A stretch of DNA of 64,000 nt from Clostridioides difficile (GTDB lineage: Bacteria; Bacillota; Clostridia; Peptostreptococcales; Peptostreptococcaceae). Shown piece after piece: positions 1-64,000 of this stretch; the stretch's first letter is position 1, and every line of letters starts with the position of its first letter. The stretch covers positions 124,001-188,000 of the forward strand of contig NZ_JRHN01000044.1 of the NCBI RefSeq assembly GCF_001299635.1, in the 5' to 3' direction. The notes beneath the pieces were generated by a model. The model was given only the letters and a program-made list of their open reading frames with translations, made no database searches and was not told the origin of the DNA. A program made the position numbers and the translations under genes.

Positions 1-40
1 TAACTATTAATTATATTTTATACTTTATGGCAAAATAAAT

Positions 41-108
41 GCTGAAAACTACAATTTAACTGACATTTGCGAGTTTTTACTCGCTAAAATTAAATTGCAG
101 CTTTCAGC
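41..108. repeat. Long interrupted inverted repeat downstream of coaBC
   Basis: Outer arms 41-59 and 90-108 are complementary except for two mismatches. They enclose a second perfect hairpin whose GCGAG and CTCGC arms lie at 69-73 and 80-84. It sits just past the coaBC stop, so it may end that operon's transcript, but there is no proper T-run on the minus strand. The rest of 1-155 holds no gene. Confidence 0.5.
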
Positions 109-155
109 TACTTTAGCTGTGATAAAATACACAAATATCATATTTAAAAAAGTTC

Positions 156-1355
156 TTATTTCTCAAGTAACGCTTTAATTTTATTTAAAATAACATTAGC
201 TACTTCTTCTTTTTTCATTTTAGGATACTCAGTAATATTTCCTTCTACATCTATTATTTTTACAATGTTAGTGTCAGTTCTAAAACCAGCACCTTCTTTA
301 GTTAAATCATTTGCTACAATAAAATCTAGATTTTTCTTTTTTATTTTTCCTTTGGCATGTTCTATAAGGTCGTTAGTTTCAGCTGCAAATCCTACTAATA
401 TCCTGTCTTCTTTTATTTTTCCTATTTCATAAGCAATATCATAATTCCTACTTAGTTCTATTGATAAATCATCATTCTTCTTTTTAATCTTTTTGTCAGA
501 ATATGTCTTTGGTTTGTAATCTGCAACTGCTGCACTTTGAATTACTATTTTATTTTCACTTAGATTTGATACTACTGCTTCATACAAATCCTGTGCTGAC
601 TCTATTTTTACAAATTTTTTAAGGTTTTGTGGGATAGAAAGATTTGTAGGACCTGATATTAATGTTACATCAGCGCCTCTATATATAGCTTCTCTTGCTA
701 TAGAATATCCCATTTTCCCAGAAGACCTATTAGTTAAATATCTTACTGGGTCTATACTTTCTACAGTTGGACCAGCTGTAACTATAATACTTTGACCTTT
801 TAAATCTTGTTCTTTAGTCATATTAGCTAAGACTTCTTCCACTATTACATCTGGATTAGCCAATTTACCTGCTCCAATATCTCCACATGCAAGTCTTCCA
901 CTTTCTGGTTCAATAAATTTATACCCAAAGTCCTTTAAAGTTTGAATATTTTTTTGGACAATTGGATTTTCATACATATTAGTATTCATAGCTGGCGCTA
1001 TCAAAACTTGTGCTTTAGTTGCCATAACAGTAGTTGTCAACATATCATCAGCTATACCATTTGCAATTTTTCCTATAATATTTGCACTTGCTGGCACTAT
1101 TAAGAATAAATCTGCCTTTTTTGCTAATGATATATGCTCAACTTCCCAAGTCTTTGGTTCTTCAAACATATCTTCTACTACATAATTTTGACTTAGCGAT
1201 TGAAGTGTAAGTGGTTTAACAAATTCTGTTGCCGATTTTGTCATTATAACATGGATATTTGCATTTAGTTTTTTTAACTTACTTACAACATCACAAGCTT
1301 TATATGCAGCTATTCCGCCGCTTATGCCAATTACAACAGTTTTATCTTTTAGCAT
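156..1355 (-). CDS. coaBC: Bifunctional phosphopantothenoylcysteine decarboxylase/phosphopantothenate-cysteine ligase
   Basis: This enzyme makes 4'-phosphopantetheine for coenzyme A in two cytoplasmic steps: joining cysteine to phosphopantothenate (CoaB) and decarboxylating the product (CoaC). Residues 1 to about 190 form the flavoprotein CoaC domain, with the catalytic-type His74 in VEHISL, the PAMN motif at 121-124 and the active-site Cys157 in ACGDIGAGK. The CoaB domain follows, starting with TAGPTVESIDPVR near 193 and carrying a Lys-rich KKIKKK stretch. The length of 399 residues is normal for the family. It is the last gene of the dapF-yicC-gmk-rpoZ-coaBC operon, four bases after rpoZ, with an AGGAG site upstream of the ATG. 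Confidence 0.97.
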   Translation of the reverse strand: MLKDKTVVIGISGGIAAYKACDVVSKLKKLNANIHVIMTKSATEFVKPLTLQSLSQNYVVEDMFEEPKTWEVEHISLAKKADLFLIVPASANIIGKIANGIADDMLTTTVMATKAQVLIAPAMNTNMYENPIVQKNIQTLKDFGYKFIEPESGRLACGDIGAGKLANPDVIVEEVLANMTKEQDLKGQSIIVTAGPTVESIDPVRYLTNRSSGKMGYSIAREAIYRGADVTLISGPTNLSIPQNLKKFVKIESAQDLYEAVVSNLSENKIVIQSAAVADYKPKTYSDKKIKKKNDDLSIELSRNYDIAYEIGKIKEDRILVGFAAETNDLIEHAKGKIKKKNLDFIVANDLTKEGAGFRTDTNIVKIIDVEGNITEYPKMKKEEVANVILNKIKALLEK

Positions 1356-1359
1356 GACC

Positions 1360-1626
1360 TTACTCCTCTTCTGAAATTTGTTTGTGTTGCTCAGCGTGGT
1401 GTCTAGCTTCTTCTATCTCGATTTCTTCTTCTGTTAACAATCTATATGTTATTTTTCCACTTGCAACTTCCTTAGTGGCTACACATACAGGCTTCTCTTT
1501 AGCTTTATTTGAAACGTATGGTTCTTCTCCATCAATTAATTTTCTTGCTCTCTTTGAAACAGTCCCTACTAAATAGTATCTGTTGTCTATTTTTTCTAGT
1601 ACCTCATTGATAGATGGTTTTAACAT
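1360..1626 (-). CDS. rpoZ: RNA polymerase omega subunit
   Basis: This small subunit helps assemble and stabilise RNA polymerase through the beta-prime chain. The protein of 88 residues begins MLKPSINEVLEKIDNRY and carries the family signature VSKRARKLIDG near residues 24-34. The C-terminus is acidic and rich in Glu and His. It lies two bases from gmk and four from coaBC, the conserved Firmicute order, so the three are almost certainly co-transcribed. Confidence 0.96.
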   Translation of the reverse strand: MLKPSINEVLEKIDNRYYLVGTVSKRARKLIDGEEPYVSNKAKEKPVCVATKEVASGKITYRLLTEEEIEIEEARHHAEQHKQISEEE

Positions 1627-1628
1627 AA

Positions 1629-2246
1629 TTATAATTCCTCCTTGAATTTCTCTATTATAATATTTTTATATCTGCTAACTTTATTCTTTTCAGATGATAT
1701 TATACCTTCTATTTCTTTAGCAGATGTTTTTACATCTTCATTAAATATAAAATAATCATAATCCTTAATCATTTTAATCTCTTCATATGCACAACTAAAT
1801 CTCTTTTCTATTTCAGATTCTGTTTCTGTACCTCTTCCAACAATTCTATTTTTTAGTTCTTCAAGTGATGGTGGTAGTACAAATATAAATACTCCCTCTG
1901 GGCAAACTTCTTTTATTTGTTTTGCTCCTTGCATTTCAATCTCTAATAGCACATCCTGCCCTTTTTCTAAACATTCCATTATTGCTGCTTTTGGAGTTCC
2001 ATAAAAGTTATCATAAATTTGAGCATACTCCAAAAACTCACCTTTTTTTATCATTTCTTCAAATTTTTCCTTACTTATGAAAAAATAATTTACTCCATCA
2101 ACTTCTCCAGTCCTTGGTTTTCTTGTAGTAGCTGATACAGAAAGTTTTATTGTATCATTTTCTTTAAGTAGTTCTTTGCAAATAGTACCTTTTCCTGCAC
2201 CTGATGGTCCTGATACAACTAGCAATAATCCTTTTTTCGCAAACAT
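1629..2246 (-). CDS. gmk: Guanylate kinase
   Basis: The enzyme phosphorylates GMP to GDP with ATP in purine nucleotide metabolism. The P-loop GPSGAGKGT lies at about residues 13-21, followed by the GMP-binding region with TTRKPRTGEVDGVNYFF. The 205-residue length is typical. It follows yicC after 29 bases. In many Firmicutes remA (DUF370) sits between yicC and gmk; no ORF fits in this gap, so remA is not here. Confidence 0.97.
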   Translation of the reverse strand: MFAKKGLLLVVSGPSGAGKGTICKELLKENDTIKLSVSATTRKPRTGEVDGVNYFFISKEKFEEMIKKGEFLEYAQIYDNFYGTPKAAIMECLEKGQDVLLEIEMQGAKQIKEVCPEGVFIFVLPPSLEELKNRIVGRGTETESEIEKRFSCAYEEIKMIKDYDYFIFNEDVKTSAKEIEGIISSEKNKVSRYKNIIIEKFKEEL

Positions 2247-2275
2247 TTAAGCATTCCCCTTCTAATATTGTATTC

Positions 2276-3157
2276 TTACTCTATATTTTGTATTTGTTCT
2301 CTTATTTTTTCTAATTCACTTTTTACTTCCACTACTAAATTAGTTATATTTATATCAGACGACTTTGAGCCTATAGTATTAGTCTCTCTGTTCATCTCTT
2401 GTATTAAGAAATCTATTTTTCTACCTATAGAATCATCTTTAAATATAGTGTTTTTAAGTTGACCTATATGACTTTTAAATCTAACTATTTCTTCTGTTAT
2501 ACTGCTTTTATCTGCATATATTGCAACTTCTTGTGCTAATCTATTCTCATCCATTATACTTGGGTCATCCAATAATTCACTTATTCTCAAATTCAATTTT
2601 TCTCTATAATCTTCTACAACACTACTTGAATATTTTTCAATTTCTTCTATATGAGTTTTTAATAAATCACATCTCATAGTAATATCTTCTGCTAATTTTT
2701 TACCTTCTTCGCTTCTCATTTCTTTTAATTTTATTAATGCATCTTCAACAGCTTGATTCAACATTGACCATAATAAATCTTCATCATCTTCTTTTTCTTC
2801 TATTTTTACAATATCAGGAAACCTTGCAACATTCATAACACTAATATCATCTATAATATCGAATCTATTTTTTATTCCTTTTAGTATCTCTATATATTGA
2901 GAAGCTAGTCCTTCATCAAAGTTTAAGTTTACATCTTCTTTGCCTAATAAGTCAAATTTTATGTATAAATCTACTCTTCCTCTTTTTACATAATTTTTTA
3001 CTAAATTTCTAACTTTATCCTCTAAAAATGAAATTTTTCTTGGAAGACGTATATTTATATCTGAATACTTATGATTTATTGTTTTACATTCCACTAAAAA
3101 ATAATAATTGTCATCTTTGTATTCCCCTCTTCCAAAACCAGTCATACTTATAGCCAT
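2276..3157 (-). CDS. yicC: YicC family protein (putative endoribonuclease)
   Basis: The protein has 293 residues and the typical YicC N-terminus MAISMTGFGRGEY. The conserved C-terminal block near residues 240-275 contains KIDFLIQEMNRETNT and ends with IREQIQNIE (DUF1732). Members of the family have been described as RNA endonucleases. The start has an ideal GGAGG eight bases upstream, lying over the end of dapF with three bases between the genes. The place before gmk-rpoZ-coaBC is conserved among Firmicutes. Confidence 0.93.
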   Translation of the reverse strand: MAISMTGFGRGEYKDDNYYFLVECKTINHKYSDINIRLPRKISFLEDKVRNLVKNYVKRGRVDLYIKFDLLGKEDVNLNFDEGLASQYIEILKGIKNRFDIIDDISVMNVARFPDIVKIEEKEDDEDLLWSMLNQAVEDALIKLKEMRSEEGKKLAEDITMRCDLLKTHIEEIEKYSSSVVEDYREKLNLRISELLDDPSIMDENRLAQEVAIYADKSSITEEIVRFKSHIGQLKNTIFKDDSIGRKIDFLIQEMNRETNTIGSKSSDINITNLVVEVKSELEKIREQIQNIE

Positions 3158-3160
3158 TAA

Positions 3161-3991
3161 TTAATCCTCCAAAACACCTTCACATATTTTTACTGCCGGA
3201 CCTGTCATATGAGAGAACTCTCCTACATCTATTTTAACTGTTCCTCCCTGAGAAGTTACATTTACACTACTTTCTACCATGTTAAGTAAATTGCATACTA
3301 TTGCTGATGCAGTCATACCAGTCCCACATCCTAAAGTATATCCACAACCTCTCTCCCAAGTGTAAACATGTATATTATACTTATCTTCTACCTTTACAAA
3401 ATTTACATTCGTTTTTTCAGGAAATATTTTATTATTTTCAATCTCTTTTCCATATTTACAAACATCATCTACATCTAGCTCATCTACTATAACTACTGTA
3501 TGGGGAACCCCCATCAACATAGAAGTAAGCATAAAATCCCTATCTAGAACTTTTATACTTTCTTGTACAAAACGCTCTCTATCTGTAGATACTGGAACAT
3601 CTTTAGCTATAAAACTTCCTTTTCCCATATTAACTCTTATGGAATTTATTTCACCATTTGTAAGATTTATTTTTATATCTTTAATGCCATCCAATGTATC
3701 TACTGTAAAATTTTCTTTTTTTACTATTCCATTATCATAAACAAATTTACAAAAACATCTAAGACCATTTCCACACATGGCTGCTCTTGAGCCATCAGAA
3801 TTGTAATATACCATTTCTACATCTGCAACTTTTGAATCTTTTACGACTAATAAGCCATCCGCTCCTACAGAAAATCTTCTATGGCATACTTTTTTTGCTA
3901 AAGCAGTATAATTTGATGAATCTATATTGTCGAATCTTCCATCTACTGCAATAAAATCATTACCTATTCCATGTAGTTTCCAAAATTTCAT
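3161..3991 (-). CDS. dapF: Diaminopimelate epimerase
   Basis: It converts LL- to meso-diaminopimelate for lysine and peptidoglycan synthesis. The two catalytic cysteines are visible: Cys73 in MCGNGLRC and Cys222 in GCGTGMTA. I choose the ATG at 3991 (276 residues, MKFWKLHGIGNDF) because AGGAG lies eight bases upstream and the family starts here. An upstream in-frame ATG at 4018 lacks such a site. It is the first gene of the operon with yicC, gmk, rpoZ and coaBC, with an extended -10 promoter just upstream. Confidence 0.96.
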   Translation of the reverse strand: MKFWKLHGIGNDFIAVDGRFDNIDSSNYTALAKKVCHRRFSVGADGLLVVKDSKVADVEMVYYNSDGSRAAMCGNGLRCFCKFVYDNGIVKKENFTVDTLDGIKDIKINLTNGEINSIRVNMGKGSFIAKDVPVSTDRERFVQESIKVLDRDFMLTSMLMGVPHTVVIVDELDVDDVCKYGKEIENNKIFPEKTNVNFVKVEDKYNIHVYTWERGCGYTLGCGTGMTASAIVCNLLNMVESSVNVTSQGGTVKIDVGEFSHMTGPAVKICEGVLED

Positions 3992-4025
3992 AAGTATCGC
4001 TCCTTTGTAAATTAACACTTAAACT

Positions 4026-4034
4026 ATTATAACA
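4026..4034 (-). promoter_or_regulatory. Extended -10 promoter of the dapF operon
   Basis: On the minus strand the sequence TGTTATAAT combines an extended -10 TGn with a consensus TATAAT box. No convincing -35 box exists, because the upstream DNA is the T-run and stem of a terminator. Its position 35-40 bases before the dapF start suits the five-gene operon. Confidence 0.55.
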
Positions 4035-4126
4035 TAAAAAAATTCCCATAAACTTATAATTTATGGGAAAAGTTTTGTAATGACAACTATAATTTGAGGA
4101 TGTGAGGGAGAGTTGCCATTACAATT
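4034..4126 (-). ncRNA. Candidate small RNA with C-rich loop and intrinsic terminator
   Basis: Read on the minus strand, a TATAAT box (4133-4138) is followed by a 13-bp hairpin with one G-U pair (arms 4111-4123 and 4076-4088). Its 22-base loop contains CTCTCCCTC and CATCCTC. A 10-bp terminator stem (4043-4069) with seven Ts comes next. Loops with CCCUC are typical of Gram-positive small RNAs that pair with ribosome binding sites, such as the RsaE/RoxS type. The -35 region is poor (AAAGAA, 17-base spacer). It could instead be the 3' end of the threonine aldolase transcript. Confidence 0.45.
4043..4069 (-). terminator. Intrinsic terminator between ltaE and dapF
   Basis: TTCCCATAAA pairs with TTTATGGGAA around a seven-base loop, and on the minus strand the stem is followed by a run of Ts (4035-4042). 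It ends the upstream threonine aldolase transcript or the candidate small RNA. The rest of 4140-4278 is AT-rich with no visible gene; it contains the near-repeat AACTATCTAT twice. Confidence 0.85.
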
Positions 4127-4278
4127 AGGGTAATTATATTATGTTTTTAAGCTAGTTCTTTCTATGTTTATATAATAATATTTCTATATGAATTTTATGT
4201 ATGTTTTATTTAAACTATCTATGAATTTTATAATTAAATTTCTAATAACTATCTATAATTCTCTTTTTTAGATTTATA

Positions 4279-5313
4279 TTAACATACATTTATTAACTCT
4301 TTAAGTGTTTTTAAAACATAGTCTAAATCTTCTTTCGTAATATCTACATGAGATACAAATCTATACTCACCATTTTCCATTTTATTAATTTTTATATTTC
4401 TGTCAAAAAGTTCTTTTATTAAAACATCCTCTTTTATAACATCTTCACTCATTTTAAAGAATACCATGCTTATATCTGGATTAATGTTGTTTACTTCAAT
4501 GCCATCTATTTTATTTAATTCACAGGCTAAATACTTTGCATTTTCGTGGTCTTCGTTTAATCTTAATGTCATTTTTTCAATGGCAATGATACCAGCAGCT
4601 GCAACTATACCAACTTGTCTCATTCCCCCACCCATAACTTTTTGCTTTCTTCTAGCTTTTGCTATAAATTCTTTACTTCCAGCAAGTATAGAGCCCATTG
4701 GTGCAGCTAAACCTTTTGATACACAGAACATAACACTATCACAATACTTTGCCATTTCTTTAGCTTCTATACCTAAAGTTAAGGCAGCATTAAATAATCT
4801 TGCTCCATCAAGATGTACTGGTAAGTTGTGTTTCTCAGCTATCTTTTTAATCTCTTTTAAATTTTCAAGGCTCACAACAGTTCCGCCTGAATACGCATTT
4901 TCCACACATATAAGACCTGTTTGTGGTTCATGTATGTCATCTCTTCTAATTGCCTTTTCAACAAGTTCAGGATTAAGAGCTCCATTTTCATCTTCATCTA
5001 TAGTTCTAAGTTGAACTCCAGCTATTACAGCAGGTGCTCCAACTTCATGAGTTACAATATGATAACCTTTACCAATAATGATTTCTTGTCCTCTTAGACA
5101 GTGAGTAAATAAAGCTAGTTGATTTCCAAAAGTTCCACTTGGAAGAAAAATAGCATCTTCTTTTCCAACTTTAGCTGCTGCTAATTCTTCAAGTTTATTT
5201 ACAGTTGGGTCATCCCTAAAGATTGAATCTCCAACAGGAGCCTTTGCCATAGCTTCTCTCATTTCATCAGTAGGCATAGTAACAGTATCACTTCTTAAAT
5301 CAATAAATTTCAT
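4279..5313 (-). CDS. ltaE: Low-specificity L-threonine aldolase
   Basis: This PLP enzyme is predicted to cleave L-threonine or allo-threonine to glycine and acetaldehyde. The N-terminal IDLRSDTVTMPT motif, the cofactor-binding HLDGARLFNAA near 167-177, and the Schiff-base lysine Lys200 in FCVSKGLAAPMGS mark the beta-eliminating lyase/threonine aldolase family. The length of 344 residues is normal. The start has GAAGG upstream. It stands alone between a terminator and a divergent rqcH. A paralog of nearly the same length lies at 21547-22584. Confidence 0.9.
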   Translation of the reverse strand: MKFIDLRSDTVTMPTDEMREAMAKAPVGDSIFRDDPTVNKLEELAAAKVGKEDAIFLPSGTFGNQLALFTHCLRGQEIIIGKGYHIVTHEVGAPAVIAGVQLRTIDEDENGALNPELVEKAIRRDDIHEPQTGLICVENAYSGGTVVSLENLKEIKKIAEKHNLPVHLDGARLFNAALTLGIEAKEMAKYCDSVMFCVSKGLAAPMGSILAGSKEFIAKARRKQKVMGGGMRQVGIVAAAGIIAIEKMTLRLNEDHENAKYLACELNKIDGIEVNNINPDISMVFFKMSEDVIKEDVLIKELFDRNIKINKMENGEYRFVSHVDITKEDLDYVLKTLKELINVC

Positions 5314-5605
5314 TTTTTCGACCTTCTTTCATAATTTATATACTATTACACTTTAAAATTGATTTATTTTTTAAAGCTTATATATAATAACTTATACTTT
5401 ACACAATAATTATACTATATTTATTTTACATTTAATCAACTTTAAATTATTAATTTTAAAATATAGTATTTCCTTTCATAATAAGCATAAATAATTATTC
5501 AATTTAAATATTACTATCTTGTTTAAATTTCCCCTAGTCACAAAGCATATATTATGTGTATAATTAATTTACTGACTATTTTGGTCAAAGAAAGGGGTGC
5601 TATAT
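5314..5605. other. Divergent intergenic region ltaE/rqcH
   Basis: These 290 bases are very AT-rich and hold the divergent promoters of ltaE and rqcH. A TATAAT box at about 5558-5563 suits rqcH, but I find no good -35 partner. I see no gene or clear RNA structure. Confidence 0.4.
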
Positions 5606-7381
5606 ATGGCATTAGATGGATTAGTTATACATTCAATAGTAGATGAATTATCATCAAAACTTACAGGTGGTAAAATAGATAAAATACATCAACCTGAAGA
5701 CGATGAGGTAATTTTTAATATAAGAAATAATAAAGAAAATTTTAGATTGGTCTTAAGTGCAAGTGCTTCAAATCCTAGAGTCTATCTTACAAGTAATTAT
5801 CAAAAAGAAAACCCTCTAAAAGCACCTATGTTTTGTATGTTACTTAGAAAATACATACAAGGTGGTAACATAGTAGAGATTTCTCAAATAGGTTTTGAAA
5901 GAATAATAAAGATAAGTATTGAATCTTTGGATGAACTAAAAGAAAAGACAACTAAAAATATTATGATTGAAATTATGGGAAGACACAGCAACATAATAAT
6001 AACTCATGATGAAGATGACAAAATTATAGATTCAATAAAAAGAGTACCTTTTAGCATAAGTAGAGTGCGTCAGGTTTTACCTGCTCATAGCTATTCGTTG
6101 CCACCAAAACAAGATAAACTTAACCCTCTTGAGAGTATATCTAAAGATTTGTTTATTAATAACTTGAATGAATTTGAAGGACCTATTTTTAAGTCTATAT
6201 ATTCTAAATTTCTAGGCATAAGCCCTACTATAGCAAAAGAAATCTGTTGCCGAGCAAATATAAATCAAAATACTTCTATAAAGGATGTAACTAGTGAACA
6301 GTTTGATTCTTTATACAAAGAATTTTGTAGTTTGTTCAGTGCTATAAATGCTAGCAAATACTCACCTTGTATTGTTATAGATAAAAAAGTGGATAAAGTA
6401 GTAGATTTCAGTTGTGTAAATCTTACATTATTTAGTGATTTATCATATATCAATAAAGATAGTATGTCTCGTATTCTAGAAGATTTTTATAGAACTAAAG
6501 ATATTAAGGATAGAATTAATCAACGTTCATCTGACTTAAAGAAGAGTATATCAGTTAAACTCGATAGACTTTATAATAAACTAAAAAAACAAGAGGAAGA
6601 ATTATCAGAGTCTGAAAATGCAGATATTTACAAGGTAAAAGGAGAGTTGATTACTTCATATATCTATATGGTAGAAAAAGGTATGGAGAGTATTGAAGTT
6701 GCTAATTTTTATGATGAAAATTGTAAGAATGTAACTATAGAATTAAATAAAAACCTGACACCATCTGAAAATGCTCAGAAATATTTTAAAAAGTATAATA
6801 AAATGAAACATGCTAAAGTTGAAATATCTCATCAGATTTCATTAAATAAGGAAGAAATAGATTACTTGGAAAATATAATTTTAAGTATTGAAAACTGCGA
6901 AAATTTAGCTGAATTACAAGATATAAAAGAAGAACTTGCTAAGGTTGGTTATATCAAGGCTCAAAAGAAGAACAGTAAAAAAGATACTATTCCTTCTACA
7001 AAACCTCATGAGTTTATTTCTTCTGATGGATTTAAGATTTTAGTTGGTAAAAATAATAAACAGAATGACTATCTTACACTAAGACTTGCTGATAATGATG
7101 ACTTGTGGATGCACACAAAGAATATTCCTGGCTCTCATGTAATAATAAAATGTGCTGGTAAAGAAGTTCCTGATAACACTATATTTGAAGGGGCAATGCT
7201 AGCAGCATTTTTTAGTAAGTCAAAGCTTTCTTCTCAGGTACCTATAGACTATACTAAAAGAAAAAATGTAAAAAAACCTAGTGGTTCTAAACCAGGGATG
7301 GTTATTTATGAGACTAATAGTACTATTTATGTTACTCCTGAAGAAGAAATGGTAGCCAAGCTTAAAGTTAAATCAGAATAA
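5606..7381 (+). CDS. rqcH: Rqc2/RqcH-type NFACT protein (fibronectin-binding protein A family)
   Basis: Proteins of this family bind the 50S subunit carrying stalled nascent chains and recruit Ala-tRNA to add C-terminal alanine tails. They were earlier described as surface fibronectin-binding proteins (FbpA/Fbp68). The NFACT-N domain fills the first half, a coiled-coil lies at about 300-440, and the C-terminal NFACT-R/DUF814 domain carries DDLWMHTKNIPGSHVII. I take the ATG at 5606 (591 residues) because AAAGGGG lies eight bases before it; the in-frame GTG at 5597 overlaps that site. The residue matching Asp97 of Bacillus RqcH appears to be Glu98 (followed by Arg99). There is no signal peptide. 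Confidence 0.92.
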   Translation: MALDGLVIHSIVDELSSKLTGGKIDKIHQPEDDEVIFNIRNNKENFRLVLSASASNPRVYLTSNYQKENPLKAPMFCMLLRKYIQGGNIVEISQIGFERIIKISIESLDELKEKTTKNIMIEIMGRHSNIIITHDEDDKIIDSIKRVPFSISRVRQVLPAHSYSLPPKQDKLNPLESISKDLFINNLNEFEGPIFKSIYSKFLGISPTIAKEICCRANINQNTSIKDVTSEQFDSLYKEFCSLFSAINASKYSPCIVIDKKVDKVVDFSCVNLTLFSDLSYINKDSMSRILEDFYRTKDIKDRINQRSSDLKKSISVKLDRLYNKLKKQEEELSESENADIYKVKGELITSYIYMVEKGMESIEVANFYDENCKNVTIELNKNLTPSENAQKYFKKYNKMKHAKVEISHQISLNKEEIDYLENIILSIENCENLAELQDIKEELAKVGYIKAQKKNSKKDTIPSTKPHEFISSDGFKILVGKNNKQNDYLTLRLADNDDLWMHTKNIPGSHVIIKCAGKEVPDNTIFEGAMLAAFFSKSKLSSQVPIDYTKRKNVKKPSGSKPGMVIYETNSTIYVTPEEEMVAKLKVKSE

Positions 7382-7437
7382 ATTTTAAATTAAATACAAG
7401 ATTTGATATCAAATAATTATACATTGTCTGTCAAATG

Positions 7438-7475
7438 AAAAAAGGCTATCTCAAAATAGGGATAGCCTCTTTTTC
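7438..7475. terminator. Bidirectional terminator between rqcH and the ABC-F gene
   Basis: GGCTATC (7444-7450) pairs with GATAGCC (7461-7467). A-tracts lie on the left and T-tracts on the right, so it can stop both converging transcripts. Confidence 0.85.
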
Positions 7476-7499
7476 ATTGTTAAAATGATGAAGATACAT

Positions 7500-9161
7500 T
7501 TAATCTTCTAACAAACTACTTTTTATTTTACTGATTTGCTTTAACAACTCATTATATTCTGATTCATAATGTTCTTTCTTTATATTATCTTTTTCTATAG
7601 ACAACATAGAGATAATATTTGTAAGTCTATTTTCTAATACTAAAAGATTTTCTTTTTTAGTTTTGTTTTCTCTACTCGGAGTTTTTTTATTTCTATTGAT
7701 TATATATTCATCATAAGAACAATCAAACTCTCTTATTTTATTATTTTTTATTTCCATAATGTAGTTACAAATATGTGATGTAAATATTCTATCATGAGAT
7801 ACTATAAGCATAGTTTTATCAGTATTTATCAATGCCTTTTCTAGTGCTTCCATAGATTTTATATCTAAGTAGTTTGTTGGTTCATCAAACACTAAAAAGT
7901 TGTTATCTTCCAATATTATTTTACATAGTGCTACTTTTACTTTTTCTCCACCACTTAGTACTTTTACCTTTTTGTAGACATCATCACCATTAAATCCAAA
8001 TAAATTTAAATTTATTCTTATAAAAGACTCATCAAATGAACTATTAACCTTAACGTTGTATAAAACACTATTTTCTTCATCTAAGATATTTTGATGTTGG
8101 TCGAAATAACTTATATTTACCTTGTTATTTATTTTTATACAGTCATTTTTATTACTTAATATTTCTTTTATCAGAGTACTTTTTCCACATCCATTCTCAC
8201 CTAATAAAGCTATTTTTTTGCCTCTTTTTATTTTAAAAGAAACATTATCTAGTAGGCATTTATTTCCTAGATTTAAAGTCATATCTTTTATCTCTACTAA
8301 GTTTTTGCTAATTATCTCCATACCATCTTGAATCTTAATCTTCATTTCAGTGGAGACCTTAGGTTTATTCTTTATCTCAAGATTATCAATTCTACTTTTT
8401 ATAGCCTTCACATTTGAGTCTAATTTTTTCTTATTAGTTTGCCCACCCATTTTGTGTAATCTGGCCTCTGAGTTGCCCATTCGTTTTGGAGTTTTTCTTA
8501 CACCATCACTTAAAGCTTTTTTGTATAAAAGAGCTTTTTCAAGTCTTTTTTTCTCTTTAACATATTCCTGATACTCAAAATCAGCTCTTTTTACTTCTTC
8601 ATCTTTTTGCATTAAATAATCAGTGTAATTACCTTTGTAAGCTTTTAATTTTCCATCCTCTAACTCCACTATAGTTGTACATAACTCATCTAAGAAACGT
8701 CTGTCATGAGATATTAATAATAATGCACCTTCATACCTTTTAAACATATTTTCTAAAATACCAATACTTTTTTTATCTAAGTTTGAAGTTGGTTCATCAG
8801 CTATTAATATACTTTTCTTATCACTTAGCGCATCTGCTATCTTTAGCTTGATTTTTTCACCTCCTGATAAGTACTCTTCAAATCTATCTGGAGCATTTAA
8901 AATACTCTTTTCTTTACTATTACTACACATTTCAATGTTATTCTCACTTTGACTTATATAAGAATAGCTATCTGTAAGATGAATATGACCTTCATCTATT
9001 TCTATTTCACCTAATATTGCCTTTAATAAAGTTGTTTTTCCTTGACCATTTGAACCAACTAGACCTATTTTCTCACCTTCTGACACTTCAAACTTATCTA
9101 TATCTAAAATTAATCTATCAGAATAATATTTCTTTAAATTTTCTACTTTTACTAACAACAT
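7500..9161 (-). CDS. ABC-F ATPase, probable antibiotic-resistance ribosome protection protein
   Basis: The protein has two ABC ATPase domains and no membrane segment. Walker A motifs are GSNGQGKTT and GENGCGKST, each domain has an LSGGE signature, and the domains are joined by a long basic linker that in this family reaches the peptidyl-transferase centre. Such proteins (the Vga/Lsa/VmlR/CplR group) dislodge lincosamides, pleuromutilins and streptogramin A. The ATG at 9161 is chosen because AAGGAGG lies nine bases upstream, giving 553 residues; the frame stays open further upstream without a good site. An own promoter and a structured leader with an upstream ORF support drug-responsive expression. 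The exact drug range cannot be read from sequence. Confidence 0.85.
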   Translation of the reverse strand: MLLVKVENLKKYYSDRLILDIDKFEVSEGEKIGLVGSNGQGKTTLLKAILGEIEIDEGHIHLTDSYSYISQSENNIEMCSNSKEKSILNAPDRFEEYLSGGEKIKLKIADALSDKKSILIADEPTSNLDKKSIGILENMFKRYEGALLLISHDRRFLDELCTTIVELEDGKLKAYKGNYTDYLMQKDEEVKRADFEYQEYVKEKKRLEKALLYKKALSDGVRKTPKRMGNSEARLHKMGGQTNKKKLDSNVKAIKSRIDNLEIKNKPKVSTEMKIKIQDGMEIISKNLVEIKDMTLNLGNKCLLDNVSFKIKRGKKIALLGENGCGKSTLIKEILSNKNDCIKINNKVNISYFDQHQNILDEENSVLYNVKVNSSFDESFIRINLNLFGFNGDDVYKKVKVLSGGEKVKVALCKIILEDNNFLVFDEPTNYLDIKSMEALEKALINTDKTMLIVSHDRIFTSHICNYIMEIKNNKIREFDCSYDEYIINRNKKTPSRENKTKKENLLVLENRLTNIISMLSIEKDNIKKEHYESEYNELLKQISKIKSSLLED

Positions 9162-9170
9162 AAAAAAATC

Positions 9171-9254
9171 CCTCCTTAACACACTTAAATATAAGGAGAG
9201 ATTTGCATAAATAGGCATAACAAACAAACGTATAGACTATAATCTACTCTCCTT
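9171..9254 (-). promoter_or_regulatory. Anti-Shine-Dalgarno switch in the ABC-F leader
   Basis: On the minus strand three segments can pair in exclusive ways. AAGGAGAG (9247-9254) is the perfect complement of CTCTCCTT (9193-9200). The same CTCTCCTT can pair with the gene's own AAGGAGG ribosome binding site (9171-9177, eight pairs with one G-U). This is the layout of translational attenuators of resistance genes. Which fold is the default state cannot be decided by eye. Confidence 0.6.
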
Positions 9255-9265
9255 AATTTAAGCAT
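9185..9265 (-). CDS. Putative leader peptide of the ABC-F gene
   Basis: An ATG at 9265 opens a 26-codon frame (starts MLKLRRVDYS, ends with TAA at 9185-9187). It covers both the AAGGAGAG and CTCTCCTT arms and stops eight bases before the ABC-F ribosome binding site. Its own site is weak (GGTGG about 12 bases upstream). Placement rather than sequence is the evidence, so it stays tentative. Confidence 0.35.
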   Translation of the reverse strand: MLKLRRVDYSLYVCLLCLFMQISPYI

Positions 9266-9278
9266 CGTAAATAAAGCC

Positions 9279-9300
9279 ACCAAAATAGGCTTTTCAAAAA
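9279..9300 (-). terminator. Terminator-like hairpin in the ABC-F leader
   Basis: AAAGCC pairs with GGCTTT around a nine-base loop and is followed on the minus strand by ATTTA. It lies before the upstream ORF. The stem is short and the T-run is weak, so it could be an attenuator or a stem sequestering the upstream ORF. Confidence 0.3.
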
Positions 9301-9382
9301 TTACAATACTTTAAATTATAAAAAATAGATTATATTCTCATTGTCCCAGTTACCTTGCCCTTTCTTTCATTTATTTTTAACC

Positions 9383-9411
9383 ATTATATCAACATTAATT
9401 ATAAATGTCTA
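9383..9411 (-). promoter_or_regulatory. Sigma-A promoter of the ABC-F gene
   Basis: Minus-strand TAGACA (-35, 9406-9411), a 17-base spacer and a perfect TATAAT (-10, 9383-9388). Transcription from here gives a leader of roughly 210 bases. Confidence 0.75.
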
Positions 9412-9451
9412 TATAAATTTAATTATTTAAAATTACACAAGTCATTATTTA

Positions 9452-10660
9452 CTATTCTTCAACTTTAAAATCCTTATTATTTAAAATTCTATTTAATACA
9501 ATTCCAACAATTGCAGCTAAGCTAAGACCTGTTATCTTTACTGTACTTGTTATTGGTATCCCTATGGATATACCTTTATTAGACAGGTATGTTGTTCCAA
9601 GACCTATTAGTAATATAACTGCTATTATTAACAAATTGATTTTACTTTCTACACAAGAACTATCTCTTATAGTTTTTAATCCCACATAAGTTATCATTGA
9701 AAATAGCATTATACTAATTCCACCCATAACTGAGCTTGGTATACTTTGAAGAAATCCTCCAAACTTACCTACACAAGCAAGTAATATAGCAAAGACTGCT
9801 GTACGTCTAAGTATTGAAGGGTCATAGTTTTTAGTTATAGCAAGTACAGCTGTATTTTCTCCATAAGTTGTATTAGCTGGTCCACCTAAACAACCTGCAA
9901 CTATAGTTGCAAATCCATCTCCAAGTAAAGTTCTGTTTAAACCTGGATTTTCTATAAAGTTTTTACCAACTACAGCTCCATTAGTAGTCATATCTCCTAT
10001 ATGTTCCATAAATACAGCTAATACAACTGGAGATATAATTACAATTGCTCCCAAGCTAAACTTAGGTATTGTAAAATTAGGTATTGCAAATAAACTTGCT
10101 TCTGTAATTGTAGTTACATCTACTAAATTTAATATTAGACATATTATATAGCCAGAAAAAACAGCTATTAATATTCCTAATTGCTTTATAAATCCTCTAC
10201 CAAATTTATTAGTTAAAATTGCTATTGCTAAAGTTATAAATGCTATTACAAAATTTGCTGAAGCCATACTAAAAGCTGTTGGCAATAAATTTAATCCTAT
10301 AACTACTATCATAGCTCCTGTAACTTGTGCTGGAAAATACAATTTAATTTTATTTACTCCAACTACTTTTACTATAATTGACATTATAATATAAATTAAT
10401 CCTGCTACTATTATACCACCTTGAGCATATGCTAAGTCTCCACCATATGCCTCTTTAGCAGCCAGTATAACTGGTATAAATGCAAAACTTGAACCTAAAA
10501 AGGCAGGTACTTTTCCCTCTGTACAAAAATGAAATATCAATGTACCAACACCAGCACAGAAAATCGCAACTGACGGATTGAAGCCTGTCAAAATGGGAAC
10601 TAATACCGTCGCTCCAAACATGGCTAATAGATGTTGTAAAGACATTATCGTTTTTTTCAT
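9452..10660 (-). CDS. uraA: Uracil permease (NCS2 family)
   Basis: This membrane protein imports uracil by cation symport. It has about 402 hydrophobic residues with the NCS2 pattern, including ITLAIAIL, the substrate-region motif VFMEHIGDMTTNGAVVGK near 216-233, and GGPANTTYGENT near 255-266. The ATG at 10660 is chosen because GGAGG ends five bases upstream; the ATG at 10672 overlaps that site. It follows pyrR in the same direction, so it likely belongs to the pyrimidine-salvage set controlled by PyrR (pyrP position in Bacillus). Confidence 0.93.
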   Translation of the reverse strand: MKKTIMSLQHLLAMFGATVLVPILTGFNPSVAIFCAGVGTLIFHFCTEGKVPAFLGSSFAFIPVILAAKEAYGGDLAYAQGGIIVAGLIYIIMSIIVKVVGVNKIKLYFPAQVTGAMIVVIGLNLLPTAFSMASANFVIAFITLAIAILTNKFGRGFIKQLGILIAVFSGYIICLILNLVDVTTITEASLFAIPNFTIPKFSLGAIVIISPVVLAVFMEHIGDMTTNGAVVGKNFIENPGLNRTLLGDGFATIVAGCLGGPANTTYGENTAVLAITKNYDPSILRRTAVFAILLACVGKFGGFLQSIPSSVMGGISIMLFSMITYVGLKTIRDSSCVESKINLLIIAVILLIGLGTTYLSNKGISIGIPITSTVKITGLSLAAIVGIVLNRILNNKDFKVEE

Positions 10661-10942
10661 AAAAACCTCCAAAATTATTATATATAAATAAATCCTCTGT
10701 TTAATTAATATCTTTTAATTAATTATCATTCCCTAGATTCTATTTTTTAATCTCTATATACTTATCATAAAACTTATCTTTTTTTACATTTTACGACATT
10801 AAAAACTCAAATAAAGGAGAATAAAGACTACATTAAGACACACATACATAAAATTATAATATTTATTTTGTGCAATCTATGTAAGCTTTATCCTCCTCCC
10901 TGACTATTCAATGCTAAGCTTTTATACAATATATTAAAATTA
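10661..10942. other. Intergenic region pyrR-uraA
   Basis: About 280 AT-rich bases. On the minus strand there is a purine-rich GGGAGGAGG (about 10890-10898) between two AAGCTT copies. A search by eye for a second PyrR-binding loop (CAGAGAGG) was not convincing. No gene and no strong terminator are visible. Confidence 0.35.
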
Positions 10943-11539
<597 letters not shown>

Positions 11540-11583
11540 TTATAATTTTATTCTTAATTAAAATTTCAATTTAAACAACAAAA

Positions 11584-11692
11584 AACTCCTCATCACAAGA
11601 CAAGAAGCTCTTATATAAAAATATACAGTCTAATTTAGCAATTGTCTTACGATATCTCTGTATCGTTTAAAGATAATTTTTATAATCCATTA
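11584..11692 (-). promoter_or_regulatory. PyrR-dependent attenuator leader
   Basis: On the minus strand CTTTAA is followed by the hairpin ACGATA-CAGAGA-TATCGT (11649-11666). This resembles the PyrR-binding loop, whose conserved hexaloop contains CAGAGA. Further on, a G-U-rich stem of about nine pairs (11584-11610) is followed by TTTTTT and could be the attenuation terminator. PyrR with UMP would favour termination before pyrR and uraA. Confidence 0.65.
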
Positions 11693-11698
11693 ACTCAA

Positions 11699-11727
11699 AT
11701 TATATATTTATATTTCAAATTTTTCAA
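11699..11727 (-). promoter_or_regulatory. Sigma-A promoter of pyrR
   Basis: Minus-strand TTGAAA (-35, 11722-11727), a 17-base spacer and TATAAT (-10, 11699-11704), giving a leader of about 215 bases that begins just before the PyrR-binding hairpin. Confidence 0.75.
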
Positions 11728-11832
11728 GCTTTTTTAAGCAAAATACTTTAATATAAAATATTTTAGTTAAATTTCACTAAATTTATCACTTATACAAAAA
11801 CAAATAAATGATTTATAGTACCACACAAACTC

Positions 11833-12744
11833 TTATTTAATTTTTCTAATAACTTCCTTGAAATACTCGGGTAATTCTGAATTAAATTCAATATACTCCT
11901 TTGTAGTAGGATGTATAAATCCTAACTTCTTGGCATGTAAAGTTTGTCCTTTTAATTTAAATTTATTTTCTTTTGGACCATATACACTATCACCTAAAAG
12001 CGGGTGATTTATAGATAAAGCATGAACTCTTATTTGATGAGTTCTACCAGTTTCAAGTCTAGCCCTCATATGAGTAAATTTATCAAATCTTTCTACTACT
12101 TCAAAATGCGTAGTTGCATTTCTACCATCTTTTACTATAGCCATTTTTAGCCTATCTTTAGGGTTTCTTCCTATAGGCTTGTCTACAGTTATTTTATCTT
12201 CTTTAACCACACCATAACATATAAATTCATACTCTCTAGTTATAGTATGTTCCTTTAATTGTTCTGCTAAAAAATTATGTGCATAATTATTCTTAGCTAT
12301 CATAAGAAGACCAGAAGTATCTTTGTCTATCCTATGAACTATACCTGGTCTAATAACACCATTTATTGATGATAATTTATCTTTACAATGGTATAAAATC
12401 CCATTTACCAATGTATTTTCATAATTTCCAGGAGCCGGATGAACAACCATGTCTTGAGGTTTGTTTATTATCAAAACATCATCATCTTCATATACAATAT
12501 CTATTGGAATATCTTGAGCTACAACTTCTAAAACTTTAGGTTCTGGTATCTCTATAACAATATTATCGTCTTCTTTAACTAGATACTTAGCCTTTTCTAC
12601 CTTATCATTAACCTTTACTTTACCATCTTTTATAATTTTTTGTATATAACTTCGTGACATATCACCTAGTTGCTCTGCTAGATAAACATCAAGTCTAATC
12701 TCTTCTTCTTCTTCAAGTACCAAAAACTCTTTTACTTCATCCAT
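11833..12744 (-). CDS. RluA/RluD family 23S rRNA pseudouridine synthase
   Basis: It is predicted to isomerise uridines of 23S rRNA. An N-terminal S4 RNA-binding domain (about residues 15-75) precedes the catalytic domain, with the active-site Asp in GIVHRIDKDTSGLLM near 130 and the RTHQIRVH motif near 230. The start at 12744 (303 residues, MDEVKEFL) is preferred because AGGTGAT lies four bases upstream; the longer frame from 12780 would overlap lspA. It follows lspA after four bases and corresponds to Bacillus ylyB/rluD. Confidence 0.92.
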   Translation of the reverse strand: MDEVKEFLVLEEEEEIRLDVYLAEQLGDMSRSYIQKIIKDGKVKVNDKVEKAKYLVKEDDNIVIEIPEPKVLEVVAQDIPIDIVYEDDDVLIINKPQDMVVHPAPGNYENTLVNGILYHCKDKLSSINGVIRPGIVHRIDKDTSGLLMIAKNNYAHNFLAEQLKEHTITREYEFICYGVVKEDKITVDKPIGRNPKDRLKMAIVKDGRNATTHFEVVERFDKFTHMRARLETGRTHQIRVHALSINHPLLGDSVYGPKENKFKLKGQTLHAKKLGFIHPTTKEYIEFNSELPEYFKEVIRKIK

Positions 12745-12748
12745 TAAA

Positions 12749-13195
12749 TCACCTACTTTTACTTTCAAAAAATAAAACATATATGCATAAAAATACAGTT
12801 CCTACAACTACAAATACATCTGCTATATTAAATACATATTCCCATATAATCCTAAAGTCAAAATAATCTACTACAAAACCCAGTCTAACTCTATCAACTA
12901 GATTTCCTAATGCTCCTGATATTATTAATATAATACCCAGCTTACCAAATATATGTACTTTTCTTGTATTAAGATAATATAATCCAAATACTGTTGCAAG
13001 TAATGCAACTATTATAAATATCCATTGGTTATTTTGTAGTAATCCAAATGCTGCACCTCTATTTTCTACATAAGTTAAATGAAATACATTATTTATTATT
13101 GGTATTGTTGATACATCTACCAAATTATTCAATACCCATATTTTAGACAGTTGGTCTAATCCTATAAGTAGAATTATTATTAATACATATAGCAA
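12749..13195 (-). CDS. lspA: Lipoprotein signal peptidase II
   Basis: This membrane aspartic protease removes signal peptides from prolipoproteins. Four hydrophobic segments are visible in 148 residues, with the family motifs VENRGAAFG, ISGALGNLVDR and FNIADVFVVVG; the last two hold the catalytic Asp pair. The start codon is TTG (13195), with GGGGG about eight bases upstream. It overlaps no neighbour but is closely coupled to the downstream pseudouridine synthase. Confidence 0.95.
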   Translation of the reverse strand: MLYVLIIILLIGLDQLSKIWVLNNLVDVSTIPIINNVFHLTYVENRGAAFGLLQNNQWIFIIVALLATVFGLYYLNTRKVHIFGKLGIILIISGALGNLVDRVRLGFVVDYFDFRIIWEYVFNIADVFVVVGTVFLCIYVLFFESKSR

Positions 13196-13290
13196 TTATT
13201 TTTCCCCCTATAAATTATTTAAAAATCAATTTTATTTGAAACACGCTATTACTATTATACAAAAAAAATACTCCAAAGAGCAACTATCTT

Positions 13291-13341
13291 AAAATATTAA
13301 TGATGCTTGTAAATTTGCAATACAAACATCATTAATATTTT
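13291..13341 (-). terminator. Long stem-loop ending the polysaccharide deacetylase transcript
   Basis: A perfect 15-bp stem (13291-13305 with 13327-13341) is extended by a further TTGTA/TACAA stem around the loop. On the minus strand it is followed by only a short T-tract, so it may work as terminator or 3' stabiliser between this gene and lspA. Confidence 0.65.
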
Positions 13342-13353
13342 AATAAGTATTTT

Positions 13354-14124
13354 TTATTTTTGTACTTGTTCATTTTTATCTAAGTGAGCTATAAGTTCTG
13401 ATATTGTTACAAATTTATATCCTTTTTCTTTTAATTTAGGTATTACTACTTCTAAGGCTTGTATAGTTTGTGACTTATCATTTCTTTTATTATTATAATC
13501 ATGTAAAAGTATTATATTACCATTTTGAACTTTTGTAAGAATAGTATTTATAATACTTCCCACCCCAGGATTAGACCAATCTCTAGGGTCTAAGTTTGAC
13601 CATAGAATTATGTTCATACGCTTAGAAACTATAATATCACAAACACTCTTACTCATGGCTCTATATGGAGGTCTAAATATTTTGGGTTCTACTCCAATTA
13701 CATTTTTTACAGCATTTTGTGTGTCTGTTATTTCTTTTTCTACCTTACCATAACTATTTTTTGCAACATTTATATGTGTGAACGTATGATTCCCTATCTC
13801 GTGTCCCTCATCATACTGTCTTTTTAATAATTCTTTATTATATTCTACCTTTTCTCCAACCACAAAAAAAGTTGCCTTCACATCATTTTTCTTTAGTATA
13901 TCAAGTACTTGTGGTGTAAAGACCTCATCTGGACCATCATCAAAGGTCAAAGCTATAACCTTTTCATCATCATTTCCTTTTTTTATTATCACATCTTCAT
14001 AATCACTGATTTTACTATCACTCAAACTATAAGTTTCTTTTAAGTTATCTTGATTATGATTATATGTATACACACCTACTAGTGATAATAAACATATACA
14101 TATACCCCATATTACCTTTTTCAT
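13354..14124 (-). CDS. Exported polysaccharide deacetylase (peptidoglycan or chitooligosaccharide type)
   Basis: The protein is predicted to remove N-acetyl groups from a cell-wall glycan outside the membrane. After an N-terminal signal/anchor segment (about residues 4-20) comes the NodB domain with the metal-binding TFDDGPDE motif, GNHTFTH, RPPYRAMS and a final NIILLHD. The ATG at 14124 (256 residues, MKKVIWGIC) has AGAGGT upstream and gives a good signal sequence. It sits between the TraR-type gene and lspA, interrupting an otherwise Bacillus-like gene order. The substrate cannot be told from sequence. Confidence 0.88.
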   Translation of the reverse strand: MKKVIWGICICLLSLVGVYTYNHNQDNLKETYSLSDSKISDYEDVIIKKGNDDEKVIALTFDDGPDEVFTPQVLDILKKNDVKATFFVVGEKVEYNKELLKRQYDEGHEIGNHTFTHINVAKNSYGKVEKEITDTQNAVKNVIGVEPKIFRPPYRAMSKSVCDIIVSKRMNIILWSNLDPRDWSNPGVGSIINTILTKVQNGNIILLHDYNNKRNDKSQTIQALEVVIPKLKEKGYKFVTISELIAHLDKNEQVQK

Positions 14125-14172
14125 GTCATTACCTCTTTTCCAATTCACTTGAATAATATGTGATGTCAGTTT

Positions 14173-14655
14173 TTAGTCTTTCAATAATTCATTTTTATTT
14201 AAATCAGTCAAATCAGTCAAGTATTCAGAATAAAAATTAGTATTTTCAACTTCAGGATTTTCACTTGCATCTCCTAATAAATCATCATTCTTATTAGCAC
14301 AACTATTACATAAATTTGTATCTGGTAATATATCCAATCTTTCTAAATCTATTTTTTTATGACATAAGTCACAAATCCCATACGTTCCATCTTCTATTTT
14401 AGATAAGGCTAAATCTATTTGATACATTCTTCCTTCTTCATGATTTATTAAGCTATTTTGCATATTTTGCATATATACATCTGTTCCCATATCTCCTATA
14501 TGATTATCATAACTAGATAGCTCTCCTGATGAATACTTTTCGCTTGTATGTTTAGTCGTATCTCCAAATAAAGTATTGTCTTTCATATCTACTACTAAAT
14601 TAGTTAATTTTTCTTTTTCCTTTAATAATCTATCTTTATATTTTTTAGTATCCAT
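14173..14655 (-). CDS. TraR/DksA family zinc-finger protein (YteA/YlyA-like)
   Basis: The 160-residue protein has a long charged coiled-coil first half and a C4 zinc finger (CDLCHKK near 117, CNSC near 140) as in the TraR/DksA family. In Firmicutes these small proteins are linked to transcription and sporulation (YlyA, YteA). I prefer the ATG at 14655 (MDTKKYKDRL) because AGAGGTG lies about nine bases upstream; the ATG at 14676 lacks one. Its place before lspA-rluD-pyrR matches ylyA of Bacillus. Confidence 0.82.
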   Translation of the reverse strand: MDTKKYKDRLLKEKEKLTNLVVDMKDNTLFGDTTKHTSEKYSSGELSSYDNHIGDMGTDVYMQNMQNSLINHEEGRMYQIDLALSKIEDGTYGICDLCHKKIDLERLDILPDTNLCNSCANKNDDLLGDASENPEVENTNFYSEYLTDLTDLNKNELLKD

Positions 14656-14740
14656 TTTCAACACCTCTATTTTCATATTTATATCATAAAAATAGTATGT
14701 GGAAAACTAAATTAAACATACAGTAAAAAATAAGATTTGA

Positions 14741-14784
14741 TAAAAAAAATTGTAGGTAAATTTTAAATTTACCTACAATTTTTT
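14741..14784. terminator. Perfect 16-bp terminator hairpin
   Basis: Arms 14748-14763 and 14765-14780 are exact complements, with A-tract and T-tract on the two sides. It terminates the cstA transcript on the minus strand. Confidence 0.9.
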
Positions 14785-14832
14785 GAACATAATTTAAATA
14801 TAAATTTTTAATTTTTTATAATAAACATTTCT

Positions 14833-16254
14833 CTAACTTGCCAATTTATGACTATTTTGTTCTTTGATATCTTTAGCCTTTTTAAAGAATAAAAGTCCCA
14901 GGATTATTGCAACAACAATACCTATTCCATTAGATATATTAACTGGCAATCTAAAACCTTCTTTTGCCTGCATTATGTAACTAAATGTAACTACAGTCAT
15001 AAAAAGTGCTGGTAATGTAGTTATATAATGATTTTTATTTGCTTTAACCAAATATGCAGAACCAGTCCACAACATTATCATAGCCAGTGTCTGATTTGCC
15101 CAAGAGAAATATCTCCAAATTATATTAAAATCTATAAATGTAAGAGCAACACCAACTGCAAACAATGGTAAAGCTATTAAAAATCTATTTTTAACTGCAT
15201 CTTGATTATAATTCATTGCATCTGCTATTGTTAATCTAGCACTTCTAAATGCTGTATCTCCAGAAGTTATAGGACATGCTACAACTCCAAGTATAGCCAA
15301 AGCCCCTCCAATAGGACCCATCAATCCAACAGACACTGTATTTACAACTGTTGCTGCTCCACCATCATTAAATATTACATTAAGTTGAGGTATACCATGG
15401 AAATATGACATAGCTGCTGCTGCCCAAACTAAAGCTATTATACCTTCTGCAACCATTGACCCATAAAATACAGGTCTTGCTTCACTCTCTTTTTCAACAC
15501 ATCTTGCCATAAGTGGTGATTGTGTTGCATGGAAACCTGATATTGCTCCACATGCTATTGTTATAAATAAGTATGGAAATAAAGGTGTTCCATTTGGATT
15601 CATATTTTGTAAATTTATATTTGGTATGTTATATCCCTTTATTATTAATCCTCCTGCTACACCTACTGCCATAATTAACAAAGCAGCTCCAAATACAGGA
15701 TATATTTTACCAATTAATTTGTCTATTGGTAAAACAGTAGCCATAATATAATAAAGAATTATCACCCCAACCCATATTTGCGTATTTATACCTGTCAATG
15801 TTTTTAATAATCCTGCTGGACCTGTTACAAACACAACTCCAACCAGTACTAAAAGAATAACACTAAATATTCTCATTGCTATTTTTGCACCATTACCTAA
15901 ATAAAGACCTACCAGCTCTGATGCAGATGTACCTTTATTCTTCATTGATAAATATCCAGAAGCAAAATCATGTACTCCACCTGCAAATATTGTTCCAAAT
16001 ACAATCCATAAAAATGCTGATGGTCCAAATAATGCTCCTTGTATAGCACCAAATATAGGTCCTAATCCTGCGATATTTAAAAATTGAATTAAAAAGATTC
16101 TCTTCCATTTCATTGGAACATAATCTACTCCATCTCTACAAGCTATAGCTGGAGTTTGATTTTTATCATTGATTCCAAAAACCTTTTCTACAAATGTACC
16201 ATAGATAAAATACCCTGCTATAAGTACTACTATTGAACCTAAAAAACTTACCAT
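14833..16254 (-). CDS. CstA/BtsT-type carbon starvation transporter
   Basis: This multi-spanning inner-membrane protein belongs to the CstA family, members of which import pyruvate or peptides. Typical motifs are GPIFGAIQGALFGPSAFLW near residues 64-82, GGVHDF near 92, and FHATQSPLMARC near 240. At 473 residues it is the short Firmicute form; E. coli CstA and BtsT are about 700. The start has AGGGG nine bases upstream. It is directly followed upstream by a LytTR-type response regulator and a LytS-type kinase, the arrangement of pyruvate-sensing systems, so pyruvate is the likeliest substrate by analogy only. Confidence 0.9.
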   Translation of the reverse strand: MVSFLGSIVVLIAGYFIYGTFVEKVFGINDKNQTPAIACRDGVDYVPMKWKRIFLIQFLNIAGLGPIFGAIQGALFGPSAFLWIVFGTIFAGGVHDFASGYLSMKNKGTSASELVGLYLGNGAKIAMRIFSVILLVLVGVVFVTGPAGLLKTLTGINTQIWVGVIILYYIMATVLPIDKLIGKIYPVFGAALLIMAVGVAGGLIIKGYNIPNINLQNMNPNGTPLFPYLFITIACGAISGFHATQSPLMARCVEKESEARPVFYGSMVAEGIIALVWAAAAMSYFHGIPQLNVIFNDGGAATVVNTVSVGLMGPIGGALAILGVVACPITSGDTAFRSARLTIADAMNYNQDAVKNRFLIALPLFAVGVALTFIDFNIIWRYFSWANQTLAMIMLWTGSAYLVKANKNHYITTLPALFMTVVTFSYIMQAKEGFRLPVNISNGIGIVVAIILGLLFFKKAKDIKEQNSHKLAS

Positions 16255-16400
16255 AAATTCATCCCCTTAGTTTTTTGTATAATTGCTTTATAAATTTTTA
16301 TAAGTTTAAGAAAACTATTTCCAGTTCAAATAGTAATACTTTTTTATGCTAATATAAATGTTAATTACATTAAGTGCATATTTAAGTACATGAAATGACT

Positions 16401-17171
16401 TTATATATGCATCAATAACCTAAATTCTTTTACTTTGCTTCTACTTACAGTTACCTCATAATCACTATTTTTTAATTTTAATATGTATGTATTATTAAAC
16501 CATGGTATAATTTCTTTTACTTTGCTTAAATTTACGATATAAGACCTATGTGTTCTAAAAAAAGCTTTATCATTTACCATAGTTTCTACTTCTGAAATTC
16601 CTTCTTTTAATATAAACTTTTCTTTCTCTGTATATATGAATGTCTGCCTTTCATTGGCTTCACAATAATATATATCATCAATATCTATTACAACCAGTTT
16701 GTCACCTTTCCAAAGACTAATTTTATGTGTTATTTCTTCTATATTTTGATTTATTATGTCTTTCCTGTCATTGGATAAATTATTATTATCATTAGATAGT
16801 TCAGAACTATTCATTTCACTTTTTTCTAACTTATTCAGCATAGAAATTATTCGCTCTTCAGAATATGGCTTAAGCACATAATCAAATACGCCCAAAGAAA
16901 AAGCATCAACTGCATAATTTTCATACGCTGTTATAAAAATAATTTTAGGTCTCGATTTAAATTGATTCAATGTTTTTGCAAGCAATATACCATCAAGATG
17001 AGGTATATTTATATCCAAGAAAATTACATCTATTTTATTTTCCTGAATAAAGTCTAACACCTCTATGCCATTAGTAAATTCACTCACTACCTCAATGCTA
17101 CTTTTATTTTCAATAAAATATCTCAATTCCTTTCTTGCTGGAAACTCATCTTCCACTATTATAGCTTTCAT
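16401..17171 (-). CDS. LytTR-family response regulator (BtsR/LytR-like)
   Basis: The protein of 256 residues has an N-terminal receiver domain, with the phospho-acceptor Asp in VIFLDINIPHLDG near residue 53. A Ser/Asn/Asp-rich linker (about 118-140) leads to a C-terminal LytTR DNA-binding domain with FFRTHRSYIVNLSKV. It is four bases downstream of its sensor kinase. The 146 bases between it and cstA probably hold its binding sites, but I cannot identify a clear LytTR direct repeat. Confidence 0.92.
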   Translation of the reverse strand: MKAIIVEDEFPARKELRYFIENKSSIEVVSEFTNGIEVLDFIQENKIDVIFLDINIPHLDGILLAKTLNQFKSRPKIIFITAYENYAVDAFSLGVFDYVLKPYSEERIISMLNKLEKSEMNSSELSNDNNNLSNDRKDIINQNIEEITHKISLWKGDKLVVIDIDDIYYCEANERQTFIYTEKEKFILKEGISEVETMVNDKAFFRTHRSYIVNLSKVKEIIPWFNNTYILKLKNSDYEVTVSRSKVKEFRLLMHI

Positions 17172-17175
17172 CCTA

Positions 17176-18378
17176 CTACTCCTTTACATAAAATACTATC
17201 AAAGTCCCATTGTCAGTACTTCTCATATTAAGCCCATTTCCATACATTAATTTGAGTCTTAAATGCACATTATAAAGCCCAATCTTATTTTCAGGCATAT
17301 TATCTTGATATACATTATTTATGATTTCCTCACTTATACCTATACCATCATCTTCAATTGATATTCTTACAGTATTTTCTAATGAATATTGTAATTTTTT
17401 TATAGATATTTTTACTGTACCAGCTCTACCACTTTCTAAAATCCCATGTATTATTGCATTTTCCACCAATGGTTGTATAATCAAACTTGGAATCTTTATA
17501 TTTACATCATCTATATCATAAGATACAGTTAATAATTCTCCAAATCTAGCCTTTTCTATCTCTACAAAAGATTTGACCTGCTCAACTTCTTTATTTATAT
17601 CTATTAAATTATCACTATATTCCAGATTATATCTTAAATAAGTTGATAAATTTATTATTAGTTCTCTGGCTTTATCTGGACTGAATCTTATAAATGAAGC
17701 TATTGTGTTTAAGGAATTAAATAAAAAATGAGGATTAATCTGTCTTTGAAGTGCCTTTATTTCTGCTTTATTTCTTGCTTCTATATCCTTTTTATCTTTT
17801 TCAATCCCCTCAACTATGGATATAACAAATCCTATTCCAATCTGTCCAACAATTAAAGGCAAATATATTCCACCAATTATTTGAATCGCTAAAGAATGTG
17901 GATGCGATATTAAATATATAAGTAGTATAGTAAAACTTTCAGAAACCATACCTACCAGTATGCCATATATTACTCTATGTTGTTTTGGTATCCTCTTGTA
18001 TAGAAATCCAGACAATACACCTGCTAGGATACTTGATAAAAGACATGGGACAGATGTTATACCTCCAATATCCATAAAGTATCTATGAATACCAGAAAGA
18101 ACCCCTGCTGTAATACCTACCATTGGTCCAAATAAAACACCTCCTGATACTATAGATATTATTCTGGTATTTACTATTGAACCCATATAATTTATACCAT
18201 TGTAAGTACCAAATATAGCCAAAAAGGTAAAAACTAATGCTATACATACCAAATCATTAAAACTGTATTCTTCTTTTTGAAATATTTGCTTAAACGTTTT
18301 TGACTTTGTTATCAGAAGAAATAATACAACAATAAGACTTGTTTTTTCTATTAATGCTATTAAAATTGATGTTTTCAT
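17176..18378 (-). CDS. LytS/BtsS-type sensor histidine kinase
   Basis: The N-terminal half contains a 5TM-LYT membrane module (NGINYMGSIVNTR and GGVLFGPMVGITAGVLSG between about residues 60 and 200). It is followed directly by the HisKA_LytS domain with the phospho-acceptor His in QINPHFLFNSLN near 215 and a HATPase domain with VENAIIHG. At 400 residues it lacks the GAF domain that BtsS and YpdA carry between membrane and kinase parts. It forms an operon with the response regulator and faces cstA as the likely target. Confidence 0.9.
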   Translation of the reverse strand: MKTSILIALIEKTSLIVVLFLLITKSKTFKQIFQKEEYSFNDLVCIALVFTFLAIFGTYNGINYMGSIVNTRIISIVSGGVLFGPMVGITAGVLSGIHRYFMDIGGITSVPCLLSSILAGVLSGFLYKRIPKQHRVIYGILVGMVSESFTILLIYLISHPHSLAIQIIGGIYLPLIVGQIGIGFVISIVEGIEKDKKDIEARNKAEIKALQRQINPHFLFNSLNTIASFIRFSPDKARELIINLSTYLRYNLEYSDNLIDINKEVEQVKSFVEIEKARFGELLTVSYDIDDVNIKIPSLIIQPLVENAIIHGILESGRAGTVKISIKKLQYSLENTVRISIEDDGIGISEEIINNVYQDNMPENKIGLYNVHLRLKLMYGNGLNMRSTDNGTLIVFYVKE

Positions 18379-18543
18379 ATTTTCCCTCTTAAAAAGTAAC
18401 TATTCATACACTTTAAATTTATTATTTTTACTGTAAGTTAAATACATAAAAATAAATTCCATAGTTATTGTATCATATCATCTATATAGAAACATAAATC
18501 CGTTTAATTATATAAATTTAAAAAATGTTTTTTTGATATATTA

Positions 18544-18572
18544 TTGACAATTTTTATTATAAGAGTTAAAAT
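18544..18572 (+). promoter_or_regulatory. Plus-strand sigma-A promoter in an otherwise minus-strand intergenic region
   Basis: TTGACA (18544-18549), a 17-base spacer and TAAAAT (18567-18572). No plus-strand ORF lies downstream before two intrinsic terminators, which points to a small RNA. Confidence 0.65.
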
Positions 18573-18620
18573 TAACTCATAAATTACATATTGGGTATAA
18601 AGTACATATTTAAAGTTAGT

Positions 18621-18649
18621 TCAGAAGGCTATGGTTTTCTGATTTTTTT
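18621..18649 (+). terminator. First terminator of the candidate plus-strand RNA
   Basis: TCAGAA pairs with TTCTGA around a ten-base loop, followed by TTTTTTT on the plus strand. Confidence 0.7.
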
Positions 18650-18746
18650 ATGCTCAGTAGTGATATGCAAAAAAGACAAAGTTAACGTTAGTTAACTTTT
18701 ACCTTTATTCTACTTTCCCCAAAGTAAGAATAATCTAACCCCTTTG

Positions 18747-18772
18747 AGATGAGCAGAAGCTCATCTTTTTTT
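18747..18772 (+). terminator. Second terminator of the candidate plus-strand RNA
   Basis: AGATGAGC pairs with GCTCATCT around an AGAA tetraloop, followed by seven Ts on the plus strand. On the minus strand the stem is not followed by Ts, so it is directional. Confidence 0.85.
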
Positions 18773-18825
18773 ATGTATATTTCTATATATGTAAAATTAA
18801 GTTTATCAACATTTACATATAAATA

Positions 18826-18852
18826 GGGGCTACTCTCTGTTTGATATGCCCC
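18826..18852 (-). terminator. Stem-loop downstream of the amidohydrolase gene
   Basis: GGGGC pairs with GCCCC around a 17-base loop. The T-run on the minus strand is poor, so termination is uncertain. Confidence 0.35.
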
Positions 18853-18886
18853 CATTTTATATTTATCTTAATTTTTTATAACAACT

Positions 18887-20197
18887 TTAATAGTTGGATG
18901 AGATATCTAAAACAACTTTAGAGTATAACATGGCAGAGATTGGTATAATATCCTCATTATAATCAAAGTTTCTATTATGATGTTTTTCAGTTAATTCAGC
19001 ATCAAGTAGAAGATATGTCGCTTTTCCACCATGCTTATGAACATCATTCATCATAAATGTAAAATCTTCTCCTGCACCCAAATCAGCATAATCAACTATT
19101 TCTTTAATCCCATCAATACATTTACCTGATTTTGCTACAAACCCTACAAAATCTTTATCACAATAAGAATCAGCAGATTTTCCTTTAAAATTTAGACTAT
19201 ATTTGCACTTATACATTAATGCAGAAGATTCACATACTCTAATTGCACTTTCAAGCATATATTCATTAATTTCATTTGTAATACCTCTTGTTTCAGCTTT
19301 CAAAATAGCATTATCAGGGATAACATTACGCCCTGTACCTGCTTGCAACACTCCAATATTAATACGACTTGCACCTTTTCCAGTTCTAGGTATAGCAAGC
19401 ATATTTAGTGTTGCTGTTGCTGCAGCAGCAAGGGCATTATGACCAACCTCTGGACAATTACCTGCATGAGCTGATTTTCCCTCAAAACAGACATCAAATT
19501 TACTACTAACAAGATATCCATAACTACCAGCTGCTATTGCTCCTAAATTACCTGTTACATTTGCAATATGACCACCAAATATGTAATCAACCTCATGTAG
19601 AATTCCTTTTTCTACTAAAGAAATTGCACCTCTTCCACCTTCTTCAGCAGGTTGAAATATAAGCATAACTTTTCCTTTAATCTTGTCTTTGTATTTTGAT
19701 AAAATCTTTGCTGTCCCAAATCCAATAGCAGTATGTGCATCATGACCACAGGCATGCATACATCCATGATGCTCTGAATTGAAACCTTCCTTTACAGGAA
19801 CATGTCCAGGTTCGTCACTTTCTATCAAATCATTACAATCAATATCAAAACGAATTGCAACAGTAGGACCAGCTTGTTCTCCTTCAATAATACCAACTAC
19901 TCCTGTAAATCCTCCAGCAATTTTATTGATTAAATCTTCTCTTCCAGTTTCTTTGATAGCACGTTTAATACACTCTTCTTGAATATCTATATCAGGCTTT
20001 CCAAGCATATGTTCAGGTGAATGAATTTCAGTTCCATACATATAAGGAATTTTTAATTCTTCAAACATTTCAATTATTTTTACAGTAGTACGATACTCAG
20101 TCCATGCTGATTCTGGATATTTATGTAAGTCTCTGCGAACCTTAATAAGCTCTTTCTTAAATTCTACTTCATCAATTCTTTCAAAATTATAATACAT
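18887..20197 (-). CDS. M20 family amidohydrolase, AbgA-like
   Basis: This metallopeptidase is related to AbgA, which frees p-aminobenzoate from aminobenzoyl-glutamate, and to N-acyl-amino-acid amidohydrolases. The metal-binding motif HGCMHACGHDAHTAIG is near residues 150-165, the catalytic EEGGRGA near 190, and GKSAHAG near 235. The ATG at 20197 gives 436 residues, the length of AbgA, and has GGGAG eight bases upstream; the GTG at 20206 overlaps that site. It is the last gene of a sigma-54-driven cluster with an MFS importer and a threonine-aldolase-like lyase. The true substrate is unknown, and no AbgB partner is present. Confidence 0.85.
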   Translation of the reverse strand: MYYNFERIDEVEFKKELIKVRRDLHKYPESAWTEYRTTVKIIEMFEELKIPYMYGTEIHSPEHMLGKPDIDIQEECIKRAIKETGREDLINKIAGGFTGVVGIIEGEQAGPTVAIRFDIDCNDLIESDEPGHVPVKEGFNSEHHGCMHACGHDAHTAIGFGTAKILSKYKDKIKGKVMLIFQPAEEGGRGAISLVEKGILHEVDYIFGGHIANVTGNLGAIAAGSYGYLVSSKFDVCFEGKSAHAGNCPEVGHNALAAAATATLNMLAIPRTGKGASRINIGVLQAGTGRNVIPDNAILKAETRGITNEINEYMLESAIRVCESSALMYKCKYSLNFKGKSADSYCDKDFVGFVAKSGKCIDGIKEIVDYADLGAGEDFTFMMNDVHKHGGKATYLLLDAELTEKHHNRNFDYNEDIIPISAMLYSKVVLDISSNY

Positions 20198-20253
20198 AAT
20201 ACACACTCCCTTTATAAATATTATTCATTCCAAATATTAAAAAACCTTATTCA

Positions 20254-21480
20254 CTACAAATTCTGCTCATTCATGTTTTTTTCAGCTTGTTCACGTGTAT
20301 TAATTGTAGCTGCAAGAAATATACATAATATAAGTATAACTATAATCATTCCGAAAACTGCTATATAAGACCCTTTAAGAAGAGTAATTGAAAGACCCAT
20401 TATTAATGGTGCAATAATTCCAGCAACAGATGACCCAAAAGCTATAAATCCAGTTGCTGTACCAACTAAATCCTTTCGAACATATTTTAACACTAATGTA
20501 TAAAATGCTGGGCTCAGACAACATACTCCCAAATTAGCAATCGTTTGATATATAAATCCTAAAACAATACTTCCAGTATTATACATTAAGAAAACAGAAA
20601 TGCACATTATGATTAGAGAAGCAATAATAGCTATTTTCTCACGTCCAACAAAATATTTGTCAATAATCCATCCTGATATATTTACAAAAACAAATGATGC
20701 AAGTGCTGGTATCATTGAATAAGTAGCCATAGTTTTAATATCTAAATGTTTGACATTCACCCAGTATTGTGGCAACCAAGAGTTTAATCCCCACATTAAA
20801 AATCCTACGCCAAATTGAATAATTGGTGTCTTCCACACAATAGGATTTTTAAAAGCTTCTTTAAGAGGAACTTTTTTTGATTTTGTTTTTTGTGTACTCT
20901 TACCTGTATTTTTTTCATTTTTATTTAATAAATACAAAGACAAAGCAATTATTAAGTCAGCTATGGCAAAAATGAAAAATGCTTTTCTCCATCCATAAGA
21001 AAATGCCAAATACGCTATAATTAAACCCGCAAAAGCAGTCCCTAACTGACCTGCTGATATAAGAAAAGACTTTGCTCTTCCAAATTGCTCTTTTTTAAAA
21101 TTCTCTGCTATTGTAACTGAACTTGCTGGTGGAAATATTCCTTCTGCACATCCATACATAAACCTTATCACCATAAGAGAAACAAATGACCATGACATAC
21201 CTGTAAGTGTAGAAAATATAGCCCATATAGATACTATTACTATAATCAATTTTTTAGATTCATATTTATCAGCAAAGTATCCTCCAAAAAGGGACATAAT
21301 GGCCATACCAAAAGAAAATGAACTAATTAAAAAACCCACTTGTGTTGGATTTAGACCATACTCTTTACTTATTGGTATTGCAGCAACATTAATTGCCATC
21401 TTATCACAATACCCTACAAACCAAGCAATAAATAGTATACCTAAAATAATATATTTTTTATTATTATCTACCTTTTCCAT
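20254..21480 (-). CDS. MFS transporter, anion:cation symporter type
   Basis: The protein has 408 residues and twelve expected membrane segments. It carries the typical loop motif GGYFADKYESKK near residues 68-79, and DKMAINVA in helix 1 as in the ACS (hexuronate/dicarboxylate) branch. The ATG at 21480 is preferred (AAAGGGG about 11 bases upstream); the GTG at 21492 lies on the site itself. It lies between the lyase and amidohydrolase genes and so probably imports the substrate of the cluster. Confidence 0.87.
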   Translation of the reverse strand: MEKVDNNKKYIILGILFIAWFVGYCDKMAINVAAIPISKEYGLNPTQVGFLISSFSFGMAIMSLFGGYFADKYESKKLIIVIVSIWAIFSTLTGMSWSFVSLMVIRFMYGCAEGIFPPASSVTIAENFKKEQFGRAKSFLISAGQLGTAFAGLIIAYLAFSYGWRKAFFIFAIADLIIALSLYLLNKNEKNTGKSTQKTKSKKVPLKEAFKNPIVWKTPIIQFGVGFLMWGLNSWLPQYWVNVKHLDIKTMATYSMIPALASFVFVNISGWIIDKYFVGREKIAIIASLIIMCISVFLMYNTGSIVLGFIYQTIANLGVCCLSPAFYTLVLKYVRKDLVGTATGFIAFGSSVAGIIAPLIMGLSITLLKGSYIAVFGMIIVILILCIFLAATINTREQAEKNMNEQNL

Positions 21481-21546
21481 AAAACTTGCCACCCCTTTAT
21501 ACGTTTTTTAATAACTTTTATAAACACTAATCTTTTTTATAACTTT

Positions 21547-22584
21547 TTATATTTCATTTAAAACTTGTTTTATGATTTTCACAGCTTGCTTTACATTTTC
21601 AGTAGTAATTCCTTTATAAAATACTAATCTAATCTCTCCAGATGGCAATACTGTGACCTTCAAACCATTCTGTAATAATTTATTACAAAACTCCTCTTGA
21701 GCTACTCTAGATTTGCCTATATTTATAATGACAATATTACTTTGAACATTATGGTCTATATTTATATCCTTAATATCTTTTAAATTATCGGCTAAATATT
21801 TTGCATTTTTATGGTCAATAGCTAATCTTTCTACATTATGCTTTAGAGCATAGATTCCAGTAGCAGCTATTATGCCAGCTTGTCTCATATTACCACCTAA
21901 TAGCTTTCTAAGTTTTCTAGCTTCACCTATGAAATCTTTACTCCCAGATAAAATTGAACCTATAGGTCCACCTAAACCTTTAGAAATACAAAACATAACT
22001 GAATCCACATTCTTACAAATATCTTTTACATCAACCCCTGTTGCAATAGATGCATTAAATAGTCTAGCTCCATCCATATGAATAGGAATATTATGTTTTA
22101 TAGATACTTTTCTTAATTCTTTTAAATCTTCCAAAGGTATACATTTACCACCTGCAAAATTGTGTGTATTTTCAATACTTATCAATTTGATATTATTTGT
22201 TTTAATTAGTCTAATGATATCACTTTTATCAGGAATACCATCTTCTGCTAATTTAAATTTAATTGGCAACAACTGTCCAAAACGTGAATCAAAAACCACT
22301 TTTTCGCTAAGTAAAATATGTTGTTTTTCATCTACAAGTACCTTATCTCCAGGCTTACAATATGTAAGGATTGCTGTAGTATTTGCCAATGTTCCTGAAG
22401 GAAAAAATGCAGCAGATTCTTTTCCAGTTAATTGTGCTGCAAAATCTTCTAATTCATTAACTGTTTTATCTTCTCCTCTACCATACTCATCTTCTCTACC
22501 CGCATCTCCAGTTTGTGCTAAAAGAATCATTTTTAACATTTCTTCTGATGGTTGTGTAAGTGTATCACTTCTTAAATCAATCAT
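21547..22584 (-). CDS. Threonine aldolase/beta-eliminating lyase family PLP enzyme
   Basis: The 345-residue protein is a paralog of the one at 4279-5313, with MIDLRSDTLTQPS at the start, HMDGARLFNAS near 169-179 and the PLP lysine Lys202 in FCISKGLGGPIGS. It may split a beta-hydroxy-amino acid to glycine and an aldehyde. It is the first gene after a sigma-54 promoter and has AGGAG upstream. The association with an amidohydrolase and MFS carrier suggests a dedicated catabolic substrate rather than general threonine metabolism; that is inference. Confidence 0.85.
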   Translation of the reverse strand: MIDLRSDTLTQPSEEMLKMILLAQTGDAGREDEYGRGEDKTVNELEDFAAQLTGKESAAFFPSGTLANTTAILTYCKPGDKVLVDEKQHILLSEKVVFDSRFGQLLPIKFKLAEDGIPDKSDIIRLIKTNNIKLISIENTHNFAGGKCIPLEDLKELRKVSIKHNIPIHMDGARLFNASIATGVDVKDICKNVDSVMFCISKGLGGPIGSILSGSKDFIGEARKLRKLLGGNMRQAGIIAATGIYALKHNVERLAIDHKNAKYLADNLKDIKDINIDHNVQSNIVIINIGKSRVAQEEFCNKLLQNGLKVTVLPSGEIRLVFYKGITTENVKQAVKIIKQVLNEI

Positions 22585-22633
22585 ATTATATTTCTCCTAT
22601 CTAAATGTAATTAAGTCTTTCAACAGTATAATA

Positions 22634-22649
22634 AGCAACAAGTATGCCA
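22634..22649 (-). promoter_or_regulatory. Sigma-54 (-24/-12) promoter of the lyase-MFS-amidohydrolase cluster
   Basis: Minus-strand TGGCATACTTGTTGCT matches the consensus TGGCAC-N5-TTGCW with one mismatch and correct spacing. It lies about 50 bases before the lyase start and is faced by an enhancer-binding activator gene. Confidence 0.85.
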
Positions 22650-22699
22650 AATAATTTTTTAAAAAATCGTTTTCTTGCTCATCAATGCTATTCCAGCTC

Positions 22700-22716
22700 T
22701 TTGAAATAGATTCAAA
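22700..22716. promoter_or_regulatory. Candidate activator-binding palindrome
   Basis: TTTGAA-N5-TTCAAA is a perfect inverted repeat about 50 bases upstream of the sigma-54 promoter, where enhancer-binding proteins dock. A second one, TTTGTT-N9-AACAAA, lies at 22789-22809. Confidence 0.4.
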
Positions 22717-22887
22717 CGGGTATTCTATGTTTAATATTTATTACAGTTATAAATCAATAATGTTTATTTATATAATCTTATAAAACATTTTGTTGAATAA
22801 TTAAACAAACATATATATAATGATTGTTAATAGATACACTTTAAACACTTGATTTAGACATATTATTACGATTTGAAGGTGATTAAA

Positions 22888-24849
22888 TTGAAAATAACTA
22901 ATTCAGAAACAAACAATTTAGAAAAAGATTTGGTGATTTTATCTCCTTATGAGGGATTTGAATCCCAACTATCTGAGATACTTAATGAAATGAATTTATA
23001 TCCAACTGTAATTGAGGGATACAATATAAATGATTATTTAATAAGTAAATTAAACAATCTTTTTACAGAGTATTCATATCCTGAAGTAATAATTAGTAGA
23101 GGTGGTGTGGCAAGTCACATAAGTAAAATATTTAAAAATACAGTTATAATTAGAATGGAGCCTGATTACTTTGATATTATAAATGCGGTTAATTCTGCAA
23201 AGATATATGGTGATAATATAGGTATTATAATGCATTCAGAAACAATAGAATTGATAACAGACAAAGTTGACATAATTAAAAATATCCTTAATCTACATAA
23301 ACTTAAAATATATGCTTTTGAAACTATAGATGACATTCATAACCAAGTAATTTGTGGAAAATCCGATGGTATGGATGCAATGGTGGGCGGAGGAATAGCC
23401 GCATTAGAAAGTGGTACATCAAATAAAATGCCTGTAGTATTTGTTAAATCAAGTAAAACTTCTGTAATTGAAGCTATAAAACAAGCTCTCTCTATAATTA
23501 AAGTAAGAAAAAAAGAAAGAAAACAATTAGAAAGTCTAAAATTAATTGTAAACTATATATCAGAAGGTGTCATGGCAATTAATGGTGATAAAGTGGTACT
23601 GATTAACTCAACATTAGAAGATATCTTAGGTATTAAAAATGTTCAGGTGTTTAATAAAAAAATTGTTGACATAAACAACACAATAGCTGATTTTTTAAAT
23701 AAAGAAGGTAAGGACAAAGAAATAATCAAAATTGATAAGTCAAATTTTCTGATAGAAAAATCCAATCTTAATGAAAGTGGTTTTGCAGAAAAGATATTAC
23801 GTTTCCATAACGTTGAAAAAATTCAAGAGCAAGAACAGAAAATTAGGTCAAAATTGAATGCTAAAGGATTTGTAGCAAAGTATAATTTTGATGATATAAT
23901 AGGAAAAAGTAATGCTATTAAAAATGTTATTAATTCTGCACGCATCTATGCTTCAACAGATGCAAGCATTCTAATATCTGGAAATAGTGGTACTGGAAAA
24001 GAATTATTAGCACAAAGTATACATAATGAAAGTAACAGAAAAAATGGACCTTTTGTACCTATAAATTGTGGAGCAATTCCTGAAAATCTTCTTGAAAGTG
24101 AATTTTTTGGTTATGAAGAAGGAGCATTCTCAGGTGCAAAAAAAAATGGAAAAAAAGGCTTATTTGAACTAGCTCATACAGGAACAATTTTTTTAGATGA
24201 AATTAATTCTCTACCAATTTCTCTCCAGAGTAAATTGTTAAGGGTAATACAAGAAAAAGAATTTAATAGAATAGGTTCAGATTCTATAATTTCAGTTGAT
24301 GTTAGAATAATAGCAGCTACAAATCAAGATATGAATAAATTAACTCGCAATAATAAATTCAGAACTGACTTGTATTATCGTTTAAATATATTAAATTTGA
24401 ACTTACCTACTCTCTCTGATAGAAAGGGAGATATTGAGATTTTATCCATTCATTTTTTAAATTACTATTCAAAAAAATACAAAGTAAACATTCCATATTT
24501 AGAAAAACATGAGTTGGATATATTAACAAATTATAATTGGCCAGGTAATGTTAGAGAATTAGAGAATACTATTCATAGATTTGTACTTCTTTATGGCAAA
24601 GAAAATAATAATAATAATTTGATTTATAATTGTTTAGAAAATACAACTGATGTTATGGAAAATAATGTTGTAGAAGACAAAAAAGAAAGTAAGGAGATTA
24701 TTAAGATACACAGAGATACCCTTGAAGTAATGGAAAGAGAAATTATTTTATCTTATTTAAATGAATGTAAATGGAATAAACAAATAGTGGCTGATAAGCT
24801 TGGGATATGCAGAAGTACTTTATGGAGAAAATTAAAAGAATCTAAGTAA
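22888..24849 (+). CDS. Sigma-54-dependent enhancer-binding activator with PrpR_N sensor domain
   Basis: The N-terminus (about residues 10-200) is a PrpR_N-type sensor, followed by a PAS-like stretch. The AAA+ domain has Walker A GNSGTGKE, Walker B GTIFLDE and the sigma-54 contact loop, here GAFSGA instead of GAFTGA. A Fis-type helix-turn-helix (VADKLGICRSTLWRKL) ends the protein. The start is a TTG at 22888, six bases after AAGGTGA; the upstream in-frame TTG at 22873 overlaps that site. It is divergent from the cluster it probably controls. Confidence 0.92.
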   Translation: MKITNSETNNLEKDLVILSPYEGFESQLSEILNEMNLYPTVIEGYNINDYLISKLNNLFTEYSYPEVIISRGGVASHISKIFKNTVIIRMEPDYFDIINAVNSAKIYGDNIGIIMHSETIELITDKVDIIKNILNLHKLKIYAFETIDDIHNQVICGKSDGMDAMVGGGIAALESGTSNKMPVVFVKSSKTSVIEAIKQALSIIKVRKKERKQLESLKLIVNYISEGVMAINGDKVVLINSTLEDILGIKNVQVFNKKIVDINNTIADFLNKEGKDKEIIKIDKSNFLIEKSNLNESGFAEKILRFHNVEKIQEQEQKIRSKLNAKGFVAKYNFDDIIGKSNAIKNVINSARIYASTDASILISGNSGTGKELLAQSIHNESNRKNGPFVPINCGAIPENLLESEFFGYEEGAFSGAKKNGKKGLFELAHTGTIFLDEINSLPISLQSKLLRVIQEKEFNRIGSDSIISVDVRIIAATNQDMNKLTRNNKFRTDLYYRLNILNLNLPTLSDRKGDIEILSIHFLNYYSKKYKVNIPYLEKHELDILTNYNWPGNVRELENTIHRFVLLYGKENNNNNLIYNCLENTTDVMENNVVEDKKESKEIIKIHRDTLEVMEREIILSYLNECKWNKQIVADKLGICRSTLWRKLKESK

Positions 24850-24880
24850 ATCTTCTAATAATTATTAAACTTATTTGATA

Positions 24881-24934
24881 AGAAAAGGTTGTATGTAAAT
24901 GTATTTTTATACAAATCTACTTACAACCTTTTCA
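24881..24934. terminator. Bidirectional terminator between activator gene and trpS
   Basis: GAAAAGGTTGTA (24882-24893) pairs with TACAACCTTTTC (24922-24933), and the stem extends inward with a T-T mismatch. It lies between convergent genes. Confidence 0.85.
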
Positions 24935-25009
24935 TAAATAAATATTATTTTTAATTTATTATTATAATTTATTTAACTAAAAAGATAAATGTTTATCTAT
25001 AGTTAACCA

Positions 25010-26011
25010 TTAATATCTTCTTTCTATAAAACCAACTTTTTTATAAACTTTTCTAAGAGTCTTTCTAGCTTGTTTTTCAGCTTTTTCTGCTCCCATACTA
25101 TATATTTTTTCTAAATAATCTTTATTATTAAGAAGGTCCACATATCTTTCTCTTATAGGTCTTAAACTTTCTGCTACTACTTCAGCCACATCTTCTTTAA
25201 ATACTCCATAACCTTTACCTTCATACATGTTTACAATCTCTTCCACACTCTTTTTGCTTAAATTAGAGTATATATCAAGTAGATTTTTAATACCAGGTTG
25301 CTCATCAGTATATTTTACAACACCTAAAGAATCAGTAACACTTCTCTTTATCTTTCTCTTTATAGTATCTGAATCATCTGCTAATAATATAAAGGCATTT
25401 TCATTTGAATCAGATTTACTCATTTTCTTAGTTGGCTCTTGTAAACTCATTACTCTTGCTCCACCTTTTGGATAGTATCCTTCTGGAACCACAAATGTAG
25501 GTGAGAATCTATTATTAAATCTATTTGCTAAATCACGAGATAACTCTAAATGTTGTTTTTGGTCATCTCCAACTGGAACCAAATCAGTTTGATATAATAA
25601 TATGTCAGCAGCCATAAGGACTGGATAAGTAAACAAACCTGCATTTAGATTTGCTTCACTTTTTTGTGATTTATCCTTAAACTGAGTCATTCTGCTTAAT
25701 TCTCCCATATAAGTCATTGTACTTAATACCCACATAAGTTCAACATGCTCTTTAACATGAGATTGAATAAATATAGTATTTTTTTCTGGGTCTAATCCAC
25801 AAGCTATATATTGAGCAAGCAATTCTATAGCATTAGCTCTCAAAACTTTAGGGTCTTGAGGTACTGTTATTGCATGTAAATCAACTATACTATAATAGCA
25901 ATCATAATTATCTTGAAGTTCAGTCCAGTTTTTTATAGCTCCTATATAATTTCCTAAAGTCATTTTTCCTGATGGTTGTGCACCACTAAATATAACTTTT
26001 TTTTCACTCAT
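25010..26011 (-). CDS. trpS: Tryptophanyl-tRNA synthetase
   Basis: The class I enzyme charges tRNA-Trp. The HIGH-type motif is in PSGKMTLGNYIGA near residues 13-25, and KKMSKSDSNENA near 195 is the KMSKS loop. Its 333 residues are the usual length. It follows mtnN by 21 bases with an AAGGAGG site, and both genes lie behind a T-box leader whose specifier codon is TGG, so expression should rise when uncharged tRNA-Trp accumulates. Confidence 0.97.
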   Translation of the reverse strand: MSEKKVIFSGAQPSGKMTLGNYIGAIKNWTELQDNYDCYYSIVDLHAITVPQDPKVLRANAIELLAQYIACGLDPEKNTIFIQSHVKEHVELMWVLSTMTYMGELSRMTQFKDKSQKSEANLNAGLFTYPVLMAADILLYQTDLVPVGDDQKQHLELSRDLANRFNNRFSPTFVVPEGYYPKGGARVMSLQEPTKKMSKSDSNENAFILLADDSDTIKRKIKRSVTDSLGVVKYTDEQPGIKNLLDIYSNLSKKSVEEIVNMYEGKGYGVFKEDVAEVVAESLRPIRERYVDLLNNKDYLEKIYSMGAEKAEKQARKTLRKVYKKVGFIERRY

Positions 26012-26032
26012 TTTACTTGTACCTCCTTATAT

Positions 26033-26731
26033 TTATATTGATTTTAACATATTTAAAACTATATCCTTAGAATTGTTGGCAGCATCGTGTACAAATACAT
26101 CATATGTAACATCAGCACTTCCATCTGCCTTATCAGACATTGCTCTTATTATTACGAATGGAGTATTATTTAGATAACATACATGAGCTATAGCTCCACC
26201 TTCCATTTCTCCACAATACCCACCAAAATCATTTACTAATTCATCTTTTAATTCTTTAGAATTTATAAATTTATCTCCTGTAACAACTCTTCCTTTCAGT
26301 ACTTTGTGAGTCTTTACTTCCTCTACAGAAGATTTGTAAGCAGCATCTATAAGTCTTTCATCTGCTTTAAATACAGAAGTCTTCATTCTTGGTATAACTC
26401 CCTTAGGGTCTCCAAATGCTGTAGTATCTATATCATATTGTATAGAATCAGTCGATATCACTATGTCATTAACATCAAGATTTTCGTTCAAAGCACCTGC
26501 TACACCTGTATTAACAATAGCATCAACTTTAAATTCACTTATTAGTATCTGTGCACAAAGAGCAGAATTAACTTTACCTATACCACATTTTACTAATACT
26601 ACATTTTTTCCTTCTAATGTTCCTTGATGAAACTCTAAACTAGCTTTTTTTACAGTTTCTTTAATATCCATTAAATTAACTAAAATACTTACTTCTTCAT
26701 CCATTGCACCTATAATTCCTATTACGTTCAT
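26033..26731 (-). CDS. mtnN: 5'-methylthioadenosine/S-adenosylhomocysteine nucleosidase
   Basis: It hydrolyses MTA and SAH to adenine and a ribosyl thioether in the methyl cycle. The protein begins MNVIGIIGAMDEEV, has NTGVAGALN near 75-84, MEGGAIAHVCY near 174 and the catalytic Asp in RAMSDKADGSA near 195. The length of 232 is normal. Its location as first gene after a tryptophan T-box is unusual, because it places SAM recycling under tRNA-Trp control together with trpS. Confidence 0.95.
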   Translation of the reverse strand: MNVIGIIGAMDEEVSILVNLMDIKETVKKASLEFHQGTLEGKNVVLVKCGIGKVNSALCAQILISEFKVDAIVNTGVAGALNENLDVNDIVISTDSIQYDIDTTAFGDPKGVIPRMKTSVFKADERLIDAAYKSSVEEVKTHKVLKGRVVTGDKFINSKELKDELVNDFGGYCGEMEGGAIAHVCYLNNTPFVIIRAMSDKADGSADVTYDVFVHDAANNSKDIVLNMLKSI

Positions 26732-26754
26732 TTTTCCTCCTAAATTTTCTATAT

Positions 26755-27028
26755 TAAAAAATCCGTCCTAAATCAATAGGACGGATATATTTTCCGTGGT
26801 ACCACCTAAATTTATATATACTCAAAGTTGAATATATATATCTCAATATATGCTGTAACGTGCACACACGATATCAGATACTCTGTAGCCTTAAACTACA
26901 TTTCACCTTACTCCTTAAAGACCCATTCAATAAACACTTTTTATTAAGTTCTCAGCACCCTTAACTCTCTGTACAAAAGTATATTTATTTACTATTTCTT
27001 ATCACAGGATTAAATTTATTAATTTCTT
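26755..27028 (-). promoter_or_regulatory. T-box riboswitch, tryptophan specificity
   Basis: The T-box sequence AGGTGGTACCACGG lies at 26794-26807 on the minus strand. A terminator (stem ATCCGTCCTA/TTAGGACGGAT, 26761-26786, then Ts) follows. In stem I, GAATGGGTC places TGG (26923-26925) as specifier codon. It controls mtnN-trpS by tRNA-dependent antitermination. Confidence 0.93.
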
Positions 27029-27034
27029 TATTTT

Positions 27035-27063
27035 ATAATATTCCTTACACTATAAATTGTCAA
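27035..27063 (-). promoter_or_regulatory. Sigma-A promoter of the mtnN-trpS operon
   Basis: Minus-strand TTGACA (27058-27063), a 17-base spacer and TATTAT (27035-27040), immediately before the T-box leader. Confidence 0.8.
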
Positions 27064-27105
27064 CTATATATTATAATATCCAAAAGAAATTATTAAAATA
27101 CATTT

Positions 27106-28509
27106 TTATTTAGCTGTTTTCTTTTCATATCTATTCCACAACCATATACCAGATAGTATAACTAGAAGACCTCCACCAATCATCTCTATCTCATATATGA
27201 TATTTTCAGCGAATGTAGGCATAACTGGTGCTGCAGATAATAGTATACCAACTACAGTTACTACTAGAACCATTTTCGCTAAACCTATACAAGTACTTGT
27301 TGATTTTGCCATAGTATAAGGTCTAATTTCATCTGGTCTCTCTTTTCTTAATTTAATATAAGAAGCATATAATAACACATATGGGAATAAAGCAGTTAAT
27401 GCTGTCATAGTTACAAGAACATTATATATAGCATCAACAGAAGGCATTAATGTAGTCACTAATAATATTATAGTAACTATTATTGCTTGAAGTATAACAG
27501 CTTTAGAAGGTATTTTATGTTCATTTACTTCTACTAAGCTATCTGGGAATACTCCTTTTTTGACACTACCAAATAACATTTTTATTGGTGATGCTATGTA
27601 AAGAACTATTGCTCCTAGTATTGAGAAAGCTATACCAAAAGCTATTAATTGAACCAACCAAGAGCCTATTCCTAAAGATTGACAAACAGCTGCAAGTGCA
27701 TCCAATACACCTTTAGAAGCAGTAATTTGGTCTGGTGGTATTATCATTGTTATTGCAATTGAACCTAATACATATAATGAAGCTACTATCCCAGCTGATA
27801 TCAATATAGCTTTAGGGAAGTTCTTTTCAGGCTTATCTATCTCTGTTATAAAGTTAGCTGCAGTTTCTGCTCCTGCTAAACCAAACATTATAGCTGATAT
27901 AGCGACAAATGCATCCATGTTAAGCTTTGGAGTCATTGAAGCTATTGTATATGTTGAAGCTATATCATGTTTTTTCAATACAAATACTGCGACAAATGAA
28001 AATATTATAAGTATAGCACTTGGTATTGTTGAACCTAATGCACCTGTATTAGTAAATATCTTTGTAAAACTTATTCCTTTAGTTGCTATAAGAGATAATG
28101 CCCAGAATATTACTAAAGATAATATAAGTACAAACATCTTATTATCTGCAAGTGCTGGATTTCCTATTGTATAAGAAACATTTACTGCTAAAAAAGTTAA
28201 GAATGAAGAATACCAAAATATTTTAGCTGTCCAATTTAGCCAAGAAACTAAAAATCCATATTTTTCTCCAAAGGCTTCCTTAACCCAATCATATAAACCT
28301 CCATCGCCTTTTTGATATGTAGAAGCTAATTCAGCACAAATTAAAGCTCCTGGTACAAAATATATAAATGAGAATAATAACCACATAGGTATTGCACCTA
28401 ATCCTAAACCAAAGCTTGATGCTGTAGATTTAGCTATCCATCTGATACCATATAAAGCTGATACATTCATAAATACCAAACTCCACAGGCCTATTTTTTT
28501 CTTTTCCAT
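27106..28509 (-). CDS. APC-family amino acid permease
   Basis: This 467-residue membrane protein has about twelve hydrophobic segments. The N-terminal pattern (FMNVSALYGIRW, then GALICAELASTYQKGDGGLYDWV near 55-77) is that of the glutamate:GABA antiporter-like branch of the APC superfamily. The substrate cannot be fixed from sequence. AGGAG lies 13 bases before the ATG. It has its own promoter and a leader of about 190 bases with competing stems. Confidence 0.87.
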   Translation of the reverse strand: MEKKKIGLWSLVFMNVSALYGIRWIAKSTASSFGLGLGAIPMWLLFSFIYFVPGALICAELASTYQKGDGGLYDWVKEAFGEKYGFLVSWLNWTAKIFWYSSFLTFLAVNVSYTIGNPALADNKMFVLILSLVIFWALSLIATKGISFTKIFTNTGALGSTIPSAILIIFSFVAVFVLKKHDIASTYTIASMTPKLNMDAFVAISAIMFGLAGAETAANFITEIDKPEKNFPKAILISAGIVASLYVLGSIAITMIIPPDQITASKGVLDALAAVCQSLGIGSWLVQLIAFGIAFSILGAIVLYIASPIKMLFGSVKKGVFPDSLVEVNEHKIPSKAVILQAIIVTIILLVTTLMPSVDAIYNVLVTMTALTALFPYVLLYASYIKLRKERPDEIRPYTMAKSTSTCIGLAKMVLVVTVVGILLSAAPVMPTFAENIIYEIEMIGGGLLVILSGIWLWNRYEKKTAK

Positions 28510-28542
28510 CCTAATTTAAATTCTCCTCTCTATTAATTAGTT

Positions 28543-28698
28543 AAAAATTGATTTCAAAATTGATAAAACAGATTCACTGTCATTAAATCAATAGCATTCA
28601 GAGTTTTTAAATTATTAAGGTCTTTTATTAAAAAAATCTAAATACTTTGAAATCAAATTTTATTAAAAGTGGTAAATCTCAAAAGCTCTGCCACTTTA
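28543..28698 (-). promoter_or_regulatory. Structured leader of the APC permease gene
   Basis: Read on the minus strand, the leader starts with a hairpin (ATTAAAGTGG with CCACTTTTAAT, 28663-28700). Later ATTGATTT (28585-28592) can pair with AAATCAAT (28547-28554), which is followed by Ts. The same AAATCAAT is also part of TTTGAAATCAA, the perfect complement of TTGATTTCAAA (28646-28656). These are exclusive pairings, as in a riboswitch or attenuator, but I recognise no known class. The rest of 28734-29003 is AT-rich with no gene. Confidence 0.4.
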
Positions 28699-28704
28699 AT
28701 TCTA

Positions 28705-28733
28705 ATCATACTAAATTTTTAAAATTGTTTCAA
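28705..28733 (-). promoter_or_regulatory. Sigma-A promoter of the APC permease gene
   Basis: Minus-strand TTGAAA (28728-28733), a 17-base spacer and TATGAT (28705-28710), directly upstream of the first leader hairpin. Confidence 0.65.
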
Positions 28734-29003
28734 TATTATTTTAATATAAAATTTTATTTGTTATTTTTCATGATGATATAAAAAACTTAAAATCACAAAT
28801 TTATATCTTTTATTTATTATTTTTATAAATTTTTCACAATAAAAAATAATTTACCTCTATATTTAATGTAAAAGTGATGATTAAATTTAATATAAAAAAT
28901 ATATAACAAAAATTTTTTATATTTCTAAAAGAAAAGTATACTCTTTTTTGTTTAATAATGCTAAAATTGATTTGTATTAAATTTTGATTAGGAGGAAATT
29001 ATT

Positions 29004-30080
29004 ATGAAGACTCAAAGATTGAATGCTGTACTTGAACAAATGAAAAAAGATGATATTTCTCAAATGTTGGTAAGTGACCCTACTTCGATATTTTATCTAA
29101 CAGGAGCACTAATCCACCCAGGCGAAAGATTATTAGCATTATACCTAAATTTAAATGGAAATAATAAATTATTTATAAATGAATTATTCCCTGTTACAGA
29201 AGATTTAGGTGTTGAAATGATTTGGTTTAATGATACTCAAAATCCAGTAGAAATAATAACTGAACATATAGACAAAAATGCTACTATGGGTGTTGATAAA
29301 AACTGGCCAGCTAGATTCTTATTAAGCTTAATGGAATTAGGTGGAGGAAGCAAATTTGTAAATTCATCTTATATAATAGATACTTTAAGAATGTGTAAAG
29401 ATGAAGAAGAAAAAGAATTAATGAGAATAGCTTCAAGATTAAATGACAAGGGTATGGAGCAACTTAAAGCTACTGTTTCTGGTGAACTTACAGAGAAACA
29501 ACTTGTTGGTAAATTATCTAAAATATATGAAGATTTAGGTGCTGATGGATTTTCATTTGACCCTATTATAGGATTTGGACCTAATGGAGCTAACCCACAT
29601 GGTGAACCTGGAAACGCACTTGTAAAACCAGGAGATGCAATAATATTAGACATAGGTTGTATAAAAGACAATTATTGTGCTGATATGACAAGAACTGTAT
29701 TCTATAAAGAAATACCTGAAAAAGGTAGAGAGATATTTGAAATAGTTCTTGAAGCTAATAAGAGAGCTGAAGCTATTGTAAAACCAGGAGTTAGATTCTG
29801 TGATATAGATGCTGCTGCTCGTGATTACATAACTGAAAAAGGATATGGACAATACTTCACTCATAGAACAGGTCACTCTATAGGACTTGAAGTTCATGAT
29901 AAGGGAGATGTATCTTCTATAAATACAGATACTGTACAACCAGGAATGATATTCTCTATAGAACCAGGTATATATTTACCAGGTGAATTCGGAGTTAGAA
30001 TAGAAGATTTAGTACTTGTTACTGAAGATGGTTGTGAGATATTAAATAAATATGATAAAGAAATATGTGTAGTTGGTTAA
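29004..30080 (+). CDS. M24 family Xaa-Pro aminopeptidase/dipeptidase
   Basis: It should release residues next to proline from peptides, in keeping with peptide-fermenting metabolism. The pita-bread metallopeptidase ligands are all visible: Asp in ILDIGC and ADMTRT (near 217 and 228), His in HRTGHSIG near 291, Glu in FSIEPG near 320 and Glu in RIEDLV near 334. The N-terminal creatinase-type domain spans about 1-130, and the total of 358 residues is normal. It is divergent from the permease gene, with TAGGAGG before the ATG. Confidence 0.92.
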   Translation: MKTQRLNAVLEQMKKDDISQMLVSDPTSIFYLTGALIHPGERLLALYLNLNGNNKLFINELFPVTEDLGVEMIWFNDTQNPVEIITEHIDKNATMGVDKNWPARFLLSLMELGGGSKFVNSSYIIDTLRMCKDEEEKELMRIASRLNDKGMEQLKATVSGELTEKQLVGKLSKIYEDLGADGFSFDPIIGFGPNGANPHGEPGNALVKPGDAIILDIGCIKDNYCADMTRTVFYKEIPEKGREIFEIVLEANKRAEAIVKPGVRFCDIDAAARDYITEKGYGQYFTHRTGHSIGLEVHDKGDVSSINTDTVQPGMIFSIEPGIYLPGEFGVRIEDLVLVTEDGCEILNKYDKEICVVG

Positions 30081-30110
30081 TTATAAAATTAACTTACTAA
30101 AATTAAAACA

Positions 30111-30147
30111 AGCCATATAAAAATGCTTTAAGCATTTTTATATGGCT
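30111..30147. terminator. Bidirectional terminator between the M24 peptidase gene and degV
   Basis: A perfect 17-bp stem (30111-30127 with 30131-30147) with a three-base loop lies between convergent genes. Confidence 0.85.
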
Positions 30148-30167
30148 TCAATTTTTCACATCATGAT

Positions 30168-31010
30168 TTATATAGCAGTAATTAAAATTGCACCTTTTGA
30201 AGTATATGTACCCATAACTGAGCCAACTTCACAGATTACAACATCTTTATATTTTACATCTTTCTCCATAACTTCCCTTACTTTTTGAGCCTTCTCAGGA
30301 CAGTTTGCATGTCCTATAAATAAGACCTTTTCTTCTCTGTCTTTAATCTTGGATTCTACCAAATTAATCAACTTTTTCAAGCTATTCCCTTCACCTCTTG
30401 CCTTATCTATTGGAGTTACAATACCATCTGCAACTTGTATTATAGCCTTAAAATTCAATGTATTTATAATTTTTCCTGCTATAGGGTTTATTCTTCCACC
30501 CTTGATAGCATTTTCTAATGTCTCTAAAGTCCCCAAAAATGGTGGATTATCTTTGTATTTATCTATTATTGAAACAATTTCTTCGATTTCTTTTCCTTCT
30601 TTGATTAATATTGCTGCTTTTAACACAAGTTGTCCTATTCCAATTGACCCACTAAGTGAGTCTATAACCTCAATTTTTTTATTGTTCCCTTCCTTTTCAA
30701 ACATATCTTTTGCCAAAAGTGCACTATTATAAGTACCAGACAGTCTTGAACTTATATTAATCACCAATATACTTTCTTCCTGACAATGATATGCTTCTAA
30801 AAATTTATCAGGTGAAGGACATGATGTCTTTGGTAGTACTTTGCTTTCACTCATTTTTCTATAGAAAGTTTCATTATCTATTTCTTTTCCAGATATATAA
30901 CTTTCTTCTCCAAAAGATACATTTAAACCAACAACTTCAATGTTGTATTTTTCTATTATATCATTAGGTAAGTCACATGCACTATCCACTATCAATTTTA
31001 TTTTATCCAT
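30168..31010 (-). CDS. DegV family fatty-acid-binding protein
   Basis: DegV proteins bind fatty acids and act with fatty acid kinase (FakA/FakB) in some Firmicutes. The protein of 280 residues begins with IKLIVDSACDLP, has the TSCPSPDKF motif near 61-69 and RLSGTYNSA near 88-96, and carries IGHANCPEKA in the second domain. A perfect palindrome just after its promoter and a divergent TetR gene indicate local repression. No fakA is seen in the window. Confidence 0.88.
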   Translation of the reverse strand: MDKIKLIVDSACDLPNDIIEKYNIEVVGLNVSFGEESYISGKEIDNETFYRKMSESKVLPKTSCPSPDKFLEAYHCQEESILVINISSRLSGTYNSALLAKDMFEKEGNNKKIEVIDSLSGSIGIGQLVLKAAILIKEGKEIEEIVSIIDKYKDNPPFLGTLETLENAIKGGRINPIAGKIINTLNFKAIIQVADGIVTPIDKARGEGNSLKKLINLVESKIKDREEKVLFIGHANCPEKAQKVREVMEKDVKYKDVVICEVGSVMGTYTSKGAILITAI

Positions 31011-31048
31011 ATTAACCTCACTATAAGATATTGTTTTTATTTATTCAG

Positions 31049-31064
31049 TCGGTCGTACGACCGA
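31049..31064. promoter_or_regulatory. Perfect 16-bp palindromic operator (TetR type)
   Basis: TCGGTCGTACGACCGA is an exact palindrome and is unusually GC-rich for this window. It lies about 4-20 bases downstream of the predicted degV transcription start, where a bound repressor would block transcription. The neighbouring TetR protein is the obvious ligand. Confidence 0.8.
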
Positions 31065-31074
31065 TTTAATTACT

Positions 31075-31103
31075 ATTTTATATTTTGAATGAAAAAAAGT
31101 CAA
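31075..31103 (-). promoter_or_regulatory. Sigma-A promoter of degV
   Basis: Minus-strand TTGACT (31098-31103), a 17-base spacer and TAAAAT (31075-31080). Confidence 0.75.
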
Positions 31104-31124
31104 TAGATATAGATTCTTGCTTTA

Positions 31125-31153
31125 TTGACAATAAATATCCATAAGCTTATAAT
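31125..31153 (+). promoter_or_regulatory. Consensus sigma-A promoter of the TetR gene
   Basis: TTGACA (31125-31130), a 17-base spacer and TATAAT (31148-31153), a perfect match in both boxes. The operator lies some 60 bases upstream, so autoregulation is not obvious. Confidence 0.85.
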
Positions 31154-31194
31154 GTTATTAATTTGTTATAAATATACATAGAAAGGTAGGTTTT

Positions 31195-31767
31195 ATGAAA
31201 ACAAACAATATGAAACAGGCTATTTTATCATCTGCAACTAATTTAATAGCCAAAAATGGAGTTCAAAATACTAGTCTTGCTGATATTGCAAAAGATGTAA
31301 ATATAAGTAAAGGTACTTTGTATTATCACTACGCATCTAAAAATGATATTATATATGATATTGCAGACACTCATTTAGAAGTTATAACCAGTGCTATATT
31401 AAACTGTGTAAAAAACGTCAAATCAAAAAATTCTCAAATAGAAATGGTTAATTTAATCTTAGAGAAAATATCTACTATAGAAAGTCGTGGTAGAGTACAT
31501 ATGTATCTTATTTGTGAAGCAATTACTTCAAATGATGATTTGAAAGAAAGAATGAGATTAAAATATATTGAATGGAGAACTACTCTTAAATCTGAAATTG
31601 TTGAGTCCTTAGAAAAATACAGTAGAAGTGAAAATGAACAAGATGCTGAATCATTTTCCTTCTTACTTATGTCTATAGTAGATGGTTTAGTTGTCCAAAG
31701 CTTATTAAGGACAGAAAAAATACCTTATGAAAATATAGCTTCTTTTTTAGTTAACCATTGGATTTAA
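31195..31767 (+). CDS. TetR family transcriptional regulator
   Basis: The 190-residue protein has the TetR helix-turn-helix at about residues 25-55 (TSLADIAKDVNISKGTLYYHYASKNDI) and a helical ligand-binding C-terminal domain with no recognisable ligand signature. It probably represses the divergent degV through the palindrome at 31049-31064. Because DegV binds fatty acids, an acyl or lipid ligand is a reasonable guess. Confidence 0.92.
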   Translation: MKTNNMKQAILSSATNLIAKNGVQNTSLADIAKDVNISKGTLYYHYASKNDIIYDIADTHLEVITSAILNCVKNVKSKNSQIEMVNLILEKISTIESRGRVHMYLICEAITSNDDLKERMRLKYIEWRTTLKSEIVESLEKYSRSENEQDAESFSFLLMSIVDGLVVQSLLRTEKIPYENIASFLVNHWI

Positions 31768-31789
31768 ATTTAATGCTTAATATGTAACA

Positions 31790-31830
31790 AAAGTGAACTA
31801 TTAAATTCTTTGAATTTAACAGTTCACTTT
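31790..31830. terminator. Terminator after the TetR gene
   Basis: AAAGTGAACT-TTAAATTC pairs with its complement with one mismatch around a short loop. T-rich DNA follows on the plus side; it may also end the converging His-rich gene. Confidence 0.7.
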
Positions 31831-31927
31831 CTTATTTATTATTAATAATTTTATTTAAAACATTTAATTTTTATTTAAACCTTCATGGAATCACAAAATA
31901 AAAATCTTTTATAAATTTTAAATATCT

Positions 31928-32200
31928 CTATTTATGTTCATGCGTATGTCCATCTGAGTGTTCATGCCCATGTGTATGTGCATGCTCATGACTATGCTCA
32001 TGAGTCCCTGAGAAACCATCCTCATGATTATGGTCGTGACCTACACCATTTACGTGTTCATGTCCATGCCCATGACTATGAGAATGTTGATGTGAATGCT
32101 CATGATTATCTCCTCCACAACAGCCTTCTCCCCCAGTTCCACAACATCCACTTGTATGTGGATTATGGTGATTTCTTACTACAAATCTCTCTCTTAACAT
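31928..32200 (-). CDS. Histidine-rich putative metal-binding protein
   Basis: The 90-residue protein contains 26 histidines by my count, mostly in HxH repeats (HEHSHQHSHSHGHGHEH and similar), after a short N-terminus holding two CCG pairs. Such sequences bind nickel, zinc or copper in storage proteins and in the His tails of metallochaperones, but no domain is recognisable. There is no signal peptide. It has its own promoter and an AGGAGG site nine bases before the ATG, which argues for a real gene despite low complexity. The function is unknown. Confidence 0.75.
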   Translation of the reverse strand: MLRERFVVRNHHNPHTSGCCGTGGEGCCGGDNHEHSHQHSHSHGHGHEHVNGVGHDHNHEDGFSGTHEHSHEHAHTHGHEHSDGHTHEHK

Positions 32201-32248
32201 ATTCTTATACCTCCTAGTATATTATTGAGTACTTCATGTACCCCATTA

Positions 32249-32276
32249 ATTATAGTATACATCTAACTAGGTGCAA
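32249..32276 (-). promoter_or_regulatory. Sigma-A promoter of the His-rich gene
   Basis: Minus-strand TTGCAC (32271-32276), a 16-base spacer and TATAAT (32249-32254), some 50 bases before the start codon. I see no clear metal-regulator operator beside it. Confidence 0.65.
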
Positions 32277-32311
32277 TCACAATACATATGGTATTTTTTA
32301 ACATTGCCATT

Positions 32312-33184
32312 TTAAAGAAACTTATCTTTAAAACCTCCTCCTTTTACTTCTTCCACATTATTAACAGAAATAAAGGCTTCACTATCCATATCATAAATCA
32401 AATCTTTAAATTTACCTATCTCATTTGCAGATATTATACAATAAATCATTTTTTTCTTATTTTGTGTATATGCTCCTTCTGCCTCTAGAAAAGTTACTCC
32501 TCTTCCCATCTTATTCATTATTACTTTGGATATTTCATCATATTTATTAGATATTAGAAGTATAGATTTTTTTCTATCAAAACAATCCTTTGCTATGTCC
32601 ATTGTAAAAGAAATTATATACATAGCAATTAAAGTATACATTACCAACTTAGCTCCAAATAAAAATGCACCTGCACATACTACAAAGAAATTTATAAATA
32701 AAAATGTATTTTTCATAGGTATATCATACTTTCTTTTCATTATAGCTGCTATTATGTCAAGACCTCCAGCAGTAGCTCTTGCTTTAAAAGTCAACCCCAT
32801 ACCTATTCCAGTTAAGGCACCACCATAAATACACTGTAGCATAGTGTCATCTATTGGAAAATATTTAGCAATATTCTGTGTTAATCCAAGAGCAACAGAA
32901 AATAACAGCATATTAACAAAGCTTATTAACAAAAATTTATTATCAAAATACTTTTTAGCTATAATAAATATTGGTATATTCATCAAAAAACTGGATATTC
33001 CTTGATTTATACCAAATAACTTATATAATATAACACAAATCCCAGCTACTCCTCCACTTAATAACTTGGCTGGTGCTAGATATAAATTTATTCCTATGGT
33101 TGATAGAATCATACCCAATATAATAAGACCATATTGTAAAAATATGTTATTATCAATACTTAGCTTTTTACTTTCACCATACAT
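32312..33184 (-). CDS. YitT family membrane protein (DUF161/DUF2179)
   Basis: The protein has five or six membrane segments in the first two thirds (GMILSTIGINLYLAPAKLLSGG near 23-44, TAGGLDIIAAIMKRKY near 140) and a soluble C-terminal DUF2179 domain with LLISNKYDEISKVIMNKMGRGVT-type sequence. The function of the family is not known. I take the ATG at 33184 (290 residues, MYGESKKLS), which has AAAGGGG nine bases upstream. It stands alone between the His-rich gene and the ileS terminator. Confidence 0.88.
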   Translation of the reverse strand: MYGESKKLSIDNNIFLQYGLIILGMILSTIGINLYLAPAKLLSGGVAGICVILYKLFGINQGISSFLMNIPIFIIAKKYFDNKFLLISFVNMLLFSVALGLTQNIAKYFPIDDTMLQCIYGGALTGIGMGLTFKARATAGGLDIIAAIMKRKYDIPMKNTFLFINFFVVCAGAFLFGAKLVMYTLIAMYIISFTMDIAKDCFDRKKSILLISNKYDEISKVIMNKMGRGVTFLEAEGAYTQNKKKMIYCIISANEIGKFKDLIYDMDSEAFISVNNVEEVKGGGFKDKFL

Positions 33185-33232
33185 CAAAACGCACCCCTTT
33201 GCATAATAAATAAACCACCCTGCATTATACAC

Positions 33233-33267
33233 AATAAATTTATAAATAAATTTATAAATAAATTTAT
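33233..33267. repeat. Three tandem copies of a 12-base AT repeat
   Basis: The unit AATAAATTTATA occurs about three times in tandem upstream of yitT. It is self-complementary and may be simple slippage. Confidence 0.6.
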
Positions 33268-33431
33268 TAGAAGTAGTTTACTCTAAAATATTATTCATCC
33301 TCACTTAAACGTTTATTCACTAATATTCTATCACATACTATAAATAATTTATATGATTTATATAGATTTATTTACTGTAAATTTTGGAATATTTCAACAT
33401 TTTATTGAATAGATAATTATACTGTATTAAA

Positions 33432-33473
33432 AAATCCCTATAGAAATTTATAAACTAATTTCTATAGGGATTT
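33432..33473 (-). terminator. Terminator of ileS
   Basis: A perfect 17-bp stem (33432-33448 with 33457-33473) with an eight-base loop. A-rich DNA on its left gives Ts on the minus strand. Confidence 0.85.
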
Positions 33474-33493
33474 TAATTAACTAACTATTATTT

Positions 33494-36400
33494 TTATTTT
33501 TTTGTAACTTTTATACCTGTCATATGGTCATTTAAGTTTTGTTCTTCTAAAGATTTATCATCCACTCTGTTTATTTCTAAAGCTAAAGTCTCAGACTTGA
33601 TATATTCATCGAAATGGTCAACAGCCTTAGCAATTTCATCATCACCACAGTAATCTATCACTATATTATCTAATACTTCAAAGTTATTAGATTTTCTTAA
33701 TTGCTGTACTTTAGATATAAATTCTCTAGCATAACCTTCATCAACCAATTCTTCAGTTAACTTAGTATCTAGTATAACGAAAAGATTGTTTTCAACAGAT
33801 ACATTAAATCCTTCTTTAGCAGTTATACCTATTAACACTAAATCCTTATTAAACTCAAAAGCTTCACCATCTAAATCAACTGTTAAACTTTCACCATTTT
33901 CAAGTTTATTAACAGCTTCATGTGCATTTAATTCATTTAATGCTCCTACAAATAAATTCATCTTAGCACCTAGTAATGGTCCTGCTGCCTTAAAGTTTGG
34001 TTTTAGACTAAAGTTCATGTACTCATCTAAGTCCTTAGCAAATACTACCTCTTTAACATTAAGTTCTTCTTTTATTAAATCAACTACATCACTTATTGTA
34101 TCTTCAAACTTACCATCTACTAATACTTTTTGTAATGGTTGACGAACTTTTATTCTTTCAACTTCTCTTGAAGCTCTACCTAAAGTAACTAGATTTTTAG
34201 CTAAATCCATTTTTTCTTCTAATTTAGCATCCATTAATTCTTCATTAGGTTTAGGATATTCAGCTAAGTGAACAGATACTTCTCCTGTTAGATTTCTGTA
34301 CATTTCTTCTGACATATATGGTGCAAATGGAGCTATAGCTCTGCAAAGACCATGTAATAATTCATAAGTTGTATTATATACTGCCTTTTTATCTTCTGTT
34401 AACTCAGTTGCCCAGAATCTTCTTCTTGAACGTCTGATATACCAGTTAGATAAATCATCGTTTATGAAATCTTGTATCATTCTTAAAGTCTTATTTAATT
34501 CAAATATAGCTAAATTTTCTTCTACATCTTTCATTAAATTATTAAACTTAGATAGTATCCATCTATCAAGTTCTGGTCTATCTTTATATTCTACAAAGAA
34601 TTCAGTTGGATTTATATCATCTGTATTTGCATATAAAGTGAAGAAGTTATATACATTCTTCATAGTTCCTATAAATTTACTTTGTATTTCTTTTAATCCA
34701 TCCATATCAAATTTAGTTGGAGTCCATGGTGGAGAAACATATAGTAGATACCATCTTAATGCATCTGCTCCATATTGGTCAAATAACTCCATTGGATTTA
34801 CTGTATTTCCTCTTGATTTACTCATTTTCTTTCCTTCTTTATCAAGTACAAGGTCTGGAACTAACACACTCTTATATGGTGCTTTACCTAATACAAATGT
34901 TGATACTGCAAGTAATGAGTAAAACCAACCTCTAGTCTGGTCTATACCTTCTGATATATAATCAGCTGGGAATAATTGGTCAAAGTTCTCTTTATTTTCA
35001 AATGGATAGTGGTGTTGAGCAAATGGCATAGCCCCACTATCAAACCAACAGTCTATAACTTCTGTTACTCTTGTCATTGGTTTTCCACATTTTTCACATT
35101 TTAAATGTATATCATCTACATATGGTCTATGAAGTTCAACTGTCTCTGGATTTACATCTTCTATAGCTTTTTGAGCTAATTCAGCTCTTGAACCTACTGA
35201 ATCTGTATGACCACATTCACATCTCCATATAGGAAGTGGAGTTCCCCAATATCTAGTTCTTGATATTGCCCAGTCATTTAGATTTTCTAACCAGTTTCCA
35301 AATCTCTTTTCACCTACAAAGCTTGGGAACCATTTTACACCATTGTTATTTTCTATTAATTTATCTTTAAGTTTAGTCATCTCTATATACCAGCTTGGTT
35401 TTGCATAGTATACTAGTGGAGTTTGACATCTCCAACAATGCGGATAGTTATGAACTACTTTTTCTTTACTATATAATTTATTTTCAGAAGCCAGCCATTT
35501 TATTATTTCAACATCTAGCCCATCTTCCATTACAAATTTACCTTCCCAAGGAGTAGCTGTAAATTTACCAGTTTCATCTACTGGTTGTACAACTGGTAAA
35601 TCATATCTTTTACCTGTATTATAGTCATCTTCACCAAATGCTGGTGCTGTATGAACTATTCCAGTACCATCTTCAGTAGTTACATAATCTCCTACTGTAA
35701 TGAAAAATGCTTTTTTGTCAACTTCTACAAAAGGCATTAATTGTTCATATTCTAATCCTTCTAGGTCTTTACCCTTCATTTCTTCTAAAACTTCATAATC
35801 TTCACCTAGTACTTTATTAGCTAAAGGTTTAGATACATAATATACCTCGTCACCTTTCTTAACTTTTAAGTAATCAACATCAGCATTTACTGTTAATGAA
35901 ACATTTGATGGTAAAGTCCATGGAGTTGTTGTCCATGCTAGGAAATATTCATCAGCATCTTTTTTCTTAAATTTAGCTATAACTGTATTAGTTTTTACTT
36001 CTTTATATCCTTGTGCAACCTCATGACTAGCAAGACCAGTTCCACATCTTGGGCAATAAGGAAGTATTTTATGCCCTTCATAGATATATCCTTCTTTGTT
36101 GAATTTATTAAGTATCCACCATACAGACTCTATATAGTTATTGTCTAAAGTTATATATGGATTATCTAAATCAACTTCATAAGCCATTCTCTCAGTCATT
36201 ATTCTCCATTGTTTTTCAAATGAGAAAACTGATTCTCTACATTTTTGGTTGAACTCAGCTATTCCATACTCTTCTATTTGTTGCTTACTAGTAAGACCTA
36301 ATTCTTTCTCTACTTGTATTTCAACTGGTAATCCGTGTGTATCCCAACCAGCTTTTCTCTTTACTTGATAACCAGACATTGTTTTATATCTACAAACTGA

Positions 36401-36601
36401 ATCTTTAAGTGTTCTAGATAAAACATGGTGTACTCCAGGATTTCCATTGGCTGTAGGAGGTCCCTCATAGAATACAAAACTTGGGTCATTTTCCCCTTTT
36501 TCTAAAGTTTTTTCAAGTATATTTATATCTTTCCAATAATCAAAAACTTGTGCTTCTGCTTGTTTTACTGAACTGTCTACTAATGGCTTAAATTTCGCCA
36601 T
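33494..36601 (-). CDS. ileS: Isoleucyl-tRNA synthetase, eukaryote-like type 2
   Basis: The class I synthetase charges and edits tRNA-Ile. The HIGH motif appears as PTANGNPGVHH near residue 47, GWDTHGLPVE near 86, the KMSKS loop as GKKMSKSRGN near 600, and CxxC pairs (CPRCG, CEKCG) occur in the middle. At 1035 residues, and with the GNPGVHH form, it resembles the IleS2 group rather than the 930-residue IleS1 type; IleS2 enzymes are often mupirocin-tolerant. The ATG at 36601 is chosen (GGGTGA upstream); the GTG at 36610 overlaps that site. An Ile T-box precedes it. Confidence 0.95.
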   Translation of the reverse strand: MAKFKPLVDSSVKQAEAQVFDYWKDINILEKTLEKGENDPSFVFYEGPPTANGNPGVHHVLSRTLKDSVCRYKTMSGYQVKRKAGWDTHGLPVEIQVEKELGLTSKQQIEEYGIAEFNQKCRESVFSFEKQWRIMTERMAYEVDLDNPYITLDNNYIESVWWILNKFNKEGYIYEGHKILPYCPRCGTGLASHEVAQGYKEVKTNTVIAKFKKKDADEYFLAWTTTPWTLPSNVSLTVNADVDYLKVKKGDEVYYVSKPLANKVLGEDYEVLEEMKGKDLEGLEYEQLMPFVEVDKKAFFITVGDYVTTEDGTGIVHTAPAFGEDDYNTGKRYDLPVVQPVDETGKFTATPWEGKFVMEDGLDVEIIKWLASENKLYSKEKVVHNYPHCWRCQTPLVYYAKPSWYIEMTKLKDKLIENNNGVKWFPSFVGEKRFGNWLENLNDWAISRTRYWGTPLPIWRCECGHTDSVGSRAELAQKAIEDVNPETVELHRPYVDDIHLKCEKCGKPMTRVTEVIDCWFDSGAMPFAQHHYPFENKENFDQLFPADYISEGIDQTRGWFYSLLAVSTFVLGKAPYKSVLVPDLVLDKEGKKMSKSRGNTVNPMELFDQYGADALRWYLLYVSPPWTPTKFDMDGLKEIQSKFIGTMKNVYNFFTLYANTDDINPTEFFVEYKDRPELDRWILSKFNNLMKDVEENLAIFELNKTLRMIQDFINDDLSNWYIRRSRRRFWATELTEDKKAVYNTTYELLHGLCRAIAPFAPYMSEEMYRNLTGEVSVHLAEYPKPNEELMDAKLEEKMDLAKNLVTLGRASREVERIKVRQPLQKVLVDGKFEDTISDVVDLIKEELNVKEVVFAKDLDEYMNFSLKPNFKAAGPLLGAKMNLFVGALNELNAHEAVNKLENGESLTVDLDGEAFEFNKDLVLIGITAKEGFNVSVENNLFVILDTKLTEELVDEGYAREFISKVQQLRKSNNFEVLDNIVIDYCGDDEIAKAVDHFDEYIKSETLALEINRVDDKSLEEQNLNDHMTGIKVTKK

Positions 36602-36670
36602 ATAAATCACCCTTTCCTATAAATATTATAATTCCAAAATTTTTTATTCTTTCACATAAATTTAAATACT

Positions 36671-36941
36671 AAAAAACTCGCCCCCTTTAAACAAAGGGAC
36701 GAGTTATAAATCGCGTTACCACCCTAATTCTATATGTGAATTTAATTCTATCCACATATAACACTCTAATAGTATAACGGTACTAACCGGCACAGCTTAA
36801 TAGAATTTAATCGTTCAGCCTGCAGCTCAAGAGTGATTTTTACCTTTATAAATTCATTGGTTCTCAGCATACCCAATTCTCTGTAAAATTATCTAAAGAT
36901 AATTGTCTCTATCAACGCTTTTAAAAATTTATCTGTGTTTA
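36671..36941 (-). promoter_or_regulatory. T-box riboswitch, isoleucine specificity
   Basis: The T-box sequence AGGGTGGTAACGCG lies at 36712-36725 on the minus strand, followed by a terminator (AACTCG/CGAGTT stem, 36675-36705, then Ts). In stem I the specifier region AAAATCACT presents ATC (36835-36837), an isoleucine codon, which agrees with ileS downstream. Confidence 0.93.
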
Positions 36942-36947
36942 TATGAA

Positions 36948-36976
36948 ATTCTATAACAAATAATTTGAATAGTCAA
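36948..36976 (-). promoter_or_regulatory. Sigma-A promoter of ileS
   Basis: Minus-strand TTGACT (36971-36976), a 17-base spacer and TAGAAT (36948-36953). Confidence 0.75.
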
Positions 36977-37098
36977 TATATTTTTGAAAAATATAATAAT
37001 TTCTATTTTTCTTACATTTTTATCCTATTTTAAATTTTTGTTATAGATTTCTCAAACTTCTACAATAATTTCACCTAAAAATCCAATAAATCATAGCT

Positions 37099-37626
37099 TT
37101 ATTCTAGAGTTGTAGCAGCTTCATCATTACTATAATTATACACTGTTGTTCCTTCAAATGCATTTACACATTTTTCATCTACATCATAAAAAATTTCATC
37201 AACACTTCTTATCTCATCTTCTAATAGTGATTTAAATTTATTTCTAAATATCTTAAATTCTTTAACTAAAGCATCATACTCTTTTCTTATCTCTATAACA
37301 CGATTATTGGCTTGTTCTATAATTTGTCTAGCTTTTAAGTCTGCCTCTTCAACAATTATTTTAGCTTTTTTATTAGCCGCGCTACAAGTGTCTTCTGCTG
37401 CACTTTGAGCAGTTATTAGAGTAGCTTTTAATGTCTCTTCAATATTTTCATACTTGTTTACTTGGTCTTGATATAATCCTAATTTTTCTTTAAGAGCTGT
37501 ATTTTCTCTACATAGAGATTCATAATCTTCTTTAATGATGTCTAAAAATTCATCAACCTCTTCATCTCTATACCCTCTTAAACCTTTTTTAAACTCTTTA
37601 TTTTCTATCTCAATTGGAGTTAGCAT
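37099..37626 (-). CDS. divIVA: DivIVA family cell division/polarity protein
   Basis: DivIVA binds negatively curved membrane at poles and septa. The N-terminal membrane-binding domain (LTPIEIENKEFKKGLRGYRDEEVDEFLDII, residues 2-31) is followed by a coiled-coil to about 150 and a short acidic tail. The 175-residue length fits. It follows ylmH by 34 bases in the conserved yggS-sepF-ylmG-ylmH-divIVA order and precedes ileS, as in Bacillus. Confidence 0.95.
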   Translation of the reverse strand: MLTPIEIENKEFKKGLRGYRDEEVDEFLDIIKEDYESLCRENTALKEKLGLYQDQVNKYENIEETLKATLITAQSAAEDTCSAANKKAKIIVEEADLKARQIIEQANNRVIEIRKEYDALVKEFKIFRNKFKSLLEDEIRSVDEIFYDVDEKCVNAFEGTTVYNYSNDEAATTLE

Positions 37627-37660
37627 TACATTTCCTCCCAGCTATAATTTAAATTAGTCC

Positions 37661-38446
37661 TTATACAATTAATCTTGCTTGAACTTTTATTTTACCTTTT
37701 TTAGTAATATCTCCTATTTGTGTTACATTAGCTCTTCCTTTGCCTCTAACAGAAATCAAATCATCATTTTTAACTATTTTAGAGGTTGAAGTTATCTTTT
37801 CATAATTGACATGGACTTTTTCTCCATTTATGTATTTTGCACTATCTTGTCTAGATATATTGTAAAGACCACTTATGACACAATCTAACCTATCTGAAGA
37901 TACTGTAAATGATACTTCCTTATATTTTGAAGAACTATTAACAATGTTTTCTCTGGAAATTTCCTTTACAATTACATTATTTCTCGAAACTTTCTCCAAA
38001 TTCACGATTATAAAATCGCAAATATCACTACTTACAATTACTTGACAAAAGCTATCATGTATAATTATATCTCCAATTTTTTCTCTTTTTATACCTAGAC
38101 TCATAATTGCACCTAAATAATCTTTATGAGATATATTCTTAAATTTGAAATTCCCTTCTATCTGTAAAAATCTAAGAGTATCTTCTATATCCTCATATTC
38201 CATGTAAAATGGATAAATAAATACAGTGCTTCTTTCAGCTTGTTCATAACCTCCATCCACACTGTATTTTATTTCATTTGTAGAATTTAATATCGCTACA
38301 GCATTTTTCACTTCATATGGATTAAGAAACTCAGTAAACTTAACATCATAGTTTTTTATACAACTATTAGCCTTGTCTATTACTTTAAACATTTTATTTT
38401 TCAAGTCTATATCCTTTATGTGATTTGTTAATTTTAATTTATCCAT
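37661..38446 (-). CDS. ylmH: YlmH family S4-domain RNA-binding protein
   Basis: The protein of 261 residues has an N-terminal YlmH domain and a C-terminal S4 domain (about 180-245, SSDRLDCVISGLYNISRQ). YlmH binds ribosomes and has been reported to act in ribosome-associated quality control like RqcP in Bacillus. This makes the presence of rqcH elsewhere in the window relevant. AAGGTGA precedes the ATG, and the gene follows ylmG by nine bases. Confidence 0.92.
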   Translation of the reverse strand: MDKLKLTNHIKDIDLKNKMFKVIDKANSCIKNYDVKFTEFLNPYEVKNAVAILNSTNEIKYSVDGGYEQAERSTVFIYPFYMEYEDIEDTLRFLQIEGNFKFKNISHKDYLGAIMSLGIKREKIGDIIIHDSFCQVIVSSDICDFIIVNLEKVSRNNVIVKEISRENIVNSSSKYKEVSFTVSSDRLDCVISGLYNISRQDSAKYINGEKVHVNYEKITSTSKIVKNDDLISVRGKGRANVTQIGDITKKGKIKVQARLIV

Positions 38447-38455
38447 TCTATCACC

Positions 38456-38713
38456 TTAGAATATAACCAATACTAATTGTCTTAGGAACATCAATAATAC
38501 TATTGCAATTAAAGGAGAAAAATCTATAGGTCCGTTTGTGTATCTGTACATTATTGACCTTATTGGTCCTTCTATTGGCTCTGTAAGATTTTCTAAAATC
38601 TCGAAAATTTTGCTTTGTCTTCCATTTGGAAACCAAGTCATCAAGCTTTTTATAACTATCATCCATGCTATTATATCCAAAAGATAATAAAGTGCAATTC
38701 TTATTGTTCCCAT
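38456..38713 (-). CDS. ylmG: YggT/YlmG family membrane protein
   Basis: This protein of 85 residues has two hydrophobic segments (near 5-25 and 62-82) and the family motif NLTEPIEGPIR. YggT proteins are linked to division-site and osmotic functions but their mechanism is not known. It sits between sepF and ylmH, the conserved place. The other long frame here (38451-38666) is a shadow. Confidence 0.92.
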   Translation of the reverse strand: MGTIRIALYYLLDIIAWMIVIKSLMTWFPNGRQSKIFEILENLTEPIEGPIRSIMYRYTNGPIDFSPLIAIVLLMFLRQLVLVIF

Positions 38714-38731
38714 ATATTAACCGCCTTTTTA

Positions 38732-39190
38732 CTATTTATTTTGCCAAGGGAAGAATGCTTTACTTTCTAATTCTTTTTTCATATTTGCATCTATATCCAC
38801 ATTGTTAGGAGCTAGTATAAATATTGATTTAGAAACCTTTTGTATACTTCCATCTAAAACATAAACTGCTCCATTCATAAAGTTAAATATAGATTTACGA
38901 ACTTCAGAATTAGTCAACCCTTCCAAATTCACTATAACTGCCCTTCTTTGTTTTAGATGGTCTGCTATAGTTGCAGCTTCATCATAAACTTTAGGTTCAA
39001 CTATTACAACTTTCATTTGACTTGTTGTATGTAAATTTACAATTTTATTTGCTTTTGCAGTACTAAATCCACTATTTATTTCTTCTTCTTGAACTATATC
39101 GTCCATACCACCTTCATATTCTTCTTCAATGTAATCTTCTTCTTCATCAACTATCCAGTTCTTAAATTTAGATATTATTCCATTTGACAT
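38732..39190 (-). CDS. sepF: Cell division protein SepF
   Basis: SepF forms rings that bundle FtsZ filaments and tie them to the membrane. The N-terminal amphipathic segment MSNGIISKFKNWIVDE is the membrane anchor, an acidic linker follows, and the SepF domain covers about 60-145 (VVIVEPKVYDEAATIADHLKQRRAVIVNL). The 152-residue length is normal, and AGGAGG precedes the ATG. Confidence 0.95.
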   Translation of the reverse strand: MSNGIISKFKNWIVDEEEDYIEEEYEGGMDDIVQEEEINSGFSTAKANKIVNLHTTSQMKVVIVEPKVYDEAATIADHLKQRRAVIVNLEGLTNSEVRKSIFNFMNGAVYVLDGSIQKVSKSIFILAPNNVDIDANMKKELESKAFFPWQNK

Positions 39191-39229
39191 TATTAACTTC
39201 CTCCTTAGAATTTATTCAAATTTGAGTAA

Positions 39230-39934
39230 TTATTTTTTATTGTAGTTTCTTTCTCCAAAGATTGATGTTCCAACCCTAACAATGGTAGCCCCTTCCTCTA
39301 TAGCAATCTCATAATCATGACTCATTCCCATTGACAAAGCATCCATTTCTACATTAGGTATATTTAGCTCTTTTATTTGTGTTGATAAATCTTTAAGACC
39401 TTTGAATACACCTCTTATTTCATTTTCATCTTCTATAAAAGGTGCCATTGTCATTAGACCTTTTATCTTTATATTTTTATATTTTTCTGACACTTCTTTG
39501 ACAAAATCTATAACTTCATCTTTATCAAGTCCATGCTTAGATTCTTCTTTAGATATATTCACTTGTATTAAGCAATCTATCTCTCTATTTATTTGCTCTG
39601 CACGTTTTTGAATCTCTTCACATAATGCAATTCTATCTAAAGAATGTATCATACAAACTTTATCTATTATGTACTTAACTTTATTCGTTTGCAAAGTTCC
39701 TATCAAGTGCCAGTTTAATTTGTCACCTATAATATCATACTTTCTAGCCAATTCTTGTGGTTTATTTTCACCAACAGAAGTAATTCCTTCATTCATTGCC
39801 TCATTAACTAAATCCACATCCACAGTTTTTGTGACTGCTAAAAGGGTTATTTCTTCGCTATCTCGATTTACCTTTTTTGCAGCCTTTTCAATTTTACTTC
39901 TTATTTCAGATAAATTATCTTTAATAGAACCCAT
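39230..39934 (-). CDS. YggS/PLPBP family pyridoxal phosphate homeostasis protein
   Basis: The single-domain PLP protein buffers cofactor supply and is not known to catalyse a reaction. The PLP lysine is in LLAVTKTVD near residue 34, and HLIGTLQTNK near 77 and GLMTMAP near 160 are conserved. I take the ATG at 39934 (234 residues, MGSIKDNL), with AGGTGA five bases upstream, rather than the GTG at 39943 inside that site. The gene corresponds to ylmE of Bacillus. Confidence 0.93.
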   Translation of the reverse strand: MGSIKDNLSEIRSKIEKAAKKVNRDSEEITLLAVTKTVDVDLVNEAMNEGITSVGENKPQELARKYDIIGDKLNWHLIGTLQTNKVKYIIDKVCMIHSLDRIALCEEIQKRAEQINREIDCLIQVNISKEESKHGLDKDEVIDFVKEVSEKYKNIKIKGLMTMAPFIEDENEIRGVFKGLKDLSTQIKELNIPNVEMDALSMGMSHDYEIAIEEGATIVRVGTSIFGERNYNKK

Positions 39935-39943
39935 TACTATCAC

Positions 39944-40579
39944 CTACTTTATCCTTATATTTGTGTTTATACAATTAGGTCTTAAAATTATTTTGTCATA
40001 TAGATTAACACTTGTCACCCCATTTATGTCATTTTTATAATAATCCACAAATACAGAAGATTCATTTTCATAAGTTATTCCTTCTAATATGACAAATTTT
40101 ACACTTTGTGATTGTTCATCAATTACATATACACCACGTTTATTGTCTTTTGTTTTTATAGAAGTTTTAGGTATTTTTAAACACTCCATCTGATTATATA
40201 TTATATCAAATTCTTCGACACTTGTATCCTGATTTGAAACAATTTGGTTACTTATTTTTAATTTTAGCATTATTTTATTATTATTTTTATATATTTTGTA
40301 AACTTTTGCATCTATTTTTTGCTCACGATATTCAATTGCTACATTTTGATTTTTTTCAAAGTTCTTAGAATCTTCTTTACTTATGTATGCTGATAGATAA
40401 TTGCTTTGGTCATTAGCATCTTTTTCTATATTTCCTTCTACATGAATCTTTGCATCAAATTTTTCTACTTTTAATACCAATGTATCTACATTTTTGCTAA
40501 TAATCATTACTAAAACATTAAATACTAAATATATAAGAATACCAAGTATCATCAATCTGGTATATTTAATCTTTTTCAA
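39944..40579 (-). CDS. Membrane-anchored HlyD-like protein of unknown function
   Basis: This 211-residue protein has one N-terminal membrane segment (about 10-28) and an outside domain with beta-rich, HlyD/RND-adaptor-like character, including a hairpin region (EDSKNFEKNQNVAIEYREQKIDAKV is the kind of loop seen in adaptors). No transport partner is next to it. It starts the yggS-sepF-ylmG-ylmH-divIVA run and ends nine bases before yggS, which suggests a link with division or the envelope. Confidence 0.7.
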   Translation of the reverse strand: MKKIKYTRLMILGILIYLVFNVLVMIISKNVDTLVLKVEKFDAKIHVEGNIEKDANDQSNYLSAYISKEDSKNFEKNQNVAIEYREQKIDAKVYKIYKNNNKIMLKLKISNQIVSNQDTSVEEFDIIYNQMECLKIPKTSIKTKDNKRGVYVIDEQSQSVKFVILEGITYENESSVFVDYYKNDINGVTSVNLYDKIILRPNCINTNIRIK

Positions 40580-40959
40580 AAACTCTCCCCCTATAAAATT
40601 TCTATCATTATAAGTACTTCTTCTAAAAAATGTTTATTCCTTTTTTATAGACTAATATTTTATGTATTAATAATTGTTTTTTTCATATTAAATTTATTTT
40701 TTATCAATCTTCCTATACAAGACTGTATTATTTATATATAATTATATTATAAAGTATAAGTTTAATTTACATTTTACATCTCAAACTTACTTTATATTCT
40801 TTTATAGTTATTTTTATTTTTAGATGCAATATAAAACCAATTAAAATTTAAAATGACTTTTGTTTTGTTGATATTAATTCATTTAGGCATTCATGCATTA
40901 GGATAACGTTATCACAACAAAGGTTTATGTCCTAAAAAAAATACAAGGAGGATTTTCTT
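40580..40959. other. Divergent intergenic region
   Basis: About 380 AT-rich bases between divergent genes. Apart from the cre-like palindrome at 40901-40914 I see no gene or strong hairpin. No clear -35/-10 pair is visible for the PTS-type gene. Confidence 0.35.
40901..40914. promoter_or_regulatory. cre-like palindrome upstream of the PTS IIC-type gene
   Basis: GGATAACGTTATCA contains the perfect palindrome GATAACGTTATC. It fits the CcpA consensus TGWNANCGNTNWCA in all but one position. It lies about 46 bases before the start codon, so catabolite repression is plausible. Confidence 0.5.
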
Positions 40960-42000
40960 ATGTCAGAAATTTTATTAGGAACAGGTTTACTTTTATTGGT
41001 TCTATGTTGTTTCACAATTTTTAGTTACAAAGCTCCATATGGTATGAAAGCTATGGGAGCCTTAGCAAATGCTGCATGTGCTACTTTTTTAGTAGAGGCA
41101 TTCAACCTTTCTTTACTTGGTGATGTTCTAGGTATGGAATTTTTTAGAAGTGTTGGTGCTGCTAATGGTAGTCTTGGTGGAGTTGCTGCTGCTATACTTG
41201 TACCTTTAGCTTTAGGAGTATCCCCAGTTTATGCAGTTTTAATAGGATTATCATGTTTAGATTTCTCTATATTATCTGGATTCGTTGCTGGATACTTTGT
41301 TTCTTTCTTAATTAAGTTTATAGAGAAAAAAGTACCACCTGGAGTAGATTTAGTAGTTGTAATACTTTTATGTGCTCCACTATCTCGTTTTATAGCATCA
41401 AATGTAGACCCATTAGTTAATAGTACACTATTACAAATTGGACAAGTTCTAATAGAGGCTACTAATATTAGCCCTATAATAATGGGAATTATATTAGGAG
41501 GTCTGATAACAGTGGTTGGAACATCCCCACTTAGTTCAATGGCTCTTACATCTATAATCGGTCTTACTGGTCTTCCTATGGCAATAGGAGCATTAGGAGC
41601 TTTTGGTTCAGCTTTTATGAACTCAACACTATTCGCAAGATTAAAGTTAGGTTCTAAAAAAGATATTATATCTGTTGCTATTGAACCCCTGACTCAATCA
41701 GACATAATTTCAGCTAATCCAATACCAATATATTCTACTAATTTCTTTGGAGGAGCTTTTTCTGGTATCATTGTAGCTTTGATGGGTCTTGTAAACATGA
41801 CACCAGGTACAGCTACACCTGTGGCTGGATTTGCTATAATGTTTGCCTATAATCCAGTTAATCAGGTTCTTATAACAGCTGGGCTATGTGCTTTATTTAA
41901 TGTAATTGCAGGATTTGTAGGCTCAAAAATATTCAGTACCTTTAAAGTTCTTACTGCTGACAAAATACGTGGTACTGATGTAGAAGAAGAAATTGCTTAA
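40960..42000 (+). CDS. PTS IIC-like membrane protein (PfoR/PTS_EIIC_2 family)
   Basis: The 346-residue protein is almost wholly hydrophobic, with about ten membrane segments and Gly-rich motifs such as GAANGSLGGVAAAI near 66-79 and GTSPLSSMAL near 195. It matches the EIIC_2 family that includes PfoR of Clostridium perfringens. No IIA or IIB gene is nearby, so it is either an orphan permease that borrows other PTS parts or a sensor. AAGGAGG precedes the ATG. Confidence 0.75.
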   Translation: MSEILLGTGLLLLVLCCFTIFSYKAPYGMKAMGALANAACATFLVEAFNLSLLGDVLGMEFFRSVGAANGSLGGVAAAILVPLALGVSPVYAVLIGLSCLDFSILSGFVAGYFVSFLIKFIEKKVPPGVDLVVVILLCAPLSRFIASNVDPLVNSTLLQIGQVLIEATNISPIIMGIILGGLITVVGTSPLSSMALTSIIGLTGLPMAIGALGAFGSAFMNSTLFARLKLGSKKDIISVAIEPLTQSDIISANPIPIYSTNFFGGAFSGIIVALMGLVNMTPGTATPVAGFAIMFAYNPVNQVLITAGLCALFNVIAGFVGSKIFSTFKVLTADKIRGTDVEEEIA

Positions 42001-42455
42001 ATTTATAAGATTTATAAATTTATATTTTAAGTCAATATTTTAAATAGTAGAGTTTTATATTGTAGCAATTTTATTTATTGCAAGCGTTTTATTTTTTATT
42101 TATATTTATAATTATTATGTGTGTTGAATATTTAGATAAATTTTTATTTTTTAACTTTTTTATTTTTTAACTTTTTTATTTTTTAATTTAGTTTTTTATT
42201 TAGTTGATATACCAAACATCAAAAATTAGTATAATTACTATTAGATAACATAACTTTTAAAATACATAAAAAATTTTATATTAATTAGATAGTATTAAAA
42301 TAAAGCGATATATGACCATTTTACTAGGTTATATATCGCTTTATTATTATCATAATTTTAATAAATAATTTTTAGAATTATTGTTTTAATTATAATTTTT
42401 TAATATATGAATATCTTTAATTCAGTTTTATAAATATTACTATCTGTAAACATAC
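42001..42455. other. Convergent intergenic region with T-rich tandem repeat
   Basis: This 455-base gap holds two full and one partial copies of the 16-base unit ATTTTTTAACTTTTTT (42146-42186) and the terminator at 42301-42343. Otherwise it is featureless AT-rich DNA. Confidence 0.5.
42301..42343. terminator. Bidirectional terminator between the PTS-type gene and UPF0210 gene
   Basis: A 17-bp stem with one G-U pair (42301-42317 with 42327-42343) and a nine-base loop lies between converging genes. Confidence 0.8.
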
Positions 42456-43811
42456 TTAGTTTTTAAATGAATGTATAGGAGCTGGAATTCTTCCTCCTCT
42501 TTGAGTAAATAACTCAGACGAATTTGTATTTATAGGCATTACTGGTGCTCGCCCTAAAAGACCACCAAATTCCACCATATCACCTACGTCACATCCTGGA
42601 GCTGGTATAATTCTAACTGCTGTAGTTTTATTATTAATCATACCTATTGCTGCCTCATCAGCTATCATAGCTCCCAGTGTACCTGCTGTAGTACTTCCTG
42701 GAACAGCTATCATATCAAGACCTACAGAACAAATAGCAGTCATTGCTTCAAGCTTATCTATACTCAAAGCACCTTTGATAACAGCATCAATCATACCCGC
42801 ATCTTCTGATACTGGTATAAATGCACCACTTAGACCTCCAACATGTGAGCACGCCATGACTCCACCTTTTTTAACAGCATCATTTAAAAGAGCCAACGCT
42901 GCTGTAGTACCATGAGTACCAACAACTTCAAGACCCATTTCTTCTAATATATTTGCCACTGAGTCTCCAATGGCTGGTGTAGGTGCTAATGATAGGTCTA
43001 TTATTCCAAATGGTACATCCAGTCTACTAGAAGCTTCTTTTGCTACCAATTGTCCAACTCTTGTAATTTTAAAGGCAGTCTTCTTAACTGTCTCTGCTAC
43101 AACATCAAATGGCTCTCCTTTTACCTTTTCTAAGGCTCTTTTAACAACCCCAGGACCACTTACACCGACATTTATTATTCTATCAGCTTCACCAACACCA
43201 TGGAAAGCTCCTGCCATAAATGGATTATCTTCAACTGCGTTACAGAATACTACTAGTTTTGCACAACCAAATCCCTTTGCATCTTTCGTTAATTCTGCAG
43301 TTTCTTTTATAATTTCTCCCATTTCTTTTACTGCATCCATATTTATACCACATCTTGTAGAACCTACATTTACTGAAGCACATACCTTGTTTGTACTTGC
43401 CAAGGCTTTTGGAATTGATTTAATTAATATCTTATCACCCTTTGTATACCCTTTTTGAACCAATGCTGAGAATCCACCTATAAAATCTATACCTAAATCC
43501 TCCGCAGCTTTATCTAATGTCTGTGCAAACTTTACATAGTCACTTTCATCTGTTGCACCTGCAATAATAGATATTGGAGTTACTGATACTCTCTTATTTA
43601 CAATTGGAATACCATATTCACGCTCTATATCTTTTCCAACTTTTACTAAATCTTTAGCAGAATTCATAATCTTGTTATATATTTTCTCTCTAGCCTTATC
43701 TCCATCAGGGTCTATACAATCTAATAAAGAAATCCCCATAGTTATAGTTCTTATATCTAATTGTTCTTCATCTATCATTTTGATTGTCTCAAGTATATTT
43801 CCTACATTCAC
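42456..43811 (-). CDS. UPF0210 (PFL/DUF711) family protein
   Basis: This 451-residue cytoplasmic protein belongs to the UPF0210 family, whose structure resembles pyruvate-formate lyase-like barrels but whose function is unknown. I choose the GTG at 43811 ([16 protein letters not shown]). It has GGAGGTGA nine bases upstream and matches the usual N-terminus; a GTG at 43820 lies within that site. The motif [15 protein letters not shown] near residue 18 is characteristic. The conserved partner is the ACT protein just upstream. Confidence 0.92.
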
Positions 43812-43837
43812 TATTATCACCTCCCTATTACTGTTTT

Positions 43838-44107
43838 TTACAGATTATGCATTGAGTTAAATATTTCTTCTCTTTGAATTTTTACATCTACTGATAATTC
43901 TTTTCCTCTTTTTATTAAGTCTTCAACCGTTTGCTCAAAAGAGTTTAATGCTTTCTCTAAATCAACTATCATAATCATTGTAAAATACTCTTGTAATATC
44001 TTTTGTGAAATATCTACTATGTTAATATTTTGCTTGAATAACTCATCACTGATTCCTGCTACTATACCTGGTTTGTCCTTCCCAATTACTGTTAAAATTG
44101 CTCTCAT
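43838..44107 (-). CDS. ACT domain protein (UPF0237)
   Basis: The protein is 89 residues and consists of one ACT domain ([24 protein letters not shown], 1-24), a small-molecule-binding fold. UPF0237 and UPF0210 genes are paired in many bacteria, implying that the ACT protein regulates its partner, perhaps by amino acid binding. They are 26 bases apart here and share two tandem promoters. Confidence 0.92.
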
Positions 44108-44222
44108 GATAATATCCTCCCTTATTTTTTTATAAATCTTACATTTTTACAAATTGAACCTTTTATTAGCATATATTTCATTTATTTGTTAGTAAATCAC
44201 TTTTTATGTATATATTTAATAT

Positions 44223-44251
44223 ATTTTAATACCTATACCTTCATTTGTCAA
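44223..44251 (-). promoter_or_regulatory. Proximal promoter of the ACT-UPF0210 operon
   Basis: Minus-strand TTGACA (44246-44251), a 17-base spacer and TAAAAT (44223-44228). Confidence 0.65.
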
Positions 44252-44263
44252 TTTTTTTTCAAT

Positions 44264-44292
44264 ATTCTATTATTTTTATACTATTTAGTCAA
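44264..44292 (-). promoter_or_regulatory. Distal promoter of the ACT-UPF0210 operon
   Basis: Minus-strand TTGACT (44287-44292), a 17-base spacer and TAGAAT (44264-44269). Confidence 0.6.
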
Positions 44293-44345
44293 ATTATATG
44301 TATTGTACATTTTATTGATAACAATATATAGTTTTCATAATAATG

Positions 44346-44390
44346 AAAGGTATCACTTAACAAACTCATAATTTGATAAGCAATACCTTT
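44346..44390 (-). terminator. Stem-loop after the surface-protein operon
   Basis: AAAGGTAT pairs with ATACCTTT, with further pairing (CTTA/TAAG) inside. It lies just past the last paralog stop. The T-run is weak. Confidence 0.5.
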
Positions 44391-44397
44391 CTAAAAA

Positions 44398-46347
44398 TTA
44401 TTTTTTTATTTTTATGAATCTAATTATATTTTTTCTTGTGCCAGGATTTACAATCAATATAGAGCAAAACATAGTTAAACTTAACACTCCAATTAAAATG
44501 AAACTCTCTTTCCCAATGCTATATTTTTTAGGTGATAATTTAGTATTAATTTCATCTTTATTTTCATTATTGTGATTTACTTGATTATTTATTTTTGATT
44601 GATTATTATTCATATCTAAATTGTCATTATAAAAATCTTCATTATAAAAATATGATTGATTATTAGTGCTAAATACAGTTTTTTGTTTTAAGCCTTTATT
44701 ATCATTTTCTAAGATAAAACTTTTGTTAGATTTATCCTCATTTTTTAACTCATCTTCATTTTTTAAAATCTCATCTTTTTCTTTATCATTAGTTATATTA
44801 TTATCATCGTTATCTTTTGGAGGATTCTTACTTGTAGTACTGCTAGAATCAGATTCTATATTGTTGTCATTTGGAGTATTAGGAGTTTTTTCATCATTAC
44901 TACTATTATTATCTTTATTGTCATTATTTAGATTACCATTATTATCTTCTTCTCTATCTGGGTCATCTCTTCCTCCTCCTCCACGGTCACCACCAGCATT
45001 TTCATTTTCTTGTTCATCATCTGGTGTAATCTGATTATTACCCCCTCCTAATACAAATCCAGGTTTTAAAAATATATTTGAATACCCATCTCTTAATCCA
45101 CCTTCCACTTTTACTCTAAAACATCTCAACTTAAAATCTTCAAAATCAATTGTGGCTTGATTTGTAATATACTCTAGTTCATTGCTTATCCAATTTATAC
45201 CATCATCAGAATATTCCACAAATACCTTTTTTGCATTATATGGCATGTCATAATCTAAAGCAGCTGTATAACCATATTCCCGGTTTCTAAAATACACAAC
45301 TAAATTATTTATAGGCTCCTTATTTCTAATAGAGATATTTATAACTGGAAAAACATCTTGATTTAATACTATATTTTTTTCATTTAGAATATTTTCATCA
45401 AATTTACCTCTTATAATAAACTCTAGATTTTTATTTAAATCAGTATAGTAATTTAATAAATCCCACTCCACATTTATATTTGCAATTTTTCCACTTGAAG
45501 TTTTTAGACTTACTTCTTTTGGGAGTTCTACATCCTCAATTTTATCATCTTTTGTTAATATCAATTCTTCTTCAAATACACTAATGCCTCTAAGATTACA
45601 TCTTATAATATTATAATCTTCATCTTGTGGTATGTCTGGCATTATTACATTCCCATCACCAATGATATAAACAATCTTAGTTTTTGATACAATTGATTCG
45701 CCTTTTGTATTATTTGCTATTGTATTTTGTTGGTTATTCTTATTAACAATTACTGATGTATCCTCTATTTCCACATCTCCATTACAGTAAATACCTACAG
45801 CATCTTTTCCATTAACCTCAATTATTCTAGATTCTACTTTAATATCATTTTCTGAATAAATTCCTATTGCATTATCTCCACTTGCACGTATATTACCAGT
45901 TTTTCCATAATATGTAGCTAGAACTAGTTCAGCTTCTTTCTCTATATATAAAGCAGTTCCATTCAGTGCAACTATATTATCTATTCCTATATTTAATTTT
46001 CCTCCCCGTTCTACATGTATTACACCTTCATTCCCTCCTTCTCCAATTATATTTAACTTATTACCACTAATATTAAAATTACCTTTATCTTTTATAAGTA
46101 TTTTATATTGGTTTGTATCTATTGTGACATTAGCTCCATTTGGAACACTAAATCCAAAATAATTATCTATTACCATATCACATGTAAGAATATAAACTAT
46201 GTCTCCCTTATTATCTTCATTTTTTACAATCCAATTTTTAAAATCATCCAAACAATTGTTTTCTTGCGAAAAGCTCTTTTTTGGTAAAATTATAAAAATA
46301 CTTACTAATAAAGTTATAAGAAGAAATATCTTATTTTTTTTATTCAT
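44398..46347 (-). CDS. Membrane-anchored surface protein, paralog A of three
   Basis: I do not recognise a named gene. The 649 residues show a signal peptide (cleavage likely after about 28) and a beta-helix-like region with repeats such as NAIGIYSENDIKV and DAVGIYCNGDVEI (about 150-200). A Big_4-like Ig domain follows near 268-316 (IEDVELPKEVSLKTSSG...VEWD), then a second beta domain ending with DFKLRCFRVKVEGGL. The motif GDRGGGGRDDPDRE is at about 453-466. An Asn/Asp/Glu-rich stalk of some 145 residues leads to a membrane segment (613-634) with a Lys/Arg tail. Cys32, Cys56, Cys250 and Cys409 are shared with the paralogs. There is no LPxTG. AGGAGA precedes the ATG. Confidence 0.75.
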   Translation of the reverse strand: MNKKNKIFLLITLLVSIFIILPKKSFSQENNCLDDFKNWIVKNEDNKGDIVYILTCDMVIDNYFGFSVPNGANVTIDTNQYKILIKDKGNFNISGNKLNIIGEGGNEGVIHVERGGKLNIGIDNIVALNGTALYIEKEAELVLATYYGKTGNIRASGDNAIGIYSENDIKVESRIIEVNGKDAVGIYCNGDVEIEDTSVIVNKNNQQNTIANNTKGESIVSKTKIVYIIGDGNVIMPDIPQDEDYNIIRCNLRGISVFEEELILTKDDKIEDVELPKEVSLKTSSGKIANINVEWDLLNYYTDLNKNLEFIIRGKFDENILNEKNIVLNQDVFPVINISIRNKEPINNLVVYFRNREYGYTAALDYDMPYNAKKVFVEYSDDGINWISNELEYITNQATIDFEDFKLRCFRVKVEGGLRDGYSNIFLKPGFVLGGGNNQITPDDEQENENAGGDRGGGGRDDPDREEDNNGNLNNDNKDNNSSNDEKTPNTPNDNNIESDSSSTTSKNPPKDNDDNNITNDKEKDEILKNEDELKNEDKSNKSFILENDNKGLKQKTVFSTNNQSYFYNEDFYNDNLDMNNNQSKINNQVNHNNENKDEINTKLSPKKYSIGKESFILIGVLSLTMFCSILIVNPGTRKNIIRFIKIKK

Positions 46348-46402
46348 TTTTTTCTCCTATTTGATTATTCTGTCAAGTAAAATTATGTCTCTTTAATGTA
46401 TT

Positions 46403-48343
46403 TTATTTATTAATTCTTAATCTTATAATTTTATCTATATATTTTATAATATCCCTATTTATTACTACTACTGAAAATAACATGGTTAAAACTATGATTT
46501 CAACTCCAATTATAAGCTCACTTTTAGAACTCTGAGTCTTATCATATGGCTTTGAAATAGATTTTAGTTTATCATTAGAATTATTTACTTCAATACCATC
46601 TGTCTTACTTAAAATTACTTTATCTTTATATGTATTTTTAGAAAGTTCATTATTTTCCTTATAACCTTCTTTTAGGTCTTGTTCTAAATTATTTTCAATT
46701 TTATTTTTTTCAATCAAATTATTATTTTTAACTTTATTATTGATATTCTCTTCACTCTTTTCTTTGTGTATTTCTTTATCTATTTCAGTATGTTTTTCAT
46801 GTGACTTATTATTTTCTTCATATTGTCGATTATTATTTTTTTCTTCTCCATTATCTTCTGTGACATTACTTGAATCTAATGGTCTTTGCTCATCAGTATT
46901 ATTGTTATTTTTATTATTTACACCTGAATTAACCTTATTGTCTTCTCTATCTGGGTCATCTCTACCTCCACCTCCACGGTCTCCACTATCATCATCGACT
47001 TCTTGTTCATCATCTGGTGTAATTTGATTACCTCCTCCTCCCATTACAAATCCAGGCTTTAAAAACATATTTGAATAACCTTCTTTCAATCCACCTTCTA
47101 CCTTTATCCTAAAACATCGTAACTTGAAATCTTCAAAATCAAGCATAACCTGATTACTAATATTCTCTAATTCTTCACTTACCCAATTTACACCATCCTC
47201 TGAATATTCCACAAATACTTTTTTAGCACTATATGGCATACTATAATCTAGTATAGCTAGATAACCATTTTTAGAATTTAAGAAAGATACTTCTAAATCA
47301 TCTATAGGTTCTTTATTAACAATATAGACATGTAAAACAGGAATAACATCATTGTTTATAATTATGTTCTTCTCATTTAAATCTTCTTCTTTAAATTTAC
47401 CTATTATAATAAACTCTGTATTATTATTTAAATCATTATAATAGTTTGATAAATCCCACTCAACATCTAAATCTATAGAGTTCATACTAGAAGTTCTTAA
47501 ACGTACTTTATCTGGTAATATTATATCTTCTACTTTATCCTCTTTTGATATGTTCATTTCTTTTTCAAAAGCTCTAATCCCTCTATAGTTACAATTTACT
47601 ATCTCGTAATTCTTATTCTGAGGTATATCTGGAGTAATTGTATTCTGTTCTCCAATAATATAAATCTTATTTGCTTCTGATACAATCGACTTAACTTTTT
47701 TATTTTCCAATAATACATTTTGCTTCTTATTACCACTATGTATAATTATTGAGGTATCTTCTATTTCGACTTCTCCTTTACAATAAATTCCTATTGCATT
47801 TTCTCCATCAGCTTCAATTGTTTTAGAATCTACTCTAATATCATTTTCCGAATAAATTCCTATTGCATTTTCTCCATTTGCTTTTATATTTCCAATCTCC
47901 TCATAATATTTATCTATACTCAAATTTGCATCTTTTTCAACATATAACGCAGTTCCATTTAATGCAACTATATTATCTATTCCTATATTTAATTTGCCTC
48001 CCTTTTCTACATGTATTACTCCTTCACTTCCACCCTCTCCAATTATATTTAGCTTGTTTCCATTAATATTAAAATGTCCTTTATCTTTTATAAGTATCTT
48101 ATATTTATTTGTATCTATTGTAATATTAGTTCCATATGGAATACTAAATTCAAAATAATTATCTACTATCATATCGCAAGGAAGAGTATAAACTATTTCT
48201 TTCCTATTATCTTCATTTTTTACAACCCAATTTTTAAAATCTTCTAAACAATCATTTTCTTGTGAGAAACTCTTACTTGGTAAAATTATAAAAATTATAG
48301 TTAATAAATTTATAAGAAGAAAAATTTTATTTATTTTATTCAT
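46403..48343 (-). CDS. Membrane-anchored surface protein, paralog B of three
   Basis: The 646-residue protein has the same plan as its neighbours: signal peptide, LPCDMIVDNYFEFSIPYG strand region, two NAIGIYS/NAIGIYC beta repeats, the Big_4-like segment KVEDIILPDKVRLRTSS, DFKLRCFRIKVEGGLKEGYSN, GDRGGGGRDDPDRE, a low-complexity stalk and a C-terminal membrane helix with a basic tail. Sequence before the GDRGGGG motif aligns with A nearly without gaps, while the stalk has diverged into Lys/Glu-rich sequence. Spacing to the next gene is 55 bases, suggesting one operon. Confidence 0.75.
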   Translation of the reverse strand: MNKINKIFLLINLLTIIFIILPSKSFSQENDCLEDFKNWVVKNEDNRKEIVYTLPCDMIVDNYFEFSIPYGTNITIDTNKYKILIKDKGHFNINGNKLNIIGEGGSEGVIHVEKGGKLNIGIDNIVALNGTALYVEKDANLSIDKYYEEIGNIKANGENAIGIYSENDIRVDSKTIEADGENAIGIYCKGEVEIEDTSIIIHSGNKKQNVLLENKKVKSIVSEANKIYIIGEQNTITPDIPQNKNYEIVNCNYRGIRAFEKEMNISKEDKVEDIILPDKVRLRTSSMNSIDLDVEWDLSNYYNDLNNNTEFIIIGKFKEEDLNEKNIIINNDVIPVLHVYIVNKEPIDDLEVSFLNSKNGYLAILDYSMPYSAKKVFVEYSEDGVNWVSEELENISNQVMLDFEDFKLRCFRIKVEGGLKEGYSNMFLKPGFVMGGGGNQITPDDEQEVDDDSGDRGGGGRDDPDREDNKVNSGVNNKNNNNTDEQRPLDSSNVTEDNGEEKNNNRQYEENNKSHEKHTEIDKEIHKEKSEENINNKVKNNNLIEKNKIENNLEQDLKEGYKENNELSKNTYKDKVILSKTDGIEVNNSNDKLKSISKPYDKTQSSKSELIIGVEIIVLTMLFSVVVINRDIIKYIDKIIRLRINK

Positions 48344-48396
48344 ATTATTCTCCTATTAATTTTTTAATAAGCTTAAAATGCTTTAAACGATTCTGT

Positions 48397-50325
48397 CTAT
48401 TTTTTATGTTTTATAAATTTATCTACATATTTTATGATACCAGGATTTACTACTACTATTGAAAATGACATAACTGATACTATAATTCCACCCCAAATAA
48501 CACTCCTATCTTGAAATTTCTGAGTTTTACTATGTGAATTAGAAGTAGAGTTTGAGCTATTATTAAATTTATCTAATTTAAAAGTCTCTTTTTCATTTGA
48601 TATTTTTTTATTATCAGTTGTATTTTTACCTTCCTGATTTTCTTCATAATCTCTTTTTAATATTTGAATTAAACTATTCTCATACTTATCTATAATAGTT
48701 AATTCATCATTCTTAATATCATTATCTCTGTTATTGATATTAGTCTTATTAGTTTCTTTATCTTTCTCTATAATATCTTCATTAGACTTATCATTTTTTT
48801 CATCCTCTTGGTGAATATTATCTTTTTCTTCATTATTGAAATTTGTTATATTGTTAGAATCTTCAGGTATTTCTTCAGTGGAATTATCATTTTTCTTATT
48901 ATCATCTAAATCAAATTCATCATTTTCTCTATCTGGGTCATCTCTACCACCACCGCCACGGTCACCATCAATATCATCATTTCCCTTTTCATCATCTGGT
49001 GTCTCTTGATTGTCACCACCACCCATTATAAATCCTGGTTTAAAAACCATATTTGAATAACCTTCTTTTAATCCGCCTTCCACTCTTACTCTAAAACAAC
49101 GTAGCTTAAAATCTTCAAAAAAAAGTATAGCTTGGTCTCTAATATCTTCCTGTTCCTCAGATGTCCAATTGATTCCATCTGCTGAATATTCAACAAAAAC
49201 TTTATTTGCATTGTATGGCATATCAAAATACAAAATAGCTACATATCCATCTCTTGTGTTTTGATAATCTAATTCCAAATTATCTATTGGTTTTTTCTCT
49301 GCAACAGATATGTCCAAAATAGGAACAACATCATCATTTATTACAATTTTTTCTCTATTTAATGTTTCTATTTTAAACTTTCCTGTTATACTAAAAGTTT
49401 CTTCTTTTTTTAACTTTTCATAATAACCAGTAAAATCCCATTCTACATCTATATCAAGTTGATTACCACTAGATGTTTCTAATACCATATCTTTCGGAAA
49501 TTTTATATCTTCTATTTTATCATCTTTACTTACTTTTATTTCTTCACTAAATACATCAATTCCCCTATGGCAACATGTTATAATATTATAGCCAGAATCT
49601 TCAGATATAGCTGGGATAAGCTCATTAGAGTTATCAATTATATAAACTTTCTTGCTTTCTGATACAATTGATTGTGCAGCCTTATTATTAGCTCTTAATA
49701 ATCCATTTTCTTTGCTACTACTATAAGCTTTTATTGAAGATTCTTCTATCTCAACATCACCTTTAGAATAAACACCTATAGCACTCTCTCCATTCACTTC
49801 AATATCCTTATTTAATATTCTAATATCATTTTCAGTATAAATTCCTATTGCATCTTTTCCATTTGCCTTTATTTTTTCAACAGATTCATAGGATGATTTA
49901 ATATATAAGTCTCCTCCTTCTTCAACGTATAAGGCTGTCCCATCAGTAGCAATTATGTTATTTATACCGATACTTATACTTCCACCAGTTTCTACATGTA
50001 TTACTCCTTCTTTTCCTCCTTCACCTATTATATTTAGTTCATTATCATCAATAATAAATCTTCCATGATTTTTTATCAGTATTTTATATTTGTTGGTATC
50101 TATTGTAAAATTACTGTCATGAGGAATATAAAATCTAAACTCTTCGTCTATTACCATATCACAAGGAAGAGTATAAACTATTTCTTCTTTGTTATTTTTA
50201 TTTTCTTGAACCCACCTTTCAAAATCTTCAAAACAATTATCCTCTTGTCCAGACACCTTGTTTGGAGAAATTACAAAACAGAGTATTATTATGCTTACAA
50301 AAATAAATATTTCAGACTTCTTCAT
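48397..50325 (-). CDS. Membrane-anchored surface protein, paralog C of three
   Basis: This is the first gene of the triplet, with 642 residues. It is the most divergent copy (start MKKSEIFIFVSIIILCFVIS, beta repeats DAIGIYTENDI and SAIGVYSKGDVEI), but it keeps the paired N-terminal cysteines, IITCCHRGI, DFKLRCFRVRVEGGLKEGYSN, PGFIMGGG, PDDE and GDRGGGGRDDPDRE. It ends with a membrane helix and the tail KYVDKFIKHKK. AGGAGT is five bases before the ATG. The promoter should lie in 50326-50424, where TTGACA occurs at 50405-50410 without a clear -10. Confidence 0.75.
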   Translation of the reverse strand: MKKSEIFIFVSIIILCFVISPNKVSGQEDNCFEDFERWVQENKNNKEEIVYTLPCDMVIDEEFRFYIPHDSNFTIDTNKYKILIKNHGRFIIDDNELNIIGEGGKEGVIHVETGGSISIGINNIIATDGTALYVEEGGDLYIKSSYESVEKIKANGKDAIGIYTENDIRILNKDIEVNGESAIGVYSKGDVEIEESSIKAYSSSKENGLLRANNKAAQSIVSESKKVYIIDNSNELIPAISEDSGYNIITCCHRGIDVFSEEIKVSKDDKIEDIKFPKDMVLETSSGNQLDIDVEWDFTGYYEKLKKEETFSITGKFKIETLNREKIVINDDVVPILDISVAEKKPIDNLELDYQNTRDGYVAILYFDMPYNANKVFVEYSADGINWTSEEQEDIRDQAILFFEDFKLRCFRVRVEGGLKEGYSNMVFKPGFIMGGGDNQETPDDEKGNDDIDGDRGGGGRDDPDRENDEFDLDDNKKNDNSTEEIPEDSNNITNFNNEEKDNIHQEDEKNDKSNEDIIEKDKETNKTNINNRDNDIKNDELTIIDKYENSLIQILKRDYEENQEGKNTTDNKKISNEKETFKLDKFNNSSNSTSNSHSKTQKFQDRSVIWGGIIVSVMSFSIVVVNPGIIKYVDKFIKHKK

Positions 50326-50424
50326 CTTTTACTCCTAATATTTTAATATAATAATGTTGAAAAATGTATCTTATATATATAATTTTTCCATAATTAGCAC
50401 TTGTTGTCAATTTTTATAAATAAA

Positions 50425-50471
50425 AAGCTACTTAATAAAGTAAACAATCGTTTAACTTTAATAAGTAGCTT
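50425..50471 (-). terminator. Terminator of spoIVA
   Basis: AAGCTACTTA (50425-50434) pairs with TAAGTAGCTT (50462-50471) and the stem continues inward through TAAAGT/ACTTTA and AAC/GTT. On the minus strand it is followed by TTTTTATTT. Confidence 0.8.
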
Positions 50472-50477
50472 ATATTC

Positions 50478-51953
50478 TTATAATAAAATAGTTATAATAT
50501 TAGAGCTTCCTTCATTTACAATTTTTTGTAGAGTCTTTTGCATCTTAACTCTTATCTCTTCTGGCATAGTATACAATTTACTCTGTAATTGTTCTTTCAC
50601 TAAATCATGAAGTGACTTACCAAACATATTTGATTCCCATAAATCTGCTGGTTGCTCTTCAAACACCTCCATAAGATATTTTATCATCTCTTCACCTTGA
50701 TTCTGATTACCAACTATTGGAGAAACTTCTGTAGATATATCTGCCTTTATAATATGAAGTGATGGTGCATTAGCTCTTAGCTTGATACCATATTGTTTTC
50801 CTTGTTTCATTATTTCTGGTTCCTCTAAACTAAGTTCTTCTAGAGAAGGAGCTACTACTCCATATCCTTTTATCTTAGCATCTACTAAAGCACTTTCTAT
50901 TTTATCATACTCATTCTTAACCTTAGATAATCTAGTTATTAGACTAAGCAATTGATAATCTCCCTCAATTTTAAATCCACTCTTTTCTTCAAGGACATTA
51001 TAGAATAAATCTTGCTTTGTCTGTAAATCAATATTTATAACGCCTTCTCCTAGCTCTACATTATCAACACCTGTATCCTCCAAAAACTCTAACTCAGAAA
51101 ATCCTTGCATAATTCCTTCTATATCTCTTATTTTTCCTATATCTATAATACTTTGTTTTAATGTTGTTATTATGCTACTTTTTATCCAGTGATTTCTTTC
51201 TAGACCTTCAACCCATTTAGGTAAATTAATTCTTATTTCTGTAAGTGGGAAATCATACAATACAGCTTCCATAACTTCCTCTATATCATCTTCTTCCATT
51301 TCAACTACATTCATTGGAAGAACTGGAACTTCATACTTTTCTTCCAATTCATTTCTAAGCATACTTGTTTCCTCACTTTTTGGACTTAGTGTATTTAAAA
51401 CAACGGCAAATGGTTTTTTAAGGCTTTTTAATTCTTGTATAACTCTTTCTTCTGGCTCTACATAACTTTTTCTGTCAATACCAGTAACTGAACCATCTGT
51501 CAACACAACTACTCCTATTGTAGAATGGTCTTTTATAACTTTTTTAGTTCCTATTTCTGCTGCCTTTTCAAATGTCATAGCTTCTTGTGACCAAGGAGTT
51601 GATACCAATCTTTGTTTTCCACCTTCCTCATGCCCTAAAGCTCCTTCAACTATGTATCCAACACAATCTACCATTCTTACTTTCAGAGATACTGTGTCTT
51701 TTATTTTAATTTCTACGCCATCTGCTGGTACAAATTTTGGTTCTACTGTCATTATAGTTTTACCTGAGCCACTTTGAGGTATCTCATCTCTTGTTCTATC
51801 CTTCTTAAACTCATTGTCTATATTTGGTATAACCAACTTTTCCATAAATTTTCTTATAAAAGTTGATTTTCCTGTTCTTACAGGACCCACTACTCCAATA
51901 TATATATCCCCCTGAGTCCTTTTGGATATATCTTCGTATATGTTATTATTCAT
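50478..51953 (-). CDS. spoIVA: Stage IV sporulation protein A
   Basis: SpoIVA is an ATPase that polymerises on the outer forespore membrane and forms the base of the spore coat. The Walker A motif is GPVRTGKST near residues 22-30, a Walker B-type segment (VRMVDCVGY) follows, and the protein has the family's C-terminal end with EEIRVKMQKTLQKIVNEGSSNIITILL-like sequence. I use the ATG at 51953 (491 residues, MNNNIYEDI) because AGGAGG lies six bases upstream. It should be made in the mother cell under sigma-E, but I could not fix a sigma-E promoter by eye. Confidence 0.96.
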   Translation of the reverse strand: MNNNIYEDISKRTQGDIYIGVVGPVRTGKSTFIRKFMEKLVIPNIDNEFKKDRTRDEIPQSGSGKTIMTVEPKFVPADGVEIKIKDTVSLKVRMVDCVGYIVEGALGHEEGGKQRLVSTPWSQEAMTFEKAAEIGTKKVIKDHSTIGVVVLTDGSVTGIDRKSYVEPEERVIQELKSLKKPFAVVLNTLSPKSEETSMLRNELEEKYEVPVLPMNVVEMEEDDIEEVMEAVLYDFPLTEIRINLPKWVEGLERNHWIKSSIITTLKQSIIDIGKIRDIEGIMQGFSELEFLEDTGVDNVELGEGVINIDLQTKQDLFYNVLEEKSGFKIEGDYQLLSLITRLSKVKNEYDKIESALVDAKIKGYGVVAPSLEELSLEEPEIMKQGKQYGIKLRANAPSLHIIKADISTEVSPIVGNQNQGEEMIKYLMEVFEEQPADLWESNMFGKSLHDLVKEQLQSKLYTMPEEIRVKMQKTLQKIVNEGSSNIITILL

Positions 51954-52271
51954 ATTATTCCTCCTATACATCTAATCTTATTAAATTATATTTAGAGTTA
52001 GGGGTTAATATTCTTAAAATAGAAAAATAAAGACTAGCAATATTAATTTCCCCTACATACAGAAACTGGTAAACTTTAAAGTGAATTAAATTTATTAAAA
52101 TCCATTATATTAAAAAGATATAATGACAATCATGATAACTATAAATTGCATATAAAATAATTTATTATACTGTATATACATAGACTATGCTATATAAAAT
52201 TAAAATAGCCCTCTTTATACTAAAGAGGGCTAAAACAAATTTATTATTTTTTTATTTTGTATTACAATGAC
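51954..52271. other. Intergenic region gpsA-spoIVA
   Basis: About 320 bases hold the gpsA terminator and the spoIVA promoter region. A weak sigma-E-like pair (TATAG and CATTATAT, about 14 bases apart) is seen on the minus strand near 52110-52145. No gene is visible. Confidence 0.3.
52206..52232 (-). terminator. Terminator of gpsA
   Basis: TAGCCCTCTTTA pairs perfectly with TAAAGAGGGCTA around a three-base loop; T-rich DNA follows on the minus strand. Confidence 0.88.
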
Positions 52272-53291
52272 TTATATCTCATCACCTAAAACGACTTCTT
52301 CCATTTCATGCTTTTTACTTCTCATCATTAGTTCTATTCCAACTTCCTTAGGATCTGAACCTTTGTTTATTACAGAATATATAGCATTAGTTATTGGCAT
52401 GTCTATATTCAATTTTTCAGCTACATCGTGTGCTACTTCAGTGGCAGTTATACCTTCTACAACCATCTTTACTTCTTTTAAAGTATTTTCTAGGCTCATA
52501 CCTTGACCTATAAGTATACCAGCTCTTCTATTTCTACTATGCATACTTGTACAAGTAACAATTAAATCTCCTATACCTGAAAGACCTGCAAATGTAGACA
52601 CATTAGCTCCCATAGCAATTCCAAGTCTACTCATTTCACTAATACCTCTTGTCATAAGAGCAGCTTTTGCATTATCACCATATCCTAATCCATCACATAT
52701 TCCAGCTCCAAAAGCTATAATATTTTTTAATGCTCCTCCAAGTTCTACTCCAACTATATCTGGATTTGTATAAACTCTAAGCTTAGGGCTCATAAATAAA
52801 TCTTGTATCATCTGTGCTATTTTTAAATCTTCAGAAGCTACTACTACTGTAGTAGGGATTTCTCTTGCTACTTCTTCAGCATGAGATGGTCCAGATAGTA
52901 TTACATATGGATTTTGTGGTAATTCTTCTTCACAGACTTGAGATAATCTAAGTCCAGTACCTTTTTCAAGACCTTTTGCCACATTAACAATAACTTGTCC
53001 CTCTTTTATAAATGGTTTTATTTTTTGGCAAGTACTCCTTACAGCCTGTGATGGAACTGCTAAAATTATCACTTTACAATCTTTTATAGTTTTGTCTATG
53101 TCAGTACTTATAGTTATATTATTTGGAAATAATACTCCTGGTAAATAGTCTGTATTTTCTTTAGTCCTATTTATTTTTTTAGCTTGTTCCTCTTTTCGAG
53201 TCCACATACTCACATCGTTACCTTTTTTTGCAAGACCTAAAGCTAATGCACTTCCCCAACTTCCAGTACCTAATACACATACTTTCTCCAT
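52272..53291 (-). CDS. gpsA: NAD(P)-dependent glycerol-3-phosphate dehydrogenase
   Basis: It reduces dihydroxyacetone phosphate to sn-glycerol-3-phosphate for phospholipids. The nucleotide-binding VCVLGTGSWGSALA is at residues 4-17, the active-site segment GALKNIIAFGAGICDGL near 190. The ATG at 53291 (339 residues) has AGGTGG eight bases upstream; the GTG at 53303 lies over that site. It forms a der-plsY-gpsA run, so the enzyme making glycerol-3-phosphate is next to the one acylating it. Confidence 0.96.
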   Translation of the reverse strand: MEKVCVLGTGSWGSALALGLAKKGNDVSMWTRKEEQAKKINRTKENTDYLPGVLFPNNITISTDIDKTIKDCKVIILAVPSQAVRSTCQKIKPFIKEGQVIVNVAKGLEKGTGLRLSQVCEEELPQNPYVILSGPSHAEEVAREIPTTVVVASEDLKIAQMIQDLFMSPKLRVYTNPDIVGVELGGALKNIIAFGAGICDGLGYGDNAKAALMTRGISEMSRLGIAMGANVSTFAGLSGIGDLIVTCTSMHSRNRRAGILIGQGMSLENTLKEVKMVVEGITATEVAHDVAEKLNIDMPITNAIYSVINKGSDPKEVGIELMMRSKKHEMEEVVLGDEI

Positions 53292-53321
53292 GTTTAACAC
53301 CACCTGAGTATAATATATTTA

Positions 53322-53936
53322 CTATTCTTTCTTTTGACCAATCTTTCTCTCTGTCCCATTTAATAATCGCTTTATATTTGCTCTATGATTATATATTACT
53401 GATGCAGTTAAAAACAAAGCTACTATTAAGCCAGCTTTATTTTTTACTATAATCATAAATATTGGTGAACATCCGATTCCTACGACAGAACCTAATGAAA
53501 CATACTTTGTTATAACTACCACCAATATAAATACTGCTAGACACATTAGTGTTATTACTGGATTTACAGCAAGCATTGCCCCTAACGAAGTTGCAACACC
53601 TTTACCTCCTCTAAACCCTAAAACTGCTGGCCAATTATGACCTGCTACAACACATATAACTGCCAGATATCCAGCTAAAAGAGTATCTATACCAACTAAT
53701 CTTGCTGCAAGCTCTGATATTAACACAGCCATTACACCTTTAAGAACATCTCCTAAAAATGTCATTGCTCCTGCTCTTTTTCCAAGTGTTCTAAGTACAT
53801 TTGTTGAACCTGCATTACCTGAACCTTGAGTCCTTATATCAACTCCAGCAATTCGCTTTGCAACTATGTATGAAGTCGATATATTGCCTAAAAGATATGC
53901 AACAACAGCGATAATTATATAACTAAATATCTCCAC
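53322..53936 (-). CDS. plsY: Acyl-phosphate:glycerol-3-phosphate acyltransferase
   Basis: This integral membrane enzyme makes lysophosphatidic acid from acyl phosphate and glycerol-3-phosphate. It has 204 residues with about five membrane segments and the motifs GSGNAGSTNVLRTLGKRAG (38-56), VAGHNWPAVLGFRGGKGVAT (97-116) and NHRANIKRLLNGTE (near 183). The start codon is GTG at 53936 with GGGGG upstream. It lies 30 bases before gpsA. Confidence 0.96.
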   Translation of the reverse strand: MEIFSYIIIAVVAYLLGNISTSYIVAKRIAGVDIRTQGSGNAGSTNVLRTLGKRAGAMTFLGDVLKGVMAVLISELAARLVGIDTLLAGYLAVICVVAGHNWPAVLGFRGGKGVATSLGAMLAVNPVITLMCLAVFILVVVITKYVSLGSVVGIGCSPIFMIIVKNKAGLIVALFLTASVIYNHRANIKRLLNGTERKIGQKKE

Positions 53937-53969
53937 TGAAATTCCCCCTTTTAGTTATATTTTAAATAT

Positions 53970-55295
53970 TTATTTCTTATTTTTTTGTCTATACTCAAAT
54001 TTTATGGAAGTTCCTTCAAATCCAAAGTTTTCTCTTATCTTATTTTCAAGATACCTTTGATATGAAAAATGAGTTAAGTCCTTATCATTTATAAACAATG
54101 TAATCTTAGGAGGTCTAATGTCTGTTTGAGTTCCATAGTAAATTTTTAACCTTCTACCTTTATCAGACGGTGGTTGATTTAACATTACTGCTTCTCCAAT
54201 TACCTCATTTAATGCTGAAGTCGATATTCGCTTAGAATGTTCATTTGATACATACTCAACTGTATCCAATATCTTATTCATTCTCTGATTAGTCTTTGCA
54301 GAAACAAACACAATTGGAGCATACATCATAAATGGGAATTTTTCTTTTATATCTTTTGTGTAATTACTCATAGTCTTATTATCTTTCTCTATTAAATCCC
54401 ATTTATTGATTACAAATATACATCCTTTACCTTCATCATGTGCTATACCAGCAACTTTTGTATCTTGTTCTGTTACACCTTCTAAGGCATCTATTACAAT
54501 TAATACTACATCTGCTCTATCTACAGCACTCATGGCTCTTATTACACTGTATTTTTCTATTGTCTCATATATTTTACTTTTTCTTCTAAGCCCTGCTGTA
54601 TCTATCAAAAGGAATTTCTGTCCATTCTTCTCAAAATAAGTATCAATTGCATCTCTAGTAGTACCCGCAATCGGACTTACAATTACTCTTTCTTCTCCAA
54701 GTATTTTGTTAAGTATAGAACTTTTACCTGCATTTGGTTTACCTGTTATAGCTACTCTTATTATATCTTCTTCATACTCTGTATCTAATCCTGCTGGAAA
54801 ATTTTCAACTATCTCATCTAATAAATCTCCAAATCCCATACTATTAGCTCCTGAAACTGCAAAAGGAGTTCCAAATCCTAATTCATAAAAATCGTATATA
54901 TTGTCAAATTGACTCTGACTATCAATCTTATTAACTACTAATATTACTGGTTTTTTTGTCTTTCTAAGTAACTGTGCAATTTCCTTATCAGCTGCTGTTA
55001 TTCCAGCCTTACCATCAACTATAAAAAGTATTACATGTGACATGTCCATTGCAAGCATAGCTTGACTTCTCATTTGAGATAATATTATGTCTTCGCTATC
55101 AGGTTCAATTCCTCCTGTATCTACTAATGTAAAATACTTATCTAACCACTCTACTTCAGCAAATATTCTATCCCTTGTAACTCCAGGTGTATTTTCAACT
55201 ATCGATATCCTTTTTCCTGCAAATTTATTAAATATTGTAGACTTACCAACGTTTGGTCTCCCAACTACAGCTACAACTGGCCTACTTATACTCAT
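53970..55295 (-). CDS. der: GTPase Der (EngA)
   Basis: Der is an essential GTPase for 50S subunit maturation. Two G domains are visible, with P-loops GRPNVGKST (near 12) and GKPNAGKSS (near 186), DTGG and DTAG G3 motifs, and NKID and NKWD G4 motifs, followed by the KH-like C-terminal domain with RPPKITLFIND. The length of 441 residues is typical, and AAGGAG precedes the ATG. Confidence 0.97.
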   Translation of the reverse strand: MSISRPVVAVVGRPNVGKSTIFNKFAGKRISIVENTPGVTRDRIFAEVEWLDKYFTLVDTGGIEPDSEDIILSQMRSQAMLAMDMSHVILFIVDGKAGITAADKEIAQLLRKTKKPVILVVNKIDSQSQFDNIYDFYELGFGTPFAVSGANSMGFGDLLDEIVENFPAGLDTEYEEDIIRVAITGKPNAGKSSILNKILGEERVIVSPIAGTTRDAIDTYFEKNGQKFLLIDTAGLRRKSKIYETIEKYSVIRAMSAVDRADVVLIVIDALEGVTEQDTKVAGIAHDEGKGCIFVINKWDLIEKDNKTMSNYTKDIKEKFPFMMYAPIVFVSAKTNQRMNKILDTVEYVSNEHSKRISTSALNEVIGEAVMLNQPPSDKGRRLKIYYGTQTDIRPPKITLFINDKDLTHFSYQRYLENKIRENFGFEGTSIKFEYRQKNKK

Positions 55296-55322
55296 GTTGT
55301 TTCTCCTTCCATCTTTTGTTTT

Positions 55323-56651
55323 CTATTTTAAAATTTTATCCACAAAGTCTTTTCCTTCATTCAAACATGGGATAATTTTTATTTTCATAAGTTCTTCTAA
55401 TTGATTTAATTCAATATTATCTAAGAAAATTTCTTCATCTGCTTTTAGCATACTTCTTGTTATATAAAGAGCTTCTCCTAATTCTTTATTTTCAAGTTGC
55501 TCTCTTAAATCTTTAGCTGTTAAAAGACCTGATACAGTTATTGTCTCTCCAAAAAATTTATTTTTTATCTCATACACATCTACCTGAAGATTTTTAAACT
55601 TGTCCATCATAGCATTTGCCATACTCTGTATGAATTCATATGCAGAATGACCAGTAGCTATTGAAACTCTTTTCTCTTTTTTAAGAATTTTTTCTGGTAA
55701 TGTATTTAAATATTCTTCGATTTCTGATTTTAACTTACGTATCATTCCTACACCATCTTCAAACTGTAAAAAACCTTCATATTCTTCATATGTAGGTAAC
55801 TCTCTATTAGATAATATATAAAATTCATCTGATAAAAAGGCAAATCGAGTCCCTATTTCATTAAGATATTTTTTTTGCATATTGTGTATCTGTTCTATCG
55901 TCCTACTTGCACCTTCACTATCAAATATGTCTAGGTTTGCTAAATTTTCTCTGTGTTTTGTAATTCCAACTGGTACTATAGCAACACTATTTACGTATGG
56001 ATAAAGTTGAGCTAATTCTCTTATTGTTCTCTCTAATTCTTTTCCATCATTTATACCTGGACATAAAACAATTTGACAGTTCATTTCTATATGAGCATCT
56101 GCCAATCTCTTCATTATACCATATAATTTTCCTGCAAATTTATTACTTATCATTTTTTGTCTTAATTCTGGGTTAGTCGTATGCACAGATATATTTATAG
56201 GACTTATTCTATATTTAATGATATTATTTATATCTTCTTCACTCATATTTGTAAGTGTAACAAAATTCCCTTGCAAAAAAGATAGTCTCGAATCATCATC
56301 TTTAAAATAAAGAGTTTCTCTCATTCCTTCTGGCAACTGGTCTATAAAACAAAACATACATTTATTTCTACAACTTTTAGCTTGGTCAATTATTGGATTT
56401 GTAAATTCAACACCCAAATCTTCGTCATAGTCTTTTTCTATCTCGTATATGTAGACTTCGCCATCTTTTTTTTGTATTTCTACTTCTAGATATTCATCAC
56501 TTAGTAAGAATCTATACTCTATTATATCATGTATTGGCTGTTCATTCACAGATATAAGTAAATCTCCTATTTCTATACCCATTTCTTCTGCAATACTATC
56601 TTTGTAAACCTTACTTATAATGTTATTTATTTTTTTTACATTTACTTCCAA
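55323..56651 (-). CDS. DUF512 family protein with PDZ-like and radical-SAM-like domains
   Basis: The N-terminal PDZ-like part (about 15-70, IGDLLISVNEQPI) is followed by a radical-SAM-like cluster motif CRNKCMFCFIDQLP near 97-110 and the C-terminal DUF512 domain with GHSAYEFIQSM. The function is unknown, and the family is commonly beside der in clostridia. The start is uncertain: I prefer TTG at 56651 because GGTGA lies about six bases upstream, but GTG at 56663 or 56660 is possible. Confidence 0.85.
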   Translation of the reverse strand: MEVNVKKINNIISKVYKDSIAEEMGIEIGDLLISVNEQPIHDIIEYRFLLSDEYLEVEIQKKDGEVYIYEIEKDYDEDLGVEFTNPIIDQAKSCRNKCMFCFIDQLPEGMRETLYFKDDDSRLSFLQGNFVTLTNMSEEDINNIIKYRISPINISVHTTNPELRQKMISNKFAGKLYGIMKRLADAHIEMNCQIVLCPGINDGKELERTIRELAQLYPYVNSVAIVPVGITKHRENLANLDIFDSEGASRTIEQIHNMQKKYLNEIGTRFAFLSDEFYILSNRELPTYEEYEGFLQFEDGVGMIRKLKSEIEEYLNTLPEKILKKEKRVSIATGHSAYEFIQSMANAMMDKFKNLQVDVYEIKNKFFGETITVSGLLTAKDLREQLENKELGEALYITRSMLKADEEIFLDNIELNQLEELMKIKIIPCLNEGKDFVDKILK

Positions 56652-56819
56652 TTTTTTCACCACTCTTTTGTATTCATCAAAGCTTATTATAATATATTTT
56701 CATATACGGTTTGTAAGTTTATTATATTTTATAATAGCATTTTTAAGCATTTCATGTCATAATAACACATTTTAATTCTAATAGTCAATATAAGTAACTA
56801 GCTATAAAAAAGATTAAAA

Positions 56820-56866
56820 CAAATAATATTCAAATTTAAGTATTTTAAAAATTTGAATACTATTTG
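56820..56866 (-). terminator. Terminator of the YIEGIA operon
   Basis: An 18-bp stem with one mismatch (56820-56837 with 56849-56866) lies just after the capping-subunit gene. A-rich DNA on its left gives Ts on the minus strand. Confidence 0.75.
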
Positions 56867-56888
56867 TTGTTAGAAATATTTTATAACC

Positions 56889-57089
56889 TTAATGTTTTAC
56901 TATGATTAACGTTCCATTTGTCATATCATGAACCATTCCACCTACACACTTAGACATCAACATTGCCTTATTTTGTAAGTCTTTCTCATCGTTTGCATAA
57001 AATATTGGGCAACCTCCACCATTTTTCATATTCTTATCTAAAGTAACTATAGCTAGGGTATATTCGTTTAAACCTATATCCATTCCCAT
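56889..57089 (-). CDS. Capping-complex subunit for YIEGIA (small hypothetical)
   Basis: The small protein of 66 residues (MGMDIGLNEYTLAIVTLDKN) matches the type annotated as capping complex subunit for YIEGIA and contains two cysteines and a GGGC turn. The ATG at 57089 has AAAGGA about nine bases upstream; the GTG at 57098 would overlap the preceding gene. It is effectively coupled to the YIEGIA gene, with about one base between them. Confidence 0.75.
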   Translation of the reverse strand: MGMDIGLNEYTLAIVTLDKNMKNGGGCPIFYANDEKDLQNKAMLMSKCVGGMVHDMTNGTLIIVKH

Positions 57090-57090
57090 C

Positions 57091-58023
57091 TTATGCACTT
57101 CCTTTCTTTCCTATTTTATAATTTTTTAGGGATAAGTTTTTACCTTTAGAACTTGAAAGTATTGGACATGACTTTACAGCTTCCATTACTTTTTCTACAT
57201 TCTTATCTATTGGTAAATAAGCAATCATTATACTTTCATCATCCTTATTTCTTCTAGGTAATGGTACAAATGAAGGTTCTCCATAATCTCCATATAAACC
57301 TAACCTTGAATATATATTGTATACTATTGCTTGTCTTTGACCTGAATCAAATAATATTCCAGCATTAGCATAATCTTTATTTTTAGGAATTATTTGTATT
57401 CCTACACCTCTATTAATATATACTTCTCTATCACTTTTTAGACCTATATTTGTTATCCCTTTTAAATCTCCTACCTTCAATATCGACTCATTCACAAAAC
57501 TAATCTCAGCAGGCATTACATCAGCTATATCTCCAATACTTTTTCTAGTAAGGAGTTTTTTTAGTATAAAGGCTAATACTAATCCACAAACCGAACTTAT
57601 TATCAAACTTACGCCTTCACTTATCTTTGTTTCTGCAAGTATTACATAATACAATCCTATTGTTAAAAAGGATGTAACTATACACATATAATTTCTTACT
57701 TCATAAGTTCTAGCTATCTCTTCTATAAATGCAGCGCCTCTCTTTACAAGTTGAACTTCCTCTAAGTTTTGTAATGTATTCCTTCTATTAGCTCTTACTT
57801 GTCTAAATTGTTCTGCTGCTAGAGATAAAAATGTTATAGATGTATAAGAACGATTTATAAGAGCTGGAACTAATAACGCTCCTAATGAAGAAGCGACAAA
57901 TGCTAATATAAGCTGAGATAGCAAAACGTTTGGTTGTGTTGGGTACTGTTTTTGGTCTAAATTTAACATTATAATTCTGGATGTCATACCAATAATAACA
58001 GCAACAAAAAATACTCTATCCAT
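57091..58023 (-). CDS. YIEGIA family membrane protein (copy 1)
   Basis: The 310-residue protein has several hydrophobic segments (near 1-20, 35-60, 115-160) and the family motif as FIEEIARTYEVRNY near residue 93. The C-terminal half is soluble with PAEISFVNESILKVGDLKGITNIGL. The family's function is not established. It is adjacent to a second copy of equal length. Confidence 0.8.
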   Translation of the reverse strand: MDRVFFVAVIIGMTSRIIMLNLDQKQYPTQPNVLLSQLILAFVASSLGALLVPALINRSYTSITFLSLAAEQFRQVRANRRNTLQNLEEVQLVKRGAAFIEEIARTYEVRNYMCIVTSFLTIGLYYVILAETKISEGVSLIISSVCGLVLAFILKKLLTRKSIGDIADVMPAEISFVNESILKVGDLKGITNIGLKSDREVYINRGVGIQIIPKNKDYANAGILFDSGQRQAIVYNIYSRLGLYGDYGEPSFVPLPRRNKDDESIMIAYLPIDKNVEKVMEAVKSCPILSSSKGKNLSLKNYKIGKKGSA

Positions 58024-58067
58024 TAAATCACTCCTAAAATATTTATTCTAAAATTTTACATGTAAAT

Positions 58068-59000
58068 CTACAAAGTCTTCCTAGAAAAATCACTCTGTTT
58101 CCCTTTTGATGTTTCTATAATAGGTGTACTCTTTACTACATCTATCATGACATCTATATCTTTGAGTATTGGCATATATGGTATAACCACAGTACTTTTT
58201 TCTAGATTAGTCTTAGATATAGCCACAATATCAACCTCATCTACATCTTTATCTATACCCATATGAATAAATAGATTATGTATTATAGCTTGTCTTTGCC
58301 CTACATCATTTACTATTCCAAATGCACCTAAGTCTCTTGGTATAACCTCTATAGCTAGGCATTCATTTTTATATTTTTCTCTTGTACTTTCTAGACCTAT
58401 ATTAGTTATTATTACTCCATTTACTGTTAAAATAGGCCCTTCAAAGCTTATTTTTGCAGGAACTATATCTGCTATGTCTGCTATGCTATTTCTTCTTAAA
58501 AACCTTCTAAAAATTAAACCAACAAGAGCTCCTGATACAATAGCTAATACTGTACAATAAAAAAAGCTAAGGTCATACTTTCTTGCAAAAACAATGTAAA
58601 CTATAGAAGATACTAATGCAGAAAAGAGACTTATATAACTTCTAGATTCATAGGTAGAGGCTATTTCTTCAACATAAGCATCTCCTTTTGGAACTAATTC
58701 TTCATTATCAATATTCTTTAATGTTATTCTTTCTTGTTCTGCAAGTCCTTGAAATTGTTGTATTGCTACTGCAAAAAAAGTCAATGCTGAAAACTCTTTA
58801 TCTATAAGTGCAGGCAATGCTATCGCACCTAATGAAGCTGAAAGCCCTGATATTATTATCTGTTCTAAATAATCTTGTGGTCTTGATGGGTACTGTTTGT
58901 CTGTAACTCTTAAAACTAATCCTCTACATAATACTCCTACAACTAATGCAACTATAAAAGAGTGTCTAAATAAATTTGCATTCAATAAACTTTCTTCCAT
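58068..59000 (-). CDS. YIEGIA family membrane protein (copy 2)
   Basis: This paralog also has 310 residues, with YVEEIASTYESRSY near 96 and the matching region PAKISFEGPILTVNGVIITNIGL. Membrane segments lie in the first 165 residues. AAGGAG precedes the ATG, and 44 bases separate it from copy 1. Two paralogs in tandem with the small capping gene suggest a hetero-complex in the membrane. Confidence 0.8.
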   Translation of the reverse strand: MEESLLNANLFRHSFIVALVVGVLCRGLVLRVTDKQYPSRPQDYLEQIIISGLSASLGAIALPALIDKEFSALTFFAVAIQQFQGLAEQERITLKNIDNEELVPKGDAYVEEIASTYESRSYISLFSALVSSIVYIVFARKYDLSFFYCTVLAIVSGALVGLIFRRFLRRNSIADIADIVPAKISFEGPILTVNGVIITNIGLESTREKYKNECLAIEVIPRDLGAFGIVNDVGQRQAIIHNLFIHMGIDKDVDEVDIVAISKTNLEKSTVVIPYMPILKDIDVMIDVVKSTPIIETSKGKQSDFSRKTL

Positions 59001-59034
59001 TTTCTCAGCTCCTTCTCTTATATAGTTTGTGCAA

Positions 59035-59074
59035 AAAACAAAAAAAATTTCCTTCTATTTAAGGAAATTTTTTT
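59035..59074 (-). terminator. Terminator overlapping the kinase stop codon
   Basis: The stem AAAAAAATTTCCTT/AAGGAAATTTTTTT (59041-59054 with 59061-59074) includes the last codons of the kinase, with its TAG (59055-59057) in the loop. On the minus strand it is followed by a long T-run. Confidence 0.85.
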
Positions 59075-60344
59075 GTAGTATTGTAACAATAAATTCACTA
59101 CCAATACCAAGCTCACTTTTTACTTTTATACATCCATTTAGCGATTTAACTATATGCTTAGTTATAGCCAATCCTAGACCCGTTCCTCCTACGTCCCTAC
59201 TTCTTGCTTTATCTACTCTATAGAATCGCTCAAAGATACGTTCTACATCTTCTTTTGGTATACCTACACCATTATCTATAACCTTAATTACTATTTTTTC
59301 TTCATCTTTTAAAACTACAACTTGTACAATCCCATTATCCTGAGTGTATTTTATAGCATTGTCAACTAAGTTTAAAAATACTTGTTTTATATAATCTCTA
59401 TTAGATAATATGCTTATTGATTTGTCATCACATTTATATAAGACTTCTATATTTTTTTCTCTAGCTGAATGTTGTGTTATTTCATATACTTCTTTAAACA
59501 CATCATATACTACAACATTTTCCATAAGAAGGGTATCTTTATTTTCTACGAATGATAATAATAATATATCATCAATCAATCTTTTTAATCTATCTGATTC
59601 ACTTTCTATTATTTCCAAGAATCTATTTCTAGTATTTACATCTATGTTTTCATTTGACTTTAGTGTTTCAACAAATCCACTTATAGATGTTAGAGGTGTT
59701 TTAAGTTCATGACTTACATTTGCGACAAAATCACTTCTCATATTTTCAAGCTTAACTTTTTTAGTAATATCTTCTATGTTTACTATAGAACCTATTATTA
59801 CATTATTGGTGTTTTGAAGATACACTGGGTCTACTTTTATTTTATATACTATATCGTCTTTAGTCGTAATATTTGCAGTTTCATTATCTTTAGAACCAAT
59901 AAATCTAAGTATTTGCTTTAATATTTCTTCTTCTTTTATTACAACATTAATATTGTGTCCTTCTACCAATTGATTTGGTTCGCTTTTTATCATTTCTTTT
60001 GCTTCATCATTTATAAGAAGTATATTTCCATTTACATCTATAGCTAAAATTCCATGCGATATACTCTTTAATATAGACCTTAACTGTAGATGTTTATACT
60101 GTACTTCTTCTAATGTTTTATCCATATTTTTTATCATATGATTAAAATTTCTAGCTAATTCTCCAAGCTCTCCTTTAGCTGATATGTTAAGTCTAGCATG
60201 GTATTCATTATTACTTACTTTTTTTGAGACATATATAAATTCTTTTAAATATTTTCTTAATGTTATTGTATATCTTACAGATAATATCACAATAGCTATT
60301 GATAACATAACAATAAAAAAATATATGCTATTTAATTCTTCCAC
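59055..60344 (-). CDS. PhoR/WalK-like sensor histidine kinase
   Basis: Residues 7-27 form a membrane helix, followed by HAMP (about 28-80), PAS (85-190), a HisKA domain with phospho-acceptor His in VSHELKTPLTS near 212, and HATPase motifs (NLVDNAIKY, VGTGLGLAI... with GVGIPKEDVERIFERFYR). With one membrane helix near the N-terminus there is no extracellular sensor domain, so sensing is probably inside or in the membrane. The start codon is GTG at 60344 with AGGAG upstream. It follows its response regulator by 28 bases. Confidence 0.93.
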   Translation of the reverse strand: MEELNSIYFFIVMLSIAIVILSVRYTITLRKYLKEFIYVSKKVSNNEYHARLNISAKGELGELARNFNHMIKNMDKTLEEVQYKHLQLRSILKSISHGILAIDVNGNILLINDEAKEMIKSEPNQLVEGHNINVVIKEEEILKQILRFIGSKDNETANITTKDDIVYKIKVDPVYLQNTNNVIIGSIVNIEDITKKVKLENMRSDFVANVSHELKTPLTSISGFVETLKSNENIDVNTRNRFLEIIESESDRLKRLIDDILLLSFVENKDTLLMENVVVYDVFKEVYEITQHSAREKNIEVLYKCDDKSISILSNRDYIKQVFLNLVDNAIKYTQDNGIVQVVVLKDEEKIVIKVIDNGVGIPKEDVERIFERFYRVDKARSRDVGGTGLGLAITKHIVKSLNGCIKVKSELGIGSEFIVTILQKNFLK

Positions 60345-60372
60345 AAGATAACACTCCTAAAATATAACCTTT

Positions 60373-61065
60373 TTAATCTATTTTATATCCAACACCTCTT
60401 ATAGTCTCTATATATTTTTCTGACTTATCTTCATCTTCTATTTTTTTTCTTAAATATCTTATATGGACATCTACTGTTCTAGTTTCTCCATAGTATTCAT
60501 ACCCCCATATTTTATCTAAAAGATAATTTCTTGAAAGTACTTTACCTTTATTTTGAATTAATAATTTTAACAATTCAAATTCTTTAAGTGTTAACTCTAT
60601 CTTTTCAGAACCTTTAGTGACCTCATGCTTTGATAAATCTAATTTTAAATTACCTGTAGTAAGTATATTATTTTCTTCACCTAAGCTAGTCAAGTTATAC
60701 CTTCTTAACACAGAACTAATTCTAGCTAACAACTCCTTTATACTAAATGGCTTAGTTATATAGTCATCAGCACCTATTTCAAGTCCTTCGACCTTGTCAT
60801 TTTCCATATTTTTAGCAGTAAGCATTATAACAGGAATATTTTTTAAATCTTTATCACTTCTTATTTTTCTCAAAACTTCTATTCCACTTATATTTGGTAG
60901 CATCCAATCTAAAAGTATTAAATCTGGTTTAATTTCCTTAGCTTTTATAAATCCATCAAACCCATCATATGAATAACTAACTTCGTAATTTGACACCTCC
61001 AAATTGAATTTTAATAGCTCAACTATATGCATTTCATCGTCTATAACAAGCACTTTAGTATTCAT
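60373..61065 (-). CDS. OmpR/PhoP family response regulator
   Basis: A receiver domain (phospho-acceptor Asp in LILLDWMLP near 54, PVIMLTAKN near 80) is followed by a winged-helix DNA-binding domain with TRTVDVHIRYLRKKIE near 200. Its 230 residues are typical of PhoP/PhoB regulators. It is cotranscribed with the kinase and lies downstream of nrdR-pgeF. The target is not visible. Confidence 0.95.
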   Translation of the reverse strand: MNTKVLVIDDEMHIVELLKFNLEVSNYEVSYSYDGFDGFIKAKEIKPDLILLDWMLPNISGIEVLRKIRSDKDLKNIPVIMLTAKNMENDKVEGLEIGADDYITKPFSIKELLARISSVLRRYNLTSLGEENNILTTGNLKLDLSKHEVTKGSEKIELTLKEFELLKLLIQNKGKVLSRNYLLDKIWGYEYYGETRTVDVHIRYLRKKIEDEDKSEKYIETIRGVGYKID

Positions 61066-61079
61066 TAAAAAGCTCCTCT

Positions 61080-61841
61080 CTATTTTATCTGTAGTACCGT
61101 TCCTATTCGTTCTGATGCCTTATTATGTTTTCTATAAGAGTGGAATTCATCTGCTCTACAACTAGTGCATAAATTTAAATTTATTATATTCTCCTTTTTC
61201 ACTCCACTACATCTCAGCATATATTCATTAATTTTCCATAAATCTAAATAGTAACTTCCTTCTTTTATTATATAGAACTTTTCATCATTATTTGTAAGAA
61301 TTGTGTTAAATTTTTCTACCAAATCCTCAGATACTTCATAACAACAAGGTCCAATTGATGGACCAATTATACAAACCAAATCTTCAGGAACTGTTTTATA
61401 ACATTCAGACATTAATTTAATTGTTTTATGACCTATATTACTAAAAGTACCTCTCCAACCTGCATGAGCCAGTCCTATGGCTTTATTTTTAGCATCTATG
61501 ATTGATATAGGTACACAATCTGCTGTAAATAATAAAAGAGGTACTCTCTCTAAGTTTGTTATAAGTGCATCTCCATCTATTCTCTTTCCTATAGTATCTT
61601 TATTTACTATGTTAACTATATCTGAATGTATTTGAGAATTACTAGTTAGGTTTTCAAATTTTAAATCACATTCTTTACATACTTTTAACATATCTTCTTT
61701 ACTTTTTGCATCTATATTCTTACATGTTATAACTAGATTTATAGAATTTAACTTTTCGTCAAGTTCTTTACAGTTACCATTTAAATCAACATACTCTTTA
61801 ATATCTTGTACATTTTTTATATTTATATAATCTTTCATCAT
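61080..61841 (-). CDS. pgeF: PgeF family protein (YlmD; multicopper-oxidase-like/purine nucleosidase fold)
   Basis: YlmD/YfiH proteins are reported to be purine nucleoside phosphorylases and to keep peptidoglycan precursors correct (peptidoglycan editing factor). The zinc-site motifs LAHAGWRGT near 127 and [12 protein letters not shown] near 231, and the conserved [11 protein letters not shown] near 170, are present. The length is 253. Its ATG overlaps the nrdR stop as ATGA, so translation is coupled. Confidence 0.92.
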
Positions 61842-62299
61842 TTGTCTCCTTTTTCTATTAGTATACTTTTAAGCTCATTTACAAAAGTATTTATATCTTT
61901 AAATTGTCTATAAACAGAAGCAAATCTTACATAAGCTACTTCATCTAAGTCTTTCAATTTGTCCATTACCATCTCACCAATTCTTTTGGTTTCAATTTCT
62001 TCTATAAAACATTTATTTATTTCATTTTCAATATGTACAACTACACTCTCAATATCTTCTATCGATACAGGTCTTTTTTCACATGCTTTTAATAACCCGT
62101 ACTTTATCTTTTCTCTATCAAAATACTCTCTACTATTATCCTTTTTAATAACCATTAAAGGAGTTGTTTCTATTTTCTCATAAGTAGTGAATCTCTTTTT
62201 ACACGATTCACATTCACGTCTTCTTCTGATAGATTTTAAATCTGTATGTCTAGAATCTATTACCTTTGATTCTTTATAATTACAATAAGGACATTGCAT
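61838..62299 (-). CDS. nrdR: Transcriptional repressor NrdR
   Basis: NrdR senses ATP and dATP and represses ribonucleotide reductase genes. The N-terminal zinc ribbon [17 protein letters not shown] with CESCKKRF and the ATP-cone (about 48-138) are complete in 153 residues. AAGGAGG precedes the ATG. No nrd gene lies in the window. Confidence 0.96.
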
Positions 62300-62324
62300 A
62301 TATATTCCTCCTTTGTTTTAACTA

Positions 62325-62588
62325 CTATATCTCAAATTCATCTAAGCTTAACTCTGAACCTATATTTACTATTATTGTATCACAACCTATTTTAAGTATA
62401 TCATTCCAAAATATAACTTCTTCATCCCCTCCTCTTGAAAAAAAATTTCTACTTCCATCTCCAAAGATGGTAAATGAGACTACCTTTCCCTCATGAATAT
62501 CCATATCTATGTCTATTATGAATCCCATCCTTTTTCCATTTTTTACATTTATAATTTCTTTTTCCATTATATCAGAAACTCTAATCAT
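62325..62588 (-). CDS. YlmC/YmxH family PRC-barrel sporulation protein
   Basis: This 87-residue protein is one PRC-barrel domain (MIRVSDIMEKEIINVKNG, then GFIIDIDMDIHEGKV). YlmC/YmxH proteins are sporulation-linked and of unknown function. It lies downstream of sigG, as in Bacillus. It has AAAGGGTGA upstream. Confidence 0.9.
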   Translation of the reverse strand: MIRVSDIMEKEIINVKNGKRMGFIIDIDMDIHEGKVVSFTIFGDGSRNFFSRGGDEEVIFWNDILKIGCDTIIVNIGSELSLDEFEI

Positions 62589-62636
62589 ATTATACTCACC
62601 CTTTCTTTAAAAATAAATATGTATTGGAGTAAAAAA

Positions 62637-62658
62637 AAATGACCTATATAGGTCATTT
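62637..62658 (-). terminator. Terminator of sigG
   Basis: A perfect 22-base palindrome (AAATGACCTAT and its complement) is followed on the minus strand by a T-run. Confidence 0.85.
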
Positions 62659-62692
62659 AAATTTAAAATAATGTTTACAGTCCAGGGATTAC

Positions 62693-63466
62693 TTATACAT
62701 ACTTTCTCATATTTTTTAAAGCATTTTTTTCAATTCTTGATACTTGTGCTTGAGATATACCGATTTCATCAGCAACTTCTATCTGTGTTCTTCCTTTATA
62801 AAACCTTAAATCTAATACCAACTTCTCTCTACTATTTAATTTTTTAATAGCTTCTTTAAGTGATATTTCTTGCAACCAATTTTCATCAGTATCTTTTTTG
62901 TCTTGAACTTGGTCCATAACAAATATTGCATCTCCATTATCTTGATATACTGGGTCAAATAAAGATATAGGGTCTTGTATGGCATCTAGTGCCATTACAA
63001 CTGACTCAACTTCTAATTCTAATTCTTTTGCTATTTCTGATACTGTAGGTTCTTTAGAATTTGTTCTAATTAATCTTTCTCTAACTTGTAGTGCCTTATA
63101 TGCTATATCTTTTAATGACCTACTCACTCTAATTGGGTTATTGTCTCTTAGATATCTTCTAATTTCTCCTATAATCATAGGAACAGCATAAGTTGAAAAC
63201 CTTACATTTTGACTTAAATCAAAGTTATCTATAGCTTTTATAAGACCGATACAACCTATTTGAAATAAATCGTCTATGTTTTCTCCTCTGTTGTTAAACT
63301 TTTTTATTACACTCAAGACTAATCTTAAATTCCCTCTTACAAATTGTTGTCTAGCTTCTTCGTCACCACTTTTTATTTTTAATAAAAGTTCCTTCATTTG
63401 CTTATTTTTAAGAACTGGAAGTTCCGATGTATTAACACCACATATTTCAACCTTATTAATTTGCAT
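62693..63466 (-). CDS. sigG: RNA polymerase sigma-G factor (forespore)
   Basis: SigG drives late forespore genes. The 257-residue protein carries MQINKVEICGVNTSELPVL at its start, the core-binding RGENIDDLFQIGCIGLIKAIDNF near 60-82, and region 4 with EVADEIGISQAQVSRIEKNAL at the end. A distinct sigE lies upstream, the conserved order. GAGG lies about 11 bases before the ATG; I could not identify a convincing sigma-F or sigma-G promoter in the 91 bases before it. Confidence 0.97.
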   Translation of the reverse strand: MQINKVEICGVNTSELPVLKNKQMKELLLKIKSGDEEARQQFVRGNLRLVLSVIKKFNNRGENIDDLFQIGCIGLIKAIDNFDLSQNVRFSTYAVPMIIGEIRRYLRDNNPIRVSRSLKDIAYKALQVRERLIRTNSKEPTVSEIAKELELEVESVVMALDAIQDPISLFDPVYQDNGDAIFVMDQVQDKKDTDENWLQEISLKEAIKKLNSREKLVLDLRFYKGRTQIEVADEIGISQAQVSRIEKNALKNMRKYV

Positions 63467-63557
63467 ACATTTTCAGTCCTCTCTCAAAAGTATTCATCTA
63501 TTGAAATTATTTACATTTCCAATTTTTTTATACTTTTTAAGAAGAATTAATTTAGCA

Positions 63558-64000
63558 TTATACAAATTTTTTCATTTCTTTCTGTAACCTTGAAATTATT
63601 TTCTTTTCAAGTCTAGATATGTAAGACTGAGATATTCCAAGCATTCCAGCAACTTCTTTTTGTGTTTTTTCGATACCTTTATCTATAAGACCAAATCTTA
63701 ATTCCATAATTTGCTTTTCTCTGTCACTTAATCTGTCAAGTGCCATAACTAATAAATCTCTATCTATTTCTTCTTCGATTATTTTGTATATTTCATCATT
63801 TTCTGTACCCAAAACATCAGATAACAAGAGTTCATTTCCATCCAAATCTATATTTAAAGGTTCGTCAAATGACACCTCTGTTTTCTTTTTATTATTTTTT
63901 CTTAAGTACATTAATATTTCATTTTCTATACATCTTGAAGCATAAGTTGCCAATTTTATATTTTTGTTTAGTTTAAAAGTATTCACTGCTTTTATCAAAC
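63558..64000 (-). CDS. sigE: RNA polymerase sigma-E factor (mother cell), partial
   Basis: The C-terminal part of sigma-E runs off the right edge; the N-terminus with the pro-sequence is missing. Visible are region 2 end ([27 protein letters not shown]) and region 4 ([24 protein letters not shown]). The position next to sigG fits the spoIIG locus. Confidence 0.95.

Follow-up and report, generated by a model that had tools for sequence, protein, structure and literature searches.

Background

Three adjacent, similar genes lie directly beside spoIVA in the 64,000-nucleotide stretch of Clostridioides DNA analysed here (the window), and they raise the question of what kind of proteins they encode and whether their position beside a sporulation gene bears on their role. 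The account we put forward, and hold to be probably right as a whole, is that they form a family of bitopic surface proteins specific to Clostridioides, present in recombining tandem copies and transcribed from a vegetative promoter of their own. Anchored, repeat-rich surface proteins encoded in variable tandem arrays are a familiar kind; what is unusual here is the invariant motif and the apparent exchange between heads and stalks. For researchers working on C. difficile, the array provides a genus-specific, probably outward-facing family for which there are a probable orthologous locus, a history of copy number that can be read from the genomes, and relatives that naturally have no copy. Proteins of this kind could well serve in adhesion, phage attachment or immune recognition, and exchange of heads and stalks across bacterial species can be followed here in a small system.

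Organization of the array and protein architecture

The three genes are encoded on the minus strand. Copy 1, the first transcribed, occupies positions 48397..50325 and encodes a predicted membrane-anchored surface protein of 642 aa; it is followed by copy 2 (46403..48343, 646 aa) and copy 3 (44398..46347, 649 aa). All three open reading frames (ORF) are intact, the gaps between them are 55 and 53 bp, and a search of the same genome with copy 1 as the query recovers the three array genes and no fourth. Heads are 54-67% identical among the window copies and stalks 18-38%, and these identities, together with the ORF coordinates, agree with the earlier note, which had described three tandem paralogues with these lengths and gaps.

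The window proteins share a single order of parts. A hydrophobic segment at the N-terminus is followed by a head of ~430 residues, the motif GDRGGGGRDDPDR and a low-complexity stalk of 133-141 residues (133-149 across the family) that is enriched in Asn, Asp, Glu and Lys; a second hydrophobic segment (in copy 3 at residues about 613-637, positions 44437..44511 on the minus strand) and a basic tail complete the C-terminus. The N-terminal segment and the single C-terminal one are present in 11 of 11 full copies, with 3-6 Lys/Arg and 0-2 Asp/Glu among the last 16 residues, as expected from the signal peptide, membrane helix and basic tail that had been read from the window alone. Judging by hydrophobicity, the signal peptide would export each protein and the C-terminal helix would hold it in the membrane, leaving the stalk to carry the head through the wall.

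This layout resembles that of LPXTG-type sortase-anchored adhesins, which likewise combine a signal peptide, a repeat-rich head, a stalk, a C-terminal hydrophobic segment and a basic tail, but the array proteins lack a sorting motif ahead of the membrane helix. The pattern [SPN]PxTG occurs in none of the 11 full copies and xPxTG is absent from 10 of them, the one instance being a GPSTG at residue 515 of 657 in copy 2 of genome G007, in the middle of the stalk. The CWB2-repeat cell wall proteins of C. difficile are also large, exported and outward-facing, with clustered genes. Unlike them, the three window proteins have no CWB2 among their Pfam matches up to E 1, and a membrane helix would serve as anchor instead.

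The heads are repeat-rich in their first half. Self-alignment of the profile for residues 45-250 (in copy 3, positions 45598..46215 on the minus strand) gives a score of 63.2 at an offset of 23 residues, which none of 200 column shuffles matched (mean 24.2, maximum 41.7), and residues 251-435 show no repeat signal (108 of 200 shuffles as high). An offset of 23 residues falls within the regular repeat of ~20-25 residues that characterizes right-handed beta-helices. The earlier note had proposed beta-helix-like repeats and a Big_4-like Ig domain; the significant repeat is consistent with the first part, whereas membership in Big_4 (PF07532) is not supported, since every score obtained lies under the Pfam cut-off of 22.1 bits. 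Copies 3 and 1 score 17.7 and 13.9 bits and copy 2 gives no match up to E 1; the copy 3 head taken separately reaches 18.3 bits, and a six-frame search yields 21.8 and 18.1 bits. The resemblance to Ig-like surface proteins of this family thus consists of a weak match near residues 271-306, seen in six of seven heads up to E 1, with scores under the curated cut-off. Profile searches of this type had been suggested in the earlier note, and Pfam and NCBIfam contain no curated family that the array proteins match above cut-off. Up to E 1, the sub-threshold Pfam matches of the seven heads comprise DUF7305 (seven), Big_4 (six), Beta_helix (three), gp45-slide_C (three) and five other families (one or two each). 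A 17-residue MazE match in the stalk of copy 2 was taken as low-complexity noise, a sequence search of the PDB returned profilin matches at chance level only (E 0.57 for the best and 0.67), and PHROGs gave a single match at E 0.093. For the head, a beta-helix with Ig-like domains after it is a reasonable guess, and the head may most plausibly bind something outside the cell, whether a surface, the host, a phage or a neighbour.

The head-stalk motif

The 13-residue motif GDRGGGGRDDPDR stands between head and stalk in copy 1 (48928..48966), copy 2 (46946..46984) and copy 3 (44953..44991), all on the minus strand, and is the same in 12 of 12 aligned heads. Searched as degenerate DNA, its DRGGGGRDD portion occurs 13 times in six of the 393 genomes of the order, in every case within members of the family. 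The glycine codons of the motif vary while its amino acids stay fixed, which indicates that selection acts on the protein. Retention of the motif as a DNA element is weakened by the same variation, though the rare codons in it, CGT and the second GAC as read on the minus strand, do not vary among the 11 full copies.

Distribution and copy number

Among the genomes searched at the level of family, order and phylum, the proteins were found only in Clostridioides. A profile of the three window proteins matches six of the 71 genomes of the family, all six among the eight Clostridioides genomes, and none of the 63 from other genera. At a threshold of E 0.01, a profile built from 12 heads matches seven of the 393 genomes searched in the order, six of them Clostridioides; the sole match outside the genus (G336; E 3.3e-4, 56 positions) falls in an ORF of 80 aa that lacks the architecture, and we judged it to be chance. 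Across the phylum, the same profile matches one of 398 genomes, that of the window itself. A pattern scan of GTDB contigs returned two loci, both labelled Clostridioides difficile (CD160 and HC132), but its patterns derive from the N-terminus and fit members of the G004 and G007 types poorly, which makes it a weak test of absence. One alignment-based search and two with copy 1 only revealed no relatives on viral contigs, plasmids or phages, and the array does not answer to the description of phage- or plasmid-borne cargo.

A survey of copy number, likewise proposed in the earlier note, revealed 0 to 3 copies across the eight genomes of the genus. Between spoIVA and the gene for an ACT-domain protein that flanks the array downstream (43838..44107 in the window, minus strand), G000 and G006 carry three copies, G007 and G009 two, G004 one, and G005 and G010 none; the assembly of G008 breaks inside the array. 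With G008 left out, spoIVA identity groups the genomes as G000/G006, G007/G009 and G004/G005/G010. Reading frames are intact in all 11 full copies. Both zero-copy sites retain scars, from which it follows that the genes were once present there and were then deleted: in G010 three codons survive at the start and about 25 at the end (stop included), and in G005 about 11 at the end, so that the ends of the two scars differ (scar coordinates may be out by one base). These losses in two of eight genomes imply that the genes are dispensable there.

Recombination and selection

The single gene of G004 appears to be a copy-1 head fused to the tail of a last copy. Its head is 86-87% identical to the copy-1 heads of G000 and G006 and 66-78% to those of G007 and G009, against 54-57% for the six later heads, whereas its last 40 residues are closest to the four last copies (52-60%, versus 35-46% for the four first and 30-35% for the two middle copies). 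The stalk follows the tail, with 26-36% identity to last copies, 20-21% to first and 17-21% to middle ones, although stalk alignments are unreliable in such low-complexity sequence. For the same reason the join can be assigned to the motif or beyond it, the exact point not being placeable.

A second exchange looks recent. Between G000 and G006, synonymous divergence (dS) is 0.04-0.06 in the copy-1 head, 0.305 in its own stalk and 0.17-0.20 in the spoIVA and DUF711 flanks, as though the head had been exchanged and the stalk had not; the short ACT gene, however, has a dS of 0.104, closer to the value of the head, which counts against head exchange. Between the copy-1 heads of G007 and G009, dS rises from 0.22 to 0.63 within the head. 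Our own permutation-based implementation of the pairwise homoplasy test yielded 0/300 permutations for all 11 heads, 0/1000 for the five copy-1 heads and 0/1000 for the six later heads. The control spoIVA gave 77/1000 over seven genomes and 139/1000 over five. A second control, DUF711, gave 3/1000 over seven genomes, a result that weighs against exchange specific to the heads, but the signal is gone over the five genomes with intact arrays (284/1000).

Ratios of nonsynonymous to synonymous divergence (dN/dS) for head segments lie at 0.09-0.47 (15 comparisons from five orthologous pairs), and those of the stalks are 0.52, 0.54, 0.19, 0.45 and 1.15 (five comparisons). On these estimates the heads are under purifying selection and the stalks are under little constraint in most pairs, which, with the head and stalk identities of the window copies, fits the earlier proposal of a conserved outward head on a drifting spacer. 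Single-genus occurrence, copy loss and fusion, recombination of heads and the probable C. difficile orthologue considered below had all gone unnoticed in that reading.

Tandem copies would on this evidence arise and vanish by recombination, which may also move heads between stalks and species; sequence comparison puts the boundary close to the invariant motif. More tentatively, and with less confidence than in the account as a whole, the array might be a modular surface-variation cassette in which recombination in or beside the coding sequence of the motif swaps whole heads among stalks, copies and species, and in which GDRGGGGRDDPDR is itself a functional site, for docking or processing, shared by no described surface protein family.

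The probable C. difficile orthologue

In strain R20291, spoIVA is CDR20291_2513 (PMC5311115, PMC5864091), and the adjoining tag, CDR20291_2512, is listed as a 'putative exported protein' with a CmrR site, ACAATAATTGATAATTGT, 75 bp upstream that is weakly positive by EMSA (PMC12548384). The same 18-mer lies, without mismatch, upstream of copy 1 in G004 (at 73 bp) and in G009, and it overlaps the -35 box. G004 contains 10 of 12 listed CmrR-type sites exactly, the cmrR site itself with 1 mismatch, and these shared sites indicate that G004 is C. difficile or very close to it and that its gene is very probably CDR20291_2512, which is thus very probably the C. difficile orthologue of the array. The correspondence relies on the adjacency to spoIVA and on the upstream 18-mer, and the slot differs in that G004 has one gene with fused head and stalk where the window has three. 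The earlier note knew of no described system of this form, which stands insofar as no curated family reaches cut-off, but a probable orthologue is in print; in the main texts of the library searched, the family is undescribed, and the tag CDR20291_2512 appears in that one paper only, which does not concern sporulation.

In strain 630, spoIVA is CD2629, and a published SNP table gives Gly68 for CD2627. Residue 68 of the 89-aa ACT protein of the window is also Gly, and we infer that CD2627 corresponds to this protein and that the slot of the array is CD2628. CcpA sites have been reported in strain 630 near CD2625 and CD2626 (PMC3510511); in the window they lie at 40900-40915 (+) with 1 mismatch and at 43675-43690 (-) with 2 mismatches, the latter within chance (0.71 expected).

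Transcription and alternative explanations

The gene beside the array (50478..51971, minus strand) encodes the three SpoIVA Pfam domains and adjoins it in five of the five genus genomes with an unbroken array. Since spoIVA appears as a SigE gene in two published tables, the array products could belong to the sporulation envelope: they would then be made together with spoIVA in the mother cell and enter the outer membrane of the forespore. We regard this as unlikely, because a terminator-like hairpin (50418..50472, minus strand; -19.9 kcal/mol, z -7.45) followed by a T-rich run parts spoIVA from the array, which has a conserved sigma-A-like promoter of its own, and, among the main texts of the library searched, the only paper with the CDR20291_2512 tag is not about sporulation. 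The hairpin came from a separate folding analysis, a simple terminator scan of the region having called none, and Rfam contains no RNA element matching at the array. The promoter (50382..50410, minus strand) reads TTGACA-17-AAAAAT and has TGG ahead of the second hexamer. Matches to this kind of pattern number 63 in the region, where chance alone would give 59.2, so that only conservation speaks for the promoter: the TTGACA box is intact in the six genomes with the gene and changed in both scars (G005 and G010), while the second hexamer is a poor one and not the same in G008. With hairpin and promoter standing between them, the link to spoIVA looks incidental; the adjacency pointed out in the earlier note is real as a position but probably carries no functional meaning, and transcription is probably vegetative, from the array's own promoter.

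The position of the 18-mer over the -35 box invites a different reading, in which CmrR binds the promoter as part of CmrRST regulation and couples the protein to rough and smooth colony states. The weak EMSA result in R20291 and the exact sites of G004 and G009 favour it, yet the window site has 2 mismatches in the 10 fixed bases (G007 2, G006 1), genomes of the genus each contain 7-19 instances of the consensus against 6-12 of a reversed control, such that a single site may be chance, and CDR2512 is in none of the 19 rows of a CmrR/CmrT expression table (PMC12694794). CmrR control of the window array was not adopted on these grounds, and a surface switch of this type seems quite improbable. 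We would give equally little credence to the notion that the genes are relics, or near-neutral genes being lost and without present function: two of the eight genomes have lost them, with scars whose ends differ, and the stalks are close to free drift in most pairs, but every full copy is intact, the heads are under apparent purifying selection and the 13-residue motif is invariant. An anchored, genus-specific surface family with its own vegetative promoter accommodates these observations best.

The surroundings of the array vary beyond spoIVA. In a comparison of loci L035-L041, the immediate upstream neighbour of spoIVA is gpsA in G000 and G008 (with 51971-52272 of the window between them), and in G004, G005, G006, G007, G009 and G010 two genes judged by eye to be transporter-like take its place. 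Elsewhere in the window, T-box leaders are located on the minus strand at 36692-36924 and 26774-27014, the first of them preceding the gene for a class I tRNA synthetase of I/L/M/V type.
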